From Lachnospiraceae bacterium NE2001 (GTDB taxonomy: Bacteria; Bacillota; Clostridia; Lachnospirales; Lachnospiraceae): a stretch of 64,000 bases of DNA. The notes below the pieces were generated by a model. The model was not told where the DNA came from. It ran no database searches and saw only the letters and a list, made by a program, of their open reading frames with translations. The first letter of the stretch is position 1. Each line of letters starts with the position of its first letter. Of the stretch, positions 1-64,000 are shown in pieces. Made by a program: the position numbers and the translations under genes. The stretch spans positions 1-64,000 of the forward strand of contig FOEK01000017.1 in assembly GCA_900110635.1 (NCBI GenBank). Direction: 5' to 3'.

Positions 1-2
1 TT

Positions 3-293
3 AGCGGAAGAACCGCCCGAATGGTCAGCCGTTTCAGATGTCCAGTTGACATCATCGGTATGACAACATCCGCCAAGGTATGGCGCAAGCTGAACCTTTC
101 CTGGGGACTTACTCCAGTAATGTGCGGTATGTATGACAGTATGGAGGAAATGTTTGCCAACTCCGTTCAGGAGGCTACAGCAGCCCTTGGGCTTGAAAAG
201 GGCGACAATGTTGTAATCACAGGTGGTATGGTTAACGGAACCAGTGGAAATACCAACCTGATCAAAGTAGAAGAAATAGACCGCGCATGGTAA
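3..293 (+). CDS. pyk: Pyruvate kinase, C-terminal fragment (5' end outside window)
   Basis: Last ~96 residues of pyruvate kinase, which makes pyruvate and ATP from phosphoenolpyruvate in the cytoplasm. The reading frame is open from base 3 and begins with SGRTARMVSRFRCP, the usual start of the alpha/beta C-terminal domain. It then shows the 'LSWGLTPV' strand, the 'A...LGLEKGDNVVITGG' segment and the closing 'SGNTNLIKVEEI'. In the family this domain holds the allosteric sugar-phosphate site. The gene ends with TAA at 291-293 and a family A palindrome follows within a few bases. The internal ATG at 21 is only a methionine codon in the middle of the domain. Confidence 0.93.
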   Translation, partial: SGRTARMVSRFRCPVDIIGMTTSAKVWRKLNLSWGLTPVMCGMYDSMEEMFANSVQEATAALGLEKGDNVVITGGMVNGTSGNTNLIKVEEIDRAW

Positions 294-298
294 CGCAC

Positions 299-358
299 AA
301 AATGTGTGAGTGGGGTCCGTCCCCATTGCACCTAGGTCTGTCCCCAATTGCACATTTT
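299..358. repeat. Family A palindromic repeat, copy 1
   Basis: A roughly 60-base element of two nested inverted repeats built on GGGGAC/GTCCCC with ATGTGCA-type ends. It is in the opposite orientation to the copies at 29419-29477 and 30398-30453 and is the most degenerate of the three. It lies directly behind pyruvate kinase and could help end its transcription. The layout resembles REP sequences mobilised by tyrosine transposases (inference). Confidence 0.8.
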
Positions 359-385
359 GGGAAGAATAAAGGAGGTGACGAATTA

Positions 386-505
386 ATGGAATATGAACCG
401 AAACAGGATATTGATTATCACTTGTGCTTCTTAAGCAGAATAGAAAAAATAAACCATATATTTGTCACCGGCAGAAAGGCTCATTCTGCGCTTCATTTTG
501 ATTGA
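386..505 (+). CDS. Possible 39-residue leader ORF upstream of mgtE
   Basis: An ATG follows a strong Shine-Dalgarno (AGGAGGTGA at 370-378) with good spacing and opens a 39-codon frame starting MEYEPKQDID. I recognise no homologue. The frame reads upstream into the family A repeat, so the ATG at 287 is not a credible start. It ends 65 bases before mgtE. It could be a genuine microprotein, a leader peptide controlling the magnesium channel, or a chance frame behind an RBS-like piece of a structured leader. I could not match the leader to the M-box by eye. Confidence 0.3.
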   Translation: MEYEPKQDIDYHLCFLSRIEKINHIFVTGRKAHSALHFD

Positions 506-570
506 TAAGAATGTTGCGATGAATCCCATTTCCAAAGGGTGACGATATAGGTATCGTAGGAGATGAGATC

Positions 571-1923
571 ATGGATGAGAAAATGATAGAACTAGAAACA
601 GTCATGGAGCTCCTTCAGGGAAGACATTTCGCGGAGCTTCGTGAACTTTTAAGAGATGCAAATACTATCGATGTTGCCCAGCTTCTGGGCGAGGTTCCAG
701 ATGACAAGCTGCTGCTTCTGTATCGACTTCTTCCGAAGGAGGACGCTGCTGACGTGTTCTCTGAAATGGAGCACGAGGAGCAGGAAATGCTGATCAGAGC
801 ATTTAATGATCGAGAGATTCGTGAAGTGCTTGAAGAGATGTACATAGATGATGCCGTTGATATGATTGAGGAAATGCCTGCAGTCGTAGTCAACAAGATA
901 CTGCGTCACGCCGATCCGGAGACCCGTAAGGAGATAAACGAGCTCCTTCAGTATCCTGAGGATAGCGCGGGATCAGTTATGACCACCGAGTATATGAGTC
1001 TGAAAAGTGATATGACGGTGGCAGATGCATTTGAAAGAATCAGAAGAACAGCCGATGAGAAGGAGGACATCTATACCTGTTATGTGGTAAGTCCCTCCAG
1101 AAAGCTTCAGGGAATTGTGAGTCTGAAGGATATGTTCCTTGTGTCAAAGGAAACTCTTATCGGCGACATAATGGAGACCAACATTATCTCGGCCAACACC
1201 CTGGACGACCAGGAGCAGGTGGCTAAGGATATGGCAAAGTACAACCTTACCACCATTCCCATAGTTGATAAGGAACAGCGTCTGGTTGGAATCGTTACAG
1301 TCGATGATGCTATCGATGTCATCCAGGAAGAGAACACCGAGGATATCGAGATGATGGCTGCTATCACTCCTACCGATAAGCCCTACATCAGCACCGGCTT
1401 CTTCGAGACTTATAAGAAGCGTATCCCATGGCTCCTGCTGCTGATGATCTCAGCTACATTTACAGGCGCAATTATCACCAAATATGAGAGCGCACTGGGA
1501 AAATACGTAATACTTACAGCATATATTCCGATGCTTATGGATACAGGTGGAAATGCCGGCTCTCAGGCTTCGGTTTCGATCATTCGTGGTCTCTCACTTG
1601 ATGAGATAGAGTTTAAGGATATATTTAGAATACAAGGCAAGGAACTTCTGGTGGCACTGCTGTGTGGAACGACTCTTGCTATTGCAAACTTTGTTAAGCT
1701 TCTGGTATTCGATAAGGTTGCTGTTGTTATTGCGCTTGTTGTTTGCAGTACCTTGCTGCTAACTGTTGCTGTCGCAAAGTTTGTTGGCTGCTCTCTGCCG
1801 ATTCTGGCGAAGCGAATTGGCTTTGATCCTGCGGTAATGGCGAGCCCATTTATCACCACTATTGTTGATGCTATATCACTGATCATATATTTCCAGCTGG
1901 CATCCCACATCCTGCATATGTAG
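571..1923 (+). CDS. mgtE: Magnesium transporter MgtE
   Basis: 450 residues, the normal MgtE length. A helical N domain (about 5-130) with repeated 'LPxEDAADVFSEM'-type units is followed by two CBS domains (about 135-255), a plug helix and five membrane segments (about 283-450). The pore signature MLMDTGGNAGSQAS starts at residue 321. MgtE is a magnesium-selective channel in the cytoplasmic membrane, closed when magnesium binds the N and CBS domains. The start at 571 has AGGAG nine bases upstream. The 277-base leader holds a family A repeat and a possible small ORF, so RNA-level control is plausible but unproven. Confidence 0.96.
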   Translation: MDEKMIELETVMELLQGRHFAELRELLRDANTIDVAQLLGEVPDDKLLLLYRLLPKEDAADVFSEMEHEEQEMLIRAFNDREIREVLEEMYIDDAVDMIEEMPAVVVNKILRHADPETRKEINELLQYPEDSAGSVMTTEYMSLKSDMTVADAFERIRRTADEKEDIYTCYVVSPSRKLQGIVSLKDMFLVSKETLIGDIMETNIISANTLDDQEQVAKDMAKYNLTTIPIVDKEQRLVGIVTVDDAIDVIQEENTEDIEMMAAITPTDKPYISTGFFETYKKRIPWLLLLMISATFTGAIITKYESALGKYVILTAYIPMLMDTGGNAGSQASVSIIRGLSLDEIEFKDIFRIQGKELLVALLCGTTLAIANFVKLLVFDKVAVVIALVVCSTLLLTVAVAKFVGCSLPILAKRIGFDPAVMASPFITTIVDAISLIIYFQLASHILHM

Positions 1924-2026
1924 GCTGATGATCAGCTGCCTGGCAGAATAATTATCTGTCAGAAGAATTGCTGGCACATAATTTGCCTAGAAGAATAATT
2001 GTATAGAAGGAAGGCGTTTATTGTAA

Positions 2027-2653
2027 ATGAAAAATGCTGATATGAAGGAAAAGCTTCTGGAGTCTTTTAGGGAACTGGCGAAAAACGCTCCTATCGATAA
2101 GATTACAGTGAGACAGATTTCAGAAAAATGTGGCGTAACAACGCAGACATTTTACAATCATTTTCCTGATAAATACGAACTGGTTCACTGGGCGTATCAG
2201 AAAAGACTGGACCGTCTGTTTAAAGAACTTGAATCGGGAGAAATCGATTTTAAGACTTTCCTTCGAGGCTATCTGTCAGACTATCAGACCAATTCGGCGT
2301 TTATACTGAATGCCGTGGCAAACACAAGGGGGGAGGACTCCTATTCGACAAGGGGAGGACGATATTTCTGTGAAAGTATAGAACGTGAAACGTGCCGCGT
2401 TCTTAATGTAGAAGAATTGTCTCTTGAGTACAAGCTGCTTATCAAGGCTTATGTCGGTGGTTTTACAAATCTGATACTTTACTGGTTGAGTAATGGTGAC
2501 GAGATATCAATTGATGACATGGTAACTGCTCTGGCGGATGCGGTTCCACAGAAGCTTAAAGATGATTATGTTAAACGCAATTCCAAATCCGCTAAAATAA
2601 AGGATTCTAAAGAGTTTACAAAAAATCATAGAATTATTAGCACTCATACTTGA
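2027..2653 (+). CDS. TetR/AcrR family transcriptional regulator
   Basis: 208 residues. The N-terminal helix-turn-helix (about 5-50) has the TetR pattern: 'ITVRQISEKCGVTTQTFYNHFPDKYELV'-like, with the recognition helix at TTQTFYNHF. The rest is an all-helical ligand/dimer domain resembling the DhaS-type TetR subgroup. Its ligand and targets cannot be told from sequence. The C-terminus is odd: the last residues (ISTHT) and the stop codon are encoded by the left arm and spacer of a CIRCE operator that serves the next gene, so this tail may have been captured rather than selected. An extended purine-rich RBS (GAAGGAAGG) lies before the start. Confidence 0.88.
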   Translation: MKNADMKEKLLESFRELAKNAPIDKITVRQISEKCGVTTQTFYNHFPDKYELVHWAYQKRLDRLFKELESGEIDFKTFLRGYLSDYQTNSAFILNAVANTRGEDSYSTRGGRYFCESIERETCRVLNVEELSLEYKLLIKAYVGGFTNLILYWLSNGDEISIDDMVTALADAVPQKLKDDYVKRNSKSAKIKDSKEFTKNHRIISTHT

Positions 2654-2663
2654 CGAGTGCTAA
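2637..2663 (+). promoter_or_regulatory. CIRCE operator (HrcA binding site)
   Basis: Perfect CIRCE consensus: TTAGCACTC, nine bases, GAGTGCTAA. HrcA binds this element and represses heat-shock genes. Here it overlaps the stop codon of the TetR gene and the -35 box of the hsp20 promoter. Confidence 0.97.
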
Positions 2664-2678
2664 TAATTGTGATATAAC
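2650..2678 (+). promoter_or_regulatory. Sigma-A promoter of hsp20
   Basis: -35 TTGACG (2650-2655), 17-base spacer, -10 TATAAC (2673-2678). The -35 box lies inside the CIRCE element, so bound HrcA would block RNA polymerase. Confidence 0.85.
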
Positions 2679-2689
2679 GTATACATAAA

Positions 2690-2806
2690 TCAAAAACATA
2701 TTAAGAAAACGTACAGAAAGCCCTCCTGGAAATGCTGAGAAAGCAGGGTGAAACTGCTGACAAGGCGAAGCGACCTTCTGTATGACAAAAGAAGGAGGAA
2801 TGATTT
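2690..2806 (+). promoter_or_regulatory. Structured hsp20 leader with anti-Shine-Dalgarno
   Basis: The transcribed leader of about 120 bases contains CCTCCT (2722-2727), fully complementary to the AGGAGG ribosome site (2793-2798). It also has a second pairing, TACAGAA (2712-2718) with TTCTGTA (2776-2782). The two pairings cross, so they form either a pseudoknot or two alternative states. Such masking of the ribosome site is typical of RNA thermometers of small heat-shock genes. Folding was done by eye only. Confidence 0.5.
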
Positions 2807-3298
2807 ATGTATTATCCAAGTTTATTTAATGGCGATTTCGCAAGTGATCTGTTTGATGAGGTTCTCAATTTCCCAGTTGATTATGGCAAGAGACTTAGGA
2901 ACGAGATGCTCGACAAGAAGAGATGTACCACTGATATTAAAGAGTACGATGACAGGTACGAGCTTGAGATGGAGTTTCCTGGTTTTGACAAGGGCGAGAT
3001 CAAGGCAGAGCTTAAGAATGGTTACCTGATCGTAGGCGCAGAGCATACTGAGAAGAAAGATACTACTGAGGCTGCTGAGGGCGAAGTTGAAGGCGCCGAG
3101 GCACCAAAGAAGGACGTGCCAAAGTATATCTGCCGTGAGAGATTCCGCGGAAAGACTGAAAGAAGCTTCTATGTAGGCAAGGATCTTAGCAAGGATGACA
3201 TCAAGGCTCAGTACACAAATGGTATCTTAACCCTTGTAATTCCAAAGAAAGTTGCCAGACCTGAAGGCGAGAGCGAGATTATATCTATCACCGATTAA
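2807..3298 (+). CDS. hsp20: Small heat-shock protein, Hsp20/alpha-crystallin family
   Basis: 163 residues. An N-terminal arm (about 1-35, MYYPSLFNGDFASDLFDEV) precedes the alpha-crystallin domain (about 38-155): 'TDIKEYDDRYELEMEFPGFDKGEIKAEL' opens it and 'YTNGILTLVIPKK' is the A-x-x-NGvLt signature. An acidic insertion (about 85-105) sits in the middle loop. The protein is an ATP-independent holdase that binds unfolding proteins in the cytoplasm. Control is visible at two levels: a CIRCE operator over the promoter, and a leader that can pair with the ribosome site. AGGAGG stands eight bases before the ATG. A strong terminator follows. Confidence 0.95.
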   Translation: MYYPSLFNGDFASDLFDEVLNFPVDYGKRLRNEMLDKKRCTTDIKEYDDRYELEMEFPGFDKGEIKAELKNGYLIVGAEHTEKKDTTEAAEGEVEGAEAPKKDVPKYICRERFRGKTERSFYVGKDLSKDDIKAQYTNGILTLVIPKKVARPEGESEIISITD

Positions 3299-3338
3299 TA
3301 CCCTGGCCGATCAATACAAATATTTTGTCACATTTATA

Positions 3339-3371
3339 CAAGACGGAGTGTTTATCTCCGTCTTGTTTTTT
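3339..3371 (+). terminator. Rho-independent terminator of hsp20
   Basis: Ten-base-pair stem CAAGACGGAG / CTCCGTCTTG around a seven-base loop, followed by six T. Confidence 0.93.
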
Positions 3372-3440
3372 GTTGTATTTTTCACGAAAATTGTGGTAAA
3401 ATATTGCTGTTTGGAATCTTTTGATAAATAGGGTAGTGAA

Positions 3441-4337
3441 GTGGATAAAAGGAAGTTTATAAAAAAGCTGGAAAAGAATATCGGCATCAAGAAGGTGAAG
3501 AATCAGATCAGAGCCATTAGTGCGCTTTTCGTATTCCTTGTTATAGGCGGTGCATTTGCCATTTACATGAATCATAATGGCGTATGGCTGTCCTATGGTG
3601 TTATTGTTGCCGCTGTTGCCATGATCATTCTGGCGCTTTTCATGTCCTACCGAATTAAGCTTCAAAAGAGACTGAATGATATAAGACTTGATTATAGAGA
3701 GTATATCGTGTCGCCTTATGCACAGAGGTTTTTTGAAAGTGGTGAGTTCAATATCAAGAAGGGACCTACGGAGCGTGAGATAATTGCAACCAATATGTTC
3801 TCCGACGACACCCACTACAGATATACATCTTCAAATGAACTGAAGGGAGTTCATAAGAACATTAAGTTTATGAATGCCGATGTATTTGAGGATGCTGTTA
3901 TCTCAGAGGGAAACGAGAGAAGCGAGGTACATATCAGAGGACGCTTCTTCGAGTTTGATCTGGATACTCAGAATATCAACCCTGTTGTTCTGACCTCATC
4001 CTCTGCACCTATGCTGGAATGCCAGAATGGACGGATCAAACCAATACAGCCGAAGAATGATGTGGTTGGCCGTATGTTCCGAGTGTATGCATTTGACGAG
4101 AAGGAGGCCAACAACCTCCTCACCGATAATATGATATATAAGCTGAGACAGCTGGTAGGTCTTCAGCTGGGAAGAATATACAAGATATGCTTTGCAAATG
4201 GTAAGACCTATGTATACTTCACCACAGAAACCAGTACCTACGAGGAAGTTCTCACCAAGTCTCACGATGTTGAAACAGAGCTTGCCAAAGTCCGCGATAA
4301 GTTCTCGGTTGTAGGCAAGATTATAGATATCATGTAA
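3441..4337 (+). CDS. DUF3137-like membrane protein
   Basis: 298 residues from a GTG start with a weak GGGTAGTGA before it. Two hydrophobic segments near the N-terminus (about 25-45 and 50-70) form a hairpin, followed by a large soluble domain. The soluble part contains 'YTSSNELKGVHKNIKF' and 'RGRFFEFD' strings like those of the DUF3137 (galanin-like) family, whose function is unknown. The soluble domain probably faces the cytoplasm because both ends of the hairpin are lysine-rich. It is followed 20 bases later by the DUF1858 gene, so the two may be co-transcribed. Confidence 0.6.
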   Translation: MDKRKFIKKLEKNIGIKKVKNQIRAISALFVFLVIGGAFAIYMNHNGVWLSYGVIVAAVAMIILALFMSYRIKLQKRLNDIRLDYREYIVSPYAQRFFESGEFNIKKGPTEREIIATNMFSDDTHYRYTSSNELKGVHKNIKFMNADVFEDAVISEGNERSEVHIRGRFFEFDLDTQNINPVVLTSSSAPMLECQNGRIKPIQPKNDVVGRMFRVYAFDEKEANNLLTDNMIYKLRQLVGLQLGRIYKICFANGKTYVYFTTETSTYEEVLTKSHDVETELAKVRDKFSVVGKIIDIM

Positions 4338-4357
4338 GACAGAAAGAAGGAAAGATT

Positions 4358-4753
4358 ATGGCAGAAGAAGTTTATAATGCTGGAAATGCTGATACTGATA
4401 ACATTACATCCAAGGTGATGGACAGTGCAGTAGCATCTGATGATGGAAAGTCCCTGAATCTCGGTGGGGACAACAAGAGCGGCAGACCAGATCCATCAAC
4501 ACTTAAGGTTGATGAAGATGGAATTATTGAGTACATTACCCCAGATATGATCATTGGTGATATCATTACCTGGTATCCAGATGCATCTCTTGTACTTATG
4601 AAATGTGGTATGCACTGCATCAGCTGCGGAGTATCACAGTTTGAAACACTGGATCAGGCCTGTGCAGTTCACGGCCTCTATACAGATGACGTTGCCAAGG
4701 TTGTAAATGATTACCTCACACAGACCCTTGGTGATAAGAAAACGGAAGAATAA
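4358..4753 (+). CDS. DUF1858 domain protein (redox-disulfide type)
   Basis: 131 residues. The first ~60 are polar and low in complexity. The rest (about 62-125) is a DUF1858 domain: 'ITPDMIIGDIITWYPDASLVLMKCGMHCISC' with the paired cysteines MKCGMHCISCG. DUF1858 proteins are linked in other genomes to the hybrid-cluster protein and to iron-sulfur repair, and the cysteine pair is thought to be a redox disulfide; their reaction is unknown. The long N-terminal extension is unusual, since most members are 65-80 residues. A family C repeat follows the stop. Confidence 0.8.
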   Translation: MAEEVYNAGNADTDNITSKVMDSAVASDDGKSLNLGGDNKSGRPDPSTLKVDEDGIIEYITPDMIIGDIITWYPDASLVLMKCGMHCISCGVSQFETLDQACAVHGLYTDDVAKVVNDYLTQTLGDKKTEE

Positions 4754-4808
4754 GCCTTCTCCTTGAGGAGAAGGTGGCTGAGCGAAGCGAAGACGGATGA
4801 GGTGTCAT
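4754..4808 (+). repeat. Family C palindromic repeat, copy 1
   Basis: CCTTCTCC-TTGA-GGAGAAGG hairpin, a second AGCGAAGCGAA-rich part, and the common end GATGAGGTGTCA. The same layout occurs at 10604-10654 and, inverted, at 42467-42518 and 43351-43402. This type of element is widespread in Lachnospiraceae and may be a MITE-like miniature element. Confidence 0.8.
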
Positions 4809-4848
4809 CTTGAGCGAAGCGAAATATAAATCGAGAGGAAAAGATAAA

Positions 4849-7800
4849 ATGTACGATAAGGTATCTACAAAACTTAACTTTGCTGAAAATGAAGAAAAGG
4901 TACTTAAGTTTTGGAACGAAGAAAAAATCTTTGAAAAAAGTATAGATGAGAAGAAGGACCTTCCAACCTATACATTCTATGATGGACCACCAACGGCTAA
5001 TGGTATGCCACACATTGGTCATGTTCTCACTCGTGTAATTAAAGATATGATTCCACGTTACCAGACAATGAAGGGTCACAAGGTCATTCGTAAGGCTGGT
5101 TGGGATACTCACGGCCTTCCAGTTGAGCTGGAGGTTGAGAAGGCTATCGGAATAGATGGCAAGGATCAGATCGAACAGTACGGAATCGAGCCATTTATCA
5201 GCAAATGTAAAGAATCCGTATGGAAATATAAGGGACTCTGGGAGAGATTCTCAGGCAAGGTCGGCTTCTGGGCTGATATGGATGATCCATATGTAACATA
5301 TCACAATGACTACATCGAGTCAGAGTGGTGGGCTCTTAAGAAGATCTGGGATATGGGACTTCTTTATAAGGGCTTCAAGGTAGTTCCTTACTGTCCAAGA
5401 TGTGGAACTCCACTTTCATCTCATGAGGTTGCTCAGGGTTATAAGAAAGTAAAAGAAAGATCTGCAGTTGTACGTTTTAAGGCTAAGGTAGCTGAAGGCG
5501 AGGAGCAGTACTATTTCCTTGCCTGGACCACAACTCCTTGGACACTGCCTTCAAACCTGGCTCTCTGCGTTAACCCAGAGGAGACATATTGTAAGGTAAA
5601 GGCCTGCGACGGCTATACATACGTAATGGCTGAGGCACTTCTCGATACAGTTCTTGGACCTCTCGCTGAAGAGAAGGTTAAGAATGATGCTGGTGAAATG
5701 GTACTTAAGTACAGCACTGACGAGACGGACGGCAAGGCTTACGTAAAGCTTGAATCCTGCAAGGGTACAGACCTTGAAGGACTTGAATATGAGCCACTTT
5801 ATGAGGCAGCTGCAGCTGGTGCAGCAAAGCAGCACAAGAAGGCACATTTCATCGTAGTTGATGACTATGTAACAATGTCAGATGGTACTGGTATTGTTCA
5901 TATCGCTCCTGCATTTGGTGAGGACGATGGACGTGTTGGTCGTAAGTATGACCTGCCATTTGTTCAGTTCGTTGATTCAAAGGGTAATATGTCCGGAGAT
6001 ACTCCATTTACAGGACTCTTTGTAAAGGACGCTGATCCAAAGGTTCTCGTTGATCTTGATAGCAGAAGCCTTCTGTTCTCAGCTCCTAAGTTTGAGCATG
6101 ACTATCCATTCTGCTGGAGATGTGATACACCACTCATCTACTATGCAAGAGAGTCATGGTTCATCAAGATGACAGAAGTTAGCGAGCGTATGGTTGCTAA
6201 CAATAATACAGTAAACTGGATTCCAGAAGGTATCGGTCAGGGACGTTTCGGCGAGTGGCTGAAGAACGTTCAGGACTGGGGACTCTCAAGAGATAGATAC
6301 TGGGGTACACCTCTCAATGTCTGGGAGTGTGCTGACTGCGGTAAGAGAGATACCATCGGTTCTATCGCAGAGCTCCGTGAAAGAGGAAAGATGGAGGATG
6401 GAAGCGAGGTTCCTGAGGATATCGAGCTTCACAGACCATTTGTTGACGGCGTAGTTCTTACCTGTCCTGACTGCGGCAAGCCAATGAGGAGAGTTCCAGA
6501 GGTTATTGACTGCTGGTTCGACTCAGGTGCTATGCCATTTGCTCAGTGGCATTATCCATTTGAGAATAAGGAAATCTTCGAGGAGAACTTCCCTGCAGAC
6601 TTTATCTCTGAGGCTGTTGATCAGACCCGTGGATGGTTCTATTCACTTATGGCTATCTCAACACTTCTCTTTGATAAGTCACCATATAAGAACGTAATCG
6701 TTCTTGGTCTTGTTCTTGATGAGGATGGTCAGAAGATGTCCAAGTCAAAGGGAAATGCAGTTGATCCTATGGAGGCTCTCGAGAAGTTCGGTGCTGACGC
6801 AATCCGTTGGTACTTCTATACAAACTCACAGCCATGGCTTCCAAACCGTTTCCACGAGGGAGCAGTTATGGAAGGTCAGCGTAAGTTCATGGGAACACTG
6901 TGGAATACATATGCGTTCTACACACTTTATGCTGAGATCGATCAGTTCGATCCTACTAAGTATTCATTTGATACTAACTCTTTAACTGTTATGGACAAAT
7001 GGCTTCTTTCAAAGCTCAACACCGCAGTTAAGGTATTTGATCAGAATCTTGGTGCTTACAAGATTCCAGAGGCAGCAGCAGTTCTGACTGACTTCGTTGA
7101 TGAGCTCAGTAACTGGTATGTAAGACGCTGCCGTGAGAGATTCTGGGCTAAGGGTATGGAGCAGGATAAGATCAATGCTTACATGACTCTTTATACAGCT
7201 CTTACAACTATCTGTAAGGTGGCTGCACCTATGGTGCCATTCCTCACAGAGAGCATTTACCAGAATCTTGTTAGAAATGTAGATAAGGATGCTCCGATCA
7301 GTATCCACCTCTGCGATTATCCAGAAGTTGATGAGTCACTTATTGATGCTGAACTTGAAGCTTCTATGGAAGCAGTTCTTGCAATCAAGACATTTGGTAG
7401 TGCTGCACGTAATACAGCTAATATCAAGAACCGTCAGCCAATTGCCAACATGTATGTTAAGTCAAATGTTGAACTTAATGAGTTCTATATTGATATCATC
7501 AAGGATGAGCTGAACATCAAGAATGTTGAGTTTAAGGACGACCTTTCAGCATTTTCGTCTTATACATTTAAGCCTCAGCTGAGAACAGTTGGTCCTAAGT
7601 ACGGCAAGCTTCTTGGAGGAATCAAGGAGTATCTTACAAACATCGAGGATGGAAATGCTGCTTATGCCAAGCTTAAAGAAGAGGGGGCTCTTAAGTTTGA
7701 AGTAAATGGTGAGCCAGTTGAACTCCTTGAGGAGGATCTGCTCATCGATGTAGCTGAGAGCGGCGACTATACAACATTTGGTGACAATAAGTACACCGTT

Positions 7801-8082
7801 GTTATAGATACTAAGCTTACGCCAGAGCTTATTGAAGAAGGCTTCGTAAGAGAGATCATTTCAAAGGTACAGACACTTAGAAAAGAGGCTGATTTCGAGG
7901 TAACAGATCATATCACACTTTACATCGCAGGCAGCGATAAGATCAGTGAGATCGTTACAAGGAACGCTGATAAGATCAAGTCAAGCGTACTTGCTGACTA
8001 CATCAAGCTCGGTTCTATGGCAGGCTTCACTAAGGAGCTTGACATCAACGGCGAGGAAGCAACCTTTGGCGTAGCCAAATAA
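4849..8082 (+). CDS. ileS: Isoleucyl-tRNA synthetase
   Basis: 1077 residues; charges tRNA-Ile in the cytoplasm. Class I motifs are present: PHIGH (HIGH at 55-58) and KMSKS (629-633). The CP1 editing domain lies between (about 180-400), with two cysteine-pair zinc knuckles ('CPRCGTP' and 'CPDCGKPM') in the body. At ~1080 residues this is the longer eukaryote-like class of IleS, the group that includes mupirocin-insensitive enzymes, not the ~920-residue type of E. coli. The start at 4849 has GAGAGGA upstream; the TTG at 4810 is part of the family C repeat. No T-box leader is visible, although many clostridial ileS genes have one. Confidence 0.97.
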   Translation: MYDKVSTKLNFAENEEKVLKFWNEEKIFEKSIDEKKDLPTYTFYDGPPTANGMPHIGHVLTRVIKDMIPRYQTMKGHKVIRKAGWDTHGLPVELEVEKAIGIDGKDQIEQYGIEPFISKCKESVWKYKGLWERFSGKVGFWADMDDPYVTYHNDYIESEWWALKKIWDMGLLYKGFKVVPYCPRCGTPLSSHEVAQGYKKVKERSAVVRFKAKVAEGEEQYYFLAWTTTPWTLPSNLALCVNPEETYCKVKACDGYTYVMAEALLDTVLGPLAEEKVKNDAGEMVLKYSTDETDGKAYVKLESCKGTDLEGLEYEPLYEAAAAGAAKQHKKAHFIVVDDYVTMSDGTGIVHIAPAFGEDDGRVGRKYDLPFVQFVDSKGNMSGDTPFTGLFVKDADPKVLVDLDSRSLLFSAPKFEHDYPFCWRCDTPLIYYARESWFIKMTEVSERMVANNNTVNWIPEGIGQGRFGEWLKNVQDWGLSRDRYWGTPLNVWECADCGKRDTIGSIAELRERGKMEDGSEVPEDIELHRPFVDGVVLTCPDCGKPMRRVPEVIDCWFDSGAMPFAQWHYPFENKEIFEENFPADFISEAVDQTRGWFYSLMAISTLLFDKSPYKNVIVLGLVLDEDGQKMSKSKGNAVDPMEALEKFGADAIRWYFYTNSQPWLPNRFHEGAVMEGQRKFMGTLWNTYAFYTLYAEIDQFDPTKYSFDTNSLTVMDKWLLSKLNTAVKVFDQNLGAYKIPEAAAVLTDFVDELSNWYVRRCRERFWAKGMEQDKINAYMTLYTALTTICKVAAPMVPFLTESIYQNLVRNVDKDAPISIHLCDYPEVDESLIDAELEASMEAVLAIKTFGSAARNTANIKNRQPIANMYVKSNVELNEFYIDIIKDELNIKNVEFKDDLSAFSSYTFKPQLRTVGPKYGKLLGGIKEYLTNIEDGNAAYAKLKEEGALKFEVNGEPVELLEEDLLIDVAESGDYTTFGDNKYTVVIDTKLTPELIEEGFVREIISKVQTLRKEADFEVTDHITLYIAGSDKISEIVTRNADKIKSSVLADYIKLGSMAGFTKELDINGEEATFGVAK

Positions 8083-8091
8083 TTAAGTTAA

Positions 8092-8127
8092 AATGAGTCA
8101 CTTTCCCTTCTGGGAAAATGACTCATT
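8092..8127 (+). terminator. Hairpin after ileS
   Basis: AATGAGTCA / TGACTCATT outer stem continuing into TTTCCC / GGGAAA around TTCT. The following bases are not T-rich, so it may be a weak terminator or an mRNA 3' stabiliser. Confidence 0.6.
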
Positions 8128-8165
8128 CGATACATTTATCAAATATGTAACCAGGAGGAGGATTT

Positions 8166-10604
8166 ATGAAAAAAATCGCGAAGTTCGATAAAGAAGGGTT
8201 TAAGAAGGAGATAGCTTCACACGTAAAGCTGCTCTATCGTAAGACTCTTGAAGAGGCAACACCTCAGGAGCTGTATCAGGCTGTCAGCTATGCAGTAAAG
8301 GATGACATCATCGACAGATGGATTGCTACTCATAAGGTGTATAAAGAGAAGAATGTTAAGAAGGTTTATTACCTGTCAATGGAGTTCCTTGTAGGACGTG
8401 CTCTGGGTAACAACCTGATTAACCTTGGATATTATGAGGATATCAAGAAGGCTCTTGATGAAATGGGACTTGATATCAACTTTATCGAGGATCAGGAGAG
8501 AGATCCTGCTCTTGGTAACGGTGGTCTTGGACGTCTTGCAGCATGCTTCCTTGATTCATTATCAACACTTGGATATCCAGCTTATGGATGTGGTATCAGA
8601 TATCACTATGGTATGTTCAAGCAGGCAATCGTTGATGGCTATCAGCTTGAGGAACCAGACGATTGGCTTCGTAATGGATTCCCATTTGAAATAAAGAGAA
8701 ATGAGTACGCTACCGAGGTTAAGTTCGGTGGATATGTTCGTGTCGAGAACAGAGACGGACGTAATCATTTCATCCAGGAGGGCTACACCTCTGTTCGTGC
8801 CGTACCTTACGATATGCCAATAGTTGGTTATGGCAACAATGTAGTAAATACACTTCGTATGTGGGATGCTGAGGCTACTCAGGAGTTCAACCTTAACTCA
8901 TTTGATAAGGGTGAGTACGAGAAGGCTGTTGAGCAGCAGAATCTTGCTAAGACGATCAGTGAGGTTCTCTATCCTAACGACAATCATTACTCAGGTAAGG
9001 AACTTCGTTTGAAGCAGCAGTACTTCTTCGTATCTGCATCACTTCAGACTGCTATAAAGAAGTTTAAGGAAAATAATAAGAAGATTCAGGATCTTCCAAA
9101 GAAGGTAACCTTCCAGATGAATGATACCCACCCAACTCTGACAGTTCCAGAGCTGATGCGTATCCTGATGGATGAGGAAGGCCTTGAGTGGGATGAGGCA
9201 TGGGATATCACAACAAAGACCTGTGCATACACCAACCACACTATTATGGCTGAGGCTCTTGAGAAGTGGCCAATCGAGCTGTTCTCCAGACTACTTCCAC
9301 GTATCTATCAGATCGTTGAGGAAATCAACCGCCGCTTCGTTATCAAGATTCAGGAGATGTATCCTGGAGATCAGAGTAAGGTTAAGTCCATGGCTATCCT
9401 CTATGATGGACAGGTTAAGATGGCTCACCTTGCAATCGCTGGTTCTTACTCAGTAAATGGTGTTGCAAGACTCCATACTGAGATCCTTAAGAAGCGTGAG
9501 CTGAAGGATTTCTATGAAATGAATCCTAAGCAGTTCAACAACAAGACTAACGGTGTGACCCAGAGAAGATTCCTGGCACACGGCAATCCACTGCTTGCTA
9601 AGTGGCTCAACGAAAAGATTGGTAAGGAATGGATCACTGATCTGTCACAGATCAGCAAGCTCCAGACTTACGTTGATGATAAGAAGTATCAGCAGGAGTT
9701 TATGAACATCAAGTACCAGAACAAGCTGCGCCTTGCAAATTACATCAAGGAGCACAACGGTATCGAGGTTGATCCTAACTCCATCTTCGATGTTCAGGTT
9801 AAGCGTCTTCACGAGTACAAGAGACAGCTGCTCAACATCCTTCACGTTATGCATCTTTATTCAGAGCTGAAGGAGAATCCTGACTTCGATATGTATCCAA
9901 GGACATTTATCTTTGGTGCAAAGGCTGCCGCAGGCTATAAGCGTGCTAAGCTCACAATCAAGCTTATCAATTCAGTAGCAGACGTTGTTAACAACGATCC
10001 TACTATTAAGAATAAGATCAAGGTTGTCTTCATTGAGGACTACCGTGTATCAAACGGCGAGATCATCTTCGCTGCTGCAGATGTATCTGAGCAGATTTCT
10101 ACTGCTTCACGTGAGGCATCTGGTACAGGAAATATGAAGTTCATGATCAACGGTGCTCCAACACTTGGTACTATGGATGGTGCAAATGTTGAGATCGTTG
10201 AAGAGGTTGGTTCAGAGAATGCATTTATCTTCGGTCTCAGTGCTGATGAGGTAATGAAGTATGAGCGCGAGGGTGGCTACAATCCTTGGGATATCTACAA
10301 CAACAACCAGAATGTACGTAGAGTTCTGACTCAGCTCATTAACGGTACATATAATGATGATACTGAACTTTTCAGAGATCTGTATGACTCACTTACAAAG
10401 GAAGATGTTTACTTCATTCTTAAGGACTTTGATTCCTACGCAGAGGCTCAGCAGAGAGTTGATGCTGCATACAGAGACCAGGCTAAATGGGCACGTATGG
10501 CTATGATGAACACAGCTTGCTCTGGCAAGTTCTCATCAGACAGAACTATCGAGCAGTACGTAAAGGATATCTGGAAGCTTAAAAAGGTCGAAGTTGAAAT
10601 CTAG
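8166..10604 (+). CDS. glgP: Glycogen/starch/alpha-glucan phosphorylase
   Basis: 812 residues, the standard length. It cleaves alpha-1,4-glucans with phosphate to glucose 1-phosphate in the cytoplasm. Seen: 'YYLSMEFLVGRALGNNLINLG' at the N-terminus, 'GNGGLGRLAACFLDS', and the pyridoxal-phosphate region 'EASGTGNMKF' with the Schiff-base lysine at 658, followed by 'GTMDGANVEI'. A strong AGGAGGA precedes the ATG. With the GH13 amylase and Pgi in this window it makes a short route from storage glucan to glycolysis. The codon choice is even and GCT/CTT-rich like that of ileS and pgi, which suggests high expression. Confidence 0.97.
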   Translation: MKKIAKFDKEGFKKEIASHVKLLYRKTLEEATPQELYQAVSYAVKDDIIDRWIATHKVYKEKNVKKVYYLSMEFLVGRALGNNLINLGYYEDIKKALDEMGLDINFIEDQERDPALGNGGLGRLAACFLDSLSTLGYPAYGCGIRYHYGMFKQAIVDGYQLEEPDDWLRNGFPFEIKRNEYATEVKFGGYVRVENRDGRNHFIQEGYTSVRAVPYDMPIVGYGNNVVNTLRMWDAEATQEFNLNSFDKGEYEKAVEQQNLAKTISEVLYPNDNHYSGKELRLKQQYFFVSASLQTAIKKFKENNKKIQDLPKKVTFQMNDTHPTLTVPELMRILMDEEGLEWDEAWDITTKTCAYTNHTIMAEALEKWPIELFSRLLPRIYQIVEEINRRFVIKIQEMYPGDQSKVKSMAILYDGQVKMAHLAIAGSYSVNGVARLHTEILKKRELKDFYEMNPKQFNNKTNGVTQRRFLAHGNPLLAKWLNEKIGKEWITDLSQISKLQTYVDDKKYQQEFMNIKYQNKLRLANYIKEHNGIEVDPNSIFDVQVKRLHEYKRQLLNILHVMHLYSELKENPDFDMYPRTFIFGAKAAAGYKRAKLTIKLINSVADVVNNDPTIKNKIKVVFIEDYRVSNGEIIFAAADVSEQISTASREASGTGNMKFMINGAPTLGTMDGANVEIVEEVGSENAFIFGLSADEVMKYEREGGYNPWDIYNNNQNVRRVLTQLINGTYNDDTELFRDLYDSLTKEDVYFILKDFDSYAEAQQRVDAAYRDQAKWARMAMMNTACSGKFSSDRTIEQYVKDIWKLKKVEVEI

Positions 10605-10654
10605 CCTTCCCCTTGAGAGGAAGGTGTCGCCGAAGGCGACAGATGAGGTGTCAC
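10604..10654 (+). repeat. Family C palindromic repeat, copy 2
   Basis: CCTTCCCCTTGAGAGGAAGG hairpin, then GTCGCC-GAA-GGCGAC hairpin, then AGATGAGGTGTCACC. It starts on the stop codon of glgP and may act as its terminator or 3' stabiliser. Confidence 0.85.
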
Positions 10655-10670
10655 CAGGGAGGATATCATC

Positions 10671-10895
10671 ATGGTTACAGGTTTAACGCGTGAAATATCT
10701 GCTGTGACAGATGGCCTGACCTGGGCGGCTGGCAAGCTGGACTGCCTGGCAGACGGCCCGCTTCTCTTGGCAGACGTTTACGATGAGTTAAAAATGGCCG
10801 TTGATGATATCGGTGAAGTACTAAAATATAGTCGTTTCTATGAGAGTTATATCGAGTTGGAACGAACAGGGGTTGCGAAACCCATCAAATTGTGA
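10671..10895 (+). CDS. 74-residue protein of unknown function next to SCIFF
   Basis: Soluble, acidic 74-residue protein with no cysteine cluster and no membrane segment; it contains one Cys and two Trp-free helices of amphipathic pattern (about 20-60, 'LLLADVYDELKMAVDDIGEVLKY'). I do not recognise it. The start has GGGAGGA 8-9 bases upstream. It ends 41 bases before the SCIFF precursor and has no clear terminator, so it may be read through into that gene. Whether it takes part in SCIFF maturation or is simply the tail of the glgP unit cannot be decided here. Confidence 0.55.
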   Translation: MVTGLTREISAVTDGLTWAAGKLDCLADGPLLLADVYDELKMAVDDIGEVLKYSRFYESYIELERTGVAKPIKL

Positions 10896-10899
10896 TACT
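10873..10899 (+). promoter_or_regulatory. Possible promoter of the SCIFF gene
   Basis: TTGCGA (10873-10878) and an extended -10, TGTGATACT (10891-10899), separated by 15 bases. It overlaps the end of the preceding gene; the spacing is short, so support is weak. Confidence 0.35.
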
Positions 10900-10936
10900 G
10901 TAAGACAGGTTTATGACAAAAAAAGGAGAGAAAATC

Positions 10937-11086
10937 ATGGAAAGAATAAAGACACTTGATACTAGAGATCTTTGCGAGAGCGCTAAGAATGGTGGATGCG
11001 GCGAGTGCCAGACATCATGCCAGAGTGCTTGTAAGACAAGCTGTGGCGTTGCTAATCAGAAGTGTGAGAACAAGTCTGAGAAGTAG
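10937..11086 (+). CDS. scfA: SCIFF ranthipeptide precursor (six cysteines in forty-five)
   Basis: 49 residues, too short for usual gene calls. The leader MERIKTLDTRDL is followed by a cysteine-rich core, CGECQTSCQSACKTSC, then a last cysteine in QKCE. Cysteines are at 13, 21, 24, 28, 32, 36 and 43. This is the SCIFF family, nearly universal in Clostridia, whose cysteine sulfurs are joined to side-chain carbons by a radical SAM enzyme. The biological role of mature SCIFF is not established. AAAAGGAGAG precedes the ATG. A terminator separates it from the maturase and probably sets a high ratio of peptide to enzyme. Confidence 0.96.
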   Translation: MERIKTLDTRDLCESAKNGGCGECQTSCQSACKTSCGVANQKCENKSEK

Positions 11087-11119
11087 TTCGCGAGAGCGTA
11101 TTTAATCACTGAAAGAATA

Positions 11120-11149
11120 CGTCACCTATTCAGGTGGCGTTTTCTTTTC
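11120..11149 (+). terminator. Terminator/attenuator between SCIFF and its maturase
   Basis: Seven-pair stem CGTCACC / GGTGGCG (one G-T pair) around TATTCA, followed by TTTTCTTTT. Partial read-through would give much precursor mRNA and little maturase mRNA. Confidence 0.85.
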
Positions 11150-11179
11150 TAAAGTTGTGATGAGTGGAAAAGAGGAATT

Positions 11180-12679
11180 ATGGTACATCAGTATAAATTA
11201 AATGGATATAATATAGTGCTGGATACCTGCTCGGGTTCGGTACATAGCGTGGATGATGTGGCTTATGACATTATCGAAATGTATGGAGAGAAGCTGGAAG
11301 CCAGAAATGACGGAGAAAATCAGCAGGATGGTGCAATCACCCAGGAGCAGGAGTCTGACATTGTTCAGGTTATTATGGATAGGTACGGTGACAGAGAGGA
11401 TGTGACCGAAGAAGAGGTGCGTCTTTGTATTGATGACGTTAGGGCTCTGGTAGGTGCTCATAAGCTGTACACTCCAGATACATTTGAACCTCTTGCTGGC
11501 GAGTTCAAGAAGAGAAGCGGTGATGTTATAAAGGCCCTCTGTCTTCACGTGTCCCACACCTGCAATCTCAACTGTGAGTACTGCTTTGCTGCCCAGGGTA
11601 AGTATAATGGCGAGAGGGCTCTGATGAGTCTGGAGGTTGGTAAACGTGCTATAGATTTTCTGGTTGAGAATTCTGGCAGCAGACACAATCTGGAGGTGGA
11701 CTTCTTTGGCGGCGAGCCTTTGATGAACTGGGATGTTTGTAAAGATATAGTGCGTTACGCCCGTTCCATCGAGAAGGAGGCTGGCAAGAACTTCAGATTT
11801 ACCCTTACCACTAATGGCGTTCTTATCGACGATGATGTGATCGACTTTTGTAACAGTGAAATGAGTAACGTGGTGCTCAGTCTTGATGGCCGTAAGGAGG
11901 TTCACGACAGAACCCGTAAGGACTATGCTGGAAATGGCAGCTTTGATCGTATTATTCCGAAGTTCCAGAAGCTGGTGGAGGCCAGGGGCGGCAAGAACTA
12001 TTACATGCGTGGAACCTTTACTCATCTGAATACTGATTTTACAGAGGATATATTTACTATGGCAGACCTGGGCTTTAAAGAGCTTTCTATGGAGCCGGTT
12101 GTCAGCAGGCCTGGGGATCCGCTGGCCCTGACTGCTGAGGATCTGCCAGTGCTTAAGGAACAGTATGAGCTTCTTGCAAAGGAGATGCTGCGCCGTGATA
12201 TAGAAGGGGATGGATTTACATTTTACCATTATATGGTGGATCTGAAGTCGGGACCTTGTATCTATAAGAGGATATCTGGCTGCGGTTCGGGTACTGAATA
12301 TATGGCGGTTACTCCTTGGGGTGATCTCTATCCTTGTCATCAGTTTGTTGGTGATGAGGGCTACAAGCTGGGAGATATCTGGAATGGTGTTACAAACAAG
12401 GCGAGACAGGGGGAGTTCCGTGTGTGCAATGCCTATGCCAGACCTGACTGCCGCGATTGCTGGGCTATGCATTACTGCTCTGGCGGATGTGCTGCAAATG
12501 CTTATCACGCCACAGGTGATGTGAAGGGAATCTATGAGTATGGCTGTGAGCTTTTCAGAAAGAGAATGGAGTGTGCCATTATGATCCAGGTTGCTCACGA
12601 TGCACTGGGACTTGAGCCGATAAGTGGTGCTACAGCTGGCAAGGACGAGGACTGCGGCGATTGTAATGACTGCGGCTAG
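11180..12679 (+). CDS. scfB: SCIFF radical SAM maturase (SPASM domain)
   Basis: 499 residues. An N-terminal RiPP-recognition-like part (about 1-110) is followed by the radical SAM core with C128-x3-C132-x2-C135 (TCNLNCEYCF) and 'FFGGEPLMNW'. The SPASM domain (about 370-480) has cysteines in 'CGSGTEY', 'LYPCHQF' and 'CRDCWAMHYCSGGC' for the auxiliary [4Fe-4S] clusters. The family reductively cleaves S-adenosylmethionine and forms thioether bonds in the SCIFF peptide, which is encoded just upstream. The C-terminus ends in a short extra cysteine tail (EDCGDCNDCG), which I have not seen as a fixed family feature. A hairpin terminator may follow at 12764. Confidence 0.96.
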   Translation: MVHQYKLNGYNIVLDTCSGSVHSVDDVAYDIIEMYGEKLEARNDGENQQDGAITQEQESDIVQVIMDRYGDREDVTEEEVRLCIDDVRALVGAHKLYTPDTFEPLAGEFKKRSGDVIKALCLHVSHTCNLNCEYCFAAQGKYNGERALMSLEVGKRAIDFLVENSGSRHNLEVDFFGGEPLMNWDVCKDIVRYARSIEKEAGKNFRFTLTTNGVLIDDDVIDFCNSEMSNVVLSLDGRKEVHDRTRKDYAGNGSFDRIIPKFQKLVEARGGKNYYMRGTFTHLNTDFTEDIFTMADLGFKELSMEPVVSRPGDPLALTAEDLPVLKEQYELLAKEMLRRDIEGDGFTFYHYMVDLKSGPCIYKRISGCGSGTEYMAVTPWGDLYPCHQFVGDEGYKLGDIWNGVTNKARQGEFRVCNAYARPDCRDCWAMHYCSGGCAANAYHATGDVKGIYEYGCELFRKRMECAIMIQVAHDALGLEPISGATAGKDEDCGDCNDCG

Positions 12680-12731
12680 TTCCTTCTCAGTGATACTGCC
12701 GGCAGAGATAACATTTTACTGCATTAAAGCG

Positions 12732-12760
12732 TTGACGCAACAAAGAATATAAGTTATTAT
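12732..12760 (+). promoter_or_regulatory. Promoter of the acyl-CoA synthetase gene
   Basis: -35 TTGACG (12732-12737), 17-base spacer, -10 TATTAT (12755-12760). The expected transcript start is at the foot of the hairpin at 12764-12787. Confidence 0.7.
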
Positions 12761-12763
12761 TAG

Positions 12764-12790
12764 GAAAGTGGTTTTCGGACCACTTTCTTT
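12764..12790 (+). terminator. Hairpin with T tract before the acyl-CoA synthetase gene
   Basis: Nine-pair stem GAAAGTGGT / ACCACTTTC around TTTCGG, then TTTG. It may end scfB transcription, but it lies just downstream of a good promoter and so would also be the first structure of the next mRNA. Confidence 0.65.
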
Positions 12791-12835
12791 GTCTATGTAA
12801 ATATTCGTACAAATATGAACGGGAGGGCTAAAATT

Positions 12836-14479
12836 ATGCCTATTACTGAGCTTCTGGAGAGAAATGCCAGAGAATATGCAAATGATACAGCACTTGTTGA
12901 GGTAAATCCCGCAATCACTGAGGTGAGAAGGGTTACCTGGAGAGAATATGAACTGATGGAGCCAAATCCAAAGGCACCATATAGAAGAGAGATTACCTGG
13001 AGCGTCTTCGATGAGAAGGCAAACCGTTTTGCAAATCTTCTTATCAGCCGCGGCATCAAGAAGGAGGATAAGGTTGGTATCCTTCTTATGAACTGTCTTG
13101 AGTGGCTTCCTATTTATTTCGGAATCTTAAAGACTGGTGCAATTGCTGTGCCACTTAATTTCAGATACGATGCAGATGAGATCGAGTACTGCGTTGATCT
13201 TGCAGATGTTGATATCCTTGTGTTTGGTCCAGAGTTTATTGGTCGCATAGAGGAAATCGCTGACAATATCTCAAAGAACAGACTTCTTTTCTATGTAGGA
13301 GAGAACTGTCCATCCTTTGCTGAGGATTATAATGAAATGGTAGCGAACTCCAGCTCAGTTAATCCTGGAATCAAGATTACGGATGAGGACTACGGTGCAA
13401 TCTACTTCTCATCAGGTACAACTGGTTTCCCGAAGGCTATCCTTCACAAGCACCAGTCACTGATGCACAGTGCAAAGGTTGAGCAGGCACATCACGGTCA
13501 GCAGAAGGACGATGTATTCCTCTGCATCCCACCACTTTATCATACTGGCGCAAAGATGCACTGGTTTGGTTCCCTTTATTCTGGAAGCAAGGCTGTACTT
13601 CTTAAGGGTACAAAGCCTGAGTATATACTTGATACAGTCAGCAGAGAGAAATGTACCATCGTGTGGCTTCTTGTTCCTTGGGCACAGGATCTGCTCATTG
13701 CCCTTGAGGATGGCAAGCTGAATAAAGATGACTATGAGCTTGATCAGTGGAGACTTATGCATATCGGCGCTCAGCCTGTTCCTGCAAGTCTTATAACTCG
13801 TTGGAAGGCCATCTTCCCTAATCATCAGTATGATACAAACTATGGTCTCTCAGAGTCCATCGGACCTGGATGCGTACATCTTGGAGTTGAGAATATTGAC
13901 CACGTTGGAGCTATCGGTGTTCCAGGCTATGGCTGGGAGTGCAAGATAATAAATGACGAAGGTAAAGTCGTTGAGAAGTCGGACAGTGAGTCAGTAGGTG
14001 AGCTCTGTGTTAAGGGCCCTGGCGTTATGACCTGCTATTATAAAAATGAAGAAGCTACAAATGAGTGCCTTAAGGACGGATGGCTCTATACTGGAGATAT
14101 GGCTAAGTACGATGAGGATGGCTTTATCTGGCTGGTTGATCGTAAGAAGGACGTTATCATCAGCGGTGGAGAGAACATCTACCCTGTTCAGATCGAAAGC
14201 TTCATTATGAAGAACCACAAGGTTCAGGATGTTGCTGTTATCGGAATTGGCGATGAGAGACTCGGTGAGATCTCCTGTGCTATCATTCAGCTTAAGGAGG
14301 GCGAGACCTGTACAGAGGATGAGATGAACAACTTCTGCCTTGAGCTTCCTCGTTACAAGAGACCTCGTAAGATCATCTTCGCAAAGGTTCCTAGAAATGC
14401 TACTGGTAAGATTGAGAAGCCTGTACTTCGTGAAATGTACGGTGCCACAAATCTTGTAGACAAAGAAAATCGCAAATAA
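12836..14479 (+). CDS. AMP-binding acyl-CoA synthetase
   Basis: 547 residues of the ANL superfamily: activates a carboxylic acid with ATP to an acyl-adenylate and then an acyl-CoA. Motifs: 'IYFSSGTTGFPKAILHKH' (P-loop-like A3), 'NYGLSES' (A5), 'YTGDMAKYDEDGFIWLVDRKKD' (A7/A8) and the catalytic lysine region 'ATGKIEKPVLREMY' at the C-terminus. The substrate cannot be read from sequence; medium- or long-chain fatty acids or aromatic acids are possible. The start at 12836 has GGGAGG; the ATG at 12815 has none. A family B repeat and a strong terminator follow. A second, clearly different synthetase lies at 45200. Confidence 0.9.
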   Translation: MPITELLERNAREYANDTALVEVNPAITEVRRVTWREYELMEPNPKAPYRREITWSVFDEKANRFANLLISRGIKKEDKVGILLMNCLEWLPIYFGILKTGAIAVPLNFRYDADEIEYCVDLADVDILVFGPEFIGRIEEIADNISKNRLLFYVGENCPSFAEDYNEMVANSSSVNPGIKITDEDYGAIYFSSGTTGFPKAILHKHQSLMHSAKVEQAHHGQQKDDVFLCIPPLYHTGAKMHWFGSLYSGSKAVLLKGTKPEYILDTVSREKCTIVWLLVPWAQDLLIALEDGKLNKDDYELDQWRLMHIGAQPVPASLITRWKAIFPNHQYDTNYGLSESIGPGCVHLGVENIDHVGAIGVPGYGWECKIINDEGKVVEKSDSESVGELCVKGPGVMTCYYKNEEATNECLKDGWLYTGDMAKYDEDGFIWLVDRKKDVIISGGENIYPVQIESFIMKNHKVQDVAVIGIGDERLGEISCAIIQLKEGETCTEDEMNNFCLELPRYKRPRKIIFAKVPRNATGKIEKPVLREMYGATNLVDKENRK

Positions 14480-14480
14480 A

Positions 14481-14506
14481 AAGACAGGGGACGGTTCTCC
14501 GTCTTT
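14481..14506 (+). repeat. Family B palindromic repeat, copy 1
   Basis: AAGACAG-GGGACGGTTCTC-CGTCTTT type imperfect palindrome, immediately behind a stop codon. Other copies: 17821, 33288, 50156, 50230, 53740 and 57857. Confidence 0.85.
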
Positions 14507-14533
14507 GAAAATAATTGTGCAACTTTAAATGAT

Positions 14534-14571
14534 ATGCCTCGCAAACCAAGTGTTTTGCGGGGCATTTTTTT
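14534..14571 (+). terminator. Rho-independent terminator of the acyl-CoA synthetase gene
   Basis: Twelve-base arms ATGCCTCGCAAA / TTTGCGGGGCAT (one mismatch/wobble) followed by six T. Confidence 0.92.
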
Positions 14572-14640
14572 AAAAGTTTGTGAAAATGTAACAAAATTAG
14601 TGCGAGTTGCACAAAAAGGGTTTCCGTTTTTGTGAAAATG

Positions 14641-14788
14641 TGCTATATTATTAACAGAAAAAACCTGGTAAATGTCAGTCTAGCTGACAACTTGGAAGGT
14701 ATTTTGGGTGTGCCCGTATAAATCGGCTATGAAAGAGCTTATCGGACTGTGTTGTGGGGATAACAGTCCGATGAGCTCTTTCTCTTTT
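14641..14788 (+). ncRNA. Candidate structured small RNA or leader upstream of the ABC operon
   Basis: The 337-base gap between genes holds, after the terminator at 14534, an extended -10 box (TGCTATATT, 14641-14649), a TGTCAG/CTGACA hairpin (14673-14689) closed by ACCT/AGGT, a GGG-TGTG-CCC mini-hairpin, and a 19-pair terminator-like stem (14731-14782) followed by TCTTTT. This suggests a transcript of about 130 nucleotides that ends before the promoter of the next gene. I cannot match it to 6S, SRP RNA or a riboswitch class. Confidence 0.45.
14731..14788 (+). terminator. Long terminator-like hairpin
   Basis: AAAGAGCT (14732-14739) with AGCTCTTT (14774-14781), and ATCGGACTGT (14741-14750) with ACAGTCCGAT (14763-14772), joined by a T-G pair, then CTCTTTT. 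Confidence 0.8.
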
Positions 14789-14799
14789 GGGTAAAGTTT

Positions 14800-14807
14800 G
14801 GTATAAT
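14800..14807 (+). promoter_or_regulatory. Extended -10 promoter directly at the ABC ATPase start
   Basis: TGGTATAAT with the -10 hexamer at 14802-14807. A transcript would start about seven bases later, at or within three bases of the ATG at 14817, so the mRNA may be leaderless. No good -35 box is seen. Confidence 0.6.
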
Positions 14808-14816
14808 GTCTAAGTT

Positions 14817-15704
14817 ATGTTAGTTGCGAAAGATTTAGTGAAAAGCTTTATAAGGACGAAGGAGAAAGGCCGTAGGGAGGAGTTTAACGCGGTTGATGGA
14901 ATCTCTCTTACGGTGCGCCCTGGCGAGATAGTTGGTATTCTTGGCCCAAATGGTGCTGGCAAGACTACTCTTCTTCGTATGCTTGCTAGTCTGTTAAAAC
15001 CGACTTCCGGAGAAGTATATATTTCACAGATAATGGAAGTGGATTCCAACGCAGGAAAGTCAGATGCTGGATCAGAACTAAAGAATACCGGTGCCAGCGG
15101 AACAGTGGCTAGGGACAACACGGAGGTTCTGACTGCTGAGGATGGCAGGAAGCTTCACCGTGTTAAGGATCCGCTGATCATAAAGAGTTATATAGGTTAT
15201 CTGTCTGGCAATACCAAGCTTTATGGCAGGCTTACGGTACGTGAGCTGATGCAGATGTTTGCAGGTATATATGGAATTCCTGACAGTGAGATTCCTGACA
15301 GAATAGAGAAAGTTAACGAGCTGCTGGATCTTGGCGAGTTTATTGATAACCGTATTGAGAAGCTGTCTACGGGACAGACTCAGCGGGCTTCGATCGCGCG
15401 GTGCATAGTGCACGATCCGGAGATTTATATATTTGACGAGCCGACGCTGGGACTGGATATTCTCAGCAGTACGGCCATTATTGAGTTTATGAAGAGCGAG
15501 CGGGAGCGGGGGAAGACCGTCATCTATTCCACCCATTATATGGAGGAGGCGGAATATCTCTGCGACCGTATTATTATGCTTAATCACGGCAAGGCTATCA
15601 CCAACGACAGCCCTGACCAGCTGAAGGCCCGCACCGGAGCGTCCGATATGCGAGGTGCATTTTACGAGATTATAAAAGCGGAGGGTATCGCTTATGAGGA
15701 GTAG
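14817..15704 (+). CDS. ABC transporter ATP-binding protein (NatA-like)
   Basis: 295 residues. Walker A GPNGAGKT (43-50), signature LSTGQ (183-187), Walker B IFDEP with D207/E208, and the H-loop 'YSTHYMEEAEYLCDRI'. It powers the exporter whose permease is the next gene. An insertion of about 40 polar residues (roughly 64-105) lies between 'PTSGEVYI' and 'IIKSYIGYLSG', where NatA-type proteins have a short turn. No Shine-Dalgarno precedes the ATG and an in-frame TAA stands two codons upstream. With the -10 box ten bases before the ATG, this points to leaderless translation. It overlaps the permease start. Confidence 0.93.
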   Translation: MLVAKDLVKSFIRTKEKGRREEFNAVDGISLTVRPGEIVGILGPNGAGKTTLLRMLASLLKPTSGEVYISQIMEVDSNAGKSDAGSELKNTGASGTVARDNTEVLTAEDGRKLHRVKDPLIIKSYIGYLSGNTKLYGRLTVRELMQMFAGIYGIPDSEIPDRIEKVNELLDLGEFIDNRIEKLSTGQTQRASIARCIVHDPEIYIFDEPTLGLDILSSTAIIEFMKSERERGKTVIYSTHYMEEAEYLCDRIIMLNHGKAITNDSPDQLKARTGASDMRGAFYEIIKAEGIAYEE

Positions 15705-17847
15705 GATGGTAAAAATGCTCCTCAAGAAGGAGCTTCTTGATGTGTTCCGTGACCGCAAGGCCATAATAATGCTGGTGCTGGTTCCGCTGCTTATATATCC
15801 GCTCATATTCTTTGGCTCTTTTGCAGTGCTGACCCTGATTCAGTCAAGCATAGTTGAGGGCGAATACAAGGTTATTGTGGACGTGGATGATGACGGCGCT
15901 CTTATGGATCAGATATCTGTCTATAACGCTGACAAGGCTGAAAAAGCTAAGGAATCAGACGATTCAGATGATGAAGACCAGCAGATAGAGGCGGTTTCAT
16001 TTGACCAGTTTTTAAAGAACTCAAGCTACGATATAGCTGATGATACAGCTGAGACGAAGTCTGCCCTTGTGGAGACCATACTTCAGGATGAGGCCGCAGA
16101 TGTTTACGTGTCCAGCGAGAAGGATGATGCAGGCCTCATCACCTACACCACCAGATATGTGTCGTCCATCACGGATTCGAATTATGCCGAGATCGTGGTA
16201 AAGGATATTCTGGATGATCTGTCGGATAAACAGATGAAGCAGTCCATCGAGGATGCTGGTCTCGATGCAGATGAGATAACGCATCCATTTGGAATAAAGA
16301 GGTTAAATATCGCCAGCAACGAGCAGTCCGCAGGAAGTCTCCTGGGAATGGTGCTGCCATTTATGCTGGTTATAAGTCTCCTGATGGGAACCATGTATCC
16401 AGCCATTGATACCACGGCTGGAGAGAAGGAGCGTGGAACTCTCGAGACGCTGTTGACGCTGCCAATCAAGAATCACGAGATGATCTTTGCAAAGTTCATT
16501 ATGGTTGCGCTGATGGGAATTATTTCAGCCCTGTTAAATGTCATATCTATGGGCTTTATGATTTTCTATATGGTGAAGCTGGTTCAGTCCGAGGCTGCAG
16601 TAAGTCTTGGATTTGATCTTAAAAGCTTTAATTTTGCCAGCTTTCTTCCGGCCAGCCTTGTAACAATACTGGCTATTATGGCATTTTCCCTTTTTATTTC
16701 GGCAGTCACCATGTGTATTACCGCCCTGGCCAAGTCTTATAAAGAGGCGAATAACTACATCACACCGCTGACTCTGGTAGTTATGCTGACGGGCTATATT
16801 GGTTTTATTCCGAACATTGAGCTGACCAATAAGATGGCTATGATCCCGGTTGCAAATATCTGCCTGCTTGTAAAGAATCTGCTTCTGTTCAAGGCTGACG
16901 TAGGCCCTATTGCTATAGTTCTTTTGTCAAATGTAACCTATGCCGGTCTTGCCATAATGCTTCTCAGCAAGATCTACGACAGTGAAAGCGTGCTGTTCGA
17001 CGAGGGACGAAGTGCACTTCAGCTCTTTGAGAGACGTTCAAATATTGTGGCTGGTGGAACTCCAACTTCCGGTGACGCATGGTTCATCGTATTCTTTGTA
17101 ATGATCATATATCTCTATGTTGGTTCTATCCTTCAGCTGAATTATGGTCTGAAGGGTATCTTTGGCAGTCAGATGATCGTGTTGTTTCTGCCGCTTATTC
17201 TGGCAATCTATACAAAGAGAAGTCTAAAAAAGACCTACAGCTTCAGACTGACGAAGCTCACAGGATTTGTTGGTTCGGTGCTACTTTTTCTAGGTTCATT
17301 TCTCCTGGAAAATATAGTTTCCACAATGCTATATCAGTTCTTCCCAAAGGAGTTTGAGGATACCAACAGCGGGCTCCTTGATCTGCTGGGAGGATATAAT
17401 TTTGGAATTGCACTGCTTGTCGTAGCATTTACCCCTGCTATCTGCGAGGAAATGATGTTCCGTGGATTCATCCTGTCTGGATTTAAGAGCAAGTACAGGA
17501 AATGGACGGCCATTGTTCTGTGCGCCTTTATTTTCGGAGTATATCATACCAGCCTCATAAGGCTTATTCCTACTATGATGCTTGGTATATGCTTTGCGAT
17601 GATAGTTTATTACACGGGAAGTATTATCCCGGCTATGATGATGCACTGCCTGAACAATGCCATCGCAGTTGTGGAAATGTACTACCCAGGCTGGCTGGAG
17701 GAGAACTTCCCGCTAGTCTTCGGTACCGATGAGACAATACTTGGCTCGGTTGTACTGGCCCTGATAAGCGTTGTAATAACCTTTGCAGGTGTGCGACTGC
17801 TTCAGATGGTATCCAGAGCCAAGACAGGGGATGGTTCTCCGTCTTAA
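15694..17847 (+). CDS. ABC-2 type permease fused to a CPBP intramembrane protease
   Basis: 717 residues. The N-terminal ~460 resemble NatB/ABC-2 permeases: one TM near 20-45, a large external domain (about 46-210), then TMs with 'GEKERGTLETLLTLPIKNHEM'. The C-terminal ~200 residues are a CPBP (CAAX protease/bacteriocin-processing) domain with E585-E586-x3-R590, H618 and H651-x2-N654. Such fusions accompany NatA-like ATPases in several Clostridia and may combine processing and export, or give self-immunity; the substrate is unknown. The last residues (KTGDGSPS) are encoded by a family B repeat. Starts at 15694 or 15706 are both possible. Confidence 0.88.
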   Translation: MRSRMVKMLLKKELLDVFRDRKAIIMLVLVPLLIYPLIFFGSFAVLTLIQSSIVEGEYKVIVDVDDDGALMDQISVYNADKAEKAKESDDSDDEDQQIEAVSFDQFLKNSSYDIADDTAETKSALVETILQDEAADVYVSSEKDDAGLITYTTRYVSSITDSNYAEIVVKDILDDLSDKQMKQSIEDAGLDADEITHPFGIKRLNIASNEQSAGSLLGMVLPFMLVISLLMGTMYPAIDTTAGEKERGTLETLLTLPIKNHEMIFAKFIMVALMGIISALLNVISMGFMIFYMVKLVQSEAAVSLGFDLKSFNFASFLPASLVTILAIMAFSLFISAVTMCITALAKSYKEANNYITPLTLVVMLTGYIGFIPNIELTNKMAMIPVANICLLVKNLLLFKADVGPIAIVLLSNVTYAGLAIMLLSKIYDSESVLFDEGRSALQLFERRSNIVAGGTPTSGDAWFIVFFVMIIYLYVGSILQLNYGLKGIFGSQMIVLFLPLILAIYTKRSLKKTYSFRLTKLTGFVGSVLLFLGSFLLENIVSTMLYQFFPKEFEDTNSGLLDLLGGYNFGIALLVVAFTPAICEEMMFRGFILSGFKSKYRKWTAIVLCAFIFGVYHTSLIRLIPTMMLGICFAMIVYYTGSIIPAMMMHCLNNAIAVVEMYYPGWLEENFPLVFGTDETILGSVVLALISVVITFAGVRLLQMVSRAKTGDGSPS
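17821..17847 (+). repeat. Family B palindromic repeat, copy 2 (inside coding sequence)
   Basis: AAGACAGGGGATGGTTCTCC-type copy that forms the last eight codons and stop of the permease gene. Confidence 0.85.
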
Positions 17848-17873
17848 AAAAAAATTGTTAGGATAAAACACGA

Positions 17874-19007
17874 ATGAATAATGAGTATGATGAGTACGAG
17901 GCAGATTATGGAGCTGAGTATGATGATGAGTACGAGGCGGATTATAGAGCCGAGTATGAAACAGAGATAAAACGTAAGAGGGTGGAAAAACCTGAGCCAA
18001 ATGAAGCTCTCAGGCGCAAGGTGGTCCGCTACCGTAAGCAGGTCATCGCTTACCGGGTTCTTCTGGGACTGATCCTTGTGGCAGTGGCACTTTTCGTGGT
18101 GATCATGGTATTTGAGAACCGTGAGAAGGCGGAGCCGGTTGACTTCTCGGGAGTACTGGATGAGAAGATAGCATTTCATATAGATAAGGACATAGAGGGA
18201 CTCGGAGAGTTTCAGGATATCAAGTCAATGATCGATGATAATTATATGAGATATCTGCACAAGGCTTATATCCTTTTTGGCGAGTATCCTGACTGCGAGT
18301 ATTATAAGATCAGTCCAAATGTTAAGAGAAATGATTTCGATTGGAATAAGGATTTCTACGTAAATAGCGATGGCCTCTATTACAGTTATTTCAAGGACGG
18401 CGAGGATAAGGGCCGCGTGGCAATTGATGTGTCCGAGTTTCAGGGAGATATTGAATGGGACAAGGTCAGGGACGCTGGTGTTGAGGTCGCCATAATCCGA
18501 ATAGGCTACCGCGGTTACGGAACAGGTGCTATGAAGAGTGATACCAAGGCAATTTCCAATATTGAGGGAGCTCTTGCGGCTGGACTCGAGGTTGGAGTTT
18601 ATTTCTTCTCTGCAGCTATAAATCGCGAGGAGGGAATCGAAGAGGCAAACTTCTGTCTTGATATGATAAAGGGCTACAACATAACCCAGCCGGTTATCAT
18701 AGACTCAGAATATATAGCAGAAGACGAGAGTGCCCGTTCCAACAGCATTTCAGTTGATGACAGAACGGACGTTGTAGTGGGCTTCTGCGAGACCGTAAAG
18801 AATGCAGGCTACACGCCGATGATATACGGCAGCAGGGATCAGTATCTGAGATATCTGAATATTGATCCTATCGGCGACTACGAGTTCTGGCTTGCATCTT
18901 ACGATACAACAGATTTTCCATATCATACCGAGGGCTATCAGTATTCCCGCTATGGATACGTGGATGGCATAATCGCCTACGTAGATCTGGACGTCTGGAT
19001 GCGCTAA
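17874..19007 (+). CDS. Membrane-anchored GH25 muramidase
   Basis: 377 residues. An acidic, tyrosine-rich N-terminus made of a repeated ~12-residue unit (EYDxEYEADYxA, residues 4-29) is followed by a basic stretch and one transmembrane helix (about 59-80). After a linker (81-180) comes a GH25 barrel: 'VAIDVSEFQGDIEWDKVRDAGVEVAIIRIGYRGYG', then 'VYFFSAAI' and 'PVIIDSEYI'. The family hydrolyses the MurNAc-GlcNAc bond of peptidoglycan, and D and E residues in the DVSEFQ and DSEY strands fit the active site. The topology puts the repeat in the cytoplasm and the enzyme outside. It may remodel the wall or help the adjacent exporter. The GH13 gene follows 17 bases later. Confidence 0.88.
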   Translation: MNNEYDEYEADYGAEYDDEYEADYRAEYETEIKRKRVEKPEPNEALRRKVVRYRKQVIAYRVLLGLILVAVALFVVIMVFENREKAEPVDFSGVLDEKIAFHIDKDIEGLGEFQDIKSMIDDNYMRYLHKAYILFGEYPDCEYYKISPNVKRNDFDWNKDFYVNSDGLYYSYFKDGEDKGRVAIDVSEFQGDIEWDKVRDAGVEVAIIRIGYRGYGTGAMKSDTKAISNIEGALAAGLEVGVYFFSAAINREEGIEEANFCLDMIKGYNITQPVIIDSEYIAEDESARSNSISVDDRTDVVVGFCETVKNAGYTPMIYGSRDQYLRYLNIDPIGDYEFWLASYDTTDFPYHTEGYQYSRYGYVDGIIAYVDLDVWMR

Positions 19008-19024
19008 AAAAGGAGGAAGAAATT

Positions 19025-20335
19025 ATGTGGTACGAGGAGTCAGTTTTTTATCAGATTTATCCCCTTGGATTCTGTGGAGCACCATTTGAAAATGATGGGA
19101 TACAGGAGTCAAGGATTCTAAAGGTTGTTGACTGGATACCTCATATAAAGAAACTGGGGGCAAATGCTATCTATTTCTCACCAGTTTTCGAGTCGGATAC
19201 CCACGGTTACAACACCCGAGACTATGGACTTATTGATAAGCGTCTTGGAACCAATGAAGATTTCAAGAAGGTGGTGGACGAGCTTCACGCAGCAGGGATC
19301 AAGGTGGTTCTGGATGGAGTTTTTAATCACGTAGGCAGAGGCTTCTGGGCTTTCCGTGATGTACAGGAAAAGAAATGGGACTCTCCTTATAAGGATTGGT
19401 TTCATATATCATTTGACGGTAATTCAAATTATAATGACGGCTTCTGGTATGAGGGCTGGGAAGGTAATTACGACCTGGTAAAATTGAATCTTCATAACCC
19501 GGCTGTTGTTGATCATATCTTTGACAAGGTTAAGTATTGGGTGGACTATTTTGATATAGATGGTCTGAGACTGGACGTGGCCTACTGCCTGGACAAGGGC
19601 TTTATCCATAATCTGAAGGAGTACACAAAGGGGCTGAAGCCAGAGTTCCTGCTTCTTGGTGAGCTGCTTCACGGCGACTATGCTCAGTTTGTGGGCGAGG
19701 GAATGCTGGACAGCTGTACTAACTATGCCTGTTACAAGGGCCTTTTCTCAAGCTTCAACTCTATGAATATGTTTGAGATAATTCATTCGCTGATGCAGCA
19801 GTTTGGTCCTGAGGACTGGTGCCGTTACAAGAATATGCATCTTATGAGTTTCGTTGATAATCACGATGTAACTCGTATCGCAAGTATTCTTTCGAATAAG
19901 AAGCATTTGCCACTTGTATATGCGCTGACCTTCGGTATGCCAGGCTTCCCATGTGTTTATTACGGAAGTGAGTGGGGAACCGAGGCTCGTAAGGAGGAGG
20001 GCGACCCGGCACTTCGCGTGAGCTTCGACAAGCCAGAGTGGAATGAGCTTACAGACCTGATCGCAAAGCTGGCTGAAATAAAGAAAAACAGTGAGGCACT
20101 GAACTACGGTTCCTTCCGTAGTGTGGTTCTTACAAATCACCAGTGCATCTTTGAACGTAAGTCTGCAAATGAACGGATAATGGTAGCAATAAATGCATCA
20201 GATCAGCCATATACGGCACATTTTGATGCTGGTTGTGGACAGGCCGATGAACTGATAACTGGAACACTCCACGACTTTGGTGGTGGTTCAGAGCTTGCTC
20301 CATACTCCGCAGAAATCTGGAAAATGGAACGCTAA
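19025..20335 (+). CDS. GH13 alpha-amylase family glucanohydrolase (cytoplasmic)
   Basis: 436 residues with no signal peptide, so it acts inside the cell on maltodextrins or glycogen fragments. The (beta/alpha)8 barrel motifs are present: 'DGVFNHVG', 'GLRLDVA' with nucleophile D184, 'LLGELLHGD' with acid E213, and 'FVDNHD' with D281. A short C-terminal beta domain follows (about 345-436). It is short for GH13 and lacks the long domain B of secreted amylases. The likely partner is the phosphorylase at 8166. AGGAGGAAG precedes the ATG and a strong terminator follows. Confidence 0.93.
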   Translation: MWYEESVFYQIYPLGFCGAPFENDGIQESRILKVVDWIPHIKKLGANAIYFSPVFESDTHGYNTRDYGLIDKRLGTNEDFKKVVDELHAAGIKVVLDGVFNHVGRGFWAFRDVQEKKWDSPYKDWFHISFDGNSNYNDGFWYEGWEGNYDLVKLNLHNPAVVDHIFDKVKYWVDYFDIDGLRLDVAYCLDKGFIHNLKEYTKGLKPEFLLLGELLHGDYAQFVGEGMLDSCTNYACYKGLFSSFNSMNMFEIIHSLMQQFGPEDWCRYKNMHLMSFVDNHDVTRIASILSNKKHLPLVYALTFGMPGFPCVYYGSEWGTEARKEEGDPALRVSFDKPEWNELTDLIAKLAEIKKNSEALNYGSFRSVVLTNHQCIFERKSANERIMVAINASDQPYTAHFDAGCGQADELITGTLHDFGGGSELAPYSAEIWKMER

Positions 20336-20348
20336 AATGTTATATGAT

Positions 20349-20379
20349 GCCGCGGGAGTAGGGAGCCCGCGGCGTTTTT
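20349..20379 (+). terminator. Rho-independent terminator of the GH13 gene
   Basis: Eight-pair GC stem GCCGCGGG / CCCGCGGC, nine-base loop, then GTTTTT. Confidence 0.93.
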
Positions 20380-20532
20380 GCAACAGCAAGTGATTTTCTT
20401 CGAAAATCGATGGCTGAGCTTCTAGCTTAACGCCGCCTGCCCACACAGGCACGCATGTGCCTGCGTGGCACTGCGGCTTGCTAACGTGGCACCGATTTCT
20501 TCGATGCTCGAAGAAATCGTTACCTGTGTTGC
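20380..20532 (+). mobile_element. Family D MITE-like element, full copy
   Basis: About 153 bases with related ends: GCAACAGCAAGTGATTTTCT on the left, and GCAACACAGGTAACGATTTC read inward from the right. Internal hairpins are GATTTTC/GAAAATC, AGGCAC/GTGCCT and a 12-pair CGATTTCTTCGA/TCGAAGAAATCG stem (20492-20518 region). No coding capacity. The right half recurs at 24989-25042. It is MITE-like in form, and its right end also lies at promoter distance from the next gene. Confidence 0.55.
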
Positions 20533-20560
20533 GCTTTTGTTATATGACTTAGTTTAGAAT
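20532..20560 (+). promoter_or_regulatory. Possible promoter of the kinase-like gene
   Basis: TAGAAT (20555-20560) lies exactly 17 bases after CGCTTT (20532-20537) at the edge of the family D repeat. The second copy has the same geometry (CGCTTT 25033-25038, TATACT 25056-25061). The -35 match is poor. Confidence 0.35.
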
Positions 20561-20603
20561 GGTAATTGTAGTAGAAGTTATTGTTTTGATCTGGGGTGGT
20601 ATT

Positions 20604-23411
20604 ATGGCAGGAAAGAACAGATTAAATAAAAGGCGAGCTGAATATCTGAAGGCGAAGGGCATCTATGCAAGTGCCAAGAGGGACGATCCGCTGTATGAGC
20701 AGAAGATAGCTCTGGCAGAGGCGTATAATGCACTGGCAGAGAAGATGGAGGTGGACGAGCCTCTGAGTGCTGATGCCATGAAATCTCTCGCTGAGCTTTA
20801 TAAGGATGTTTTGGACAAGTCTCACCAGCTTTCGCATACGGCTCAGGAACTGATCCAGGGTCCAGACAAAAGAAAATATGATGTGGATTCGTTAAAAAAT
20901 CAGATCGCTCAAAATGATTTTCTATCCCAGAAGCTGGATAAGGATCTGAAGGCCATTGAAAAGACGGCCGAAAAGAATGAGCAGAAGTCATTAAATGATA
21001 TATATGAGACATCACGCGTCAACTCGAATTATGACGTGCTTCCGGATGAGAACAGATCTTCGTCTCACGGTGCGCAGAACTCGAGAATCGCGGTTACACT
21101 TAAGGATAAGACAACTGGTGCGGAGATTAAGGGATATTTTACTCTTGATAATAAGGCCAGGGAAAAGAAAAGCTATGTAAAAGAGACATTTGAAAATGCT
21201 AAAAAGAAATGGGGTAAAGCGGCAGACTTTATAACTCTGGACAGCCTTGAAAAAACCTATGAGGATTTTAAATGCTCTTATTCTGCTATGTTGAGTTACA
21301 TAGCAAATGATATGGAACAGCTGTCATTTATGCCATATAAGGATGCTCACGCTGCACTGACAAAGAATCTGAATGATTTTCTATATGGAAAAGAGCTTCT
21401 GAAGATGATCGATACCCCGGAAAAGCTGAAAATATTTGTGAATGTTGCGAAGCCGGTTTATCTTGCTGAGAATATTGCAAGCGTAGCTAATACAACCGGA
21501 ATAGAAGAGGGGCAAAATATAAACAGAAGAAATGCTGCTATGAGTGAGGTGGCAGCATTACTTGGCCATCCTAATCTTCTTGCACAATCGGAAAATGTTA
21601 AGATTAATATAGATGGCCAGGAAATGAAGGGTACCTTCATGAAGGAGGCAAAGGGCGACGATATAAAAAAGCTGGGAATAGATTCTGATTTCTTGAAGGT
21701 CGGAATGGAGAGCCTAAATGAGCTGGAGCTGAAGAAGACACTGGCAGATATTCAGATTGTCGATTATATATGCGGTAACCCAGACAGACATGGTGGAAAT
21801 ATGTTATATAGCCTGGTGAAGAATCAGGATGGCACCATCAGCATAAAGACAGCTCAGGGTATTGATAATGATACCTGTCTTGGAACAAGAAATTATGATG
21901 GTATATCATCCCTTAGTCCTACTCATCTACAGGATATAAATGTTATCACCAAAGAAATGTCTGAAAAAGTGATGGCTCTTACGCCGGAGAAACTGAAGCA
22001 GACGCTGTATGGCTTCAAGCTTTCGTCAGAGGAGATAGATAATTCGATCGAGAGACTTAAAAAGCTTCAGGAGAAGGTTGTTGCAGATCAGAAGCTTTAT
22101 TCTAAAGGCTATGGAAAGGGCTATCTTGTTGAGAATACCATCAAGGTAGTTAATGATGAAGAACTGGATGAGCTTCGAATTAACGAGGATCTTCGAATTA
22201 GAAATGGTGGAAAGAATATATTTAATAGAGCAACATCCATTGCAAATGCAAAGTCTAGGATCAATGATACTGTGATTCAGGCCAGAGATAAATATTATGA
22301 GACTGCTTATAAGGCAACAACTGATGGCCTCGGAAAACTAAACCAGATAATTACTAGTATGAATAAAGACTCAAATATCACTGATATTTCACCAAAGTAT
22401 TCGGAGATGGTGAAGAACATGGAAGCTCTTAAGAAGATGATAGTAAATGTCAAGGGGCCTATTATCGGTGAGAAGGTTGATGTGAGCAATGGACATACCG
22501 AAAGCATCATAAAGATTAGGGAACAGATGAATAAGACTGTTAAGTCTGTTTATGAGTATAGAGATTATAAATATAGCAAAACAAAGGGCGAGGAATGGAG
22601 AGAAGCAGGTCCGGGTCATGTTGTCACAAGACAGGAGCGGCGGTTTAATCATTCTACAGATGCGCTGAATCTCCTGATGGGGCAGCTTGAAATGTTTGAC
22701 AAGCTAGATGAAAACTTAAAGACCTATAACGAATATAATTCAAAGAAGGCTTCGCTGCTGGAAGCTGCGGAGAAGCGTGAGGAGGATTATAAGAAGAGCG
22801 ATAAAGTAAAGCATCAGAAAGAAGTATATGAGAAGAATATGCTTCAGAATCACATTTCCAGAAGTGAGTATAAGACACTGGAGGCATTTGAAAAAATACA
22901 GAAGGCTGAAACTCCTGAGGCCAGGGGTATTGCACAGATTGAATATGACCTGATCCTGGGTTATTCAGTGGCTGGCCTAAAGCCTGAGGATAGGGAGGCT
23001 TATAAGAAGAGGGTGAGCGAACAGACTGGAACAGAGATAACTGCATCGGATGATGAACTGCTTAAGAAAGCCTTTGCTTCGCAGCTTGTCCTGACCAAGT
23101 ACGAATGCCAGCAGGTGGATGAGAAAAGAAGAGATTTTGATCATAATAACGTATTGAAGAATCTGGAAAACCTGGATATCACAGATCCGGAAAAGGCCGT
23201 GAATATCCTTATGAGAAATAAAGGCTTTGGAAAGCTCTTTACAAAGAACAAGGATGATATGCTTATTACCAAGGGGTGTGAGAAGCTTTCGACAGTGGCT
23301 ATACCTACATTTAATAAGGTATCGATACTTACAACAAATCTGGTAAATGAGATCAAACGCGGAGCTCAGCGTGAGACAAATGCTAAAATGGAAAAAGGGC
23401 CTGTTCACTAA
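20604..23411 (+). CDS. Large protein with a PI3/4-kinase/HipA-like catalytic core
   Basis: 935 residues, cytoplasmic (no signal or TM from the chosen start). A helical, charged N-terminus (1-170) precedes a core with 'GQEMKGTFMKEAKG' (a possible nucleotide-binding lysine strand). The catalytic loop is ICGNPDRHGGNMLY, with D394-R395-H396 and N399, and the metal-binding segment is GIDNDTCLG (IDND 420-423). That order and spacing match the D-R-H-x-x-N ... I-D-x-D pattern of phosphatidylinositol-kinase-like and HipA-like kinases. The C-terminal half (480-935) is helical and lysine/glutamate-rich. The substrate is unknown. The start at 20604 has GGGGTGG; an upstream ATG at 20559 has no RBS. Codons are more A/T-rich than in neighbouring pgi. 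Confidence 0.65.
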   Translation: MAGKNRLNKRRAEYLKAKGIYASAKRDDPLYEQKIALAEAYNALAEKMEVDEPLSADAMKSLAELYKDVLDKSHQLSHTAQELIQGPDKRKYDVDSLKNQIAQNDFLSQKLDKDLKAIEKTAEKNEQKSLNDIYETSRVNSNYDVLPDENRSSSHGAQNSRIAVTLKDKTTGAEIKGYFTLDNKAREKKSYVKETFENAKKKWGKAADFITLDSLEKTYEDFKCSYSAMLSYIANDMEQLSFMPYKDAHAALTKNLNDFLYGKELLKMIDTPEKLKIFVNVAKPVYLAENIASVANTTGIEEGQNINRRNAAMSEVAALLGHPNLLAQSENVKINIDGQEMKGTFMKEAKGDDIKKLGIDSDFLKVGMESLNELELKKTLADIQIVDYICGNPDRHGGNMLYSLVKNQDGTISIKTAQGIDNDTCLGTRNYDGISSLSPTHLQDINVITKEMSEKVMALTPEKLKQTLYGFKLSSEEIDNSIERLKKLQEKVVADQKLYSKGYGKGYLVENTIKVVNDEELDELRINEDLRIRNGGKNIFNRATSIANAKSRINDTVIQARDKYYETAYKATTDGLGKLNQIITSMNKDSNITDISPKYSEMVKNMEALKKMIVNVKGPIIGEKVDVSNGHTESIIKIREQMNKTVKSVYEYRDYKYSKTKGEEWREAGPGHVVTRQERRFNHSTDALNLLMGQLEMFDKLDENLKTYNEYNSKKASLLEAAEKREEDYKKSDKVKHQKEVYEKNMLQNHISRSEYKTLEAFEKIQKAETPEARGIAQIEYDLILGYSVAGLKPEDREAYKKRVSEQTGTEITASDDELLKKAFASQLVLTKYECQQVDEKRRDFDHNNVLKNLENLDITDPEKAVNILMRNKGFGKLFTKNKDDMLITKGCEKLSTVAIPTFNKVSILTTNLVNEIKRGAQRETNAKMEKGPVH

Positions 23412-23428
23412 TGAACAGGTTCTTTTTT
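23400..23428 (+). terminator. Terminator overlapping the end of the kinase-like gene
   Basis: CCTGTTCA / TGAACAGG stem whose CTAA loop carries the stop codon, then TTCTTTTTT. Confidence 0.9.
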
Positions 23429-23457
23429 ATGCCACTCGCGAACTAGCGCTTTTTTTA

Positions 23458-23486
23458 TTGTAAAGAGCGTCGAAAAAGCGTATAAT
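23458..23486 (+). promoter_or_regulatory. Promoter of pgi
   Basis: -35 TTGTAA (23458-23463), 17-base spacer, -10 TATAAT (23481-23486). Confidence 0.8.
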
Positions 23487-23564
23487 GCAAGTTGCCTGTG
23501 AGGTTAAGAAAATCTTAGGGGAACAAAGATATTCTGTATATAAATAAGAAAAGGAGCAAGTATT

Positions 23565-24917
23565 ATGGCACAGAAGATTAGTTTTAATTTCGATAATACT
23601 AAGTTTAAGGCAAGTGATGCAGAGGTTGCTGCAATCAGACCTAGAATTGAAGCAGCTAAGAAGACTCTTGTTGAGAAGACAGGCGAGGGAAATGATTTCC
23701 TTGGATGGATCGATCTCCCAGTTAACTATGATAAGGTTGAGTTTGCTCGTATTAAGGAAGCAGCTGCAAAGATCCAGAGCGATTCAGATGTACTTCTTGT
23801 AATCGGTATCGGTGGTTCTTATCTTGGAGCCAGAGCTGCAATCGAGGCACTTCGTCACAGCTTCTACAATATGGTTTCAAAGGAGGTTCGTAAGACTCCT
23901 GAGATCTACTACTGTGGTAACAACCTTAGTTCAACATATATTGCAGAGCTTGTTGATGTGATCGGTGATAGAGATTTCTCTGTAAATGTTATCTCTAAGT
24001 CTGGTACTACAACAGAGTGCTCTGTTGCATTCCGTCTCTTCAAGGGCATGCTCGAGAAGAAGTATGGCAAGGAAGGCGCTGCAAAGAGAATCTATGCTAC
24101 AACAGATAAGGCACGTGGAGCTCTTAAGACTCTTGCAGATGCAGAGGGTTATGAGACATACGTTGTACCTGATGATGTAGGTGGTCGTTTCTCAGTTCTT
24201 ACAGCTGTTGGTCTTCTTCCAATCGCTGCAAGTGGAGCTGATATAGATAAACTTATGGAAGGTGCTGCAAACGCACGCGAGTACTGCCTTGCTGCAGATT
24301 TCGATACAGATGTTATGCAGTATGCAGCAGTTAGAAATGTCCTTCATGAGAATGGACTTGGTATGGAGATCCTTGGTAACTTCGAGCCAGCTCTTCACTA
24401 TGTAACAGAGTGGTGGAAGCAGCTTTACGGAGAGAGCGAAGGTAAGGATGGCAAGGGTATCTTCCCTGCAGGCGTAGACTTCACAACAGACCTTCACTCA
24501 CTTGGACAGTTCATCCAGGAAGGAACAAAGAATCATTTTGAGACATTCATCAATGTTGTAAATCCTAAGAAGTCAGTTACTATGACAACTGAGGATGAGG
24601 ATCTGGACGGTCTTAACTACCTTGCTGGCAAGGAGGTTGACTTCATCAACAAGTGTGCTATGGAGGGAACAATCCTTGCTCACGTTGATGGTGGTGTTCC
24701 AAACATCCGTATAGATATGGAAGAGATTGACGAGCTTGCTCTTGGTGAGCTGTTCTACAAGTTTGAGTTTGCCTGCGGCGTAAGTGGTTATACACTTGGT
24801 GTTAATCCTTTTAATCAGCCAGGTGTTGAGGCATACAAGAAGAACATGTTCGCACTTCTTGGCAAGCCAGGCTTTGAGGAGATGACAAAGGAGCTTCGTG
24901 CTCGCCTTGGCAAGTAA
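23565..24917 (+). CDS. pgi: Glucose-6-phosphate isomerase
   Basis: 450 residues, the Gram-positive Pgi length. Interconverts glucose 6-phosphate and fructose 6-phosphate in the cytoplasm. Seen: '[22 protein letters not shown]', 'SKSGTTTE' (phosphate binding), '[17 protein letters not shown]', and '[15 protein letters not shown]'. AAAGGAGCAAG precedes the ATG. It has its own promoter and a strong terminator, so it is a single-gene unit between the two large unknown genes. Codon choice is that of a highly expressed gene. Confidence 0.97.
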
Positions 24918-24939
24918 TATCCTGAATAAGTAAAATATC

Positions 24940-24972
24940 AAGTGGCAGCGGAATCTTCCGCTGCCACTTTTT
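24940..24972 (+). terminator. Rho-independent terminator of pgi
   Basis: Fourteen-base arms AAGTGGCAGCGGAA / TTCCGCTGCCACTT, then TTTATTT. Confidence 0.93.
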
Positions 24973-24988
24973 ATTTATAGCTTAATGC

Positions 24989-25042
24989 GGCACCGATTTC
25001 TTCGATACTCGAAGAAATCGTTACCTGTGTAGCGCTTTTGTT
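24989..25042 (+). repeat. Family D repeat, right half, second copy
   Basis: GGCACCGATTTCTTCGATAC... through GCGCTTTTGTT, identical to 20488-20541 except at about two positions. It keeps the 12-pair CGATTTCTTCGA/TCGAAGAAATCG stem. It lies upstream of the 1430-residue protein as the first copy does for the kinase-like protein. Confidence 0.85.
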
Positions 25043-25124
25043 GCTCTTTGGGGTGTATACTGTGATTTATAAAGATTTCATTGTGGTTTTTTGCACGAAA
25101 ATGTTATTTCGAGAGGTGAAGATT

Positions 25125-28100
25125 ATGCCAAAGAAAACAAAAAATGAATGGTTGAGAAAATATAGTGGACCTTATGCTGAGTATGAGTTTGCCAGTCAGG
25201 CTAGAATGGTGATTTTAGAGGCAGTTCCAATTATTGAAGAAGAAGCTAACGAGCTTGGAATTAAGCTGAGAGATTCAATAACAGATTATGTTGATACAAC
25301 TACCGAGCAGGATTATGGTAAGCCTACTAAAAGAGTTGTTATAAATCTGGCTCAATTACAGAATCGAGATGGAGACCTTGACAAGGCCAATCAGCTGTAC
25401 GAGGTGGTTGATGAATGCAAGAGGTTTTCAGATGATTTCCTGAATAATCTTGAGGGATCTAAAAAGATATTCAAGGAATTCTATAAACTTAACTTTATTA
25501 ATCTCGATATGTCACGTGATGATCATAGTTATATACAGACCTATTATGATAATCCCATTCTTACAGCTACTCCAATGCTTATGGGTTGTGGACCGTTACT
25601 CCAAAAGAAGTTGGGTTCAAAGGAACCGGTTGATTATGAGAAGCTTGAACGTGATCTCAGGAAGCCGGATGGAAGGGGCTTCCTTGTTCCATATTTGAAT
25701 ATGTGCAAAGCCGTGAATACCATGCATGAACTGAATTACCAGAAGGAGCATAACGATAGGTTTGGCTGGACCCCTAATGAAAAGCAGGAATATTTAAAGC
25801 AGTATAAGACTGTGCTTAAGTCATTTATAGATAACTTTGATGAGCTTAGCAAAACTGTAGAAAAAAATGGAAATCTTTATAAGATGGGGGAACATTTAAA
25901 TAATATACCAGAGGAACTGACTAATTCAGATAGAGATATGACCCATTATGTTGGTCAAATGAGAGGTCAGCTTAAGGCTATAGAGAATGGCTGGTCGTTG
26001 GAGGAGCTTCCTCTTATGGGGCAGATAGGCGAGGATCTTGCTCTTATAGATAGATACGTAAAGCGTGCACCTAAACAATTGCAAAAATCTAAGGATGAGC
26101 TTAAGGGACTTCAGAATGATATCAGTGATATCAACAAAGGGATAGATGAACTAAATATTGAATTACTGAAGCTTCAAAAAATATCTGAGGAAAGAACTAC
26201 TCCCAAAGGTCCTAATCAGCTGTCTGAGGCTGATCGACTGAAGCTTGAGAATAAGGAGATACTTGACTGGCATAAGGAATACTCCAAGACTCTTAAGGAG
26301 ATGGAGAATAAAAAAACTGATAAGTCAAAGATAGATGCATTCAAGGCCGAAAATGCAGAAAAACTAGAACAATATGAAGCATTTAGATCCTTGTATGAGG
26401 AGTTTACTCTTTCTACGCAGATTGAAGCAATGAAGAAGCGTATTAAGGATGAACAAAAAGAGATAGAGAAAAAGCAGAAAGCTATTAAGAATAAAGAGGC
26501 TGAACTAGTTGAATGTTCAAAGGCTATAGTTGAAAGCGAAAAGGCTCGTTCTGAGTCATATAAGCTAAGACATTTTGCTTGGAATAAGAAGATCAATAAT
26601 CAGAATGACAAGATAGAGGTTCTGAATGAATATAAGAAATATATATCAAAGGTAAAGGATCTGAAGCTTAGTTATGACCATTTGTTTACAGAAACCTTTG
26701 CAACCGAAAATGATAAGCCTCTTGAGGATGTGGAGAAGAAGATAACTACTGGGTATGATGAAGTTGTTGAGTTAAATGAATATGCAAAGAAAAGAACCCA
26801 GTTCGATATTGATATCTATGGACCAAATCCTAAGTATCATGACGAGTGGGAATCAAAGAATGTAATGTCTCGTCAGGATTTTGCCCAGTTTATTGTGCCA
26901 TATCATGATCAGACGATGAAGGGTCTGCCTTTTAATGAAAAGGAGATGACTTATATTAATATGGCTGCAACCCTGGATGCAAAGGATGCAATCAGAGAGG
27001 CATTTAAGAATAATCCTCAGGGGGCTCTTAGCCCTGAACAGCTGGCATTTCAGAATTATTCTAACTGGATGGAGGATTTCAGCGTGGATGATGATGGTCC
27101 ACGTGCCGGAACTTATCAGTTTAAGGGAATAATTCAGGCAGGCAGAGAGAGGGGCCTTGAGGCTATGCAGAAGTATGCAAGGGGAGATAAAGCTCCTGTT
27201 GCAGAGATGATGCAGAAGCTGATGTATCGAACACAGAAGAACTTTGATCAAGTCGCAACCATAGGCAGGAATGCACCACATTTCTATAACCAGCTTAATA
27301 CCTTTACTGGAATGCTGGAGAAGGATCCGGGACTTTTGAAAGAATTTCAAAAGTATAATGCTAAGCAGCCTAAGAATGTCAGAGTTGATCTTGATAAGAT
27401 CAAAAAGATAAAGACTATATCAAGACTTCATTTGGAGTCTCTTAATGATGCAGATCGCTACAAAGAGTTTGTAGAGCAGTATGATAAGAATCTGGAGAAT
27501 GCTCTGAAGGATTGCTATGGTAAGGATGAGCGTCAGAAGGCTAAGAATTCTCTTGATAATCAGGGACAGCGTCTTAAGCTGAGTGCTCTAAGACATGATA
27601 TTCTCAATACTGTATCTAATGCAGCTGATAAGTATCGGAATACAACGAAACCATTTATTGATTCTGCGAATAAGATGAATGAAGAGGCGTTAGCAGGTAA
27701 CCCGGTGCTCGCGATTCATAAAAAGTTTGTTACTGATAAGAATAACTCTGAAATGAGTGAGTTCTTTAAATCTGTTTCTACATCTGAAGGTTTGAAGGAA
27801 TTTGATGCCTTTACTGACACGCTTATTGAGAAATATGGCCTTGATTTTGATGTCGAGAAGGGTCTTACTATGGGCGGAAAGCGTGTCGGAGAGGATCCTC
27901 GATTTGACTATGAATGTCAGAAGTATATGCTGGAATGTGAGCAGAAGAAGCTTCTGAAGGAAATCAGCTCCGGAGAATATGAGCACAAGGTAAAGAGCGA
28001 AGAAGTTAGAAATGAACTTATTTCCAAGTACATGGTAAATAATCGTCAAATCTGTGAGCTGGAACGTGCCACAGAAACTGGCGTGCTTATGTCATTTTAC

Positions 28101-29417
28101 AAAAGGGATGAGAGCTATTCGAAGGATAATATTGATAAGGGCGTTGCTTACGAGAAGAAGGTAAAAGATTATATCGAGAAAATGGACTTCTCCAGCATGA
28201 ACCCTGCTGAAATAGCTGAGCAGCTGAAGGTGGGCAAATATTCACTTGACGCTGTTTGCGGCGATATAGAGACGATAGTTGATAATGAGATGTATGCTGA
28301 TCCAAAGAAGATTCAGGAGAAGCATTTTACCAGTCTTGAACAGAATGTATCAGTTTTATCAAGCAAGAAGTACTATAAGAAGGGCAGCGCCGAGTTCGAC
28401 AAGCTCGTTGAAGAATTGCAGGAGCTGTGGCATAAGCATATTAACCTGGAAAAAGACTTCAAGGATATGCCTCACCATCCTTATGATGCCAAGGCTATAG
28501 CTGAAGAGGAGAAGAAGCTCCTTGACAGGATGGATAAGTATCTGCAGCGTAAAAAAGATGAAAAGGAAGCTGGCAAGGATAGCAAGATGGCCAGATCCAG
28601 AGTTGATGTAATGCAGGCAGCAAGAAATAGGCTGGCTACAAGACTTGAAGAAGATCTCAATATGGCTGACCGTTCTGAGGAGAGGCTTAAGGGTGCTGAA
28701 GCAACGGCTGAGCTGATGAATAAGAAAATAGAGAAGCGTAAGGACGTAGCTGAGGTAACAGGTCAGGAAATCCTCGATTCTGGAATAGAAGAAGAGGTAT
28801 ATCAGAGAAATCAGTTCGCAAAGAACGCTAAAGAGGCTGGCCCTAAGATCATAAATGACACTGAAAAGATTGACAGACTCTATGAATCTGTAAAGAATAC
28901 CCTCTATTACCAGACACTTAAAGATGTATTTGGACCGAAGAAGGGTGACAGCAGGATAATAACTGAGAAGAATAGTAATATGCTTAAGGCAAAGCTGGGA
29001 GAAGGCTTAACCCCCGAGGCTGACAAGGCCATGAATAACATAATGAATACCAGGTTTGGCAAGATGATAACAACTACTCTTCTAAACAATATGATCAATG
29101 GCAAGGCTGACACAAGTCACGAGGGAATAGTCAAGCTTCGTGATGAAACCCTGAGAAAATGCTTCAAGCTCGCTATGGATGATAAGAATCCAAATAGGAA
29201 AGCAGATGTTAAAGAGGTTCTCGAGGTTGGACAGTCACTGGGATCTCCAGAGCTTACCAAGGAATATCTCAACTACGAGAAAGCCCAGAAGGAGGCGGCC
29301 AGAAAGGCAGCTCAGAAGAAGATGGAAGAAAAGATGAGCCTGAAAAAACTGGAACAGAAAAACCCAGACCAGAAAAAGCTAGAAAAGAAAGAAGAAATAA
29401 AAGGACCTAAAAAATAA
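25125..29417 (+). CDS. Giant helical/coiled-coil protein of unknown function
   Basis: 1430 residues from the ATG at 25125 (GAGAGGTGA upstream); the longer frame from 25038 has no RBS. No signal peptide, membrane segment or enzyme motif is visible. It is strongly helical, with a coiled coil at about 320-480 ('ELKGLQNDISDINKGIDEL', 'KKRIKDEQKEIEKKQKAIKN') and a lysine/glutamate-rich C-terminus (about 1386-1430). I do not recognise it. It shares with the kinase-like protein the size class, base composition, upstream repeat and perhaps a short C-terminal motif (N-x-I/L-M...FGKxx). It could be a structural, effector-like or scaffold protein. A family A palindrome supplies its terminator. Confidence 0.6.
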   Translation: MPKKTKNEWLRKYSGPYAEYEFASQARMVILEAVPIIEEEANELGIKLRDSITDYVDTTTEQDYGKPTKRVVINLAQLQNRDGDLDKANQLYEVVDECKRFSDDFLNNLEGSKKIFKEFYKLNFINLDMSRDDHSYIQTYYDNPILTATPMLMGCGPLLQKKLGSKEPVDYEKLERDLRKPDGRGFLVPYLNMCKAVNTMHELNYQKEHNDRFGWTPNEKQEYLKQYKTVLKSFIDNFDELSKTVEKNGNLYKMGEHLNNIPEELTNSDRDMTHYVGQMRGQLKAIENGWSLEELPLMGQIGEDLALIDRYVKRAPKQLQKSKDELKGLQNDISDINKGIDELNIELLKLQKISEERTTPKGPNQLSEADRLKLENKEILDWHKEYSKTLKEMENKKTDKSKIDAFKAENAEKLEQYEAFRSLYEEFTLSTQIEAMKKRIKDEQKEIEKKQKAIKNKEAELVECSKAIVESEKARSESYKLRHFAWNKKINNQNDKIEVLNEYKKYISKVKDLKLSYDHLFTETFATENDKPLEDVEKKITTGYDEVVELNEYAKKRTQFDIDIYGPNPKYHDEWESKNVMSRQDFAQFIVPYHDQTMKGLPFNEKEMTYINMAATLDAKDAIREAFKNNPQGALSPEQLAFQNYSNWMEDFSVDDDGPRAGTYQFKGIIQAGRERGLEAMQKYARGDKAPVAEMMQKLMYRTQKNFDQVATIGRNAPHFYNQLNTFTGMLEKDPGLLKEFQKYNAKQPKNVRVDLDKIKKIKTISRLHLESLNDADRYKEFVEQYDKNLENALKDCYGKDERQKAKNSLDNQGQRLKLSALRHDILNTVSNAADKYRNTTKPFIDSANKMNEEALAGNPVLAIHKKFVTDKNNSEMSEFFKSVSTSEGLKEFDAFTDTLIEKYGLDFDVEKGLTMGGKRVGEDPRFDYECQKYMLECEQKKLLKEISSGEYEHKVKSEEVRNELISKYMVNNRQICELERATETGVLMSFYKRDESYSKDNIDKGVAYEKKVKDYIEKMDFSSMNPAEIAEQLKVGKYSLDAVCGDIETIVDNEMYADPKKIQEKHFTSLEQNVSVLSSKKYYKKGSAEFDKLVEELQELWHKHINLEKDFKDMPHHPYDAKAIAEEEKKLLDRMDKYLQRKKDEKEAGKDSKMARSRVDVMQAARNRLATRLEEDLNMADRSEERLKGAEATAELMNKKIEKRKDVAEVTGQEILDSGIEEEVYQRNQFAKNAKEAGPKIINDTEKIDRLYESVKNTLYYQTLKDVFGPKKGDSRIITEKNSNMLKAKLGEGLTPEADKAMNNIMNTRFGKMITTTLLNNMINGKADTSHEGIVKLRDETLRKCFKLAMDDKNPNRKADVKEVLEVGQSLGSPELTKEYLNYEKAQKEAARKAAQKKMEEKMSLKKLEQKNPDQKKLEKKEEIKGPKK

Positions 29418-29418
29418 C

Positions 29419-29477
29419 AAAATGTGCAGCTGGGGACGGACCTATGTGCAGTGGGGACAGTCCCCACTGCACATTTT
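29419..29477. repeat. Family A palindromic repeat, copy 2
   Basis: The element contains a perfect palindrome at 29445-29473 (TGTGCAGTGGGGAC, A, GTCCCCACTGCACA). It is followed by TTTTTGTTTTT, so it also works as the terminator of the preceding gene. Confidence 0.9.
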
Positions 29478-29482
29478 TGTTT

Positions 29483-29692
29483 TTATTCATCGGGTACGAA
29501 CTCCAGTATGTCCCCTGGCTGACACTCCAGGGCGGTGCAGATTGCATTTAACGTCGAGAAGCGTATAGCGCTGACTTTTCCAGTTTTTAGCTTTGACAGG
29601 TTGACGTTGCTGACGCCCACTTTTTCACTGAGCTCGTTGAGACTCATTTTCCTATCCGCCATAACGCGGTCTAATCTTAGTATTATTGCCAT
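29483..29692 (-). CDS. YozG-type XRE family regulator
   Basis: 69 residues, a single helix-turn-helix: 'MADRKMSLNELSEKVGVSNVNLSKLKTGKVSAIRFSTLNAICTALECQPGDIL'-like, split here by position: HTH at about 15-40. Small XRE proteins of this kind (YozG of Bacillus) are regularly encoded just after a DUF2975 membrane protein (YoaS), as here. It probably represses its own operon. The start at 29692 is chosen for AAGGAGG close upstream on the minus strand. The gap to the upstream partner is 10 bases. Confidence 0.9.
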   Translation of the reverse strand: MAIILRLDRVMADRKMSLNELSEKVGVSNVNLSKLKTGKVSAIRFSTLNAICTALECQPGDILEFVPDE

Positions 29693-29702
29693 GTCCGCCT
29701 CC

Positions 29703-30200
29703 TTATATTGTCTCGTCGGATTCCTGCTGAAGAATCGCTCCATACTTTATGACATAAGCAAGGAAAACGAACAGCAGGCCTATGAGAATATTAACAGGAG
29801 AAAACAGAGTTGGCAGGAACTCTTGATGATATCCGAGAACGATAATGGCGATAGTGGAAGGGATAAATCCTTCAAGGATTGTCAGTATACCTATCACACG
29901 GATTATCTGAGCATTTTTATTTGCAAATGGTGCTCCATTTCTCGATATAGTGATAAACATTATGGCTGAAATAAGCATTACTATTGTAACAATGCAAAAT
30001 GCGATTCCATTTTTTAAAAATGCATATTGATTCATGTATGCAAGTGAATCGGAAGTATATTGTTCATCCGTAAGTCTTGTATAAGCGCCAGATAGATAAC
30101 TAATGGATATGATGCTTTCAAGTAGTGCACAGGTTATGCATATGATGCCTATTATAAGGCTTCCTTTCTTCATTTTACTAATAACTATGTCTTTATTCAT
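29703..30200 (-). CDS. DUF2975 membrane protein (YoaS-like)
   Basis: 165 residues with four predicted membrane helices (about 15-37, 60-85, 97-120 and 130-150) and short polar ends. DUF2975 proteins pair with YozG-type regulators; the membrane protein may sense a signal or hold the regulator, but no function is proven. The start at 30200 has GGAGG six bases upstream on the minus strand. Confidence 0.85.
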   Translation of the reverse strand: MNKDIVISKMKKGSLIIGIICITCALLESIISISYLSGAYTRLTDEQYTSDSLAYMNQYAFLKNGIAFCIVTIVMLISAIMFITISRNGAPFANKNAQIIRVIGILTILEGFIPSTIAIIVLGYHQEFLPTLFSPVNILIGLLFVFLAYVIKYGAILQQESDETI

Positions 30201-30270
30201 AAAAACCTCCACGAATTGTCTTTTAATAAACCGGCTTACACAGGGCCGTTCCTCTCCCTGTGTTGAAGCG

Positions 30271-30299
30271 ATAATACAATATCATTTTACATTTGTCAA
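30271..30299 (-). promoter_or_regulatory. Promoter of the DUF2975-XRE operon
   Basis: Minus strand: -35 TTGACA (30294-30299), 17-base spacer, -10 TATTAT (30271-30276). Confidence 0.85.
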
Positions 30300-30306
30300 C
30301 TAAAAA

Positions 30307-30333
30307 TTATCGATAAACGATAAATAATTATCG
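30307..30333 (-). promoter_or_regulatory. Candidate operator for the XRE regulator
   Basis: Perfect dyad TTATCG-ATAAA-CGATAA (30307-30323) and a third TTATCG half-site (30328-30333), a few bases upstream of the -35 box. Confidence 0.5.
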
Positions 30334-30397
30334 AAAAGTAGTTTTGGCCAGTGTTACAAACTCAAGTTTTTACTCGACAAACCCCGTAGTATTATAT

Positions 30398-30453
30398 AAA
30401 ATGTGCAATTAGGGACAGACCTATGTGCAATGGGGACAGTCCCCATTGCACAT
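30398..30453. repeat. Family A palindromic repeat, copy 3
   Basis: Contains a perfect palindrome at 30424-30452 (TGTGCAATGGGGAC, A, GTCCCCATTGCACA). It ends 13 bases before the start codon of the methyltransferase. Confidence 0.9.
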
Positions 30454-30466
30454 GCGAGGAGAGAAG

Positions 30467-31615
30467 ATGGAAGAAAGATTTGAACTTATTGCACCGTGCC
30501 ATTTTGGTCTGGAGGCGGTGCTGAAGAAGGAGATACAGAACCTGGGATATGAGATAGTTGAGGTGGAAGACGGCAGAGTGACATTTGCAGGTCCTGCTTC
30601 GGCCATTGCCAGGGCGAATATTGGAATCAGGACAAGTGAGAGAATCCTGCTGAAATGTGGTCAGTTTAAGGCTGTGACTTTCGATGAGCTGTATGAGGGG
30701 ATTAAGCATATCCCTTGGGCTAGGATCATTCCGAGAGATGGCAGGTTCTGGGTTACGAAGGCTACAACCAATAAGTCCAAGCTTTTTAGTGAGACTTCGA
30801 TTCAGAGTATCGCCAAGAAGGCTATGGTTGAATCCATGTCAAATACTTATCATATCAACCGCTTCACCGAAGATGGCGAGGATTATCCGGTTCGTATCTT
30901 TATAAAGAAGGACGTTGTCACGGTGGGGCTTGATACAACGGGTACATCCCTCCACAAGAGGGGCTATCGTACTTTGGTGGGTAAGGCTCCGATTTCTGAG
31001 ACTCTTGCGGCGGCTCTCATTATGCTGACGCCTTGGAGAGCAGACAGGCTGCTGGTGGATCCCTTCTGCGGAAGCGGTACATTTCCCATTGAAGCAGCAA
31101 TGATAGGTGCTAATATTGCTCCCGGTGTTAACCGCGATTTTACCTCCTGCACCTGGGAGAAGCTGATCGATAAGAAGATCTGGTACGAGGCGTATGACGA
31201 GGCGAGGTCGCTGGAGAAAACTGATATCGAGATGCATATTCAGGGCTACGACCTGGATAGTGATATAGTAAAATGTGCCGCAAAGAACGCGGAGGCAGCG
31301 GGAGTGGGGCAGTATATACATTTCCAGCAGAGACCTGTAAGGGAACTCAGCAGTCCAAAGTCCTACGGATTTATCATCACAAATCCTCCGTACGGCGAGA
31401 GACTTGAGGAGAAGGAAGCACTGCCTGAACTCTATAAAACCATCGGCGAGAGATATAAGGCGCTGGACAACTGGTCTATGTTTCTGATCACCTCATACGA
31501 GGAGGCGGAGAAATACATAGGACGGAAGGCGGATAAAAACCGCAAGATATATAATGGAATGATCAAATCGTATTATTACCAGTTTATGGGCGCACGCCCA
31601 CCTAAGAGGTCTTAG
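30467..31615 (+). CDS. THUMP-domain rRNA/tRNA guanine-N2 methyltransferase (RlmL/YpsC-like)
   Basis: 382 residues. An N-terminal ferredoxin-like/THUMP region (about 1-155) begins 'FELIAPCHFGLEAVLKKEI', and a Rossmann methyltransferase domain follows with 'LLVDPFCGSGTFPIEAAMIG' (SAM binding) and the catalytic N306-P-P-Y309 of N2-guanine methyltransferases. The family modifies 23S rRNA (RlmL, G2445) or related sites in the cytoplasm. The start at 30467 follows GAGGAGAG. The upstream in-frame ATG at 30425 is inside a family A repeat. Confidence 0.92.
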   Translation: MEERFELIAPCHFGLEAVLKKEIQNLGYEIVEVEDGRVTFAGPASAIARANIGIRTSERILLKCGQFKAVTFDELYEGIKHIPWARIIPRDGRFWVTKATTNKSKLFSETSIQSIAKKAMVESMSNTYHINRFTEDGEDYPVRIFIKKDVVTVGLDTTGTSLHKRGYRTLVGKAPISETLAAALIMLTPWRADRLLVDPFCGSGTFPIEAAMIGANIAPGVNRDFTSCTWEKLIDKKIWYEAYDEARSLEKTDIEMHIQGYDLDSDIVKCAAKNAEAAGVGQYIHFQQRPVRELSSPKSYGFIITNPPYGERLEEKEALPELYKTIGERYKALDNWSMFLITSYEEAEKYIGRKADKNRKIYNGMIKSYYYQFMGARPPKRS

Positions 31616-31639
31616 AATAATAAATAAAAGGAAAAATGG

Positions 31640-33289
31640 ATGAAAAAAATACTTAGTATTCTTTTAATACTAATTGTTGTATTTGCCATAATTATATATA
31701 TGCCTCGCAAGGAGGAAAGTGAGATCACACCAGGCGCGGAATCCGAGGCAGCACTGGATGATATTATCCAGAAGAAGCTGGCACAGATTGAAGAGGACGG
31801 TCTGGATGTTCGGATCGCAGGGAAGAGCCTGGGCAGCTTTGGATACAATATAAGGCTTGATGAAAAGGCTGAGATTCTTGCGCCGGAGGACTTTCTTGAG
31901 GATATAATGTGCTGTTCGGTTAATGTCTATTCGGATGGTCGCGTTGAGCTGGACCGAAGTGAGACCGAGCTTAAGTTTGCAGCTAAGGATGTGCAGAACA
32001 TTGAGGAGGTTCTCTATATTCCAATCTCGGCTTACCTGTCACAGCTTGGTTATGAGGTGAAATATAATCTCGTGACGGGAATGGTGGACTTCACAAATAC
32101 CGATGGCGGCGATTACCTGCCGAAGGCTTATGATATGCGGGAACACGACCGAGTTACGCCTGTTCGGAATCAGGGGACTTACGGCACCTGCTGGGCCTTC
32201 GCATCACTGGGAGCCCTCGAAAGCATTTCACTTCCTAAAGAGGAAAAAATCTACTCTGTGGATCATATGTCCATGAACAACGGTTTCAGTCTTGACCTCA
32301 GCGAGGGCGGCGAGCACACCATGAGCCTGGCGTACCTGGCATCCTGGGAGGGGCCGGTTCTTGAGTCGGACGATGAATATGGTGATGGCGAGACGAACAC
32401 GGAGCTTACTGCTGTGAAGCATCTCAAGGAGGCTATCATCATTGACGACCGGGACGAGGAGAAGATAAAGAGCGCCATTTATAAGTACGGCGGTGTTGAG
32501 ACTAGTATTTATATGGAAATGTCATATGGCGATTTCATTTCAGAGTATTACAACTCCGATACCTCCTGCTATTATTATAATGGAACTGAAAAGCCAAACC
32601 ACGACCTGGTTGTGGTGGGCTGGGATGACGACTATCCAAAGGAGAACTTTACACCTGAACCCAGCAGGAACGGTGCTTATATCTGCAAGAACAGCTGGGG
32701 CGAGGAGTTTGGTGACAAGGGCTACTTCTACGTGTCCTATGATGACGTAAACATTTGCGGTAAATCCATAGTCTATACAAAGCTGGCGGAACCTGACAAC
32801 TACGACAATATCTACCAGTCGGATCTTCTGGGCTGGGTTGGCCAGATGGGCTTCGACAAAGAAGAAGCTTATTTTGCAAATGTATATACCGCGGAAAATG
32901 ACGAGATCCTTAAGGCTGTGTCTTTCTATGCAACGGGGCCGAACACGAAGTTCTCGGTGTATGTGGTGACAAACTATGAGGATATGTCTTCGTTAAATGG
33001 CGGCAGGCAGCAGATTGGAAAGGGCGAGACTCGCTACGCTGGCTACTACACTGTGGACCTGAAGCGGGATATAGAACTGAAAAAGGGCCAGAAATATGCT
33101 ATCATAGTGAGCGTGAATACGCCGGGCAGCGAACGGCCCATAGCGATAGAATGTGACGGCGGTGAAAGGACAGCTAACCTGGACCTCACTGATGGCGAGG
33201 GCTATGTCAGCCTCTACGGCGAGGTGTGGTACAGCGCCGAAGAGAGCGACACCAACGTGTGCCTCAAAGCCTTCACCGACAACCAATAA
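31640..33289 (+). CDS. Membrane-anchored papain-like (C1) cysteine protease
   Basis: 549 residues. An N-terminal hydrophobic helix (about 3-20) anchors or exports it. Then comes a region resembling the copper-amine-oxidase-like stalk ('ISAYLSQLGYEVKYNLVTGMVDF', about 130-155), and a C1A catalytic domain with Q178, C184 (QGTYGTCWAFA), H321 (PNHDLVVVGWDD) and N351 (CKNSWGEEFGDKGYFYVSY). A C-terminal beta-rich domain (about 400-545) matches the lectin-like domain often attached to clostridial C1 proteases. It should act at the cell surface on peptides or proteins. There is no obvious propeptide. A family B repeat follows the stop. Confidence 0.9.
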   Translation: MKKILSILLILIVVFAIIIYMPRKEESEITPGAESEAALDDIIQKKLAQIEEDGLDVRIAGKSLGSFGYNIRLDEKAEILAPEDFLEDIMCCSVNVYSDGRVELDRSETELKFAAKDVQNIEEVLYIPISAYLSQLGYEVKYNLVTGMVDFTNTDGGDYLPKAYDMREHDRVTPVRNQGTYGTCWAFASLGALESISLPKEEKIYSVDHMSMNNGFSLDLSEGGEHTMSLAYLASWEGPVLESDDEYGDGETNTELTAVKHLKEAIIIDDRDEEKIKSAIYKYGGVETSIYMEMSYGDFISEYYNSDTSCYYYNGTEKPNHDLVVVGWDDDYPKENFTPEPSRNGAYICKNSWGEEFGDKGYFYVSYDDVNICGKSIVYTKLAEPDNYDNIYQSDLLGWVGQMGFDKEEAYFANVYTAENDEILKAVSFYATGPNTKFSVYVVTNYEDMSSLNGGRQQIGKGETRYAGYYTVDLKRDIELKKGQKYAIIVSVNTPGSERPIAIECDGGERTANLDLTDGEGYVSLYGEVWYSAEESDTNVCLKAFTDNQ

Positions 33290-33316
33290 AAGACGGAGAA
33301 CCGTCCCCTGTCTTTT
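33288..33316 (+). repeat. Family B palindromic repeat, copy 3
   Basis: Inverted orientation (AAAGACGGAGAACCGTCCCC... TGTCTTTT), starting on the last base of the protease stop codon. Confidence 0.85.
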
Positions 33317-33335
33317 GATTTGAAATGGAGGAATT

Positions 33336-33932
33336 ATGAAGAAGTTAGTTTTTGCAACGGGAAATATGAACAAGCTGAGGGAGATCAAGGCGATACTTGC
33401 TGATCTGGATGTTGAGGTGCTCTCTATGAAGGATGCGGGAGTCGACATCGACATAATTGAGGATGGTACGACATTTGAGGAAAATGCTCTTATCAAGGCT
33501 CGTGCTGTATGTAAGGCAAGCGGCCATCTGGCCCTGGCTGATGATTCAGGCCTCGAGGTAGATGCGCTGGGCAAGGAGCCTGGAATCTATTCGGCGAGAT
33601 ATATGGGGGAGGATACCTCCTACGATATAAAGAATACAAATATTATAGAACGTCTTGAGGGTGTTCCTGACGAGGAGAGAACCGCCAGATTCGTATGCGC
33701 TATGGCAGCTGTCTTCCCAGACGGAACAGAGAAGACATTTGTCCGCACCATGGAAGGCCGGATCGGCTATGAAATAGCTGGTGAAAATGGTTTCGGCTAC
33801 GATCCAATCTTCTTCCTGCCAGAGTATGGCAAGACCTCGGCTGAGATCAGTCCTGAGGAGAAGAACGCTATCAGCCACCGCGGTAAGGCACTCCGCGCCC
33901 TGGCCGACTACCTCAAAGACAAAGAGTTTTAA
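33336..33932 (+). CDS. rdgB: XTP/dITP diphosphatase (RdgB/HAM1)
   Basis: 198 residues. Hydrolyses non-canonical purine nucleoside triphosphates (XTP, ITP, dITP) to monophosphates and pyrophosphate, keeping them out of nucleic acids. Motifs: 'FATGNMNKLREIKAIL', 'LALADDSGLEVDALGKEPGIYSARY', 'GENGFGYDPIF' and 'KNAISHRGKALRAL'. TGGAGGAAT precedes the ATG. Its stop codon overlaps the start of the phosphodiesterase gene by one base, so the two are translationally coupled. Confidence 0.97.
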   Translation: MKKLVFATGNMNKLREIKAILADLDVEVLSMKDAGVDIDIIEDGTTFEENALIKARAVCKASGHLALADDSGLEVDALGKEPGIYSARYMGEDTSYDIKNTNIIERLEGVPDEERTARFVCAMAAVFPDGTEKTFVRTMEGRIGYEIAGENGFGYDPIFFLPEYGKTSAEISPEEKNAISHRGKALRALADYLKDKEF

Positions 33933-34549
33933 TGATGATACGAAGGATTTTGATCGTGAGTGATTCCCATGGGCGGAGTCAGAATATAAAGAGGGCCATT
34001 GATAAGGAATTTCCAGATATGCTGATTCATCTGGGAGACCTGGAGGATGATCCAGAGGTGATCCGCGGCTGGCTGGACGATGCGGCAAGAACCTGGAATT
34101 CGTTAGACCAGGAAGCAGCAATGAAGCTGAGACCACAGGATCAGGAAGCCACAGATTACAAAATCAGTCTGCCAGTCCCGGCAGTCTTCATTCAGGGAAA
34201 CTGCGACAGGTATTATTCGGGAAATGGAGCAAATGACCTAAGACAGACGGCGGTATTTGAGTTAAATGACCACCGTTTTTTCTGTACCCACGGACATAGG
34301 CAGGGTGTCAGCCTTGGGCTGGAAAATCTGATGTATACCGCGATGGAGAATGACTGCGATATAGCACTTTACGGGCATACCCACGTGCCCTTTGACGATA
34401 TATTTGAAGGGTACGAGGTCACAGACAGTGTCAGGATCCTGAATCCGGGAAGCATTTCAGTACCAAGGGGTGGCAGTAGTAAGGGCTATATGGTTATGAC
34501 ATTTGACGATAGCGGTGATTACACTGTGGAACTCAAGAAATTGAGGTGA
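33932..34549 (+). CDS. YfcE/MJ0936-type metallophosphoesterase
   Basis: 205 residues. All metal-binding motifs are present: 'IVSDSHG', 'LIHLGDLED', 'IQGNCDRY', 'FFCTHGH' and 'LYGHTHVP'. The family hydrolyses phosphodiesters with manganese or similar metals; physiological substrates are not defined. An insertion of about 35 residues (roughly 45-80) lies between the second and third motifs. It commonly follows rdgB in Firmicutes, as here. Confidence 0.92.
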   Translation: MMIRRILIVSDSHGRSQNIKRAIDKEFPDMLIHLGDLEDDPEVIRGWLDDAARTWNSLDQEAAMKLRPQDQEATDYKISLPVPAVFIQGNCDRYYSGNGANDLRQTAVFELNDHRFFCTHGHRQGVSLGLENLMYTAMENDCDIALYGHTHVPFDDIFEGYEVTDSVRILNPGSISVPRGGSSKGYMVMTFDDSGDYTVELKKLR

Positions 34550-34645
34550 ACTCAACATAGCCCAAACATAGAGCAAACTACTGCAGTAAAATGATGAAAT
34601 GAAAAAAGCCAGAAAATGGTTCAGATGAGATATTCATAGGTAAAT

Positions 34646-34679
34646 AAAAACGAGGCGGAGTCACATAAACTCCGCCTCG
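34646..34679 (-). terminator. Terminator of the NCS2 permease gene (minus strand)
   Basis: Eleven-pair stem CGAGGCGGAGT / ACTCCGCCTCG followed on the minus strand by TTTTTATTTA. Confidence 0.93.
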
Positions 34680-34699
34680 AATATTTATAAACCCGCATT

Positions 34700-36058
34700 T
34701 TACAAGAAGATATATTTCAGTATGAACAGCACCGCCAGTACGTACATAATTGGGTTGATCTTCTTAGCCTTACCACAAGCAAGGTTCAGAAGCACATAAG
34801 AGATAACGCCAAATGATATACCTTCGGATATGCTATAGAACATTGGCATAGCGATGATGCAGAGGTATGCAGGAATTGCTGAGGTGTAGTTTTCCTCTGA
34901 CATTTTGATCTCAGTAACTGAGCTGGCCATCATAAAGCCCACAACGATAAGTGCTGGAGCTGTAGCAAATGATGGGATAGCGATAAATATAGGAGCAAGG
35001 AATGTGGATACCAGGAACAGTGCTCCTGTGGTAAATGCGGTAAGTCCTGTACGGCCGCCTACACCAACTCCTGCTGCTGATTCAACGAAGGTTGTAGTAG
35101 TGGAGGTTCCGAAGATAGCTCCAACTGTTGTAGCAATTGCGTCAGCCAGAAGTGCTGGCTTGATCTGTGGAAGCTTGCCCTCCTCGTCCAGCATGTCCGC
35201 TTTAGCGCTGACACCGATAAGTGTTCCCAGTGTATCAAAGAGATCGACGAACAGGAAAGCAAAGATAACAACGATGAAGTTGAAGATTCCCACGTCTTTA
35301 AGATTTACGTCAAAGCATTCGCCAAGAGTAAGGCCTAATTTGCTGAAATCAGGAAATGACAGACTAGGGATAAGTGAATAGAAGCCCTCGTCAGGATTTG
35401 GAATATATACTCCCACAAGCTGTAGGATAATTCCGATAGCCCATACAGCCAGAATACCGAAGAATATAGCACCTGGGAATTTCTTGATATACATTATAGA
35501 AATAAGGATAACTCCAAGGATGGCGAGAAGTGCGCAGATTCCAGATGTGTGGAACGAAGCCTTGAAATCAACCAGCTCAACCAGTGTTGCACCGTCAACT
35601 GCTAGTCCTGCATTCTGCAGACCAATAAAGCAGATGAAAAGACCGATACCAACGGACACAGCCTTCTTAAGCTCCAGTGGGATTGCGTTAAACAGTGTCT
35701 CTCTGACATTGGTGAGAGAAAGAAGGATGAAGATTATTCCCTCGATGAAAACTGCCAGCAGAGCCACCTGCCAGGTATAACCCATTCCCAGAACAACGGT
35801 GTAGGCCATGTAAGCATTTAATCCCATACCAGCTGAAAGGGCAAATGGCAGATTTGCCATAAATGCCATACACATAGTTCCAACGAACGAAGCAAGACAG
35901 GTTGCTATCAGAACCGCAGTTGGGTCCATTCCGGTGGCAGACAGAATGCTTGGATTAATGGCCAGGATGTAAGCCATGGTCATAAATGTGGTGAATCCAG
36001 CAAGTACCTCTGTCTTCACAGTCGTGCCATGCTCTTTGAGTTTGAAAAACTTTTCCAT
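34700..36058 (-). CDS. NCS2 family purine permease (AdeP/PbuG-like)
   Basis: 452 residues with 12-14 membrane segments. 'GFTTFMTMAYILAINPSILSATGMD', 'LPFALSAGMGLNAYMAY' and 'LFDTLGTLIGVSAKADMLDEEG' are typical of the AzgA-like branch that imports hypoxanthine, guanine or adenine with protons. It is followed 91 bases away (its upstream side) by hpt on the same strand, forming a purine salvage pair. No purine riboswitch is visible in the 91-base gap. AAGGAGAAAATC stands before the start on the minus strand. Confidence 0.94.
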   Translation of the reverse strand: MEKFFKLKEHGTTVKTEVLAGFTTFMTMAYILAINPSILSATGMDPTAVLIATCLASFVGTMCMAFMANLPFALSAGMGLNAYMAYTVVLGMGYTWQVALLAVFIEGIIFILLSLTNVRETLFNAIPLELKKAVSVGIGLFICFIGLQNAGLAVDGATLVELVDFKASFHTSGICALLAILGVILISIMYIKKFPGAIFFGILAVWAIGIILQLVGVYIPNPDEGFYSLIPSLSFPDFSKLGLTLGECFDVNLKDVGIFNFIVVIFAFLFVDLFDTLGTLIGVSAKADMLDEEGKLPQIKPALLADAIATTVGAIFGTSTTTTFVESAAGVGVGGRTGLTAFTTGALFLVSTFLAPIFIAIPSFATAPALIVVGFMMASSVTEIKMSEENYTSAIPAYLCIIAMPMFYSISEGISFGVISYVLLNLACGKAKKINPIMYVLAVLFILKYIFL

Positions 36059-36149
36059 GATTTTCTCCTTATAGAATGTTGAATAACTATAACATTTTAT
36101 ATAGATGCTTTAGATTTATATAAAATGCAACGCTCATATATGATGGATT

Positions 36150-36710
36150 TTAGTCCAGAAGTGCCGTGTTGTACTCCGCAATATACGGCAGATTCCTGTA
36201 ATACTCGCCGAAGTCCAGCCCGTATCCAATCACAAAATAATCCGGGATTGTGAACAGCGTATAATCAGCCCTTAGCTTGATCAGTCTTCGATCAGGCTTA
36301 TCAAGCAGCGTCACCAGCTTAAGCGACAGCGGATCACGTTTTTTCAGCAGTTCAATGATTGCGGACAAGGTTCTGCCTGTGTCGATTATGTCCTCGACAA
36401 TTACAACGTGATATTGGCTGATATCCTGGGTTAGGTCGTACAGAATCTGCACATCGCCAGAAGACTCTGTGCTCTCAAAATAACTCTTTGCGGCCATAAA
36501 GCCAATCTCGCAGGGGATAGTGATCTCCTTGGAAAGGTCAGATAAAAAGACAAATGCACCCTTCAGGACACTGACCAGAAGAAGAGGCTTTCCCTCGTAT
36601 TCCTGGCTGATCCAGTCGGCGCATTTTTTGATCTCGCGCTGAATCTCCTCCTCGGAAATGATCACGCGTTTTACTCCACTCTGAAACTCATTTTTGTCTG
36701 TGATAGTCAA
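36150..36710 (-). CDS. hpt: Hypoxanthine phosphoribosyltransferase
   Basis: 186 residues, joins hypoxanthine (or guanine) with PRPP to form IMP (GMP). The PRPP motif is 'VVIVEDIIDTGRTLS'; the N-terminal part shows 'LLLVSVLKGAFVFLSDL', and 'DYFVIGYGLDFGEYYRNLPYI' is the conserved C-terminal loop. I chose a TTG start at 36710 because GGAGG lies eight bases upstream; the ATG 15 bases earlier overlaps that site and has no RBS. In most Firmicutes hpt sits between tilS and ftsH; here it is absent from that locus and lies next to the purine permease. Confidence 0.94.
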   Translation of the reverse strand: MTITDKNEFQSGVKRVIISEEEIQREIKKCADWISQEYEGKPLLLVSVLKGAFVFLSDLSKEITIPCEIGFMAAKSYFESTESSGDVQILYDLTQDISQYHVVIVEDIIDTGRTLSAIIELLKKRDPLSLKLVTLLDKPDRRLIKLRADYTLFTIPDYFVIGYGLDFGEYYRNLPYIAEYNTALLD

Positions 36711-36750
36711 GATGTTTACCTCCATATTATTATAGGAAAAACATACCGAC

Positions 36751-36756
36751 ATTGTA
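36751..36756 (-). promoter_or_regulatory. Extended -10 box of hpt
   Basis: Minus strand TGATACAAT with the -10 hexamer TACAAT at 36751-36756; the -35 region is weak (TTTAAT). Confidence 0.45.
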
Positions 36757-36871
36757 TCATAACTTAAGTAGATATTAAAGGCGAAATACGTTATTATATA
36801 CATATTGCAGATTATGTAATAAGGTGAAATGTAACGCAAAAATAAAGGGTTTGAAATGAGAGGTTAAATGC

Positions 36872-38617
36872 ATGAAAAAGGGCGACATAGTCGAGGGAAT
36901 AATTGATAAATACAGCTTTCCAAACAAGGGAAGCTTTCTTCACGTAGAGGAGAATCCATCGGTGGAAGGCGGCAGCATTGAACGAAGGATTACAGTGAAG
37001 GGTGCGCTGCCGGGCCAGAGGGTTAAGGCACGCATCAAGAAGAAGAAAGAGGGTTATGCTGACGCTATACTTATGGACGTTGTAGAGAAGTCTCCACAGG
37101 AAACCAAGAAACCAATGTGCGACCATTTCTACAGCTGCGGCGGCTGTACCTACCAGACCTTCGCCTACACCAGCCAGCTAAAACTGAAAGAGAAGATGGT
37201 GAAGGACCTACTCGCACCGGTTATAGATTTTGAGAGTGATTTCAATTGGGAAGGCATCCTGGCATCCCCAGACCAATTTAGATATAGAAATAAAATGGAA
37301 TTCACCTTCGGCGATTCCGAGAAGGACGGCCCGCTGACCCTGGGACTCCACCGCCGAAACTCAACTCACGATATCATCAGCATTGACTCCTGCGCTCTGG
37401 TCAGCCCGGCTTGGAACGAGATACTGAAGTTCACACAGAAGTTCTATCGTGACCGCGGAGTTCCACATTACAACAAGCGTACTCACACAGGAGTTCTTCG
37501 CAATCTTGTGATCCGCGAGTCTGCCACAAATGGCGGGATCCTCGTCAATCTGGTGACCACGACTCATCACTCCATCGATGAGTATACACGTGAGATTCCC
37601 TGGAATGAGAAACGAAGTGAGACAGTGGACGAGCTCTGCCTTCCTGAATATGTGGCAGGCCTTCTGTCTCTGGGAGATACTTCGCCTGTGGGAATGGATG
37701 GCTACAGCTCACACGGCTACGACAACAATACTGGACGTTACGGAATGCATTCAAATAAGGTGGTACGAGATAAAAATGGTGTCTTCAAGAACGCTTATCT
37801 CAGCGACGAAGAGAAGGGCGGTTCTGGCGAGTTTGAGTCCCTCTCCCGTTATAACCGGATCGTGGGAGTTCTATACACGGAGTGCGATACTCTTGCAGAC
37901 GCAATCATTCCTGATACCGTTACGCTGCTTTATGGTGAAGACTATCTCATGGAGGAGGTGCTGGGACTTAAGTTCAAGATATCACCGTATTCATTTTTCC
38001 AGACAAATACTCGCGGCAGCGAGGTTCTATACTCCAGGGTTCGTGACTATGCCAATGAAGCCATTGCTTTATCGGCTGCAAAGGAGGAACCGGAAGGTTC
38101 AGATAAGGAGTCATCAGCTGATAATGCAGAGAAGACTGGTGTTATCTATGATCTTTACAGCGGCACTGGTACCATCGCCCAGATGATGTCACCAGTCGCA
38201 AGCAAGGTCTACGGCATTGAGATAATCGAAGAGGCAGTCGAAGCCGCCAGAGAGAATGCAAAGCTAAACAAGCTGGCAAACTGTGAGTTTATAGCGGGCG
38301 ATGTTCTGAAAAAACTGGACGAGCTGGAGGAAAAACCGGACCTGATAATCCTGGATCCTCCACGTGATGGCGTAAATCCTAAGGCTCTCCAGAAGATTCT
38401 CTCCTACGGCGTAGATTCCTTGGTTTACATCAGCTGTAAACCAACCTCACTGGCCCGAGATCTGGAAATCTTCGAGGCGAATGGCTATGCTCCAGTGAAG
38501 GGCTGCTGCATAGATCAGTTCCCGAACACCCAGCATGTTGAGGTCGTGAGTCTTTTACAGCGTTTGAGCAACACCTCAAAGAAGACGATTACTCTTGATG
38601 TTGATATGGAGGATTAA
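36872..38617 (+). CDS. rlmD: 23S rRNA (uracil-C5)-methyltransferase, RlmD/RumA type
   Basis: 581 residues. An N-terminal TRAM-like domain (1-75) is followed by the [4Fe-4S] cysteines C83, C89, C92 and C174, a SAM domain ('IYDLYSGTGTIAQMM'), the nucleophile C522 (YISCKPTSLARDL) and the base E in 'TQHVEVVSLL'. It methylates U1939-type uridines. It is ~120 residues longer than usual, owing to an acidic insertion at about 390-425 (KEEPEGSDKESSADNAEK) and a long loop at about 230-305. It has no close upstream neighbour on its strand; the divergent hpt promoter lies behind it. Confidence 0.93.
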   Translation: MKKGDIVEGIIDKYSFPNKGSFLHVEENPSVEGGSIERRITVKGALPGQRVKARIKKKKEGYADAILMDVVEKSPQETKKPMCDHFYSCGGCTYQTFAYTSQLKLKEKMVKDLLAPVIDFESDFNWEGILASPDQFRYRNKMEFTFGDSEKDGPLTLGLHRRNSTHDIISIDSCALVSPAWNEILKFTQKFYRDRGVPHYNKRTHTGVLRNLVIRESATNGGILVNLVTTTHHSIDEYTREIPWNEKRSETVDELCLPEYVAGLLSLGDTSPVGMDGYSSHGYDNNTGRYGMHSNKVVRDKNGVFKNAYLSDEEKGGSGEFESLSRYNRIVGVLYTECDTLADAIIPDTVTLLYGEDYLMEEVLGLKFKISPYSFFQTNTRGSEVLYSRVRDYANEAIALSAAKEEPEGSDKESSADNAEKTGVIYDLYSGTGTIAQMMSPVASKVYGIEIIEEAVEAARENAKLNKLANCEFIAGDVLKKLDELEEKPDLIILDPPRDGVNPKALQKILSYGVDSLVYISCKPTSLARDLEIFEANGYAPVKGCCIDQFPNTQHVEVVSLLQRLSNTSKKTITLDVDMED

Positions 38618-38667
38618 GTGGCGGAATAAATAGATGGCAGATTGAAAGGAAGGTGGGTCATAATAGA

Positions 38668-39618
38668 ATGAAAGTTTTAGTTATTGGGATGGGTGCGGTC
38701 GGATGCGCGATAGCTATTGCCACTGCAAATGCCGGGATGGAAACTGCAGTTGTTGCGAGAGAAGAAACAGCCAAGGCTATAAGGGCTAATGGATTAAAAA
38801 GGACCGGAATATTCGATGAAATAACGGTTTCATCGGAATGCATAACTGTATATGAGAACATTGATCAGATAGAAGTTGAATATGATTATATTGCAGTTGC
38901 AGTAAAAACCATGGCCAACAAGACTGTTGCAGACGAATTGGCTAAGAACCGGAACATTATAGGTAGGAATGGTAAAATAATACTGTTTCAGAACGGATGG
39001 GGAAATGATGAGACGTATCTGGCATATTTTTCGGCTTCAAAGGTTTTCAATGCAAGGGTAATAACGGGATTTGAAAGGACTGCCCCCTGGGTTACGAAGG
39101 TTACTGTACATAATGCTCCGATATTGCTTGGTTCATTGCACGGAGAAAATACGAAAGGGCTTGAGCCAATTGCAAAGGCTATAAGCGATTCAGGCATACC
39201 GTCCGAGGTTTCGGATGAGCTTATTCAGGCATTGTGGGCGAAGATGCTTTATAACACAACCTTAAATCCGTTAGGCGCAATCATGAATATGAGTTATGGT
39301 GAACTTGCGGGTTCAGGGCACTTGGTTGGCATTATGAACAGGCTTATTGAAGAAACCTTTGCTGTGATGAAAGCTGCCGGATATAAGACGTTTTGGAATA
39401 ATGCGAAGGAGTATCAGGATGTTTTTTACAGTAAACTTGTACCAGATACATTTGCTCATCGGGCATCAACATTACAGGATATTGAGAAACATCAGAAGAC
39501 GGAAATTGATACTTTGAATGGATGCATTCAGCGGTTAGGTAAAAAGCACAATGTGCCAACCCCAGTACATGATATGATCGTTGAATTGATTAGAGGAATT
39601 GAAGATGTCCGCTGTTAA
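38668..39618 (+). CDS. Ketopantoate reductase family protein (PanE/ApbA-like)
   Basis: 316 residues from ATG 38668 (a GTG at 38653 is the alternative). N-terminal Rossmann fold with 'VLVIGMGAVGCAIAIATANAG' and a C-terminal helical domain with 'LWAKMLYNTTLNPLGAIMNMSYGEL', containing the family's catalytic lysine. It may reduce 2-dehydropantoate to pantoate with NADPH for pantothenate synthesis. Many homologues act on other 2-keto acids, however, and no other pantothenate genes are nearby. Codon use is more A/T-rich than that of the upstream rlmD gene. Confidence 0.82.
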   Translation: MKVLVIGMGAVGCAIAIATANAGMETAVVAREETAKAIRANGLKRTGIFDEITVSSECITVYENIDQIEVEYDYIAVAVKTMANKTVADELAKNRNIIGRNGKIILFQNGWGNDETYLAYFSASKVFNARVITGFERTAPWVTKVTVHNAPILLGSLHGENTKGLEPIAKAISDSGIPSEVSDELIQALWAKMLYNTTLNPLGAIMNMSYGELAGSGHLVGIMNRLIEETFAVMKAAGYKTFWNNAKEYQDVFYSKLVPDTFAHRASTLQDIEKHQKTEIDTLNGCIQRLGKKHNVPTPVHDMIVELIRGIEDVRC

Positions 39619-39728
39619 TTTTATCAATACTAAGCGTGTTCATAATACTTACTGATGAGACGGTTGTACTATTGTCACGAGAGTAAGGAAAAAGTAGCGT
39701 AAAAGGTTTGAAAATAAGGGGGAGTTGA

Positions 39729-40784
39729 ATGGATAAGGGTTGGTCAGAAAAGAATAAAGAGATACAAAAGCTGTTGTCGAAAGAAGCTACCTTTGGCGAA
39801 GCCATCAAGAAGCTGATAGAGTTCCGAGATGAATTGTTCCAGCAGATAACATGGATCATAGAAGGCTATCCTGAGAAGGCTTTTTATCAATTGCCGTTTG
39901 CGGGCGCCAAGGGCTATCACAGTAAAACTCTTGCGTATTCTATATGGCATATTTTCAGGATAGAAGATATCGTTGCTCACGAGATGATCGCGGATGATGA
40001 GCAGATACTGTTTCGTAAAAGGTTCCTTGAGAAGACAGCATCTCCTATCATCACAACGGGTAACGAGCTTGCCGGTGAAGAGATTGTTGAGTTTTCGAAG
40101 AAACTGAATGTGTGGGAGCTTTATCTTTATGCAAAGGAGGTAAAGGAATCAACGGATCAGCTTCTTTTACAATTACAGTACAAGGATCTAAAAAGAAAAC
40201 ATACTGAAGACACAAAACAGAAGCTGATAGAAAGTAAGTGTGTCAGTGAGGATGAAAATGCTTTCTGGCTGATTGACTATTGGTGCGGCAAGGATATAAA
40301 AGGACTTATACAGATGCCATTTTCGCGCCATTGGATTATGCATATTGAAGCAATGCTGCGAATAAAGAACAGACTTTGTAAGATAGCAAGAAAGGGCGTT
40401 GATCCTGTCGCTATATGTGGATTGTCCTGTAACCATTGCTTCCTTGGAGAGTGGTGTGGAGGCTGCAGAACTGAGTACAATACCTGCTCCTTTGCCATCT
40501 GCTCCGAAGGCAGGATATGTCCTAACGTAAAGTGCTGCAATGAAAAGAATATAGATGCATGTTACGAATGCAGTGAAATAGAGACCTGCGAGAAGGGATT
40601 CTATGTACCGTCCAATGATGGAGCAAATGCCGCAAAGGCTCAGTCCTTATATATCAGGAATTATGGAAAAAAGGAATTCCTTAAGGTACAGGCGAGACTA
40701 CACGAGAAATATGATTTTGAGAAGGTGCAGGAAATTCTTGGGCAGGACTATAAGGAAGGCTTGCGCATATTGGAAGAAAACTGA
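39729..40784 (+). CDS. DinB-like plus DUF3795 two-domain protein
   Basis: 351 residues. The N-terminal ~220 residues look like a DinB-type four-helix bundle ('AYSIWHIFRIEDIVAHEMI', 'MPFSRHWIMHIEAMLRIKNRL'), with histidines that could bind metal as in bacillithiol/mycothiol-type thiol transferases. The C-terminal part (about 225-350) is a cysteine-rich DUF3795 domain: 'CGLSCNHCFLGEWCGGCRTEYNTC', then 'CPNVKCCNEKNIDACYECSEIETC', likely binding zinc or an Fe-S cluster. Function is unknown. A weak start (GGGGGAG before ATG). It may be co-transcribed with the P-loop gene 28 bases downstream. Confidence 0.75.
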   Translation: MDKGWSEKNKEIQKLLSKEATFGEAIKKLIEFRDELFQQITWIIEGYPEKAFYQLPFAGAKGYHSKTLAYSIWHIFRIEDIVAHEMIADDEQILFRKRFLEKTASPIITTGNELAGEEIVEFSKKLNVWELYLYAKEVKESTDQLLLQLQYKDLKRKHTEDTKQKLIESKCVSEDENAFWLIDYWCGKDIKGLIQMPFSRHWIMHIEAMLRIKNRLCKIARKGVDPVAICGLSCNHCFLGEWCGGCRTEYNTCSFAICSEGRICPNVKCCNEKNIDACYECSEIETCEKGFYVPSNDGANAAKAQSLYIRNYGKKEFLKVQARLHEKYDFEKVQEILGQDYKEGLRILEEN

Positions 40785-40811
40785 AGCTTATAGAAAAAAT
40801 TAGGAGATTTA

Positions 40812-41606
40812 GTGGAATTGGGGAATCGTATGAACTATTTTGTTGAAGGATTACAGGGGAGCGGAAAAAGCACTCTTGTCGGAAAACTGTCTGAGAAGCA
40901 TCCCGATTTTAAAGTGTTTCGTGAGGGAGATTATTCTCCCGTAGAACTGGCCTGGTGCGCTTATATTTCACCTAACAGATATTCTCAAATCTTGGATAAA
41001 TATCCGGATATTAAAGATGAGATAGCCTTAAAGAGTCACGAAGAAGATGAACACGTAATCACTTGCTACACTCAGATAATCACAGATATTCCAGGATTTC
41101 ACAAGGACCTGGAACAATATGAGATATACAATAACCGCGTATCTCGCGAAGACTTTAAGAACATCATTCTAACTCGCTATTCTAATTGGAACACCGATGG
41201 AAATATATTTGAGTGTTCTCTTTTTCAGAATATCGTAGAGGATATGATCCTGTTCCAGAACGCATCCGACATGGCGATTATAGATTTTTACAAAGAGATA
41301 AAAAATGCTTTGGGAGAGCGGGATTATCAGATAGTTTATCTTCTGAGTGAGGATATCCGTTCAAATATCAACGTGATCAGGAAAGAAAGGTCAGATGATC
41401 AAGGGAATGAACTGTGGTTCCCTCTGATGCTGAAATATTTCAATGAATCGCCATTTGTAAAGGCGAATGGAGTGTCCGGTGAGGAGGCTATGTTTTCCCA
41501 TTTTGCTCATAGACAGGAACTGGAACTCGCAATCTGCAAAGAGGTCTTTCCTGACAGATATACCATACTAAAATCAAAGGGCTACGGTGACGAGGGTCTT
41601 AGCTAG
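40812..41606 (+). CDS. P-loop NTPase/kinase-like protein of unknown substrate
   Basis: 264 residues from a GTG start (AGGAG five bases upstream; an ATG at 40830 is possible). Walker A is at the N-terminus: 'YFVEGLQGSGKSTLVGKL'. No ABC signature is present. The rest has 'MAIIDFYKEIKNALGERDYQIVYLLSED', which resembles the Walker B/lid order of nucleoside- or small-molecule kinases. A phosphotransferase role is therefore likely, but the acceptor is unknown. The 3' end of the gene forms the 5' arm of its own terminator. Confidence 0.65.
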   Translation: MELGNRMNYFVEGLQGSGKSTLVGKLSEKHPDFKVFREGDYSPVELAWCAYISPNRYSQILDKYPDIKDEIALKSHEEDEHVITCYTQIITDIPGFHKDLEQYEIYNNRVSREDFKNIILTRYSNWNTDGNIFECSLFQNIVEDMILFQNASDMAIIDFYKEIKNALGERDYQIVYLLSEDIRSNINVIRKERSDDQGNELWFPLMLKYFNESPFVKANGVSGEEAMFSHFAHRQELELAICKEVFPDRYTILKSKGYGDEGLS

Positions 41607-41630
41607 ATCCTCGTTATTCGTAGCGTTTTT
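41581..41630 (+). terminator. Terminator overlapping the P-loop gene end
   Basis: Two stacked stems: GCTACG (41581-41586) with CGTAGC (41619-41624), and GACGAGG (41589-41595) with CCTCGTT (41609-41615). GTTTTT follows. Confidence 0.85.
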
Positions 41631-41768
41631 CTTACTAAGCAAAAATATTTTTGGGGTTGAACTTAAACTATTTACATTTTGATGGGGGATGTGTTAAAAG
41701 ATAAATGTAGTGTATTTTTTGTTACATATTTCGGAATAGACGAGATAATTGGAGAATATTTATAGTTA

Positions 41769-42452
41769 ATGGTGAATGAAAGTTTTAACAGAACAAAGAT
41801 GCTCCTGGGTGAGGAAGCATTAGAGAAGCTCGCAACAAAGCGGGTGGCGGTTTTTGGCGTCGGTGGTGTTGGCGGCTACGTGGTGGAGGCACTGGTTCGT
41901 TCAGGAGTAGGTGCGCTGGATTTGATCGATAAGGATGTTGTGGACGTGACCAACATCAACCGACAGATTATCGCGACACTTGATACAGTCGGCAGACCTA
42001 AGGTGGATGTGGCTGAGGAGCGAGTACATAGCATTAATCCTGACTGTGTGGTTAGGAAGTACCAGTGCTTCTATCTGCCAGAGACAAAGGATCAGTTTGA
42101 TTTCTCACAGTATGACTATGTGGTGGATGCTATTGATACCGTGACTGGAAAGCTTGCTCTGATCGAGCAGGCGAAGGCGGTTGGAGTTCCCGTGATCTCC
42201 TCTATGGGAGCGGGCAACAAGCTGGATCCGACAGCATTTAAGGTGGCAGATATCTATAAGACCAGCGTGTGTCCCCTTGCGAAGGTTATGCGCAGGGAGC
42301 TTAAGAAGCGAGGAATTGATTCGCTGAAGGTTGTTTATTCAGAGGAAATGCCGATTGATACAGGCGGAAGGACTCCGGGGTCGGTGGCCTTTGTTCCGTC
42401 GGTAGTTGGTTTAATTATCGGTGGAGAAGTTATTAAGGATGTGCTACAATAA
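41769..42452 (+). CDS. tcdA: tRNA threonylcarbamoyladenosine dehydratase (TcdA/CsdL)
   Basis: 227 residues of the E1/ThiF fold. 'RVAVFGVGGVGGYVVEALVRSGVG' binds ATP, 'DKDVVDVTNINRQIIA' carries the adenylation residues, and 'MGAGNKLDPTAFKVADIYKTSVCPLAKVMRREL' is specific to the TcdA group. The enzyme cyclises t6A at position 37 of ANN-decoding tRNAs to ct6A, using ATP. The length and absence of C-terminal extensions also fit TcdA rather than ThiF or MoeB. The 162 bases before it hold no other gene that I can see. A family C repeat follows 14 bases after the stop. Confidence 0.93.
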   Translation: MVNESFNRTKMLLGEEALEKLATKRVAVFGVGGVGGYVVEALVRSGVGALDLIDKDVVDVTNINRQIIATLDTVGRPKVDVAEERVHSINPDCVVRKYQCFYLPETKDQFDFSQYDYVVDAIDTVTGKLALIEQAKAVGVPVISSMGAGNKLDPTAFKVADIYKTSVCPLAKVMRRELKKRGIDSLKVVYSEEMPIDTGGRTPGSVAFVPSVVGLIIGGEVIKDVLQ

Positions 42453-42466
42453 TTAGAACGGTGGGG

Positions 42467-42518
42467 AACACCTCATCAGTCAGCTTCGCTGACAGCTTCC
42501 CCTCCAGGGGAAGCCTTT
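42467..42518 (-). repeat. Family C palindromic repeat, copy 3 (inverted)
   Basis: AACACCTCATCAGTCAGCTT... to GGGGAAGCC, with GTCAGC-TTC-GCTGAC and CTTCCCCT-CCAGGGGAAG hairpins. It is nearly identical to 43351-43402 in the same orientation; the two bracket the gene at 42546. Confidence 0.9.
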
Positions 42519-42545
42519 AGATTATAGAGAAGGAGATGGGGACAT

Positions 42546-43349
42546 ATGAAGAAGATAGTAGTTGGTGACTACGAACTGCAGACTGAAGGTCTTATAATGG
42601 GCGCTGTTATTGCAACAGGTGTTGGCCTTATGGGACTTAGTGTAAAGAATCTGCTGGATGCCAGGAAGCTCAAATATGCGGCACAGCAGCCGATAGATGA
42701 TGACCTCGAGTTCGAGGAGTATAAAGAGATGAAGGTTCGCAAACTGAAGAAGAAGAGAGATGCGAAGCTTCGTCGTGGAATCATCGGTGTATCAGTTGGT
42801 GCCTTTGCTACCGCTGTTGGAGTTGCTGCATTTACCCCTCTTAGAAGAATTGTGGTAAATGAAGACTTTACCCTTAGGGCTGATAGAGCAGAGAAACTGG
42901 ATGGGGTAGTTAGTAGCGTTCGTGAACTAAGTGGTGCTATTCAGGATGGCTTTCAGAACAAGGCTCAGGTGATCCGTAATATCGATTTTGACGAGATCAA
43001 GAGCAATATCCCAGATATCAAGGATGGAATCTCGAACATCAAGGGCAATATCCCAGATATTAAGGATGGAATCTCGAACATTAAAGAAAACATTCCGGAC
43101 ATAAATGAGATTAAGAGTAATATATCTGGTATCAAATGTACCAGATGTGGAAAATGCTGTAAGTGCGGAAAGTGCTTTAAGTGTGGGCTTCCAAAGTTCG
43201 TTGCTTTGAAGGAGAAGGCTTCGGATATGGGAGATATTAAGGAGAATATCCAGAATATCACTGCGCTTATTGCGAAGGTTCACGGTATAAAGGTCGTGAG
43301 CGAGAAGCTGGAGGCCAGGTTACAGGATATTCTTTCTAAGGTGTCGTAA
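42546..43349 (+). CDS. Membrane protein with tandem repeats and a seven-cysteine motif
   Basis: 267 residues, not recognised. Two hydrophobic segments (about 13-37 and 77-99) separate a charged loop. Next comes a helical region with a 14-residue repeat, SNIPDIKDGISNIK (153-166), repeated almost exactly at 167-180 and in part at 181-190, then a compact cysteine block CTRCGKCCKCGKCFKC (198-213, seven Cys). The C-terminus is helical. The cysteines could bind zinc or an Fe-S cluster; their spacing is not that of a 2[4Fe-4S] ferredoxin. The protein lies in an AAGGAGAT-led single gene flanked by family C direct repeats. Confidence 0.6.
   Translation: MKKIVVGDYELQTEGLIMGAVIATGVGLMGLSVKNLLDARKLKYAAQQPIDDDLEFEEYKEMKVRKLKKKRDAKLRRGIIGVSVGAFATAVGVAAFTPLRRIVVNEDFTLRADRAEKLDGVVSSVRELSGAIQDGFQNKAQVIRNIDFDEIKSNIPDIKDGISNIKGNIPDIKDGISNIKENIPDINEIKSNISGIKCTRCGKCCKCGKCFKCGLPKFVALKEKASDMGDIKENIQNITALIAKVHGIKVVSEKLEARLQDILSKVS
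43002..43115 (+). repeat. In-frame 42-base tandem repeat
   Basis: Two near-identical 42-base units (43002-43043 and 43044-43085) and a diverged third partial unit, encoding the SNIPDIKDGISNIK repeat of the cysteine-rich membrane protein. Confidence 0.9.
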
Positions 43350-43350
43350 G

Positions 43351-43402
43351 GACACCTCATCAGTCAGCTTCGCTGACAGCTTCCCCTCAAGGGGAAGCCT
43401 TT
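43351..43402 (-). repeat. Family C palindromic repeat, copy 4 (inverted)
   Basis: GACACCTCATCAGTCAGCTT... to GGGGAAGCC, differing from copy 3 at about two positions. It starts two bases after the stop codon of the preceding gene. Confidence 0.9.
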
Positions 43403-43443
43403 TGATTTAGGAAGGTTGAGTATAAGATTGGGGGACAAGGGGT

Positions 43444-45045
43444 ATGTTAACAAAGAATGTTCGTCAGATTATCCGTAAGGAAGGCTGGGTTAATCTGAAG
43501 CGTAAGTACTATTTGAATATTCTTATTACATTCATTGTCTCAGTTATTATAAGTGGTGGTTATCAATTCGCGACGCGGACTAGTGGCACCCTGAATGATA
43601 ATGCTATATCTACAACTGCGGAGCTGGTCGAGGCGGAGAGTGGTAACGGACTCCTGGGTAAGGATTCCAACCGTTCAAACGCCGAGACACTCAGGCAGTT
43701 TATTTTTAATATATTCGAGATTCAGGACATCTCGGATCCAGACGATATTCCGACAACTTCCGAGAAGTATTACGGCGGAGTTGCATCGGTATTTGTAAAT
43801 GAGATCTCTGGCAGCCAGTCCTTTATCTTCGGTATTCTAAATGGTGTGAATCAGCTGGCTTTCGGTGGCAAGATTGCCAGTTCCATCATTATCTTCATAT
43901 TCGCTATCATTTCAATATTCATTTTCATATTCTTTAAAAATGTAATAGTAGTGGGAAAGAATCGATATTTTCTGGAGCAGCGCCGTTATCACGGAACTGG
44001 TGCAGGGGAGCTTCTCTTCCCATATAAGAACAAGAGGCTGAAGAATATCGCTCTTGTTATGTTCGTCAGGTACATCTTTCAGGTACTGTGGAATCTTACC
44101 ATCGTGGGCGGAATAATCAAGCGTTACGAGTACTATCTGATTCCTTATGTAGTGGCTGAGAATCCATCTATCACTAGGAAAGAGGCCTTCGAACTGTCAA
44201 AGACTCTGATGATGGGCGAGAAGTGGAAATGCTTCGTTCTGGAGATGTCCCTCTTCCCGTGGTACATCCTGTCTTATCTGACATTTAATCTGTCCGGCCT
44301 TTTTTTCTCCGATGCCTATATCGAATGCGTCAAAGCTGAAATATATATGCAGATCCGAAATGCCAAGAAGGATGAGCTCCGCCTTGGTCTGAGGAAGCTG
44401 TTAAATGACGATCTGCTGGCCATAGATCATATAGAAGAGACTGAGCATCCGTCGGGTGTTGAGGTCATGGATATCCCTCAGGTTTCGGTTCACGATCTGA
44501 AGTATGATTACAACAGAAGCTACCCATTTATCTCTTTGGTACAGCTGTTCTTCACCTATTCGTTGGTCGGCTGGGTGTGGGAGGTGTTCTACTATATCGC
44601 TACCACAGGTATGGTGGTTAATCGTGGAACAATGCACGGACCTTGGCTACCTATTTATGGTGTCGGCGGAATCCTCATCATACTTCTCTTGAAGCCGCTG
44701 AGAGAGAAACCGGGACTTCTCTTCGCAGGTGCTGTTGTGGTCTGCGGAGTTGTGGAGTATGCAACTGCCTGGGCACTGGAAACCTTCCTGCATAAGAAAT
44801 GGTGGGACTATACGGGATTCTTCCTCAATATTCACGGCAGGGTCTGCTTCGAGGGACTTCTTGTATTCGGAATGGCTGGACTGGCATTTACCTATATCTT
44901 TTCACCGATGCTGGATGATTTCTACAAGGATAAGCTGGATATTAAGTATCGCCGCATTATTTGTATCATACTGATAGTGCTCTTTGTGGCTGATCTGGTG
45001 TGGTCCGTAATATCCCCAAACACTGGCGTTGGCGTCACCATGTAA
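43444..45045 (+). CDS. DUF975 plus CmpB-type (PF06541-like) membrane protein
   Basis: 533 residues with about nine membrane segments. The N-terminal ~310 residues resemble DUF975: a TM at about 25-45, 'FKNVIVVGKNRYFLEQRR', and 'NPSITRKEAFELSKTLMMGEKWKCF'. The C-terminal ~180 residues match the family called putative ABC transporter permease CmpB: 'FFTYSLVGWVWEVFYY', 'GTMHGPWLPIYGVGG', 'WDYTGFFLNIHGRVC'. Both families are common in Lachnospiraceae as separate proteins; here they are one chain. No ATPase partner is encoded nearby, so an ABC role is doubtful. Confidence 0.78.
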   Translation: MLTKNVRQIIRKEGWVNLKRKYYLNILITFIVSVIISGGYQFATRTSGTLNDNAISTTAELVEAESGNGLLGKDSNRSNAETLRQFIFNIFEIQDISDPDDIPTTSEKYYGGVASVFVNEISGSQSFIFGILNGVNQLAFGGKIASSIIIFIFAIISIFIFIFFKNVIVVGKNRYFLEQRRYHGTGAGELLFPYKNKRLKNIALVMFVRYIFQVLWNLTIVGGIIKRYEYYLIPYVVAENPSITRKEAFELSKTLMMGEKWKCFVLEMSLFPWYILSYLTFNLSGLFFSDAYIECVKAEIYMQIRNAKKDELRLGLRKLLNDDLLAIDHIEETEHPSGVEVMDIPQVSVHDLKYDYNRSYPFISLVQLFFTYSLVGWVWEVFYYIATTGMVVNRGTMHGPWLPIYGVGGILIILLLKPLREKPGLLFAGAVVVCGVVEYATAWALETFLHKKWWDYTGFFLNIHGRVCFEGLLVFGMAGLAFTYIFSPMLDDFYKDKLDIKYRRIICIILIVLFVADLVWSVISPNTGVGVTM

Positions 45046-45199
45046 AAAAATACACGTAGTTTTCATTACCACCTTTCCTTTTGGATATAGTGTATGTTAT
45101 TATAGCAATCGGCACGTGATACTTAAAAAGTTTTAACTAAAATCTTTTAATTATCTTACGGGTGTTTGTCACATTTTGAATAAAGGAGTTAATAAAGAA

Positions 45200-46810
45200 A
45201 TGAAGAATAAAGCGTATCCATATTGCACACCACCTCAGATGAATAACCTGAAGGAGATGATCAACCGTCTCGCAGTTGAGAAGGCTGATGATACAGCATT
45301 TGTATATCCTTGTGAGAGTGGTGAAATGCATAAGACGTACTACGATTTCAAGGAGGATGTATATGCATTTGGCGCTTGGATGTATAGCAAGAAGATAATC
45401 GATAAGCACGTTGCAATCGTAGGAGAGAATTCCTATGAGTGGCTGGTGGTTTTCCTTGCAGCAGTTTGCAGCGGTAATACTGCTCTTGGTATCGATAAGG
45501 GTCTTCCGGATGAGGAAATAATTGGTCTCGCTAAGATAGGAGAGGCTGATGTAGCATTTGCTACTGATACATATTTCAAAAAGGTTGAGAAGAAGGCTGC
45601 AAAGAAGGCTTATAATCTCAAGGATCTTGAAGATATTCTTACTGAGGGCCGCAAGCTTATCAGAGAAGGAAAGGGCAAGGCTTTTGAAGACTATGAGATA
45701 GAACTGGATAAGACTGCTGCTATTCTCTTTACATCAGGTACATCAGGCGTCAGCAAGGGTGTTGAGCTGACTAACAGAAATATTGCGTATGAGATAGTTC
45801 ATACAAGTATGCTGTACGAGCCATATGGTGGAGTTCTGGCAGTGCTTCCATTTCACCATGCTCTTGGTCTCGTGGTTGGAATCCTTATGGTTATCAACTA
45901 TGGACAGCCTATATATATCAACAAGAGTCTTAAGTATGTAAAGAAAAATATGGAAGAGTTTGGTCCTCAGACTATGTTCCTGGTTCCAATGTTTGTTGAG
46001 TTCTTCCACAAGCAGATCTGGGCTGAGGTTGCAAAGAAGGGCAAGACTCAGGCATTTAAGGGTCTTATGAAATCAACTGATATTCTGCTGAAGGCAGGCG
46101 TGGATGTAAGAAAGAAGACTTATGGTTCCATCCAGAAGGTATTTGGTGGAAATCTTGAGTATATCATCTGCGGTGGTGCTGCCCTTGATCCTATGTATGT
46201 AAAGGAGTTCAGAACCTGGGGTATAGAGATATTAAATGGTTACGGTGCTACCGAGTGTTCTCCTTGTACTGCTGTTAACAGACAGCATTTTCGCAAGGAC
46301 GGCAGTGTAGGCCAGCTTGTTCCAGGTATCGAGGTTAAGACAACTGACGAGGGCGAGCTTTGCTTCAAGGGTGACCTGGTAATGAAGGGCTACTACAAGA
46401 ATCCTGAGGCTACGGCTGAGGCACTTGAGGATGGCTGGTATCACACAGGTGACCTTGGATATGTGGATGATGATGACTTTATCTATCTGACAGGACGTAA
46501 GAAGAACCTTATCATTCTCAGTAACGGCGAGAATATCTCTCCAGAGGAGCTGGAGATGGATATCGCAAGAGATGATGCAGTTCAGGAGGTTCTGGTATAC
46601 GACGAGGACGGCAAGATAGTTGCTGAGATCTTCCCAGTTGAGGAGCATTTCGGCGATACAGAATACTTCGAGAAGCTGAAGAACAAGGTTAACAAGGGAA
46701 GACCTCTGTACAAGCAGGTTGCCCGCGTGAAGCTTCGCGAGGAAGAGTTTATCAAGAATGCCAGCATGAAGATAGTTCGTTACAAGAACATCCCTGGCTA
46801 CAACAAATAA
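45200..46810 (+). CDS. AMP-binding long-chain acyl-CoA synthetase
   Basis: 536 residues of the ANL superfamily, closest in pattern to FadD/Acs-type long-chain enzymes. Motifs: 'AILFTSGTSGVSKGVELTNRN', 'NGYGATECSP', 'YHTGDLGYVDDDDFIYLTGRKKN' and C-terminal 'NASMKIVRYKNI', with the catalytic lysine. It would activate a fatty acid for lipid synthesis or exchange. The start at 45200 has AAAGGAG eleven bases upstream; the longer frame at 45176 starts inside that site. A family A-like hairpin terminates it. Confidence 0.92.
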   Translation: MKNKAYPYCTPPQMNNLKEMINRLAVEKADDTAFVYPCESGEMHKTYYDFKEDVYAFGAWMYSKKIIDKHVAIVGENSYEWLVVFLAAVCSGNTALGIDKGLPDEEIIGLAKIGEADVAFATDTYFKKVEKKAAKKAYNLKDLEDILTEGRKLIREGKGKAFEDYEIELDKTAAILFTSGTSGVSKGVELTNRNIAYEIVHTSMLYEPYGGVLAVLPFHHALGLVVGILMVINYGQPIYINKSLKYVKKNMEEFGPQTMFLVPMFVEFFHKQIWAEVAKKGKTQAFKGLMKSTDILLKAGVDVRKKTYGSIQKVFGGNLEYIICGGAALDPMYVKEFRTWGIEILNGYGATECSPCTAVNRQHFRKDGSVGQLVPGIEVKTTDEGELCFKGDLVMKGYYKNPEATAEALEDGWYHTGDLGYVDDDDFIYLTGRKKNLIILSNGENISPEELEMDIARDDAVQEVLVYDEDGKIVAEIFPVEEHFGDTEYFEKLKNKVNKGRPLYKQVARVKLREEEFIKNASMKIVRYKNIPGYNK

Positions 46811-46827
46811 TTATATGTGTGAGTAGA

Positions 46828-46866
46828 AATGTGTGAGTGGACGTTGTTCCCCTCACACATTTTTTG
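46828..46866 (+). terminator. Terminator of the second acyl-CoA synthetase gene
   Basis: ATGTGTGAG (46829-46837) with CTCACACAT (46852-46860), then TTTTTTG. The arms resemble family A ends. Confidence 0.9.
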
Positions 46867-46873
46867 TTTTACG

Positions 46874-46903
46874 TTGCAAGTGTGGGCGACATTGATGTAT
46901 AAT
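46874..46903 (+). promoter_or_regulatory. Promoter of the Na/Pi cotransporter gene
   Basis: -35 TTGCAA (46874-46879), 18-base spacer, -10 TATAAT (46898-46903). Confidence 0.7.
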
Positions 46904-46969
46904 ATACATTCGGACTAGACTGTGATTATTAGGTGTCAGGTTACGTATAACTCACAAGGAGTTTTATAA

Positions 46970-49102
46970 ATGGACATTATTTCGATATTACAACTTTTAG
47001 GAGGTATCGGACTCTTCCTTTTCGGTATGAGCCAGATGAGTTCGTCTCTTGAGAAGCTTACTGGATCAGGACTTGAGAGAATCCTTGAAACTGTTACAAC
47101 AAGTAAAAAGAAGGGCGTTGGAACCATAAAGGGCTGGGCCTTTGGTATGGGTGTGACTGGTATCATCCAGAGCTCCGCCGCTACTACCATAATGCTTGTG
47201 GGCTTTGTTAACGCTGGAATTATGAAGGTTGCCCAGGCTATGCCTGTTGTCTTCGGTTCAAATGTTGGTAGTACTGTAACTGCTCAGATCCTCCGTCTTG
47301 GTGATATCGGCGATGACAATCTGATACTGCAGCTGCTGAAGCCTGCATCATTTGCTCCGATGCTGGTGGGTATTGGTGCATTTGTCATTCTATTTACTAA
47401 GAATAAAAATGCTAAAAATATTGCAGGCATCCTGGTGGGACTTGGCATGCTCTTCTATGGTATGACACTTATGGAGGGCGTTTTCGCACCCCTTAAGGAG
47501 AGCGAGAAGTTCCAGTCTCTCTTTACATCCTTTGAGAATCCTCTTCTCGGCATCCTCATCGGACTTGTTATAACTGTTATCCTGCAGAGCTCCAATGCGT
47601 CAGTCGGTATCCTGCAGGCTCTTTCCGCCACAGGTTCCATATCCAATGCGGTTGCTATCCCTATTATTATAGGATGTAACCTTGGAAAATGCTCCACCAC
47701 AGTTATCGGCGGAATCGGCGCAAACAGAAAGGCTAAGCGACTTATCATAGGTTACCTTTTCTTCAATATTTTTGGTGCGCTGTTCTTTACTGTAATTCTT
47801 TATATATTAAATGCAACAGTTGGGCTTCCATTTTTAACTAATACTGTGAATCGAAGCAACATCGCTACACTTCACCTCCTGTTTAACTTACTGACAAGCC
47901 TTATACTTCTGCCATTTTCCAAGCAGGTATCTGAGTTTACAGAGAAGGTTGTTGGTGGCGACGAGGAGCGTCCTGAGGATATCGAGCTGTCCAAGCTGGA
48001 TGACATGCTGCTGAATACTCCAACCATTGCGCTGGAACAGTGTAAATCTCTCATCCACAAGATGAGCGAGGCCATAATGGAAAACTACGAGCTGGCCACA
48101 AGCATGATTTACGAGTATGACGAGACCAAGCTTCCTCGTATGGAGGAAAATGAGTCCTTTATTGATAAATGTGAGACAGTCCTTTCGACATACATAGTTC
48201 GTATCGACCGTAAGCGTCTGACTCCGGATGATAAGCTCACAGCTTACGAGATTCTTAACTCCATCGGAGACTTTGAGCGAATGGGCGACTACTGTATGAA
48301 TATCGCATACGTTGCCCGGGACAAGAACGAGCAGGATATACATTTCTCACCTGTTGGACATAAAGAGGTTGAGGACATAATTGCTGCTGTAAAATATACG
48401 CTGGAGACTACATTTAAGGCCTTTACCACAGATGATGTAAATCTTGCTGTAAGAGTTGATCCTCTGTCGGAGACCATCGATGAGCTGAAGGAGATCATCA
48501 AGTCTCACCACGTTGAGAGACTTCAGGAGGGCATCTGCAGCATCGCTGGTGGTGTTTCGCTCTTTGATCTGGTTAACAGCTTTGAGCGTATCGCGTCTCA
48601 CGCAGCAAATGTATCTCTTCATGTTATAAAGAAGGTTCGTCGTGATGACGAGTTCGATGAGATGCACGGTCACGCAAATGACAGCCACAGCGAAGAGTAC
48701 AAGGCACTGTACCGTTACTATGAGTCACAGTACATTGATCCAATACTTAGGGAAAATGTTGAAGATCTGATCCAGCAGGCTGAGGCTGAGAAGGCTGCCA
48801 GAGAGGCGGCTGAAGCAACGAAGAAGTCGAAGGAATCCGAGAAGAAGTCAGATCTTAAGTCTAAGCTTGATGCCAAAACGAAGGAGAAGAGTGGTAAGAC
48901 AAAGACTGAAAAGAAGTCAGACGGCAAGTCGGATAGCAAATCAGACAAGAAGTTGGATGCTAAGTCGGATAGCAAATCAGACAAGAAGTCGGATGCTAAG
49001 TCAGACAGCAAATCAGATAAGAAGTCAGACGGCAAGTCTGATAAGAAACAGGACAAGAAGGACGGAAAAGACGACAAGAAGTCAGATAATAATAAAAAGT
49101 AA
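46970..49102 (+). CDS. Na/phosphate cotransporter (NptA/YjbB-like) with PhoU domain and Lys-rich tail
   Basis: 710 residues. Membrane half (1-320) with the two inverted 'QSSAATT' and 'QSSNASVG' signatures ('GIIQSSAATTIMLVGFVNAG', 'VILQSSNASVGILQALSATG') of Na-dependent phosphate carriers. A cytoplasmic helical PhoU-like domain (about 345-590) has 'DKCETVLSTYIVRID' and 'ERMGDYCMNIAY'. The last ~85 residues are a low-complexity tail of SDxKSDKK-type repeats, very rich in Lys, Ser and Asp. The tail is encoded by imperfect 12-18-base DNA repeats, so its length may vary between strains. It may bind anionic surfaces; this is inference. Confidence 0.92.
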   Translation: MDIISILQLLGGIGLFLFGMSQMSSSLEKLTGSGLERILETVTTSKKKGVGTIKGWAFGMGVTGIIQSSAATTIMLVGFVNAGIMKVAQAMPVVFGSNVGSTVTAQILRLGDIGDDNLILQLLKPASFAPMLVGIGAFVILFTKNKNAKNIAGILVGLGMLFYGMTLMEGVFAPLKESEKFQSLFTSFENPLLGILIGLVITVILQSSNASVGILQALSATGSISNAVAIPIIIGCNLGKCSTTVIGGIGANRKAKRLIIGYLFFNIFGALFFTVILYILNATVGLPFLTNTVNRSNIATLHLLFNLLTSLILLPFSKQVSEFTEKVVGGDEERPEDIELSKLDDMLLNTPTIALEQCKSLIHKMSEAIMENYELATSMIYEYDETKLPRMEENESFIDKCETVLSTYIVRIDRKRLTPDDKLTAYEILNSIGDFERMGDYCMNIAYVARDKNEQDIHFSPVGHKEVEDIIAAVKYTLETTFKAFTTDDVNLAVRVDPLSETIDELKEIIKSHHVERLQEGICSIAGGVSLFDLVNSFERIASHAANVSLHVIKKVRRDDEFDEMHGHANDSHSEEYKALYRYYESQYIDPILRENVEDLIQQAEAEKAAREAAEATKKSKESEKKSDLKSKLDAKTKEKSGKTKTEKKSDGKSDSKSDKKLDAKSDSKSDKKSDAKSDSKSDKKSDGKSDKKQDKKDGKDDKKSDNNKK

Positions 49103-49146
49103 CATCGCGTAACAAGGGTTATGTGATGCAAAAAAGGAGAGGAATT

Positions 49147-50151
49147 ATGTCTAACTATAATACTGGTACCACAGCTATTTCACAGGAGGAGTTCAACTAC
49201 GCCCAGGAGGTTATCAAGAAGCTGTCTGCTTATTATGATGGCAAGGTTGTAGGTCAGCAGAATCTGAAGTTCGCGCTGGTTGCATCCATCATCGCAGACG
49301 GACATATCTTAATAGAGTCCGTGCCTGGACTGGCTAAGACAACCGCTGCAAAGACTATATCAGATGCGGTTGATGGAAAGTTCGCGCGAATCCAGTGTAC
49401 TCCGGACCTTCTTCCAAGTGATATCATCGGTACTCAGGTTTATAACCAGGCAACAGGAAAGTTCGATACAACCCTTGGTCCTGTATTTGCCAACTTCGTT
49501 CTTTTGGACGAGATTAACCGTTCAAGTGCAAAGACCCAGAGTGCCATGCTTGAGGCTATGCAGGAGAGACAGGTTACAATCGGTGGCGAGTCATACAAGA
49601 TGCCAGGCGATGTATTTATAGTTATTGCAACTCAGAACCCTATCGAGCAGGAGGGTACCTACCTTCTGTCAGAAGCTCAGACAGACCGTTTCCTTATCAA
49701 GGAGAAGATTACCTACCCAACACCTGATGAGGAGGCTGAAATCCTGAACCGTATCGAGTCAGGTGCCATAAAGAAGACACCTTCAGTGCTTTCAATTAAG
49801 GACGTAGATAATCTTCAGAGCATAGCTGAAAAGGTTTATGTGGATGCAGCAATAAAGAAATATATATCATTTATCGTAGATGCAACAAGACACGCTGAGA
49901 AGGTTCTGCCGCAGGAGCTGAGCCGTTACGTAAAGATGGGTGCCAGCCCACGTGCTTCTATTGCATTTATGAAGATTGCTAAGGCAGTAGCACTTATATA
50001 TGGACGTACCTACGTAACACCAGACGATGTAAAGCTGCTTCGTCATCAGGTGCTTCGCCACAGAGTTGAGCTGAACTACGCAGCTATTGCTGACAACGTA
50101 ACAGTTGAAACAATCATCGACCGTATCGTGGGTGCAATCCAGACCCCATAA
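49147..50151 (+). CDS. MoxR family AAA+ ATPase
   Basis: 334 residues; first gene of a nine-gene run. Walker A 'ESVPGLAKTTAAKT', 'FARIQCTPDLLPSDIIGTQVYN', Walker B 'FVLLDEINRSSAKTQSAMLEAMQER', sensor 1 'IATQNPIEQEGTYLLSEAQTDRF' and a helical lid with sensor 2 'GASPRASI' are all present. MoxR ATPases act as chaperones for von Willebrand A proteins, which are encoded downstream here. The start at 49147 has AAAGGAGAGG; an upstream in-frame ATG lies within the RBS region. A pair of inverted family B repeats separates it from the DUF58 gene. Confidence 0.95.
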   Translation: MSNYNTGTTAISQEEFNYAQEVIKKLSAYYDGKVVGQQNLKFALVASIIADGHILIESVPGLAKTTAAKTISDAVDGKFARIQCTPDLLPSDIIGTQVYNQATGKFDTTLGPVFANFVLLDEINRSSAKTQSAMLEAMQERQVTIGGESYKMPGDVFIVIATQNPIEQEGTYLLSEAQTDRFLIKEKITYPTPDEEAEILNRIESGAIKKTPSVLSIKDVDNLQSIAEKVYVDAAIKKYISFIVDATRHAEKVLPQELSRYVKMGASPRASIAFMKIAKAVALIYGRTYVTPDDVKLLRHQVLRHRVELNYAAIADNVTVETIIDRIVGAIQTP

Positions 50152-50155
50152 CGCC

Positions 50156-50196
50156 AAGACAGGGGACAGCAAGACAGGGGACGGTTCTCTGTCTTA
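50156..50196 (+). repeat. Family B repeats, copy 4 (one and a half units)
   Basis: CAAGACAGGGGACAG followed directly by a full AAGACAGGGGACGGTTCTCT unit. The full unit faces an inverted copy at 50230-50256. Confidence 0.9.
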
Positions 50197-50229
50197 AGTA
50201 TTTGATAACATATGAGTTATAGAAAAACG

Positions 50230-50256
50230 GAAGACAGAGAACCGTCCCCTGTCTTG
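50230..50256 (-). repeat. Family B repeat, copy 5 (inverted partner)
   Basis: AAGACAGAGAACCGTCCCCT-type unit, an inverted match of about 25 bases to 50171-50196. It ends five bases before the DUF58 start, leaving no classical Shine-Dalgarno. Confidence 0.9.
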
Positions 50257-50260
50257 TTCA

Positions 50261-51145
50261 GTGGAAAGTATGGATTATGATTATCTGGCGCGTATTAAGG
50301 CGTCTATAAGTTTATATACGAGGAAGAAGACCTCCAACATCCTGGATGGTGAGTTCGGCTCTATCTATCGTGGCCGAAGCTTCGATTTTGATGATCTCCG
50401 TGAGTATGTCTATGGTGACAGCGTCCGTGACATTGACTGGAAATCATCCTCGAAGACGGGGCGTGTTCTGATCCGCAGATACATTGCGGACAAGAAGCAC
50501 AACATCCTGTTCGTCGGCGATGCGGGAGCAAAGTTTCGTGGTGACACCGATAAGGGTGAGGCTAAGACAGCCATCGCTCTGAATGTACTGGGTACTATCA
50601 GCTATCTGGTGAACGACCACGGCGATGACTATGCCCTTCTAACAAGTACGGATAAGGGCTACGATTTCAGCTTCTTCAAGTCAGGAAAGCAGCATTTGGA
50701 GAGTCTGCTTCTTAGATATGAGAAATGTCTCGCAGAGGAGGAGGCAAAGCCGCTTTCCGGAACTCTGGACTATATAGCTGAGAATATCAGACGTAAAATG
50801 ATAATATTTATCATCACAGATATGGAGGGACTTGCCCAGCTGGAGGAAAGTCTTCTAAAGAAGCTTACCGTTATGAATGATGTAATGGTGATCAACATTG
50901 AAGATGCATATCTGACTGGTGATAACCTCTATGATCTGGATAATAAGAGCTACGAGCGTGACTATATGCTTCACGATAAGAAGCTTCATCAGGCCGAGCT
51001 GGCAGAGCGTGCATCCAGGAAAAAGAAGACAAATGAGCTCTTTAAGAAGTATCAGATCAGTATGGTGGATATAAGCCGTGAAGGCGATGTAGTAGATAAG
51101 ATAGTGGAGCTTTTCGAAAGGCACAGGAATGAAAACATCGGTTGA
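50261..51145 (+). CDS. DUF58 protein of the MoxR/vWA operon
   Basis: 294 residues, cytoplasmic. Typical DUF58 signature 'SIYRGRSFDFDDLREYVYGDSVRDIDWKSSSKTGRVLIRRY' and a degenerate von Willebrand A fold behind it ('ILFVGDAGAKF', 'MIIFIITDMEGL'). In other bacteria it works with a MoxR ATPase on surface or complex assembly. The start is uncertain: GTG 50261 or ATG 50270, because a family B repeat occupies the place of the RBS. It overlaps the next gene by 17 bases. Confidence 0.88.
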   Translation: MESMDYDYLARIKASISLYTRKKTSNILDGEFGSIYRGRSFDFDDLREYVYGDSVRDIDWKSSSKTGRVLIRRYIADKKHNILFVGDAGAKFRGDTDKGEAKTAIALNVLGTISYLVNDHGDDYALLTSTDKGYDFSFFKSGKQHLESLLLRYEKCLAEEEAKPLSGTLDYIAENIRRKMIIFIITDMEGLAQLEESLLKKLTVMNDVMVINIEDAYLTGDNLYDLDNKSYERDYMLHDKKLHQAELAERASRKKKTNELFKKYQISMVDISREGDVVDKIVELFERHRNENIG

Positions 51146-51608
51146 GTTACAACCTCCTTTCGCATATATGATCATCTGGATCATTCTTTCAGTAGTGGTG
51201 ATCGCGGCAGTTATATTTGCCCAGGTTTACCTTAGAAAGAAGCTGGGTGAAAGGCTGAAGAAAGAGAAGAAGCTGAAGATGAAGCGAATCTCAGAAGCGA
51301 CTCTTGAGGGCAAGAAGAAGAAATATCTTGCTGAGCTGTCATATATCGAGACGGATCTTGTTAATAATAAAATAACTATAAGAGAGTCATACCAGAAAAT
51401 CAGTCACACCATACGTATGTTCGTATTCGAAGTGACTGGCATCAAGGTACAGCATTACACGCTGACTGAGATAAGAAGGGTAAATATCCCTCAGCTCACT
51501 AACCTTGTGAGAGAGTACTATGAGCCAGAGTTCGCCCGTGAGACAAGAGCGGACGTAAGAGCCTCTATCTTTAGGACGAGGGCGCTCATTGAGGGATGGC
51601 GTAAATAA
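51129..51608 (+). CDS. Small single-pass membrane protein of the vWA operon
   Basis: 159 residues. One membrane helix (about 13-33), a highly basic segment (38-62), then a soluble helical domain ('YLAELSYIETDLVNNKITIRESYQKISHTIRMFVFEVTGI'). The position after DUF58 and before two vWA proteins, and the pattern, fit the small DUF4381/BatD-tail-like component of such operons, but I cannot name the family. Its start lies inside the DUF58 gene. Confidence 0.7.
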   Translation: MKTSVELQPPFAYMIIWIILSVVVIAAVIFAQVYLRKKLGERLKKEKKLKMKRISEATLEGKKKKYLAELSYIETDLVNNKITIRESYQKISHTIRMFVFEVTGIKVQHYTLTEIRRVNIPQLTNLVREYYEPEFARETRADVRASIFRTRALIEGWRK

Positions 51609-51658
51609 AGTAAGTTATTTCAAAGCCTGCTCTAATATAAAAGGCTGGAGGAAGTAAT

Positions 51659-52762
51659 ATGCATTTTATACATCCACTGGTGCTGAAGATTGGCATTCCG
51701 GTTCTCGTTGCTGCCATCATCGCACTTCACGTGATTAAAAGGAAAACTAAATATCATGGTGGAATAAAAGCAGCCAACACAAGCTTCGTAAAGGGGCTTG
51801 ATACCTATCGCAATAGAAAGAATCTGTATACCTTTGTTTCTATTGTCATGGAGGTGTGCCTCGTGGCAAGTCTTGTGTCGTCCCTTGTTCTTATTGCACG
51901 TCCTTCCAAGAAGGAGACCGTCAACAACGGAACGAAGAAGAGAGATATCTTCCTATGTATGGACGTATCTTATTCGATATATGAGTTAAATGCTGATCTT
52001 GTGGATAGTCTTCAGGAGGTGGTTGCAGGTCTTGATGGCGACCGCTTTGGAGTCTGCATTTACAACACATCAACAGTGCTGTACGTTCCAATGACGGATG
52101 ACTATGATTTCGTAATTCAGAAGCTGGAGGACATCAAGGAATATTTTGCACTCCAGAAGGAATATATGGAGAAGTACTATAACGCATCTACGGGCTATAT
52201 GGAGTACAACACCAGCGAGTACGAGGAGTTCAAGGAGTACCAGGATAAGCTGGATTACTACGACGCAGGAACACTTGTTAGTAATTACACCAAGGGTAGT
52301 TCTCTTATTGGCGAAGGACTTGCATCTTGTATGTACAGCTTCCCGAGACTGGACGATGAGGACAGAACCCGTATCATAATAATGTCCACAGATAATGCTC
52401 AGGAGGAGCTGACAAAGCCACTTGTTGAGCTGGATGAGGCCGCTGATCTGTGCAAGAAGAATGATATCAAGGTTTACGGTATCTTCCCTAACAGAGACAG
52501 CTGGAGCGGAATGAATTCAACTGATTATGTGAGCTGTGAAAATGAACTGAAGGCTAATGTTGAAAAAACCGGCGGTGAGTTCTACAAGCAGAGCTCCACA
52601 CTTTCAGTTGATGAAATAGTAGCAGATATTGAGGCGGAGGAGGCCCTTGAGGTCGAGGAGGTAACGATCACCAAGGTGGTTGATAAGCCTGCTATCCCAA
52701 TCGTGATACTGATTATCTCGATTTCTATTATGCTGATCATGGGACTGGTGATAAGAGTATGA
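51659..52762 (+). CDS. BatA-like von Willebrand A membrane protein
   Basis: 367 residues. TMs at about 10-25 and 58-80 precede an external or cytoplasmic vWA domain (about 95-320), and a last TM is at about 342-365. The metal-ion-dependent adhesion site is D102-x-S104-x-S106 (DVSYS), with a threonine in 'YTKGSS' and 'STDN' as the other ligands. An insertion rich in Tyr and Glu (about 160-200) lies within the vWA fold. In Bat operons such proteins are clients of the MoxR ATPase. It overlaps the next gene by four bases (ATGA). Confidence 0.88.
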   Translation: MHFIHPLVLKIGIPVLVAAIIALHVIKRKTKYHGGIKAANTSFVKGLDTYRNRKNLYTFVSIVMEVCLVASLVSSLVLIARPSKKETVNNGTKKRDIFLCMDVSYSIYELNADLVDSLQEVVAGLDGDRFGVCIYNTSTVLYVPMTDDYDFVIQKLEDIKEYFALQKEYMEKYYNASTGYMEYNTSEYEEFKEYQDKLDYYDAGTLVSNYTKGSSLIGEGLASCMYSFPRLDDEDRTRIIIMSTDNAQEELTKPLVELDEAADLCKKNDIKVYGIFPNRDSWSGMNSTDYVSCENELKANVEKTGGEFYKQSSTLSVDEIVADIEAEEALEVEEVTITKVVDKPAIPIVILIISISIMLIMGLVIRV

Positions 52763-53718
52763 TAACGAAACCAATTATTCCTATAGTCATAATACTCCCG
52801 CTGCTTCTTATAGTGCTGGTTTGTTATGTCGTAGGAACTCTTAGAAGAAGTGTTAAAATTAGATATAAGGTCTTAGGTATCCTTCGAATACTTGTTATCG
52901 TAACGCTGGCATTTCTTGTAAATCTCAGGATTATGGACAAGAAGTACGATGCCAAGGTGGAAATGAAAAACCTGGACGTGCTCTTCGTAGTAGATACTAC
53001 GATCAGTATGTGGGCTGAAGACGGTTCTGGTGGCAAGACTCGTATGGATTCTGTTCTGAAGGATACGGAGTACATCATTGATTCGCTCTCAGGCAGTAAC
53101 TTCGGACTCATCAGGTTCGACAACCGTTCACAGATACTGGCTCCATTTACCCAGGATCACGAATCGGTAAAGGATGCATTTTCCACCATTAAGGAGCCAG
53201 ACATTAACTATGCCCGGGGAAGTTCGATGAATGCCTGCTATGACGATTTGAAGTCACTTCTGGATTCCTCCAACTCAAAGGACGAGAGACTTACCATACT
53301 TTTCTTCATCAGCGATGGTGAGATAACTGATGGTTCGAAGCTTCGTTCCTTTGCGGAGCTAAATGAGCTGGTGGATGCCGGTGCGGTGCTGGGCTACGGT
53401 ACTGATAAGGGCGCTGAAATGCAATACGGCAGCTGGGGTTCCAAGGTAAAGGATCCGGAGACAGGCAACAACGCAATCTCTAAGATTGATGAAACCAATC
53501 TGCATTTCATTGCAAACGATCTGGATATTGACTATATCCATATGAAGAGTTCGTCAAATATCACCTATCTTCTTGATTCGATCAAGAGTGGCAGCTCGTT
53601 AACCATAGAAAAGTCGGACACAGTGAGCTACGAGGACACCTACTACATCTACGTAGTACCCCTCATCATTATGCTCCTCATCGAGATGATCCTCTTCATC
53701 CGACGCGGCCGCCTATAA
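52759..53718 (+). CDS. Second von Willebrand A membrane protein (BatB-like)
   Basis: 319 residues. TMs at about 5-25 and 36-56, then a vWA domain with D79-x-T81-x-S83 (DTTIS), a variant of the DxSxS site, and 'RGSSMNACYDDL' and 'FISDGEITDGS' completing it; a C-terminal TM at about 295-315. Coupled by an ATGA overlap to the BatA-like gene, so the two are likely made in equal amounts and may act as a pair. Confidence 0.88.
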   Translation: MITKPIIPIVIILPLLLIVLVCYVVGTLRRSVKIRYKVLGILRILVIVTLAFLVNLRIMDKKYDAKVEMKNLDVLFVVDTTISMWAEDGSGGKTRMDSVLKDTEYIIDSLSGSNFGLIRFDNRSQILAPFTQDHESVKDAFSTIKEPDINYARGSSMNACYDDLKSLLDSSNSKDERLTILFFISDGEITDGSKLRSFAELNELVDAGAVLGYGTDKGAEMQYGSWGSKVKDPETGNNAISKIDETNLHFIANDLDIDYIHMKSSSNITYLLDSIKSGSSLTIEKSDTVSYEDTYYIYVVPLIIMLLIEMILFIRRGRL

Positions 53719-53739
53719 AGATAGTCTTATAGAAAAGGG

Positions 53740-53764
53740 AAGACAGAGAACCGTCCCCTGTCTT
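53740..53764 (-). repeat. Family B repeat, copy 6
   Basis: Same unit and flanking bases (TATAGAAAA before it) as copy 5. It lies 13 bases before the TTG start of the TPR gene. Confidence 0.88.
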
Positions 53765-53777
53765 ATGGGAAGTAAAA

Positions 53778-54659
53778 TTGTCAGATAAGAACGAAGAAAA
53801 ACTGGATAAGAAGGAGCAGCGTGCTAAGAAGAAGGCCGACAAGAAGGCTGAAAAGCAGGCGGACAAGGCTCGTATCCGCGAGGAGAAGAGACAGGACCGC
53901 GAAGCATTCTTCAAGATTGAGGATCCCCTGGGCTTTATGCGTATAGTAAATATTGTCTCTGGGATACTTCTTGTTATTGCGCTCTTTTTCGGAATAAGGT
54001 ACATTATAAATGGATGCTTCCTTATCAGCTATAATCACGGGCATTATTCCTACAGTCCCGAGTTATTCCTTCAGAAGTTAAATGTTCCCGAGGGATATCT
54101 TCCATTTTACAATGCAGGCAATGCTTTTTATATGCTGGAGGATTACGACAACGCCATCGACAACTACAAGTCGGCGCTGGAGTGCCACCCATCGGATAAA
54201 AAGGAAGCTGACATCAGAGTGAACCTTGCTCTGGCTATGCTGCACAAGATAGATTTTGATAACATTAACACCGAGAAGCAGAAGGCAAATGCTATCAGAA
54301 CCCTGCAGTCTGCGAGAAATGTCCTGTGCGAGAAGGGCCACGCGGATCCATACGGAACCAATGGCCGTGATCCGGAGGCTGAGCAGCTGAAACAGGATAT
54401 AGATAAAATGTTAGAGGAGCTGGGAGCTGAGCCGGAACCACCAGAAGACGGTGATGATGACCAGCAGCAGCAAGGGGGAAAGGACTCCGACGATAAAGAG
54501 AAGAGTCAGAGAGAAAAGCAGCTGGAGAAAGAGCTGGACGAGCAGAAGCAAGAGAACATGCAGGAAAGACAGGAGACTCAGGACGCTGCTAACCAGAAAG
54601 AAAGTAGTGGAGGTTATGGCGGCGAAGAAGGAGACAACTTCGATGGCAAAACCTGGTAA
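53778..54659 (+). CDS. TPR membrane protein of the vWA operon
   Basis: 293 residues from a TTG start (GGGAAG six bases before). A lysine/glutamate-rich N-terminus (1-45), one TM (about 57-75), a TPR-type helical domain (about 100-190: 'YNAGNAFYMLEDYDNAIDNYKSAL'), and a low-complexity C-terminal tail of Gln, Glu, Asp and Gly ending in FDGKTW. It matches the TPR (BatC/BatE-like) partner of MoxR/vWA operons. It overlaps the acyltransferase gene by 17 bases. Confidence 0.8.
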   Translation: MSDKNEEKLDKKEQRAKKKADKKAEKQADKARIREEKRQDREAFFKIEDPLGFMRIVNIVSGILLVIALFFGIRYIINGCFLISYNHGHYSYSPELFLQKLNVPEGYLPFYNAGNAFYMLEDYDNAIDNYKSALECHPSDKKEADIRVNLALAMLHKIDFDNINTEKQKANAIRTLQSARNVLCEKGHADPYGTNGRDPEAEQLKQDIDKMLEELGAEPEPPEDGDDDQQQQGGKDSDDKEKSQREKQLEKELDEQKQENMQERQETQDAANQKESSGGYGGEEGDNFDGKTW

Positions 54660-56022
54660 AGAGAAGAAATCTAAAGAAGTTGAAAAGAATATAGATATAA
54701 AAGAGAAGAAATCTTCCAAAACAGCTAAAGTTAAGAGAGCGAAGAGGAAAAAAGATAGTAATCTCAAGTGGGATAAGCTGGACAATACTGCCCAGCTTTT
54801 TCCCGTTATTGCAAGAGAGGGCATGAGCAACGTATATCGTGTGTCTGTGCTTCTCAAGGAGGATATAGACGGTACTGCACTTCAGCTCGCATTAGAGAAG
54901 GTGCTGCCACATTTTGATATATTCAGAATGACTCTCAAGAAGGGAATATTCTGGCATTATTTTGAGGAAAACAAACGCCCGGCTCCAAGGGTTATGGAGG
55001 AGAGCGAGTACCCATGCCTCTTCATCAATCCCTATGAGAATAATCATTATTTCTTCAGGATGTCCTATTACGGAAATCGTATAAATCTCGAGGTGTTCCA
55101 CGCTATCACAGATGGAAATGGTGCGCTGAACTTCCTGAAGGAGATAACCTATCAGTATATAAGGCTGAAGCATCCTGAACTAACGGGAAAGGTGAAGGAT
55201 ACACTCATGTCAGAGACCTCACTGGATGCGGAGGACAGCTATCTCAGTAATTATAAGAAGAAGGAACCAAAGACCTACAAGACTAAGCGTGCCGTAATAA
55301 TGAAGGGCGAGAAGCTGGCTGCAAATCAGCTGGCTATCACACACGGTATTATGCCTATTGCGGACATAAAGGCGGCGGCCAAGTCCTACGGAGTTACTAT
55401 AAATCAATACCTTGTAGGAGCCTATACCTGGGCTATATATAAGAGTTATCTAAATGGCAAGCAGTCCGACAAGCCAATAACCACCTGTGTTCCTGTAAAT
55501 CTTCGTCCGTACTTCGAGTCGGATACCAACAAGAATTTCTTCGTTGTGGTATCGGCTGTTTTCGAACCAACAGCGCCATCATATACATTTGAAGAGGTCC
55601 TTCAAATAGTAACGAATAGCCTTAAGGAACAGATCACAAAGGAAAATCTTGAGAAGCTTTTCTCGTACAACGTGTCAAATGAGATGAACGTGCTGCTTCG
55701 TGCTATACCGCTCTTTCTCAAGAATATCGCTATGAAGCAGGTTTATAACGCTTCGGCAAAGGCAAATACCACCACGATTACAAACCTGGGAATCTTGAAG
55801 ACATCAGATCCATACTCTGTGTATATAGAAAGATTCCAGGCAATCCTATCCATGTCCAAGGGACAGAATATGAAGATGACAGTTATTTCATATGAGGATA
55901 AGCTGACGCTGACATTTAGCGCAGGTATTATTCTGTCAAATGTTCAGAAAACCTTCTTCCGTAAGCTTTCAGAGGATGGTATAGATGTAACTATTGAGAC
56001 AAATGGAGTTTATTATGAGTGA
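54643..56022 (+). CDS. Condensation-domain-like acyltransferase
   Basis: 459 residues from ATG 54643 (AAGGAG nine bases upstream). The first ~40 residues are lysine-rich. The body has the fold signature of CoA-dependent acyltransferases and NRPS condensation domains: 'EVFHAITDGNGALNFLKEI' with the H153-x3-D157-G158 catalytic motif, and a late 'TTTITNLGI' strand. Annotators often call it alcohol acetyltransferase. It is followed by a DUF6320-like membrane protein and an esterase, a trio I recall from other Lachnospiraceae. The natural acceptor is unknown; a surface polymer or lipid is possible. Confidence 0.8.
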   Translation: MAKPGKEKKSKEVEKNIDIKEKKSSKTAKVKRAKRKKDSNLKWDKLDNTAQLFPVIAREGMSNVYRVSVLLKEDIDGTALQLALEKVLPHFDIFRMTLKKGIFWHYFEENKRPAPRVMEESEYPCLFINPYENNHYFFRMSYYGNRINLEVFHAITDGNGALNFLKEITYQYIRLKHPELTGKVKDTLMSETSLDAEDSYLSNYKKKEPKTYKTKRAVIMKGEKLAANQLAITHGIMPIADIKAAAKSYGVTINQYLVGAYTWAIYKSYLNGKQSDKPITTCVPVNLRPYFESDTNKNFFVVVSAVFEPTAPSYTFEEVLQIVTNSLKEQITKENLEKLFSYNVSNEMNVLLRAIPLFLKNIAMKQVYNASAKANTTTITNLGILKTSDPYSVYIERFQAILSMSKGQNMKMTVISYEDKLTLTFSAGIILSNVQKTFFRKLSEDGIDVTIETNGVYYE

Positions 56023-56719
56023 TGAGAATACTCTGCGGCGCTGTCCCAGATGTAAGATCAATATAATAGATGATACGATTGAATGCCCTCTCTGCCACGG
56101 GGTTGTGGAGGATACGCCCGAGGACAGAAATATGGAGGAGCCTTCGATTTCTGTGACTTATCCTGACATATCAGTTAAGTTAAAGCTTATCAGGCTAATC
56201 ATCAGGATCGTGCTGTTTGCGGCAATCACCACCGAAGTGATAGTGCTTCTCGTGAATTATTTCACATTTACGGGAATCTACTGGTCCCTCATCGTAGGCC
56301 TGGGACTTATTTATGGCTGCGTGACGCTGCTCTACTCGGTGAGAAAGAGGCGGAGCATGCAGAGGATCATTCAGGCACAGCTGTTCTTCAGCATCGTGCT
56401 TGTTATCGGTCTGGATTTCCTGCTGGGCTTCAGGGGCTGGTCCATCAGCTACGCTGTGCCTATTGCTCTAATGAGCGTTGACGTGGGAATGGTGGTTTTG
56501 ATGATCGTCCGTATCAACGGCTGGCAGAACTTTATTATGACAGAGATTGTAGCATTTGTTCTCAGCATACTTGTGCTGGTAGTTGATATATTGGGCAAGC
56601 TTGGTGGAGAACTCTTCGGTCTTATCGCACTTGTAATAACAGGCCTGATCCTTCTGGGAACCATAATGTTTGGCCAGAAGATGGTGTCAAATGAAATAAA
56701 ACGTCGTTTTATGATCTAA
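56015..56719 (+). CDS. Zinc-ribbon membrane protein (DUF6320-like)
   Basis: 234 residues from ATG 56015 (GGAG six bases upstream), overlapping the acyltransferase stop. An N-terminal zinc ribbon, 'CPRCKINIIDDTIECPLCHG' (two CxxC pairs, about 10-29), is followed by six membrane helices (about 55-225). DUF6320 proteins have this plan and no known function. The overlap with its neighbour suggests tight co-expression, perhaps as membrane partner of the acyltransferase. Confidence 0.75.
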   Translation: MSDENTLRRCPRCKINIIDDTIECPLCHGVVEDTPEDRNMEEPSISVTYPDISVKLKLIRLIIRIVLFAAITTEVIVLLVNYFTFTGIYWSLIVGLGLIYGCVTLLYSVRKRRSMQRIIQAQLFFSIVLVIGLDFLLGFRGWSISYAVPIALMSVDVGMVVLMIVRINGWQNFIMTEIVAFVLSILVLVVDILGKLGGELFGLIALVITGLILLGTIMFGQKMVSNEIKRRFMI

Positions 56720-56739
56720 GAGGTGTAATAGGAGGATAT

Positions 56740-57858
56740 ATGTCCGACGAACTTAGTCGCAGAAGCCGGATAGTAAAATATCTCGTGGCCGAATTTAATA
56801 GCAATAAATCTCTGACTGAAAAGTTTGCGGTGAATCCTGGCTCCAAGAGTGAGATGGATATGGATTATAACTATCCAGAGCATCTCGTGGCAGAACGGAT
56901 CCATATGGATAACTTCGAAATGGAACTGCTCACCTGTCGTGACCATACGGCATTTGACAAGACTCCGGCTAGTTCTGATTCAGAAGAAGATAGTGAATCA
57001 ACAGCCGAATCGGATTCGCCAGTCGATACTGAATCAATAGTCGAATCTAAATCGTCAGACAATTCTGATTCTTCGATGAGTCCTGAATCTTTAGCTGATT
57101 CAGAGGCTGATAAAAAAGAAGAACTAGAAAAAAATGATAAAGCTGAAGAACAGGATACCCCTCATAAATGGGTAATCCTCCAGCTTCACGGCGGAGGATA
57201 TATCGGAGCCATGAGACGTCAGTATAAGGTAATGGCTGGTCTCTATTCCGAGGTTGGACGAGGCGCTACGGTACTTACTGTTGATTACCGTGTTGCCCCG
57301 GAGCATCCTTTTCCAGCTGCTTTGGAGGATGCAATGGCAGCTTATGAGTGGCTTCTTGAGCAGGGCTACAGCGAGGAGGATATAGTGCTGGCAGGTGATT
57401 CGGCTGGCGGCGGACTTGCCATGGCTCTCTGTCATACACTGAAGTCCAGCTGGCGTAAGCTTCCGGCTGGCATCATCGCTATGTCGCCCTGGACAGATCT
57501 AACCGCCAGTGGTCCATCCTACAAGGAAAACTATGACAAAGACCCTGTGTTTGGAAATGATAGAAGCGAGCTTATATTTGACAATCCATACATTGGTGAT
57601 GCCAATCCAAGGGATCCAAGGATATCGCCGGCATTTGGCGATTTTACAGGCTTTCCGCCTATGCTGATTCAGGTGGGAACTGATGAAATGTTACTCAGCG
57701 ACTCAGAAATCGTGGCAGCAAAGGCCAGGTCTCAGGGCGTGAAGGTCCGTTTTACCAAGTACCAGGGAATGTTCCACGTGTTCCAGATGTCAGGCAAGAT
57801 CATTGAAGAATCACGCCGCGCCTGGGCCGAAGTAAAACGCTTCCTCGAAGAAATATAA
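56740..57858 (+). CDS. HSL-family alpha/beta hydrolase (esterase)
   Basis: 372 residues, no signal peptide. H150-G-G-G153 (oxyanion hole), G219-D-S221-A-G-G with nucleophile S221, an acid in 'GTDEMLLSDS' and a histidine in 'GMFHVFQ' complete the hormone-sensitive-lipase type of esterase. Between the N-terminal cap and the HGGG strand there is an acidic, serine-rich insertion of about 60 residues (78-140, repeats of the E-S-D-S type) that homologues lack. It may remove the acyl groups that the upstream acyltransferase adds, or act on unrelated short-chain esters. AGGAGGATAT precedes the ATG. Confidence 0.9.
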   Translation: MSDELSRRSRIVKYLVAEFNSNKSLTEKFAVNPGSKSEMDMDYNYPEHLVAERIHMDNFEMELLTCRDHTAFDKTPASSDSEEDSESTAESDSPVDTESIVESKSSDNSDSSMSPESLADSEADKKEELEKNDKAEEQDTPHKWVILQLHGGGYIGAMRRQYKVMAGLYSEVGRGATVLTVDYRVAPEHPFPAALEDAMAAYEWLLEQGYSEEDIVLAGDSAGGGLAMALCHTLKSSWRKLPAGIIAMSPWTDLTASGPSYKENYDKDPVFGNDRSELIFDNPYIGDANPRDPRISPAFGDFTGFPPMLIQVGTDEMLLSDSEIVAAKARSQGVKVRFTKYQGMFHVFQMSGKIIEESRRAWAEVKRFLEEI

Positions 57859-57912
57859 AGACAGGGGACGGTTCTCTGTCTTTAAAATATGACAGGAGAC
57901 AGTTCTCTGTTC
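57857..57912 (+). repeat. Family B repeats, copy 7 and a degenerate neighbour
   Basis: A full unit (57857-57883, AAAGACAGGGGACGGTTCTC...) followed at 57891-57912 by a diverged unit, GACAGGAGACAGTTCTCTGT. It closes the vWA/esterase operon. Confidence 0.88.
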
Positions 57913-57931
57913 TAGAATAAAGGAGAAAAAT

Positions 57932-58816
57932 ATGCAGAAGTTTTATCTTGAAAATATGTATCTTAAGGTGACGATCAATCAGCAGGGTGCAGAGGTTGCA
58001 TCCATTCTGTCAAAGGAAAATGGCCAGCAGTACCTCTGGAATGCCGACGAGAAATACTGGAAGCGCAGTTCACCTGTACTTTTCCCTATAGTTGGCAGTC
58101 TAGCAGATGGCAAGTTCACTGTTGATGGAAAGGATTATCCTATGTCACAGCACGGCTTTGCTCGTGATATGGAGTTTAAAATGATAAAGCAGCCAGACGG
58201 CAAGAAGATTATATTCAAGCTGGATTACAACGAAGAGACAATGGAGAAGTATCCATTCCCATTTTCACTTGAAATAGAGTACAACCTTGATGGCTACAAG
58301 CTCACCTGCAAATGGCGTGTCACAAATCTTGACAAGAAGCCAATGTATTTCCAGATTGGCGCACATCCAGCGTTTATGTGTCCTCTGAAATCCAAGGAGA
58401 AGCAGAGCGAATACTTCCTGAACTTCGATACTGATAAGGAGCTTACTTACTCTCTGCTGAGCAAGAATGGTCTTGTGGAGAAGGAGGGAAATGTCCTCGC
58501 AAATGATGGCGGCCTCGTAGCCATAGATGAGAAGATGTTTGATAATGATGCTCTTATCTTTGAAGGCAGCCAGGTAACCAAGGTAAGCCTTTGCAAACCT
58601 GATGGCATGCAGTACGTTACTGTTGGTTTCGATGCGCCGCTCTTTGGACTCTGGTCACCAGCAGGAAAGGGAGCACCTTTTATCTGCATCGAGCCTTGGT
58701 ATGGTCGTGCTGACAAGGAAGGCTTTGACGGCGATATATCTGAGAGGGAATATGTTAATAAACTGGCAGGTCATAGCATCTTCGAAGCAGAGTATTATAT
58801 CGAGATAAATGTCTAG
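57932..58816 (+). CDS. Aldose 1-epimerase family protein (LacX-like)
   Basis: 294 residues of the galactose-mutarotase fold. 'SSPVLFPIVGSLADGKF', 'MSQHGFARDMEF' (catalytic-type His in QHGFAR), 'FQIGAHPAFMCPL' and 'FICIEPWYGRADKEGF' match the COG2017/LacX branch. The family interconverts alpha and beta anomers of hexoses or hexose phosphates; the exact sugar is not certain. AAAGGAGAAAA precedes the ATG. Confidence 0.92.
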   Translation: MQKFYLENMYLKVTINQQGAEVASILSKENGQQYLWNADEKYWKRSSPVLFPIVGSLADGKFTVDGKDYPMSQHGFARDMEFKMIKQPDGKKIIFKLDYNEETMEKYPFPFSLEIEYNLDGYKLTCKWRVTNLDKKPMYFQIGAHPAFMCPLKSKEKQSEYFLNFDTDKELTYSLLSKNGLVEKEGNVLANDGGLVAIDEKMFDNDALIFEGSQVTKVSLCKPDGMQYVTVGFDAPLFGLWSPAGKGAPFICIEPWYGRADKEGFDGDISEREYVNKLAGHSIFEAEYYIEINV

Positions 58817-58935
58817 AAAATCTCGGTTTTCTTTACATTTTACCCGATTAATAAAGCTGTTGTTTACATAAGCTAAAATATGACGATTTTATTACGAAAA
58901 ATGGCTAAAATTATTACAAAACCCCTAATAAGTTC

Positions 58936-58963
58936 TTGACTTTTAAGACATAAAACGTATAAT
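58936..58963 (+). promoter_or_regulatory. Promoter of the HU gene
   Basis: -35 TTGACT (58936-58941), 16-base spacer, -10 TATAAT (58958-58963). The 222-base gap before HU holds little else; its first part is A/T-rich. Confidence 0.85.
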
Positions 58964-59038
58964 TTAATAGAGCGTTTTAGTTCGAGATTAGGGGGCTAGA
59001 ATAGCAAAATAATAAGTAATTTTTAGGAGGATTTCCAA

Positions 59039-59311
59039 ATGAACAAAACAGAACTTGTAGCAGCTATTGCTGAGAAGACAGATCTTTCAAAGGCTGATTC
59101 TGAGAGAGCTCTTAAGGCTTTCATCGAGACAGTTGAGACTGCACTTAAGAAGGGTGATAAGGTACAGCTTGTTGGCTTTGGTACATTTGAGGTTAAGAAG
59201 ACAGCTGCTAGAACAGGTCACAACCCAAGAACTGGCGAGAAGCTTAAGATTAAGGCTTCTAAGGCTCCTAAGTTCAAGGCTGGTAAGGCATTCAAGGATG
59301 CTGTAAACTAA
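59039..59311 (+). CDS. hup: DNA-binding protein HU
   Basis: 90 residues, the usual HU length. N-terminal dimer helices ('[32 protein letters not shown]'), then '[33 protein letters not shown]' with the GFGTF core and the R-x-x-R-NP-x-TG DNA-binding arm. It bends and compacts DNA in the nucleoid. TAGGAGGA precedes the ATG. Strong promoter and terminator and biased codons point to high expression. Confidence 0.97.
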
Positions 59312-59336
59312 GCATTAGTTGAATTAGTAATTATCA

Positions 59337-59365
59337 CTGCCGCGTCGTGTGACGCGGCAGTTTTT
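59337..59365 (+). terminator. Rho-independent terminator of HU
   Basis: Ten-pair stem CTGCCGCGTC / GACGCGGCAG around GTGT, then TTTTT. Confidence 0.95.
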
Positions 59366-59425
59366 CAATATACGACAAATCGATAGCTGGGGACGGTTCT
59401 CGATTGGTGGTTTTATGGAGGAATT

Positions 59426-59665
59426 ATGAGATTAGATAAGTATTTGAAGGTATCACGTCTCATCAAGAGACGTACAGTGGCAAATGAAGCCTGCGATGCC
59501 GGCAGAGTATCAGTTAATGGCAAGGTGGCCAGAGCGTCCTATGACGTTAAGGTTGGCGATGAAATAGAGATAACATTTGGAAATAAGACAGTGAAGGCTA
59601 AGGTCCTGAAGGTGGCTGAAACAGTCAAAAAAGACGAAGCTTCTGATATGTTTGAACTGATCTAA
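59426..59665 (+). CDS. rqcP: S4-domain RNA-binding protein RqcP (YabO)
   Basis: 79 residues, a lone S4 domain: 'MRLDKYLKVSRLIKRRTVANEACDAGRVSVNGKVARASYDVKVGDEIEI'-type (given here as the family pattern, starting at residue 1). RqcP helps RqcH add C-terminal alanine tails to nascent chains on stalled 50S subunits. Gene order HU-rqcP is conserved in Firmicutes. ATGGAGGAAT precedes the ATG. The sporulation genes yabP and yabQ, which usually follow, are missing. Confidence 0.92.
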   Translation: MRLDKYLKVSRLIKRRTVANEACDAGRVSVNGKVARASYDVKVGDEIEITFGNKTVKAKVLKVAETVKKDEASDMFELI

Positions 59666-59672
59666 AAAACTC

Positions 59673-59701
59673 TTGCATATTATGTTAACATAATTTATAA
59701 T
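59673..59701 (+). promoter_or_regulatory. Promoter of divIC
   Basis: -35 TTGCAT (59673-59678), 17-base spacer, -10 TATAAT (59696-59701). Confidence 0.8.
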
Positions 59702-59739
59702 TTAAAAGTGATTTTGTCTTTAATGGGTGGAAGCATATT

Positions 59740-60051
59740 ATGCAGCATAGAGAAGTCAGAAAATCAAATAGACAGTCAAATGCCGGATTACTTCTTGTAT
59801 TTGTAGTTGTATTAGTGATAGTTATTGCCTGCAGTGTCAGAAGTATATCACTTTACCACAAGAGTAAAGAACTCTCTGTAACAGAGGCTCAGCTCGAACA
59901 GCAGCTTGAGGATGCAAATAACAGAGCATCAGAGCTTGAGGAACGCGAGAAGTATATGAAGACGAAGAAATATATCGAGGACGAGGCAAAGAACAAGCTG
60001 GGACTCGTTAACAGTGACGAGATACTTATTAAACCAAAAGAAGAAGATTAA
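59740..60051 (+). CDS. divIC: Septum formation initiator DivIC/FtsB-like
   Basis: 103 residues. Short basic cytoplasmic N-terminus, one TM (about 17-37), then an external coiled coil ('KELSVTEAQLEQQLEDANNRASELEERE') and the family end 'KKYIEDEAKNKLGLVNSDEILIKP'. It forms the divisome subcomplex with FtsL and DivIB at the septum. Its position between rqcP and tilS is conserved. A terminator at 60058 separates it from tilS. Confidence 0.9.
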   Translation: MQHREVRKSNRQSNAGLLLVFVVVLVIVIACSVRSISLYHKSKELSVTEAQLEQQLEDANNRASELEEREKYMKTKKYIEDEAKNKLGLVNSDEILIKPKEED

Positions 60052-60057
60052 CACGTG

Positions 60058-60092
60058 ACACCCTATCTCTTAGGTAGGGTGTTATGTTTTTC
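60058..60092 (+). terminator. Terminator of divIC
   Basis: Eight-pair stem ACACCCTA / TAGGGTGT (60058-60065, 60075-60082), then TATGTTTTTCT. Confidence 0.88.
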
Positions 60093-60135
60093 TAGGAGTG
60101 CACATTTTGCTTTACTCACACACATAGGTAGATAT

Positions 60136-61569
60136 ATGGGATTATATGAGTCTGTAACTGAATATATGCGAGAAAACAATATGCTGACTGGTATAGGCAG
60201 CGTTGTGGTTGGCGTGTCAGGTGGAGCGGATTCTGTCGCTCTTCTTCGCGTGCTCTGTCAGCTTAGAGATGAAATGGCACAGAAGGATAAAATGGCACAG
60301 AAGAAAGGCCTGGATTTAGACGATTCCCTGTATATCAGAGTGATACATATCAACCATATGATCCGCGGCGCGGAGGCTGACCGTGACGAGCAGTTTGTAG
60401 CTGACCTATGCAAAAAACTGAAGGTTTCCTGTAAGGTATATCGCGAGAATATACCGAAGCTTGCAAAAGAGAAGCATATGTCTGAAGAGGAAGCTGGGCG
60501 AATGTTCAGATATCAGTGCTTTGAAATGGAAGCGAATGAGATAAGCAGTACAGAAGCAGTACAGATTGCTGTGGCCCACAATAAGGATGATCTGGCAGAA
60601 ACCGTGCTTTTCAACCTGGTACGTGGCAGCTCGCTGCTAGGGCTGGCTGGTATAAAGCCAGTAAATGGACGAATTATCAGGCCACTTTTAATGAACTCAC
60701 GTGCTGAAATAGAAGAATACCTTGATGCGCTTGATCAGGACTATATAACAGATTCTACGAATCTATCAACGGATTATACCCGCAACAAGCTGAGACTGGG
60801 TATTATCCCACAGTTAAAAGAGATAAATGATGGCGCCGTTAGTCATATAGTCGATATAGCCAGAGATGCTTATACTCTGAGCGAGGATATATATGCTGAG
60901 ATATTCAGGAATTATATGAAACCGCTGTCAGAGCCAGATGTAGAAAAGAAGTATCATCCTGAAATGAGACAGGAACTGGATATATCGAAGCTTCAAAACT
61001 TGAGTACCCTTGCCAGAGGCGAGTTGGTGCTTATGTCTATAAAAATAATATGTGGAAAGCGTAAGGATATAACCCGGGAACATGTTAATCAGATCCTCAG
61101 TCTTGCTGATATGGAATCTGGAAAGAGAGTAGATCTTCCGTATGACATGCAGGCATACCGTTCCTATGACAAGATAGTCATTATAAAAAAGGGAGCAGAG
61201 CCTGATGCGGAAAACCTGATTATAAAGCCGGAAGGCCTTATAGAGACAGAGGTTTTTCTATACGATGAGTCCCTGGATCTAAGTAAAAAAGAATATACGA
61301 AGCTTATAGATTGTGATAAAATAAACTTCGTGCCTGTTCTTAGAATCCCAAAGCCAGACGACTTCATAGTGGTGAGTTCAGATGGTGGCACCAAGAAGTT
61401 GTCCAGGTTCTTTACCCACTCCAAGATAGACAGGGAGCAGAGAGCTGTATTTCCAGTAGTAGCAGATGGAAATGAAATCATTTGGGTTGTGGGTCTCAGG
61501 CTTAGTGAAAGATACAAGGTGACAGGCAGTACAAAACGTGTAATGAAGATCACTTACACGAATAAATAA
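60136..61569 (+). CDS. tilS: tRNA(Ile)-lysidine synthetase
   Basis: 477 residues from ATG 60136 (the frame is open further upstream but into the divIC terminator). PP-loop 'VVVGVSGGADSVALLRVL', then 'VIHINHMIRGAEADRDEQFV', 'IAVAHNKDDLAETVLFNLVRGSSLLGLAGI' and 'DSTNLSTDYTRNKLR'; C-terminal TilS domain ('LSRFFTHSKIDREQRAVFPVVADGNEIIWVVGLRLSERYKVT'-type, about 395-470). It modifies C34 of tRNA-Ile2 to lysidine so that AUA is read as isoleucine. The RBS is weak (AGGTAG). ftsH follows after 12 bases; hpt, which usually lies between, is elsewhere. Confidence 0.95.
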   Translation: MGLYESVTEYMRENNMLTGIGSVVVGVSGGADSVALLRVLCQLRDEMAQKDKMAQKKGLDLDDSLYIRVIHINHMIRGAEADRDEQFVADLCKKLKVSCKVYRENIPKLAKEKHMSEEEAGRMFRYQCFEMEANEISSTEAVQIAVAHNKDDLAETVLFNLVRGSSLLGLAGIKPVNGRIIRPLLMNSRAEIEEYLDALDQDYITDSTNLSTDYTRNKLRLGIIPQLKEINDGAVSHIVDIARDAYTLSEDIYAEIFRNYMKPLSEPDVEKKYHPEMRQELDISKLQNLSTLARGELVLMSIKIICGKRKDITREHVNQILSLADMESGKRVDLPYDMQAYRSYDKIVIIKKGAEPDAENLIIKPEGLIETEVFLYDESLDLSKKEYTKLIDCDKINFVPVLRIPKPDDFIVVSSDGGTKKLSRFFTHSKIDREQRAVFPVVADGNEIIWVVGLRLSERYKVTGSTKRVMKITYTNK

Positions 61570-61581
61570 AGAGGTAGAAAT

Positions 61582-63417
61582 TTGGATAAAAAGATGAGAA
61601 GAGGCGCAGGAAATCTTATCCTGGCGTATGCATTAGTAGGAATTCTCTTTTTAGGTGCGTGGGCTTTTCTGTCCCGCCCAATAAATGTTGATAAAACCTA
61701 TAATGACCAGAAGCTGAAAGCAGATGTAAAGGAAGGCAAGGTCACAGCGGTAGCAATCATTCAGAATGAAGAAATCCCTACGGGAACAATCGAAGTTACG
61801 TTTCGTGAAGGAGAAACAATATATTACACCCAGGATGTATCGATAACCATCGATATCCTGAAGAACACAGATATTGAGTATGAGATAAGCGATGTAAATC
61901 GTGCTGGAATGCTGGAAAAACTGGCACCATACATTTTCATTACAATCCTATTCGTTGTATATGTTACTGTAACATCAACTCAAATGGCATCTCTCGGCGG
62001 AAGTGTCGGAGGAGGGGCAGGTGGCAACCTGGCAAACTTTGGCAAGAGCCGTGCTAAGAAGGACCTCCAGACAGGCATAACATTTAACGATGTTGCAGGC
62101 CTTGATGAAGAGAAGGAAGAACTGGCCGAGATTGTTGATTTTCTTAAGGATCCTGGCAAATACACAGAGATTGGCGCAAGAATACCGAAGGGAATCATCC
62201 TGGAGGGCCCTCCGGGAACAGGTAAAACTCTGCTTGCCAAGGCTGTATCAGGAGAGGCCGGAGTTCCGTTCTTCTCCATTTCAGGTTCGGACTTTGTTGA
62301 AATGTTTGTTGGCGTCGGAGCTTCCCGAGTTCGTGATCTCTTTGCGGACGCACAGCAGAACAAGCCTTGTATAGTATTTATAGATGAAATAGATGCAGTA
62401 GCCCGCCAGCGTGGTACCGGTCTTGGCGGTGGTCACGACGAGAGAGAGCAGACTCTGAATCAGCTCCTGGTTGAGATGGATGGTTTCGGCGATAACGAGG
62501 GAATCATAGTGATGGCAGCTACCAACCGTGTAGACATCCTGGATACTGCGATTCTGAGACCTGGCCGTTTCGATAGACGAGTTAAGATAGGACGTCCTGA
62601 TGTAAAGGGTCGTGAAGAAATCCTGAAGGTTCACACAGCTAAGAAGCCGCTTTCAGATGATGTAAACCTTCACGAGATAGCCAGAACAACTGCCGGTTTC
62701 GCAGGTGCTGACCTGGAAAATCTGGTAAATGAAGCTGCTATCAAAACTGCAAAAGAAAACCGTAAGTTTATCACAAAGAAGGATATTGACGATGCCTTCG
62801 TTAAGCTGGGCATAGGCACAGAGAAGAAGTCTCGCGTGGTATCCGAGAAAGACAGAAAGATTACGGCTTACCATGAGTCAGGCCATGCAATCCTTTTCCA
62901 TCTGCTAAACGAGATGGAGGAGGTCTATACTATATCGATCATTCCAAATGGTTCAGGAGCGGGTGGATACACTATGCCGCTTCCTTCCAACGACGATATG
63001 TTCTACACCAGAAACAGGATGCTTCAGAATATTCAGGTGTCAATGGGTGGTCGTATCGCGGAGTCGCTGATCTTCGATGATATAACGACAGGTGCATCCC
63101 AGGATATCAAGCAGGCTACCAGTGTTGCCAGAAGCATGGTAATGAAGTACGGCTTTGCTGAAAATATGGGATTCCTCAACTACGAGGCTGGTGAGGGCGA
63201 AGAGGTCTTCATAGGACGTGAGATAGGCCATCAGAGACCTTACAGCGAAGAGGTTGCATCCAAGATTGATACGGAAGTAAAGAAGATAATCGATTACTGC
63301 TATAACGAAGCAGAGCGAATCCTGAAGGAGAATATGGATGTTCTTCACAAGTCCGCAGAACTCCTTCTTGAGAAAGAAAAGATTACGGGTGCAGAGTTTG
63401 AAGCCCTCTTTGCATAA
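61582..63417 (+). CDS. ftsH: ATP-dependent zinc metalloprotease FtsH
   Basis: 611 residues from a TTG start (GAGGT six bases before). Two TMs (about 10-28 and 114-132) with a small external domain between, AAA+ domain with Walker A G209-P-P-G-T-G-K-T216, Walker B '[16 protein letters not shown]', second region of homology '[20 protein letters not shown]', and the zinc site H431-E-S-G-H435. The membrane-bound hexamer degrades misfolded membrane proteins and some regulators. It is short compared with ~640-residue homologues because the C-terminal tail is brief. Confidence 0.97.
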
Positions 63418-63878
63418 AAGTGACAAAGATTTTCTTGCTTTCAGTTTGTAACCCTTTGATTCATTGTAAAATGTGCACAATCGGCGGGGGTAAAATAGGC
63501 TATTTTATATAACTGCTTGTGATACTTGCATAAATTGTCGTTATAATAAACAAAAAACCTTTTAAAAAAATATGTTTTTTGTGAACACTTTTTAACAATA
63601 ATCCGTATAATAACTATTGTAACCCCCCAATACATTATATAGTTTTTTGCTACACCCCATAAGTAACAAAATACCTTCTCCAAAAGAGCGTGTCTACCCC
63701 GACACGCTCTTTTACTTTTCCTAGTGTTTATGCGGGTTTTCGGGGGATTTGATCGATTTTTTAAAGGCCCAAAATTAGTCTGAAAAACTCTCTCACTACA
63801 CCTTTGCTACAAAATTTGCTACAAATTGGTGCAGAAAAAGATGCAAAAAAACGGAAAAAGACGAAAGATAATCCTGCA
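63418..63878. other. 460-base intergenic region with promoter-like boxes and a terminator
   Basis: No gene that I can support. It holds a fragment resembling the family A end (AAAATGTGCACAATCGGCGG near 63470), an A/T-rich stretch with several TATAAT-like boxes (63542-63547 and 63606-63611, neither with a well-placed -35), the terminator at 63682, and two TTTGCTACAAA direct repeats (63803-63813, 63815-63825). Confidence 0.6.
63682..63723 (+). terminator. Strong rho-independent terminator near the window end
   Basis: Thirteen-base arms AAAAGAGCGTGTC / GACACGCTCTTTT, then ACTTTT. It lies 265 bases after ftsH and may end a short transcript starting in the A/T-rich region or act as the ftsH terminator. 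Confidence 0.88.
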
Positions 63879-64000
63879 TTAAATAGGAGAATCATCTACA
63901 AATAGTTCTGCTACAAAATCCTCATCTAAATTGTCATTTTCTCTAAATGACAAATATTTTGACAGCATATCATTGATATTTGAATTCTTAAAACTGATCT
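63879..64000 (-). CDS. 3' end of an unidentified minus-strand gene (runs off the window)
   Basis: The last 39 codons of a frame open to the window edge, ending in LDEDFVAELFVDDSPI and a TAA at 63879-63881. It is acidic, as many protein C-termini are. I do not recognise the family. The TTTGCTACAAA repeats behind it are of a kind I associate with the ends of integrase genes and attachment sites in Clostridia, so it may be the tail of a recombinase at the edge of an integrated element; this is a weak inference. Confidence 0.35.
   Translation of the reverse strand, partial: ISFKNSNINDMLSKYLSFRENDNLDEDFVAELFVDDSPI

What the first reader, a model, noticed from the sequence alone, without database searches (positions are those of the whole stretch)
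20604..23411. Large cytoplasmic protein with a PI3/4-kinase- or HipA-like catalytic core
The order 'GTFMKEA' strand, then ICGNPDRHGGN, then IDND about 20 residues later matches the catalytic and metal loops of phosphatidylinositol-kinase-like and HipA-like folds. It is embedded in a 935-residue helix-rich protein with no HipB-like partner. Such kinases in gut Clostridia are, to my knowledge, undescribed; the substrate could be a protein, a lipid head group or a tRNA-related factor. The motif positions are direct; the kinase fold is inferred.
Basis: partly seen in the sequence, partly recalled or inferred. Interest (0 to 1): 0.8.

Follow-up and report, generated by a model that had tools for sequence, protein, structure and literature searches.

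The report
Giant atypical kinase, probable secreted effector
A gut bacterium carries a very large protein built round an unusual kinase-like core, and its relatives tend to occur together with a type IV secretion machine, so it may be one of a set of giant proteins that the bacterium delivers into other cells.

Summary
In detail: window 20604-23411 encodes a 935-aa protein whose residues ~150-500 form a protein-kinase-like domain. The predicted fold is closest to PI4K-II, FAM20 and H. pylori CtkA, then HipA. It belongs to an unnamed, paralog-rich family, so far almost confined to one bacterial family (6 domains in 4 genes here; 3 of 398 genomes phylum-wide, own genome and one weak hit included).

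Among 84 non-redundant domains, D394, N399 and D421 are kept in 82, 83 and 81. The ATP-anchoring beta-3 Lys is Thr in 69 of 72 aligned domains, with Arg161 in beta-2 in 69 of 70. Seven divergent members show the reverse: Lys, no Arg161 (by-eye reading). This resembles the migrated lysine of WNK and POMK.

Some kinases sit in arrays of giant soluble proteins with similar termini. In two genera such arrays lie beside one type IV secretion system; within the genus, kinase and this system co-occur (24 of 29 versus 4 of 32 genomes, p = 2.5e-8; phylogeny not controlled). Best reading: an atypical kinase in a giant putative T4SS effector. Export, activity and target are inferred.

The parts
20604..23411 (+). 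gene of the 935-aa kinase-like protein (P0001)
20604..21023 (+). N-terminal region, residues 1-140, not modelled; starts MAGKNRLNKRR (many relatives start MP...R..KR; this one does not have the MP)
   Evidence: boundaries approximate
21051..21155 (+). N-lobe beta strands, residues 150-184, with R161 (21084-21086) and T180 (21141-21143, position of the canonical beta-3 Lys)
21156..21503 (+). variable, mostly helical insert between beta-3 and alpha-C, residues 185-300
21504..21671 (+). alpha-C (R309 N310 xAMS), beta-4, beta-5 (GTFMKEA) and hinge, residues 301-356
   Evidence: strand names assigned by inference
21726..22103 (+). C-lobe, residues 375-500: catalytic loop GNPDRHGGN (D394, N399) and metal loop IDND (D421, D423)
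22224..23318 (+). C-terminal helical region, residues 541-905; no Foldseek match at E <= 0.001 (model of 520-935)
23319..23408 (+). C-terminal 30 residues, net charge +2, ending KGPVH
   Evidence: family comparison
23565..24917 (+). gene in between, read as glucose-6-phosphate isomerase (recalled, not scanned); not thought to belong
   Evidence: inference
25125..29417 (+). companion giant protein of 1430 aa from its MPKKTK start, ending KGPKK; homologous regions are fused to this kinase domain in two other genomes
   Evidence: start codon by inference

Best explanation
A giant protein carries an atypical FAM20/PI4K-II-like kinase domain that is probably catalytically active: D394 is the base, N399 and D421 bind metal, and ATP is held by Arg161 from strand beta-2 instead of the usual beta-3 lysine. 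The protein belongs to an arsenal of giant soluble proteins with similar termini. These are most likely substrates of a chromosomal type IV secretion system of these Lachnospiraceae, delivered to another cell, where the kinase modifies a target that is still unknown. Shown: family, predicted fold, conservation, the Lys/Arg pattern, gene fusions, array-T4SS adjacency in two genera, co-occurrence. Inferred: catalysis, ATP anchoring by Arg161, export, target.
For: Fold. FAM20C at E 5.6e-6 by profile. D394 82/84, N399 83/84, D421 81/84. Lys/Arg pattern: T180 in 69 of 72 and R161 in 69 of 70 aligned domains; the one profile-aligned Lys (L072) goes with Val at 161, and six further divergent members, gapped there in the profile alignment, read by eye as Lys and no Arg161 (L118 three times, L056, L057, L130). 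hhalign with 6 kinase domains of viral contigs puts N310 on their alpha-C Glu and T180 on their Lys. Precedent: WNK1 and POMK lysine in beta-2 (PMC10211241, passages). Arrays: own contig C30, 110-170 kb, holds 14 soluble ORFs of 466 aa or more including a twin-kinase protein; then SpoIIE and HATPase genes at 170-172 kb and VirB4, VirD4 and a T4SS pilin at 180-199 kb; every ORF of 250 aa or more listed there is on one strand. G100, another genus, has kinases, SpoIIE, surface-type protein, VirB4, VirD4 and pilin in that order. Co-occurrence in the genus: 24/29 vs 4/32, p 2.5e-8; high-quality genomes 15/18 vs 1/13, p 3.9e-5; no link with other T4SS types (3/14 vs 2/19, p 0.63). The companion's family is in 10 of 61 genomes, all with this T4SS, and is fused to the kinase in G003 and G031. 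Tails: mean net charge of the last 30 residues +3.84 (45 kinases), +3.85 (33 array proteins), -0.13 (127 others); later loci +4.33 (6), +3.38 (13), -0.58 (85). Best full-length kinase matches are 33-39% identical where VirB4 is 75-83% identical in the same six genomes.
Against: No secretion or activity data. Five of 29 kinase genomes lack this T4SS and two of them lack any PF02534 coupling protein; four T4SS genomes lack the kinase. The window gene is on another contig than the T4SS, its tail is only +2, and it starts MAG, not MP. Co-occurrence is not corrected for phylogeny or mobile-element load, and this T4SS was tested after two other export systems and a general coupling-protein search. 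The terminal motifs were chosen after seeing the first set; the G[PM] motif replicated weakly (3/13 and 1/6 vs 2/85), and the 'large soluble' group contains kinases that my regex missed. Many kinases, the window's among them, are not in long arrays. K-type kinases of G227 and G277 show no such T4SS in the stretches read. Loss of the Lys could mean a pseudokinase; 3 of 84 domains are degenerate. The profile was trained on motif-bearing rows, so very degenerate members may be missed.
Confidence: 0.52

Rival explanations
1. An intracellular, non-exported kinase or scaffold: the giant proteins form assemblies inside the cell, the basic tails bind nucleic acid or membrane, and the link to the T4SS reflects shared lineage or shared SpoIIE-type regulation.
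For: No signal peptide seen in the window kinase (by eye). SpoIIE homologs in the stretches that hold or adjoin kinase genes in four genomes (own, where it is 35 kb from the twin kinase; G100; NC2004, adjacent; G277). Window gene not next to the T4SS. Five kinase genomes lack this T4SS.
Against: Fast divergence against conserved T4SS genes, patchy presence (29/61), association with one T4SS type and not with others.
Confidence: 0.27
2. A pseudokinase: Lys and alpha-C Glu are lost, so the domain is a binding or allosteric module without catalysis.
For: T180 and N310 stand where related kinases have Lys and Glu. FAM20A is a pseudokinase that lacks a conserved Glu (PMC10211241 and PMC5865150, passages).
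Against: Catalytic and metal residues nearly invariant over 84 divergent domains. Lys loss goes with R161. WNK1 and POMK are active with a moved Lys (PMC10211241, passages).
Confidence: 0.25
3. Conjugation helper: the T4SS is conjugative with a relaxase class not tested, and the giant proteins travel with DNA or act in the recipient.
For: Nearly all known Gram-positive T4SS functions are DNA transfer (PMC12857230, passages). Only relaxase family PF03432 was searched genome-wide.
Against: No PF03432 relaxase in the own genome; no relaxase family among the 19 own ORFs of the locus scanned with Pfam (not every ORF was scanned). A large array of giant proteins beside it.
Confidence: 0.12
4. A HipA-like toxin of a toxin-antitoxin pair, or a phage-defence kinase.
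For: HipA shares the fold (Z 11.4). K-type relatives in G227 and G277 sit beside GNAT acetyltransferases.
Against: No HipB-like gene beside it. PADLOC gives nothing for the two window proteins and one weak AbiEi-like match in 10 array proteins. PI4K-II and FAM20 are closer than HipA.
Confidence: 0.06

Closest known systems
FAM20 kinases (PF06702)
   Same: Closest solved relatives by sequence profile (FAM20C E 5.6e-6, FAM20A 1.8e-5); same GN.DRH catalytic loop and DN...FG metal loop; fold Z 13.8-15.0
   Different: Bacterial and giant, with a long insert before alpha-C; beta-3 Lys replaced by Thr; IDND where FAM20C and FAM20A show LDNG and LDNA (alignments)
PI4K type II (PF00454)
   Same: Best fold match, Z 16.6; the Pfam model matches all 32 rows at E <= 0.1
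   Different: Below Pfam's cut-off for the window protein; Lys lost; no evidence for a lipid substrate
Helicobacter pylori CtkA
   Same: Fold Z 14.5; a bacterial kinase whose effect on gastric epithelial cells needs a T4SS and is lost on C-terminal deletion (PMC5536186, abstract start and passages)
   Different: About 325 aa (from residue numbers in that paper); Gram-negative host; not among the profile matches at E <= 10
WNK1 and POMK kinases
   Same: Loss of the beta-3 Lys with a basic residue in beta-2 (PMC10211241, passages)
   Different: Other branches of the fold (recalled); there the moved residue is Lys, here Arg; function of R161 untested
Streptococcus suis 89K T4SS
   Same: Reported Gram-positive T4SS exporting a protein, SspA-1 (PMC12857230, passages)
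   Different: A protease on a pathogenicity island; here arrays of giant proteins and a conserved T4SS in gut commensals

Membership tests
FAM20/PI4K-II-like atypical kinase fold | bilobal kinase fold of this branch | tested here: met
   model pLDDT 76.7, pTM 0.77 from a 7-row alignment
FAM20/PI4K-II-like atypical kinase fold | catalytic Asp, Asn and metal Asp | tested here: met
   D394 82/84, N399 83/84, D421 81/84; pocket geometry not measured
FAM20/PI4K-II-like atypical kinase fold | beta-3 ATP-anchoring Lys | tested here: not met
   T180; Lys in 1 of 72 profile-aligned domains (L072) and, by eye, in six more members gapped there
FAM20/PI4K-II-like atypical kinase fold | alpha-C Glu | tested here: not met
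   N310 in 76 of 80 aligned domains, aligned with Glu of viral-contig kinases; FAM20 itself pairs its Lys with another Glu (PMC5865150, passage)
Pfam PF00454 / PF06702 | score above the curated cut-off | tested here: not met
   window protein 21.9 vs 27.1 and 15 vs 26.8 bits; best E among the 32 rows 7.8e-9 and 3.5e-8, so some members may pass
HipA toxin-antitoxin | adjacent HipB-like antitoxin | tested here: not met
   no HTH ORF of 80 aa or more recognised next to it
HipA toxin-antitoxin | HipA fold | tested here: inconclusive
   HipA listed at Z 11.4, below PI4K-II, FAM20 and CtkA
WNK-like lysine migration | basic residue in beta-2 replacing the beta-3 Lys | tested here: met
   R161 in 69 of 70 aligned domains; by sequence only, role in ATP binding not testable here
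T4SS effector | genomic link to a T4SS | tested here: met
   array beside T4SS in two genera; 24/29 vs 4/32; the window gene itself is not next to it
T4SS effector | T4SS-dependent export | not testable with these tools
   needs an experiment
T7SSb or contractile-injection cargo | presence of that machine in the own genome | tested here: not met
   YukC over cut-off in 0/61 genomes (3 weak hits, none own); sheath in 6/61, none own

The most novel reading that the evidence does not exclude
A protein-delivering type IV secretion system in gut Gram-positive bacteria with an arsenal of many giant modular effectors (about 470 to over 3000 aa) that carry shared terminal signals; one effector class is a kinase family that moved its ATP anchor from a beta-3 lysine to a beta-2 arginine.
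Probability: 0.42. Interest if true: 0.92.

Novelty: new variant of a known kind. Interest (0 to 1): 0.8.

Why it matters
[quoted passage not shown] This family names a machine, candidate substrates and candidate enzymes in gut bacteria, so the question becomes testable. The Lys/Arg pattern is also a natural experiment on how kinase folds hold ATP, because both states occur within one family.

Tried and rejected
Type VII secretion (YukC PF10140: 0 of 61 over cut-off) and contractile injection (sheath PF04984: 6 of 61, own genome none) as export routes. Mobile carriage: tblastn of the core found no record in 'phages' (E 0.01) and one weak plasmid record, annotated as a phosphatidylinositol 4-kinase in Comamonas. 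HipBA pairing: no partner seen. PADLOC: nothing for the two window proteins, one weak AbiEi-like match in 10 array proteins. Of the nine weakest family-level hits, five that I read (L061, L062, L064, L070, L071) are another DRH-motif family of about 370 aa, and a sixth (L063) is a degenerate member; three were not read. C-terminal half, residues 520-935: pLDDT 74.5, pTM 0.48, best Foldseek E 0.21. Families absent from the Foldseek and VIA lists are not excluded by that.

Rows dropped before counts. (43 domains) was picked by motif regex and is superseded: 135 profile hits, rows with a mostly gapped core and duplicates removed, 84 left; gaps are left out of each fraction. In one search the background left out the companion, and array proteins were kept only if at least 400 aa and of low hydropathy (33 of 44 candidates). 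In one search family members missed by the regex fell into 'large soluble' (14, of which 13 had a closed C-terminus). The tree (80 family and 6 outgroup rows) groups the seven K-type rows, with two T-type rows at their base; the label needs 2 changes and the root is weak.
Full report
Observation. The ORF at 20604-23411 translates to 935 residues with GTFMKEA at 343, GNPDRHGGN at 391 and IDND at 420. The gene follows an alpha-amylase-like gene and precedes one that I read as glucose-6-phosphate isomerase (names recalled from sequence, not scanned), then a second giant ORF, 1430 aa from its MPKKTK start.

Family. hmmscan of the whole protein gives PI3_PI4_kinase at E 1.9e-4 and Fam20C at 0.019, both below Pfam's cut-offs; NCBIfam and PADLOC give nothing. 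The own genome holds 6 such domains in 4 genes, two of them twin-domain proteins of about 1330 aa. Within the genus 29 of 61 genomes match at E <= 1e-15, with 1-6 matches each. In the bacterial family 23 of 299 genomes match at E <= 1e-4, 13 of them below 1e-20; of the nine weakest, five that I read belong to a different family. In the phylum sample 3 of 398 match at E <= 1e-5: the own genome, G277 of the same family, and a weak hit of E 3.4e-7 in G074 of the same order. Named members are Lachnospiraceae records, among them AC2029, NC2004 and LC2019 and one from goat omasum; the contig sizes of AC2029 and LC2019 equal those of G002 and G050, so the genus is theirs (inference).

Fold. A model of residues 141-540 (7-row alignment; pLDDT 76.7, pTM 0.77) matches PI4K-II by Foldseek at E 7.8e-7, with modest TM-scores of 0.36-0.40 by query length. 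VIA-align gives PI4K-II-beta Z 16.6 over 229 residues (rmsd 4.0), hydra Fam20 15.0, CtkA 14.5, Fam20C complexes 13.8-14.2, HipA 11.4 and CotH 10.5. A 32-row profile finds FAM20C in the PDB at E 5.6e-6; 32 of 32 rows match PF00454 and 24 match PF06702 at E <= 0.1.

Active site. On 84 non-redundant domains from a profile search (profile trained on motif-bearing rows): D394 82, N399 83, D421 81, D423 80 of 84; R309 77 and N310 76 of 80 aligned; R161 69 of 70; T180 69 of 72. Profile alignment with six kinase domains of viral contigs places N310 on their alpha-C Glu and, after the long insert was cut out of the alignment, T180 on their beta-3 Lys. L072 has Lys at 180 and Val at 161 in the profile alignment. 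Six more divergent members (L118 three times, L056, L057, L130), gapped there, read by eye as a beta-3 Lys, several with a G-rich loop, and no Arg at 161; the reading of L057 and L056 is the least sure. So Lys180 and Arg161 look mutually exclusive. WNK1 and POMK, where the lysine sits in beta-2 and is needed, are the precedent (PMC10211241, passages). I infer that R161 holds ATP and that R309 may help. The pseudokinase reading stays open.

Companions. The 1430-aa neighbour has homologs in 10 of 61 genus genomes; in G003 and G031 homologous regions lie in one ORF (1946 and 1845 aa) with the kinase domain. In own contig C30 a twin kinase lies in a row of 14 soluble ORFs of 466 aa or more between 110 and 170 kb (pieces at locus ends joined by eye into one gene each). 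Ten of the array stretches, and the 3090-aa protein, have no Pfam hit over cut-off. Other kinases, including the window's and those of C20 and C25, are not in such rows. Kinases and array proteins share basic, poorly hydrophobic C-terminal tails: mean net charge of the last 30 residues +3.84 (45 kinases), +3.85 (33 array proteins), -0.13 (127 others). G[PM] within the last nine residues: 16/45, 11/33, 2/127. MP start: 19/39, 3/27, 2/127. M[KR]E start: 3/39, 9/27, 0/127 (motifs chosen after inspection). On loci fetched afterwards: charge +4.33 (6 kinases), +3.38 (13 large soluble, some of them kinases missed by the regex), -0.58 (85 rest); MP start 3/6, 6/13, 0/85; G[PM] 1/6, 3/13, 2/85. The window protein's tail is only +2 and it starts MAG.

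Secretion link. Downstream of the C30 array come SpoIIE and HATPase genes (PF07228 3.2e-43, PF13581 2.1e-21), a 2002-aa surface-type protein, VirB4 (PF19044 4.5e-18), VirD4 (PF02534 3.3e-54), a T4SS pilin (PF18895 2.2e-9), two-component genes and a cell-wall hydrolase (PF07486 1e-19). G100, another genus of the same family, has kinases, SpoIIE, surface-type protein and the same T4SS in that order on one contig (VirD4 82.6% identical). The same T4SS, with no array in the stretches read, is in G024, G049, G055 and G002. SpoIIE homologs also lie near kinases in NC2004 (L039) and G277 (L116). The own genome has no PF03432 relaxase; other relaxase classes were not searched genome-wide, and 19 own ORFs of the locus scanned with Pfam gave none. 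Among 61 genomes this VirB4 (E <= 1e-30) is in 28: 24 of 29 kinase genomes versus 4 of 32 others, p 2.5e-8; among 31 high-quality genomes 15 of 18 versus 1 of 13, p 3.9e-5. Among genomes lacking it, other T4SSs show no association (kinase in 3 of 14 with, 2 of 19 without; p 0.63). This test came after YukC, sheath and general PF02534 searches and is not corrected for phylogeny. Best full-length kinase matches are 33-39% identical where VirB4 is 75-83% identical (G024, G028, G034, G048, G050, G059), as expected of fast-evolving effectors; these kinases are not shown to be strict orthologs.

Mechanism proposed. A giant T4SS substrate whose tail, perhaps with its N-terminus, marks it for the coupling protein; in the recipient the kinase core transfers phosphate (or AMP) to a target. 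Each step after the genomic link is inference. Against it: 5 kinase genomes lack this T4SS, 4 T4SS genomes lack the kinase (one of these, G051, has the companion), and the window gene is not beside the T4SS. CtkA of H. pylori, a fold neighbour, needs a T4SS for its effect on epithelial cells (PMC5536186, abstract start and passages).

Literature seen. Passages only: PMC10211241, PMC5865150, PMC12599244, PMC5536186, PMC12857230, PMC12102498, PMC10870513 and PMC9758233; listings otherwise. None of the listings showed this family or a T4SS effector set in Lachnospiraceae; the library holds open-licence papers only. PMC9758233 reports one Legionella family with Lys replaced by Arg and no identifiable Glu, and PMC12599244 'DYD' pseudokinases with Lys replaced by Arg and no alpha-C Glu; in both the Arg stands at the Lys position, unlike the beta-2 Arg here.

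Noticed in passing
L044, L045, L046, L047 (viral contigs): Proteins with PI4K/FAM20-like kinase domains, some in one ORF with what reads like phage head or portal sequence (roles recalled from sequence, not scanned).
   Followed up: partly
L118 (G227:C89) and L116 (G277:C1): K-type kinase genes sit beside GNAT acetyltransferase genes (PF00583, E 6e-8, 5e-6 and 4e-6), perhaps a paired modification system.
   Followed up: partly
L061, L062, L064, L070, L071: A separate family of about 370 aa with (G/N)N.DRH..N and a DHD(H/R)AF motif in related genomes.
   Followed up: no
L105:1620-10892: A 3090-aa soluble protein in the array with no Pfam hit.
   Followed up: no
L060, L065, L066, L068: A region of about 230 aa, mostly near the C-terminus, shared by several otherwise unlike array proteins.
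   Followed up: no
window 29483-29743 and 29703-30212, minus strand: Small XRE-type HTH ORF overlapping a membrane-protein ORF, DUF2975-like by recall; seems unrelated to the kinase.
   Followed up: no
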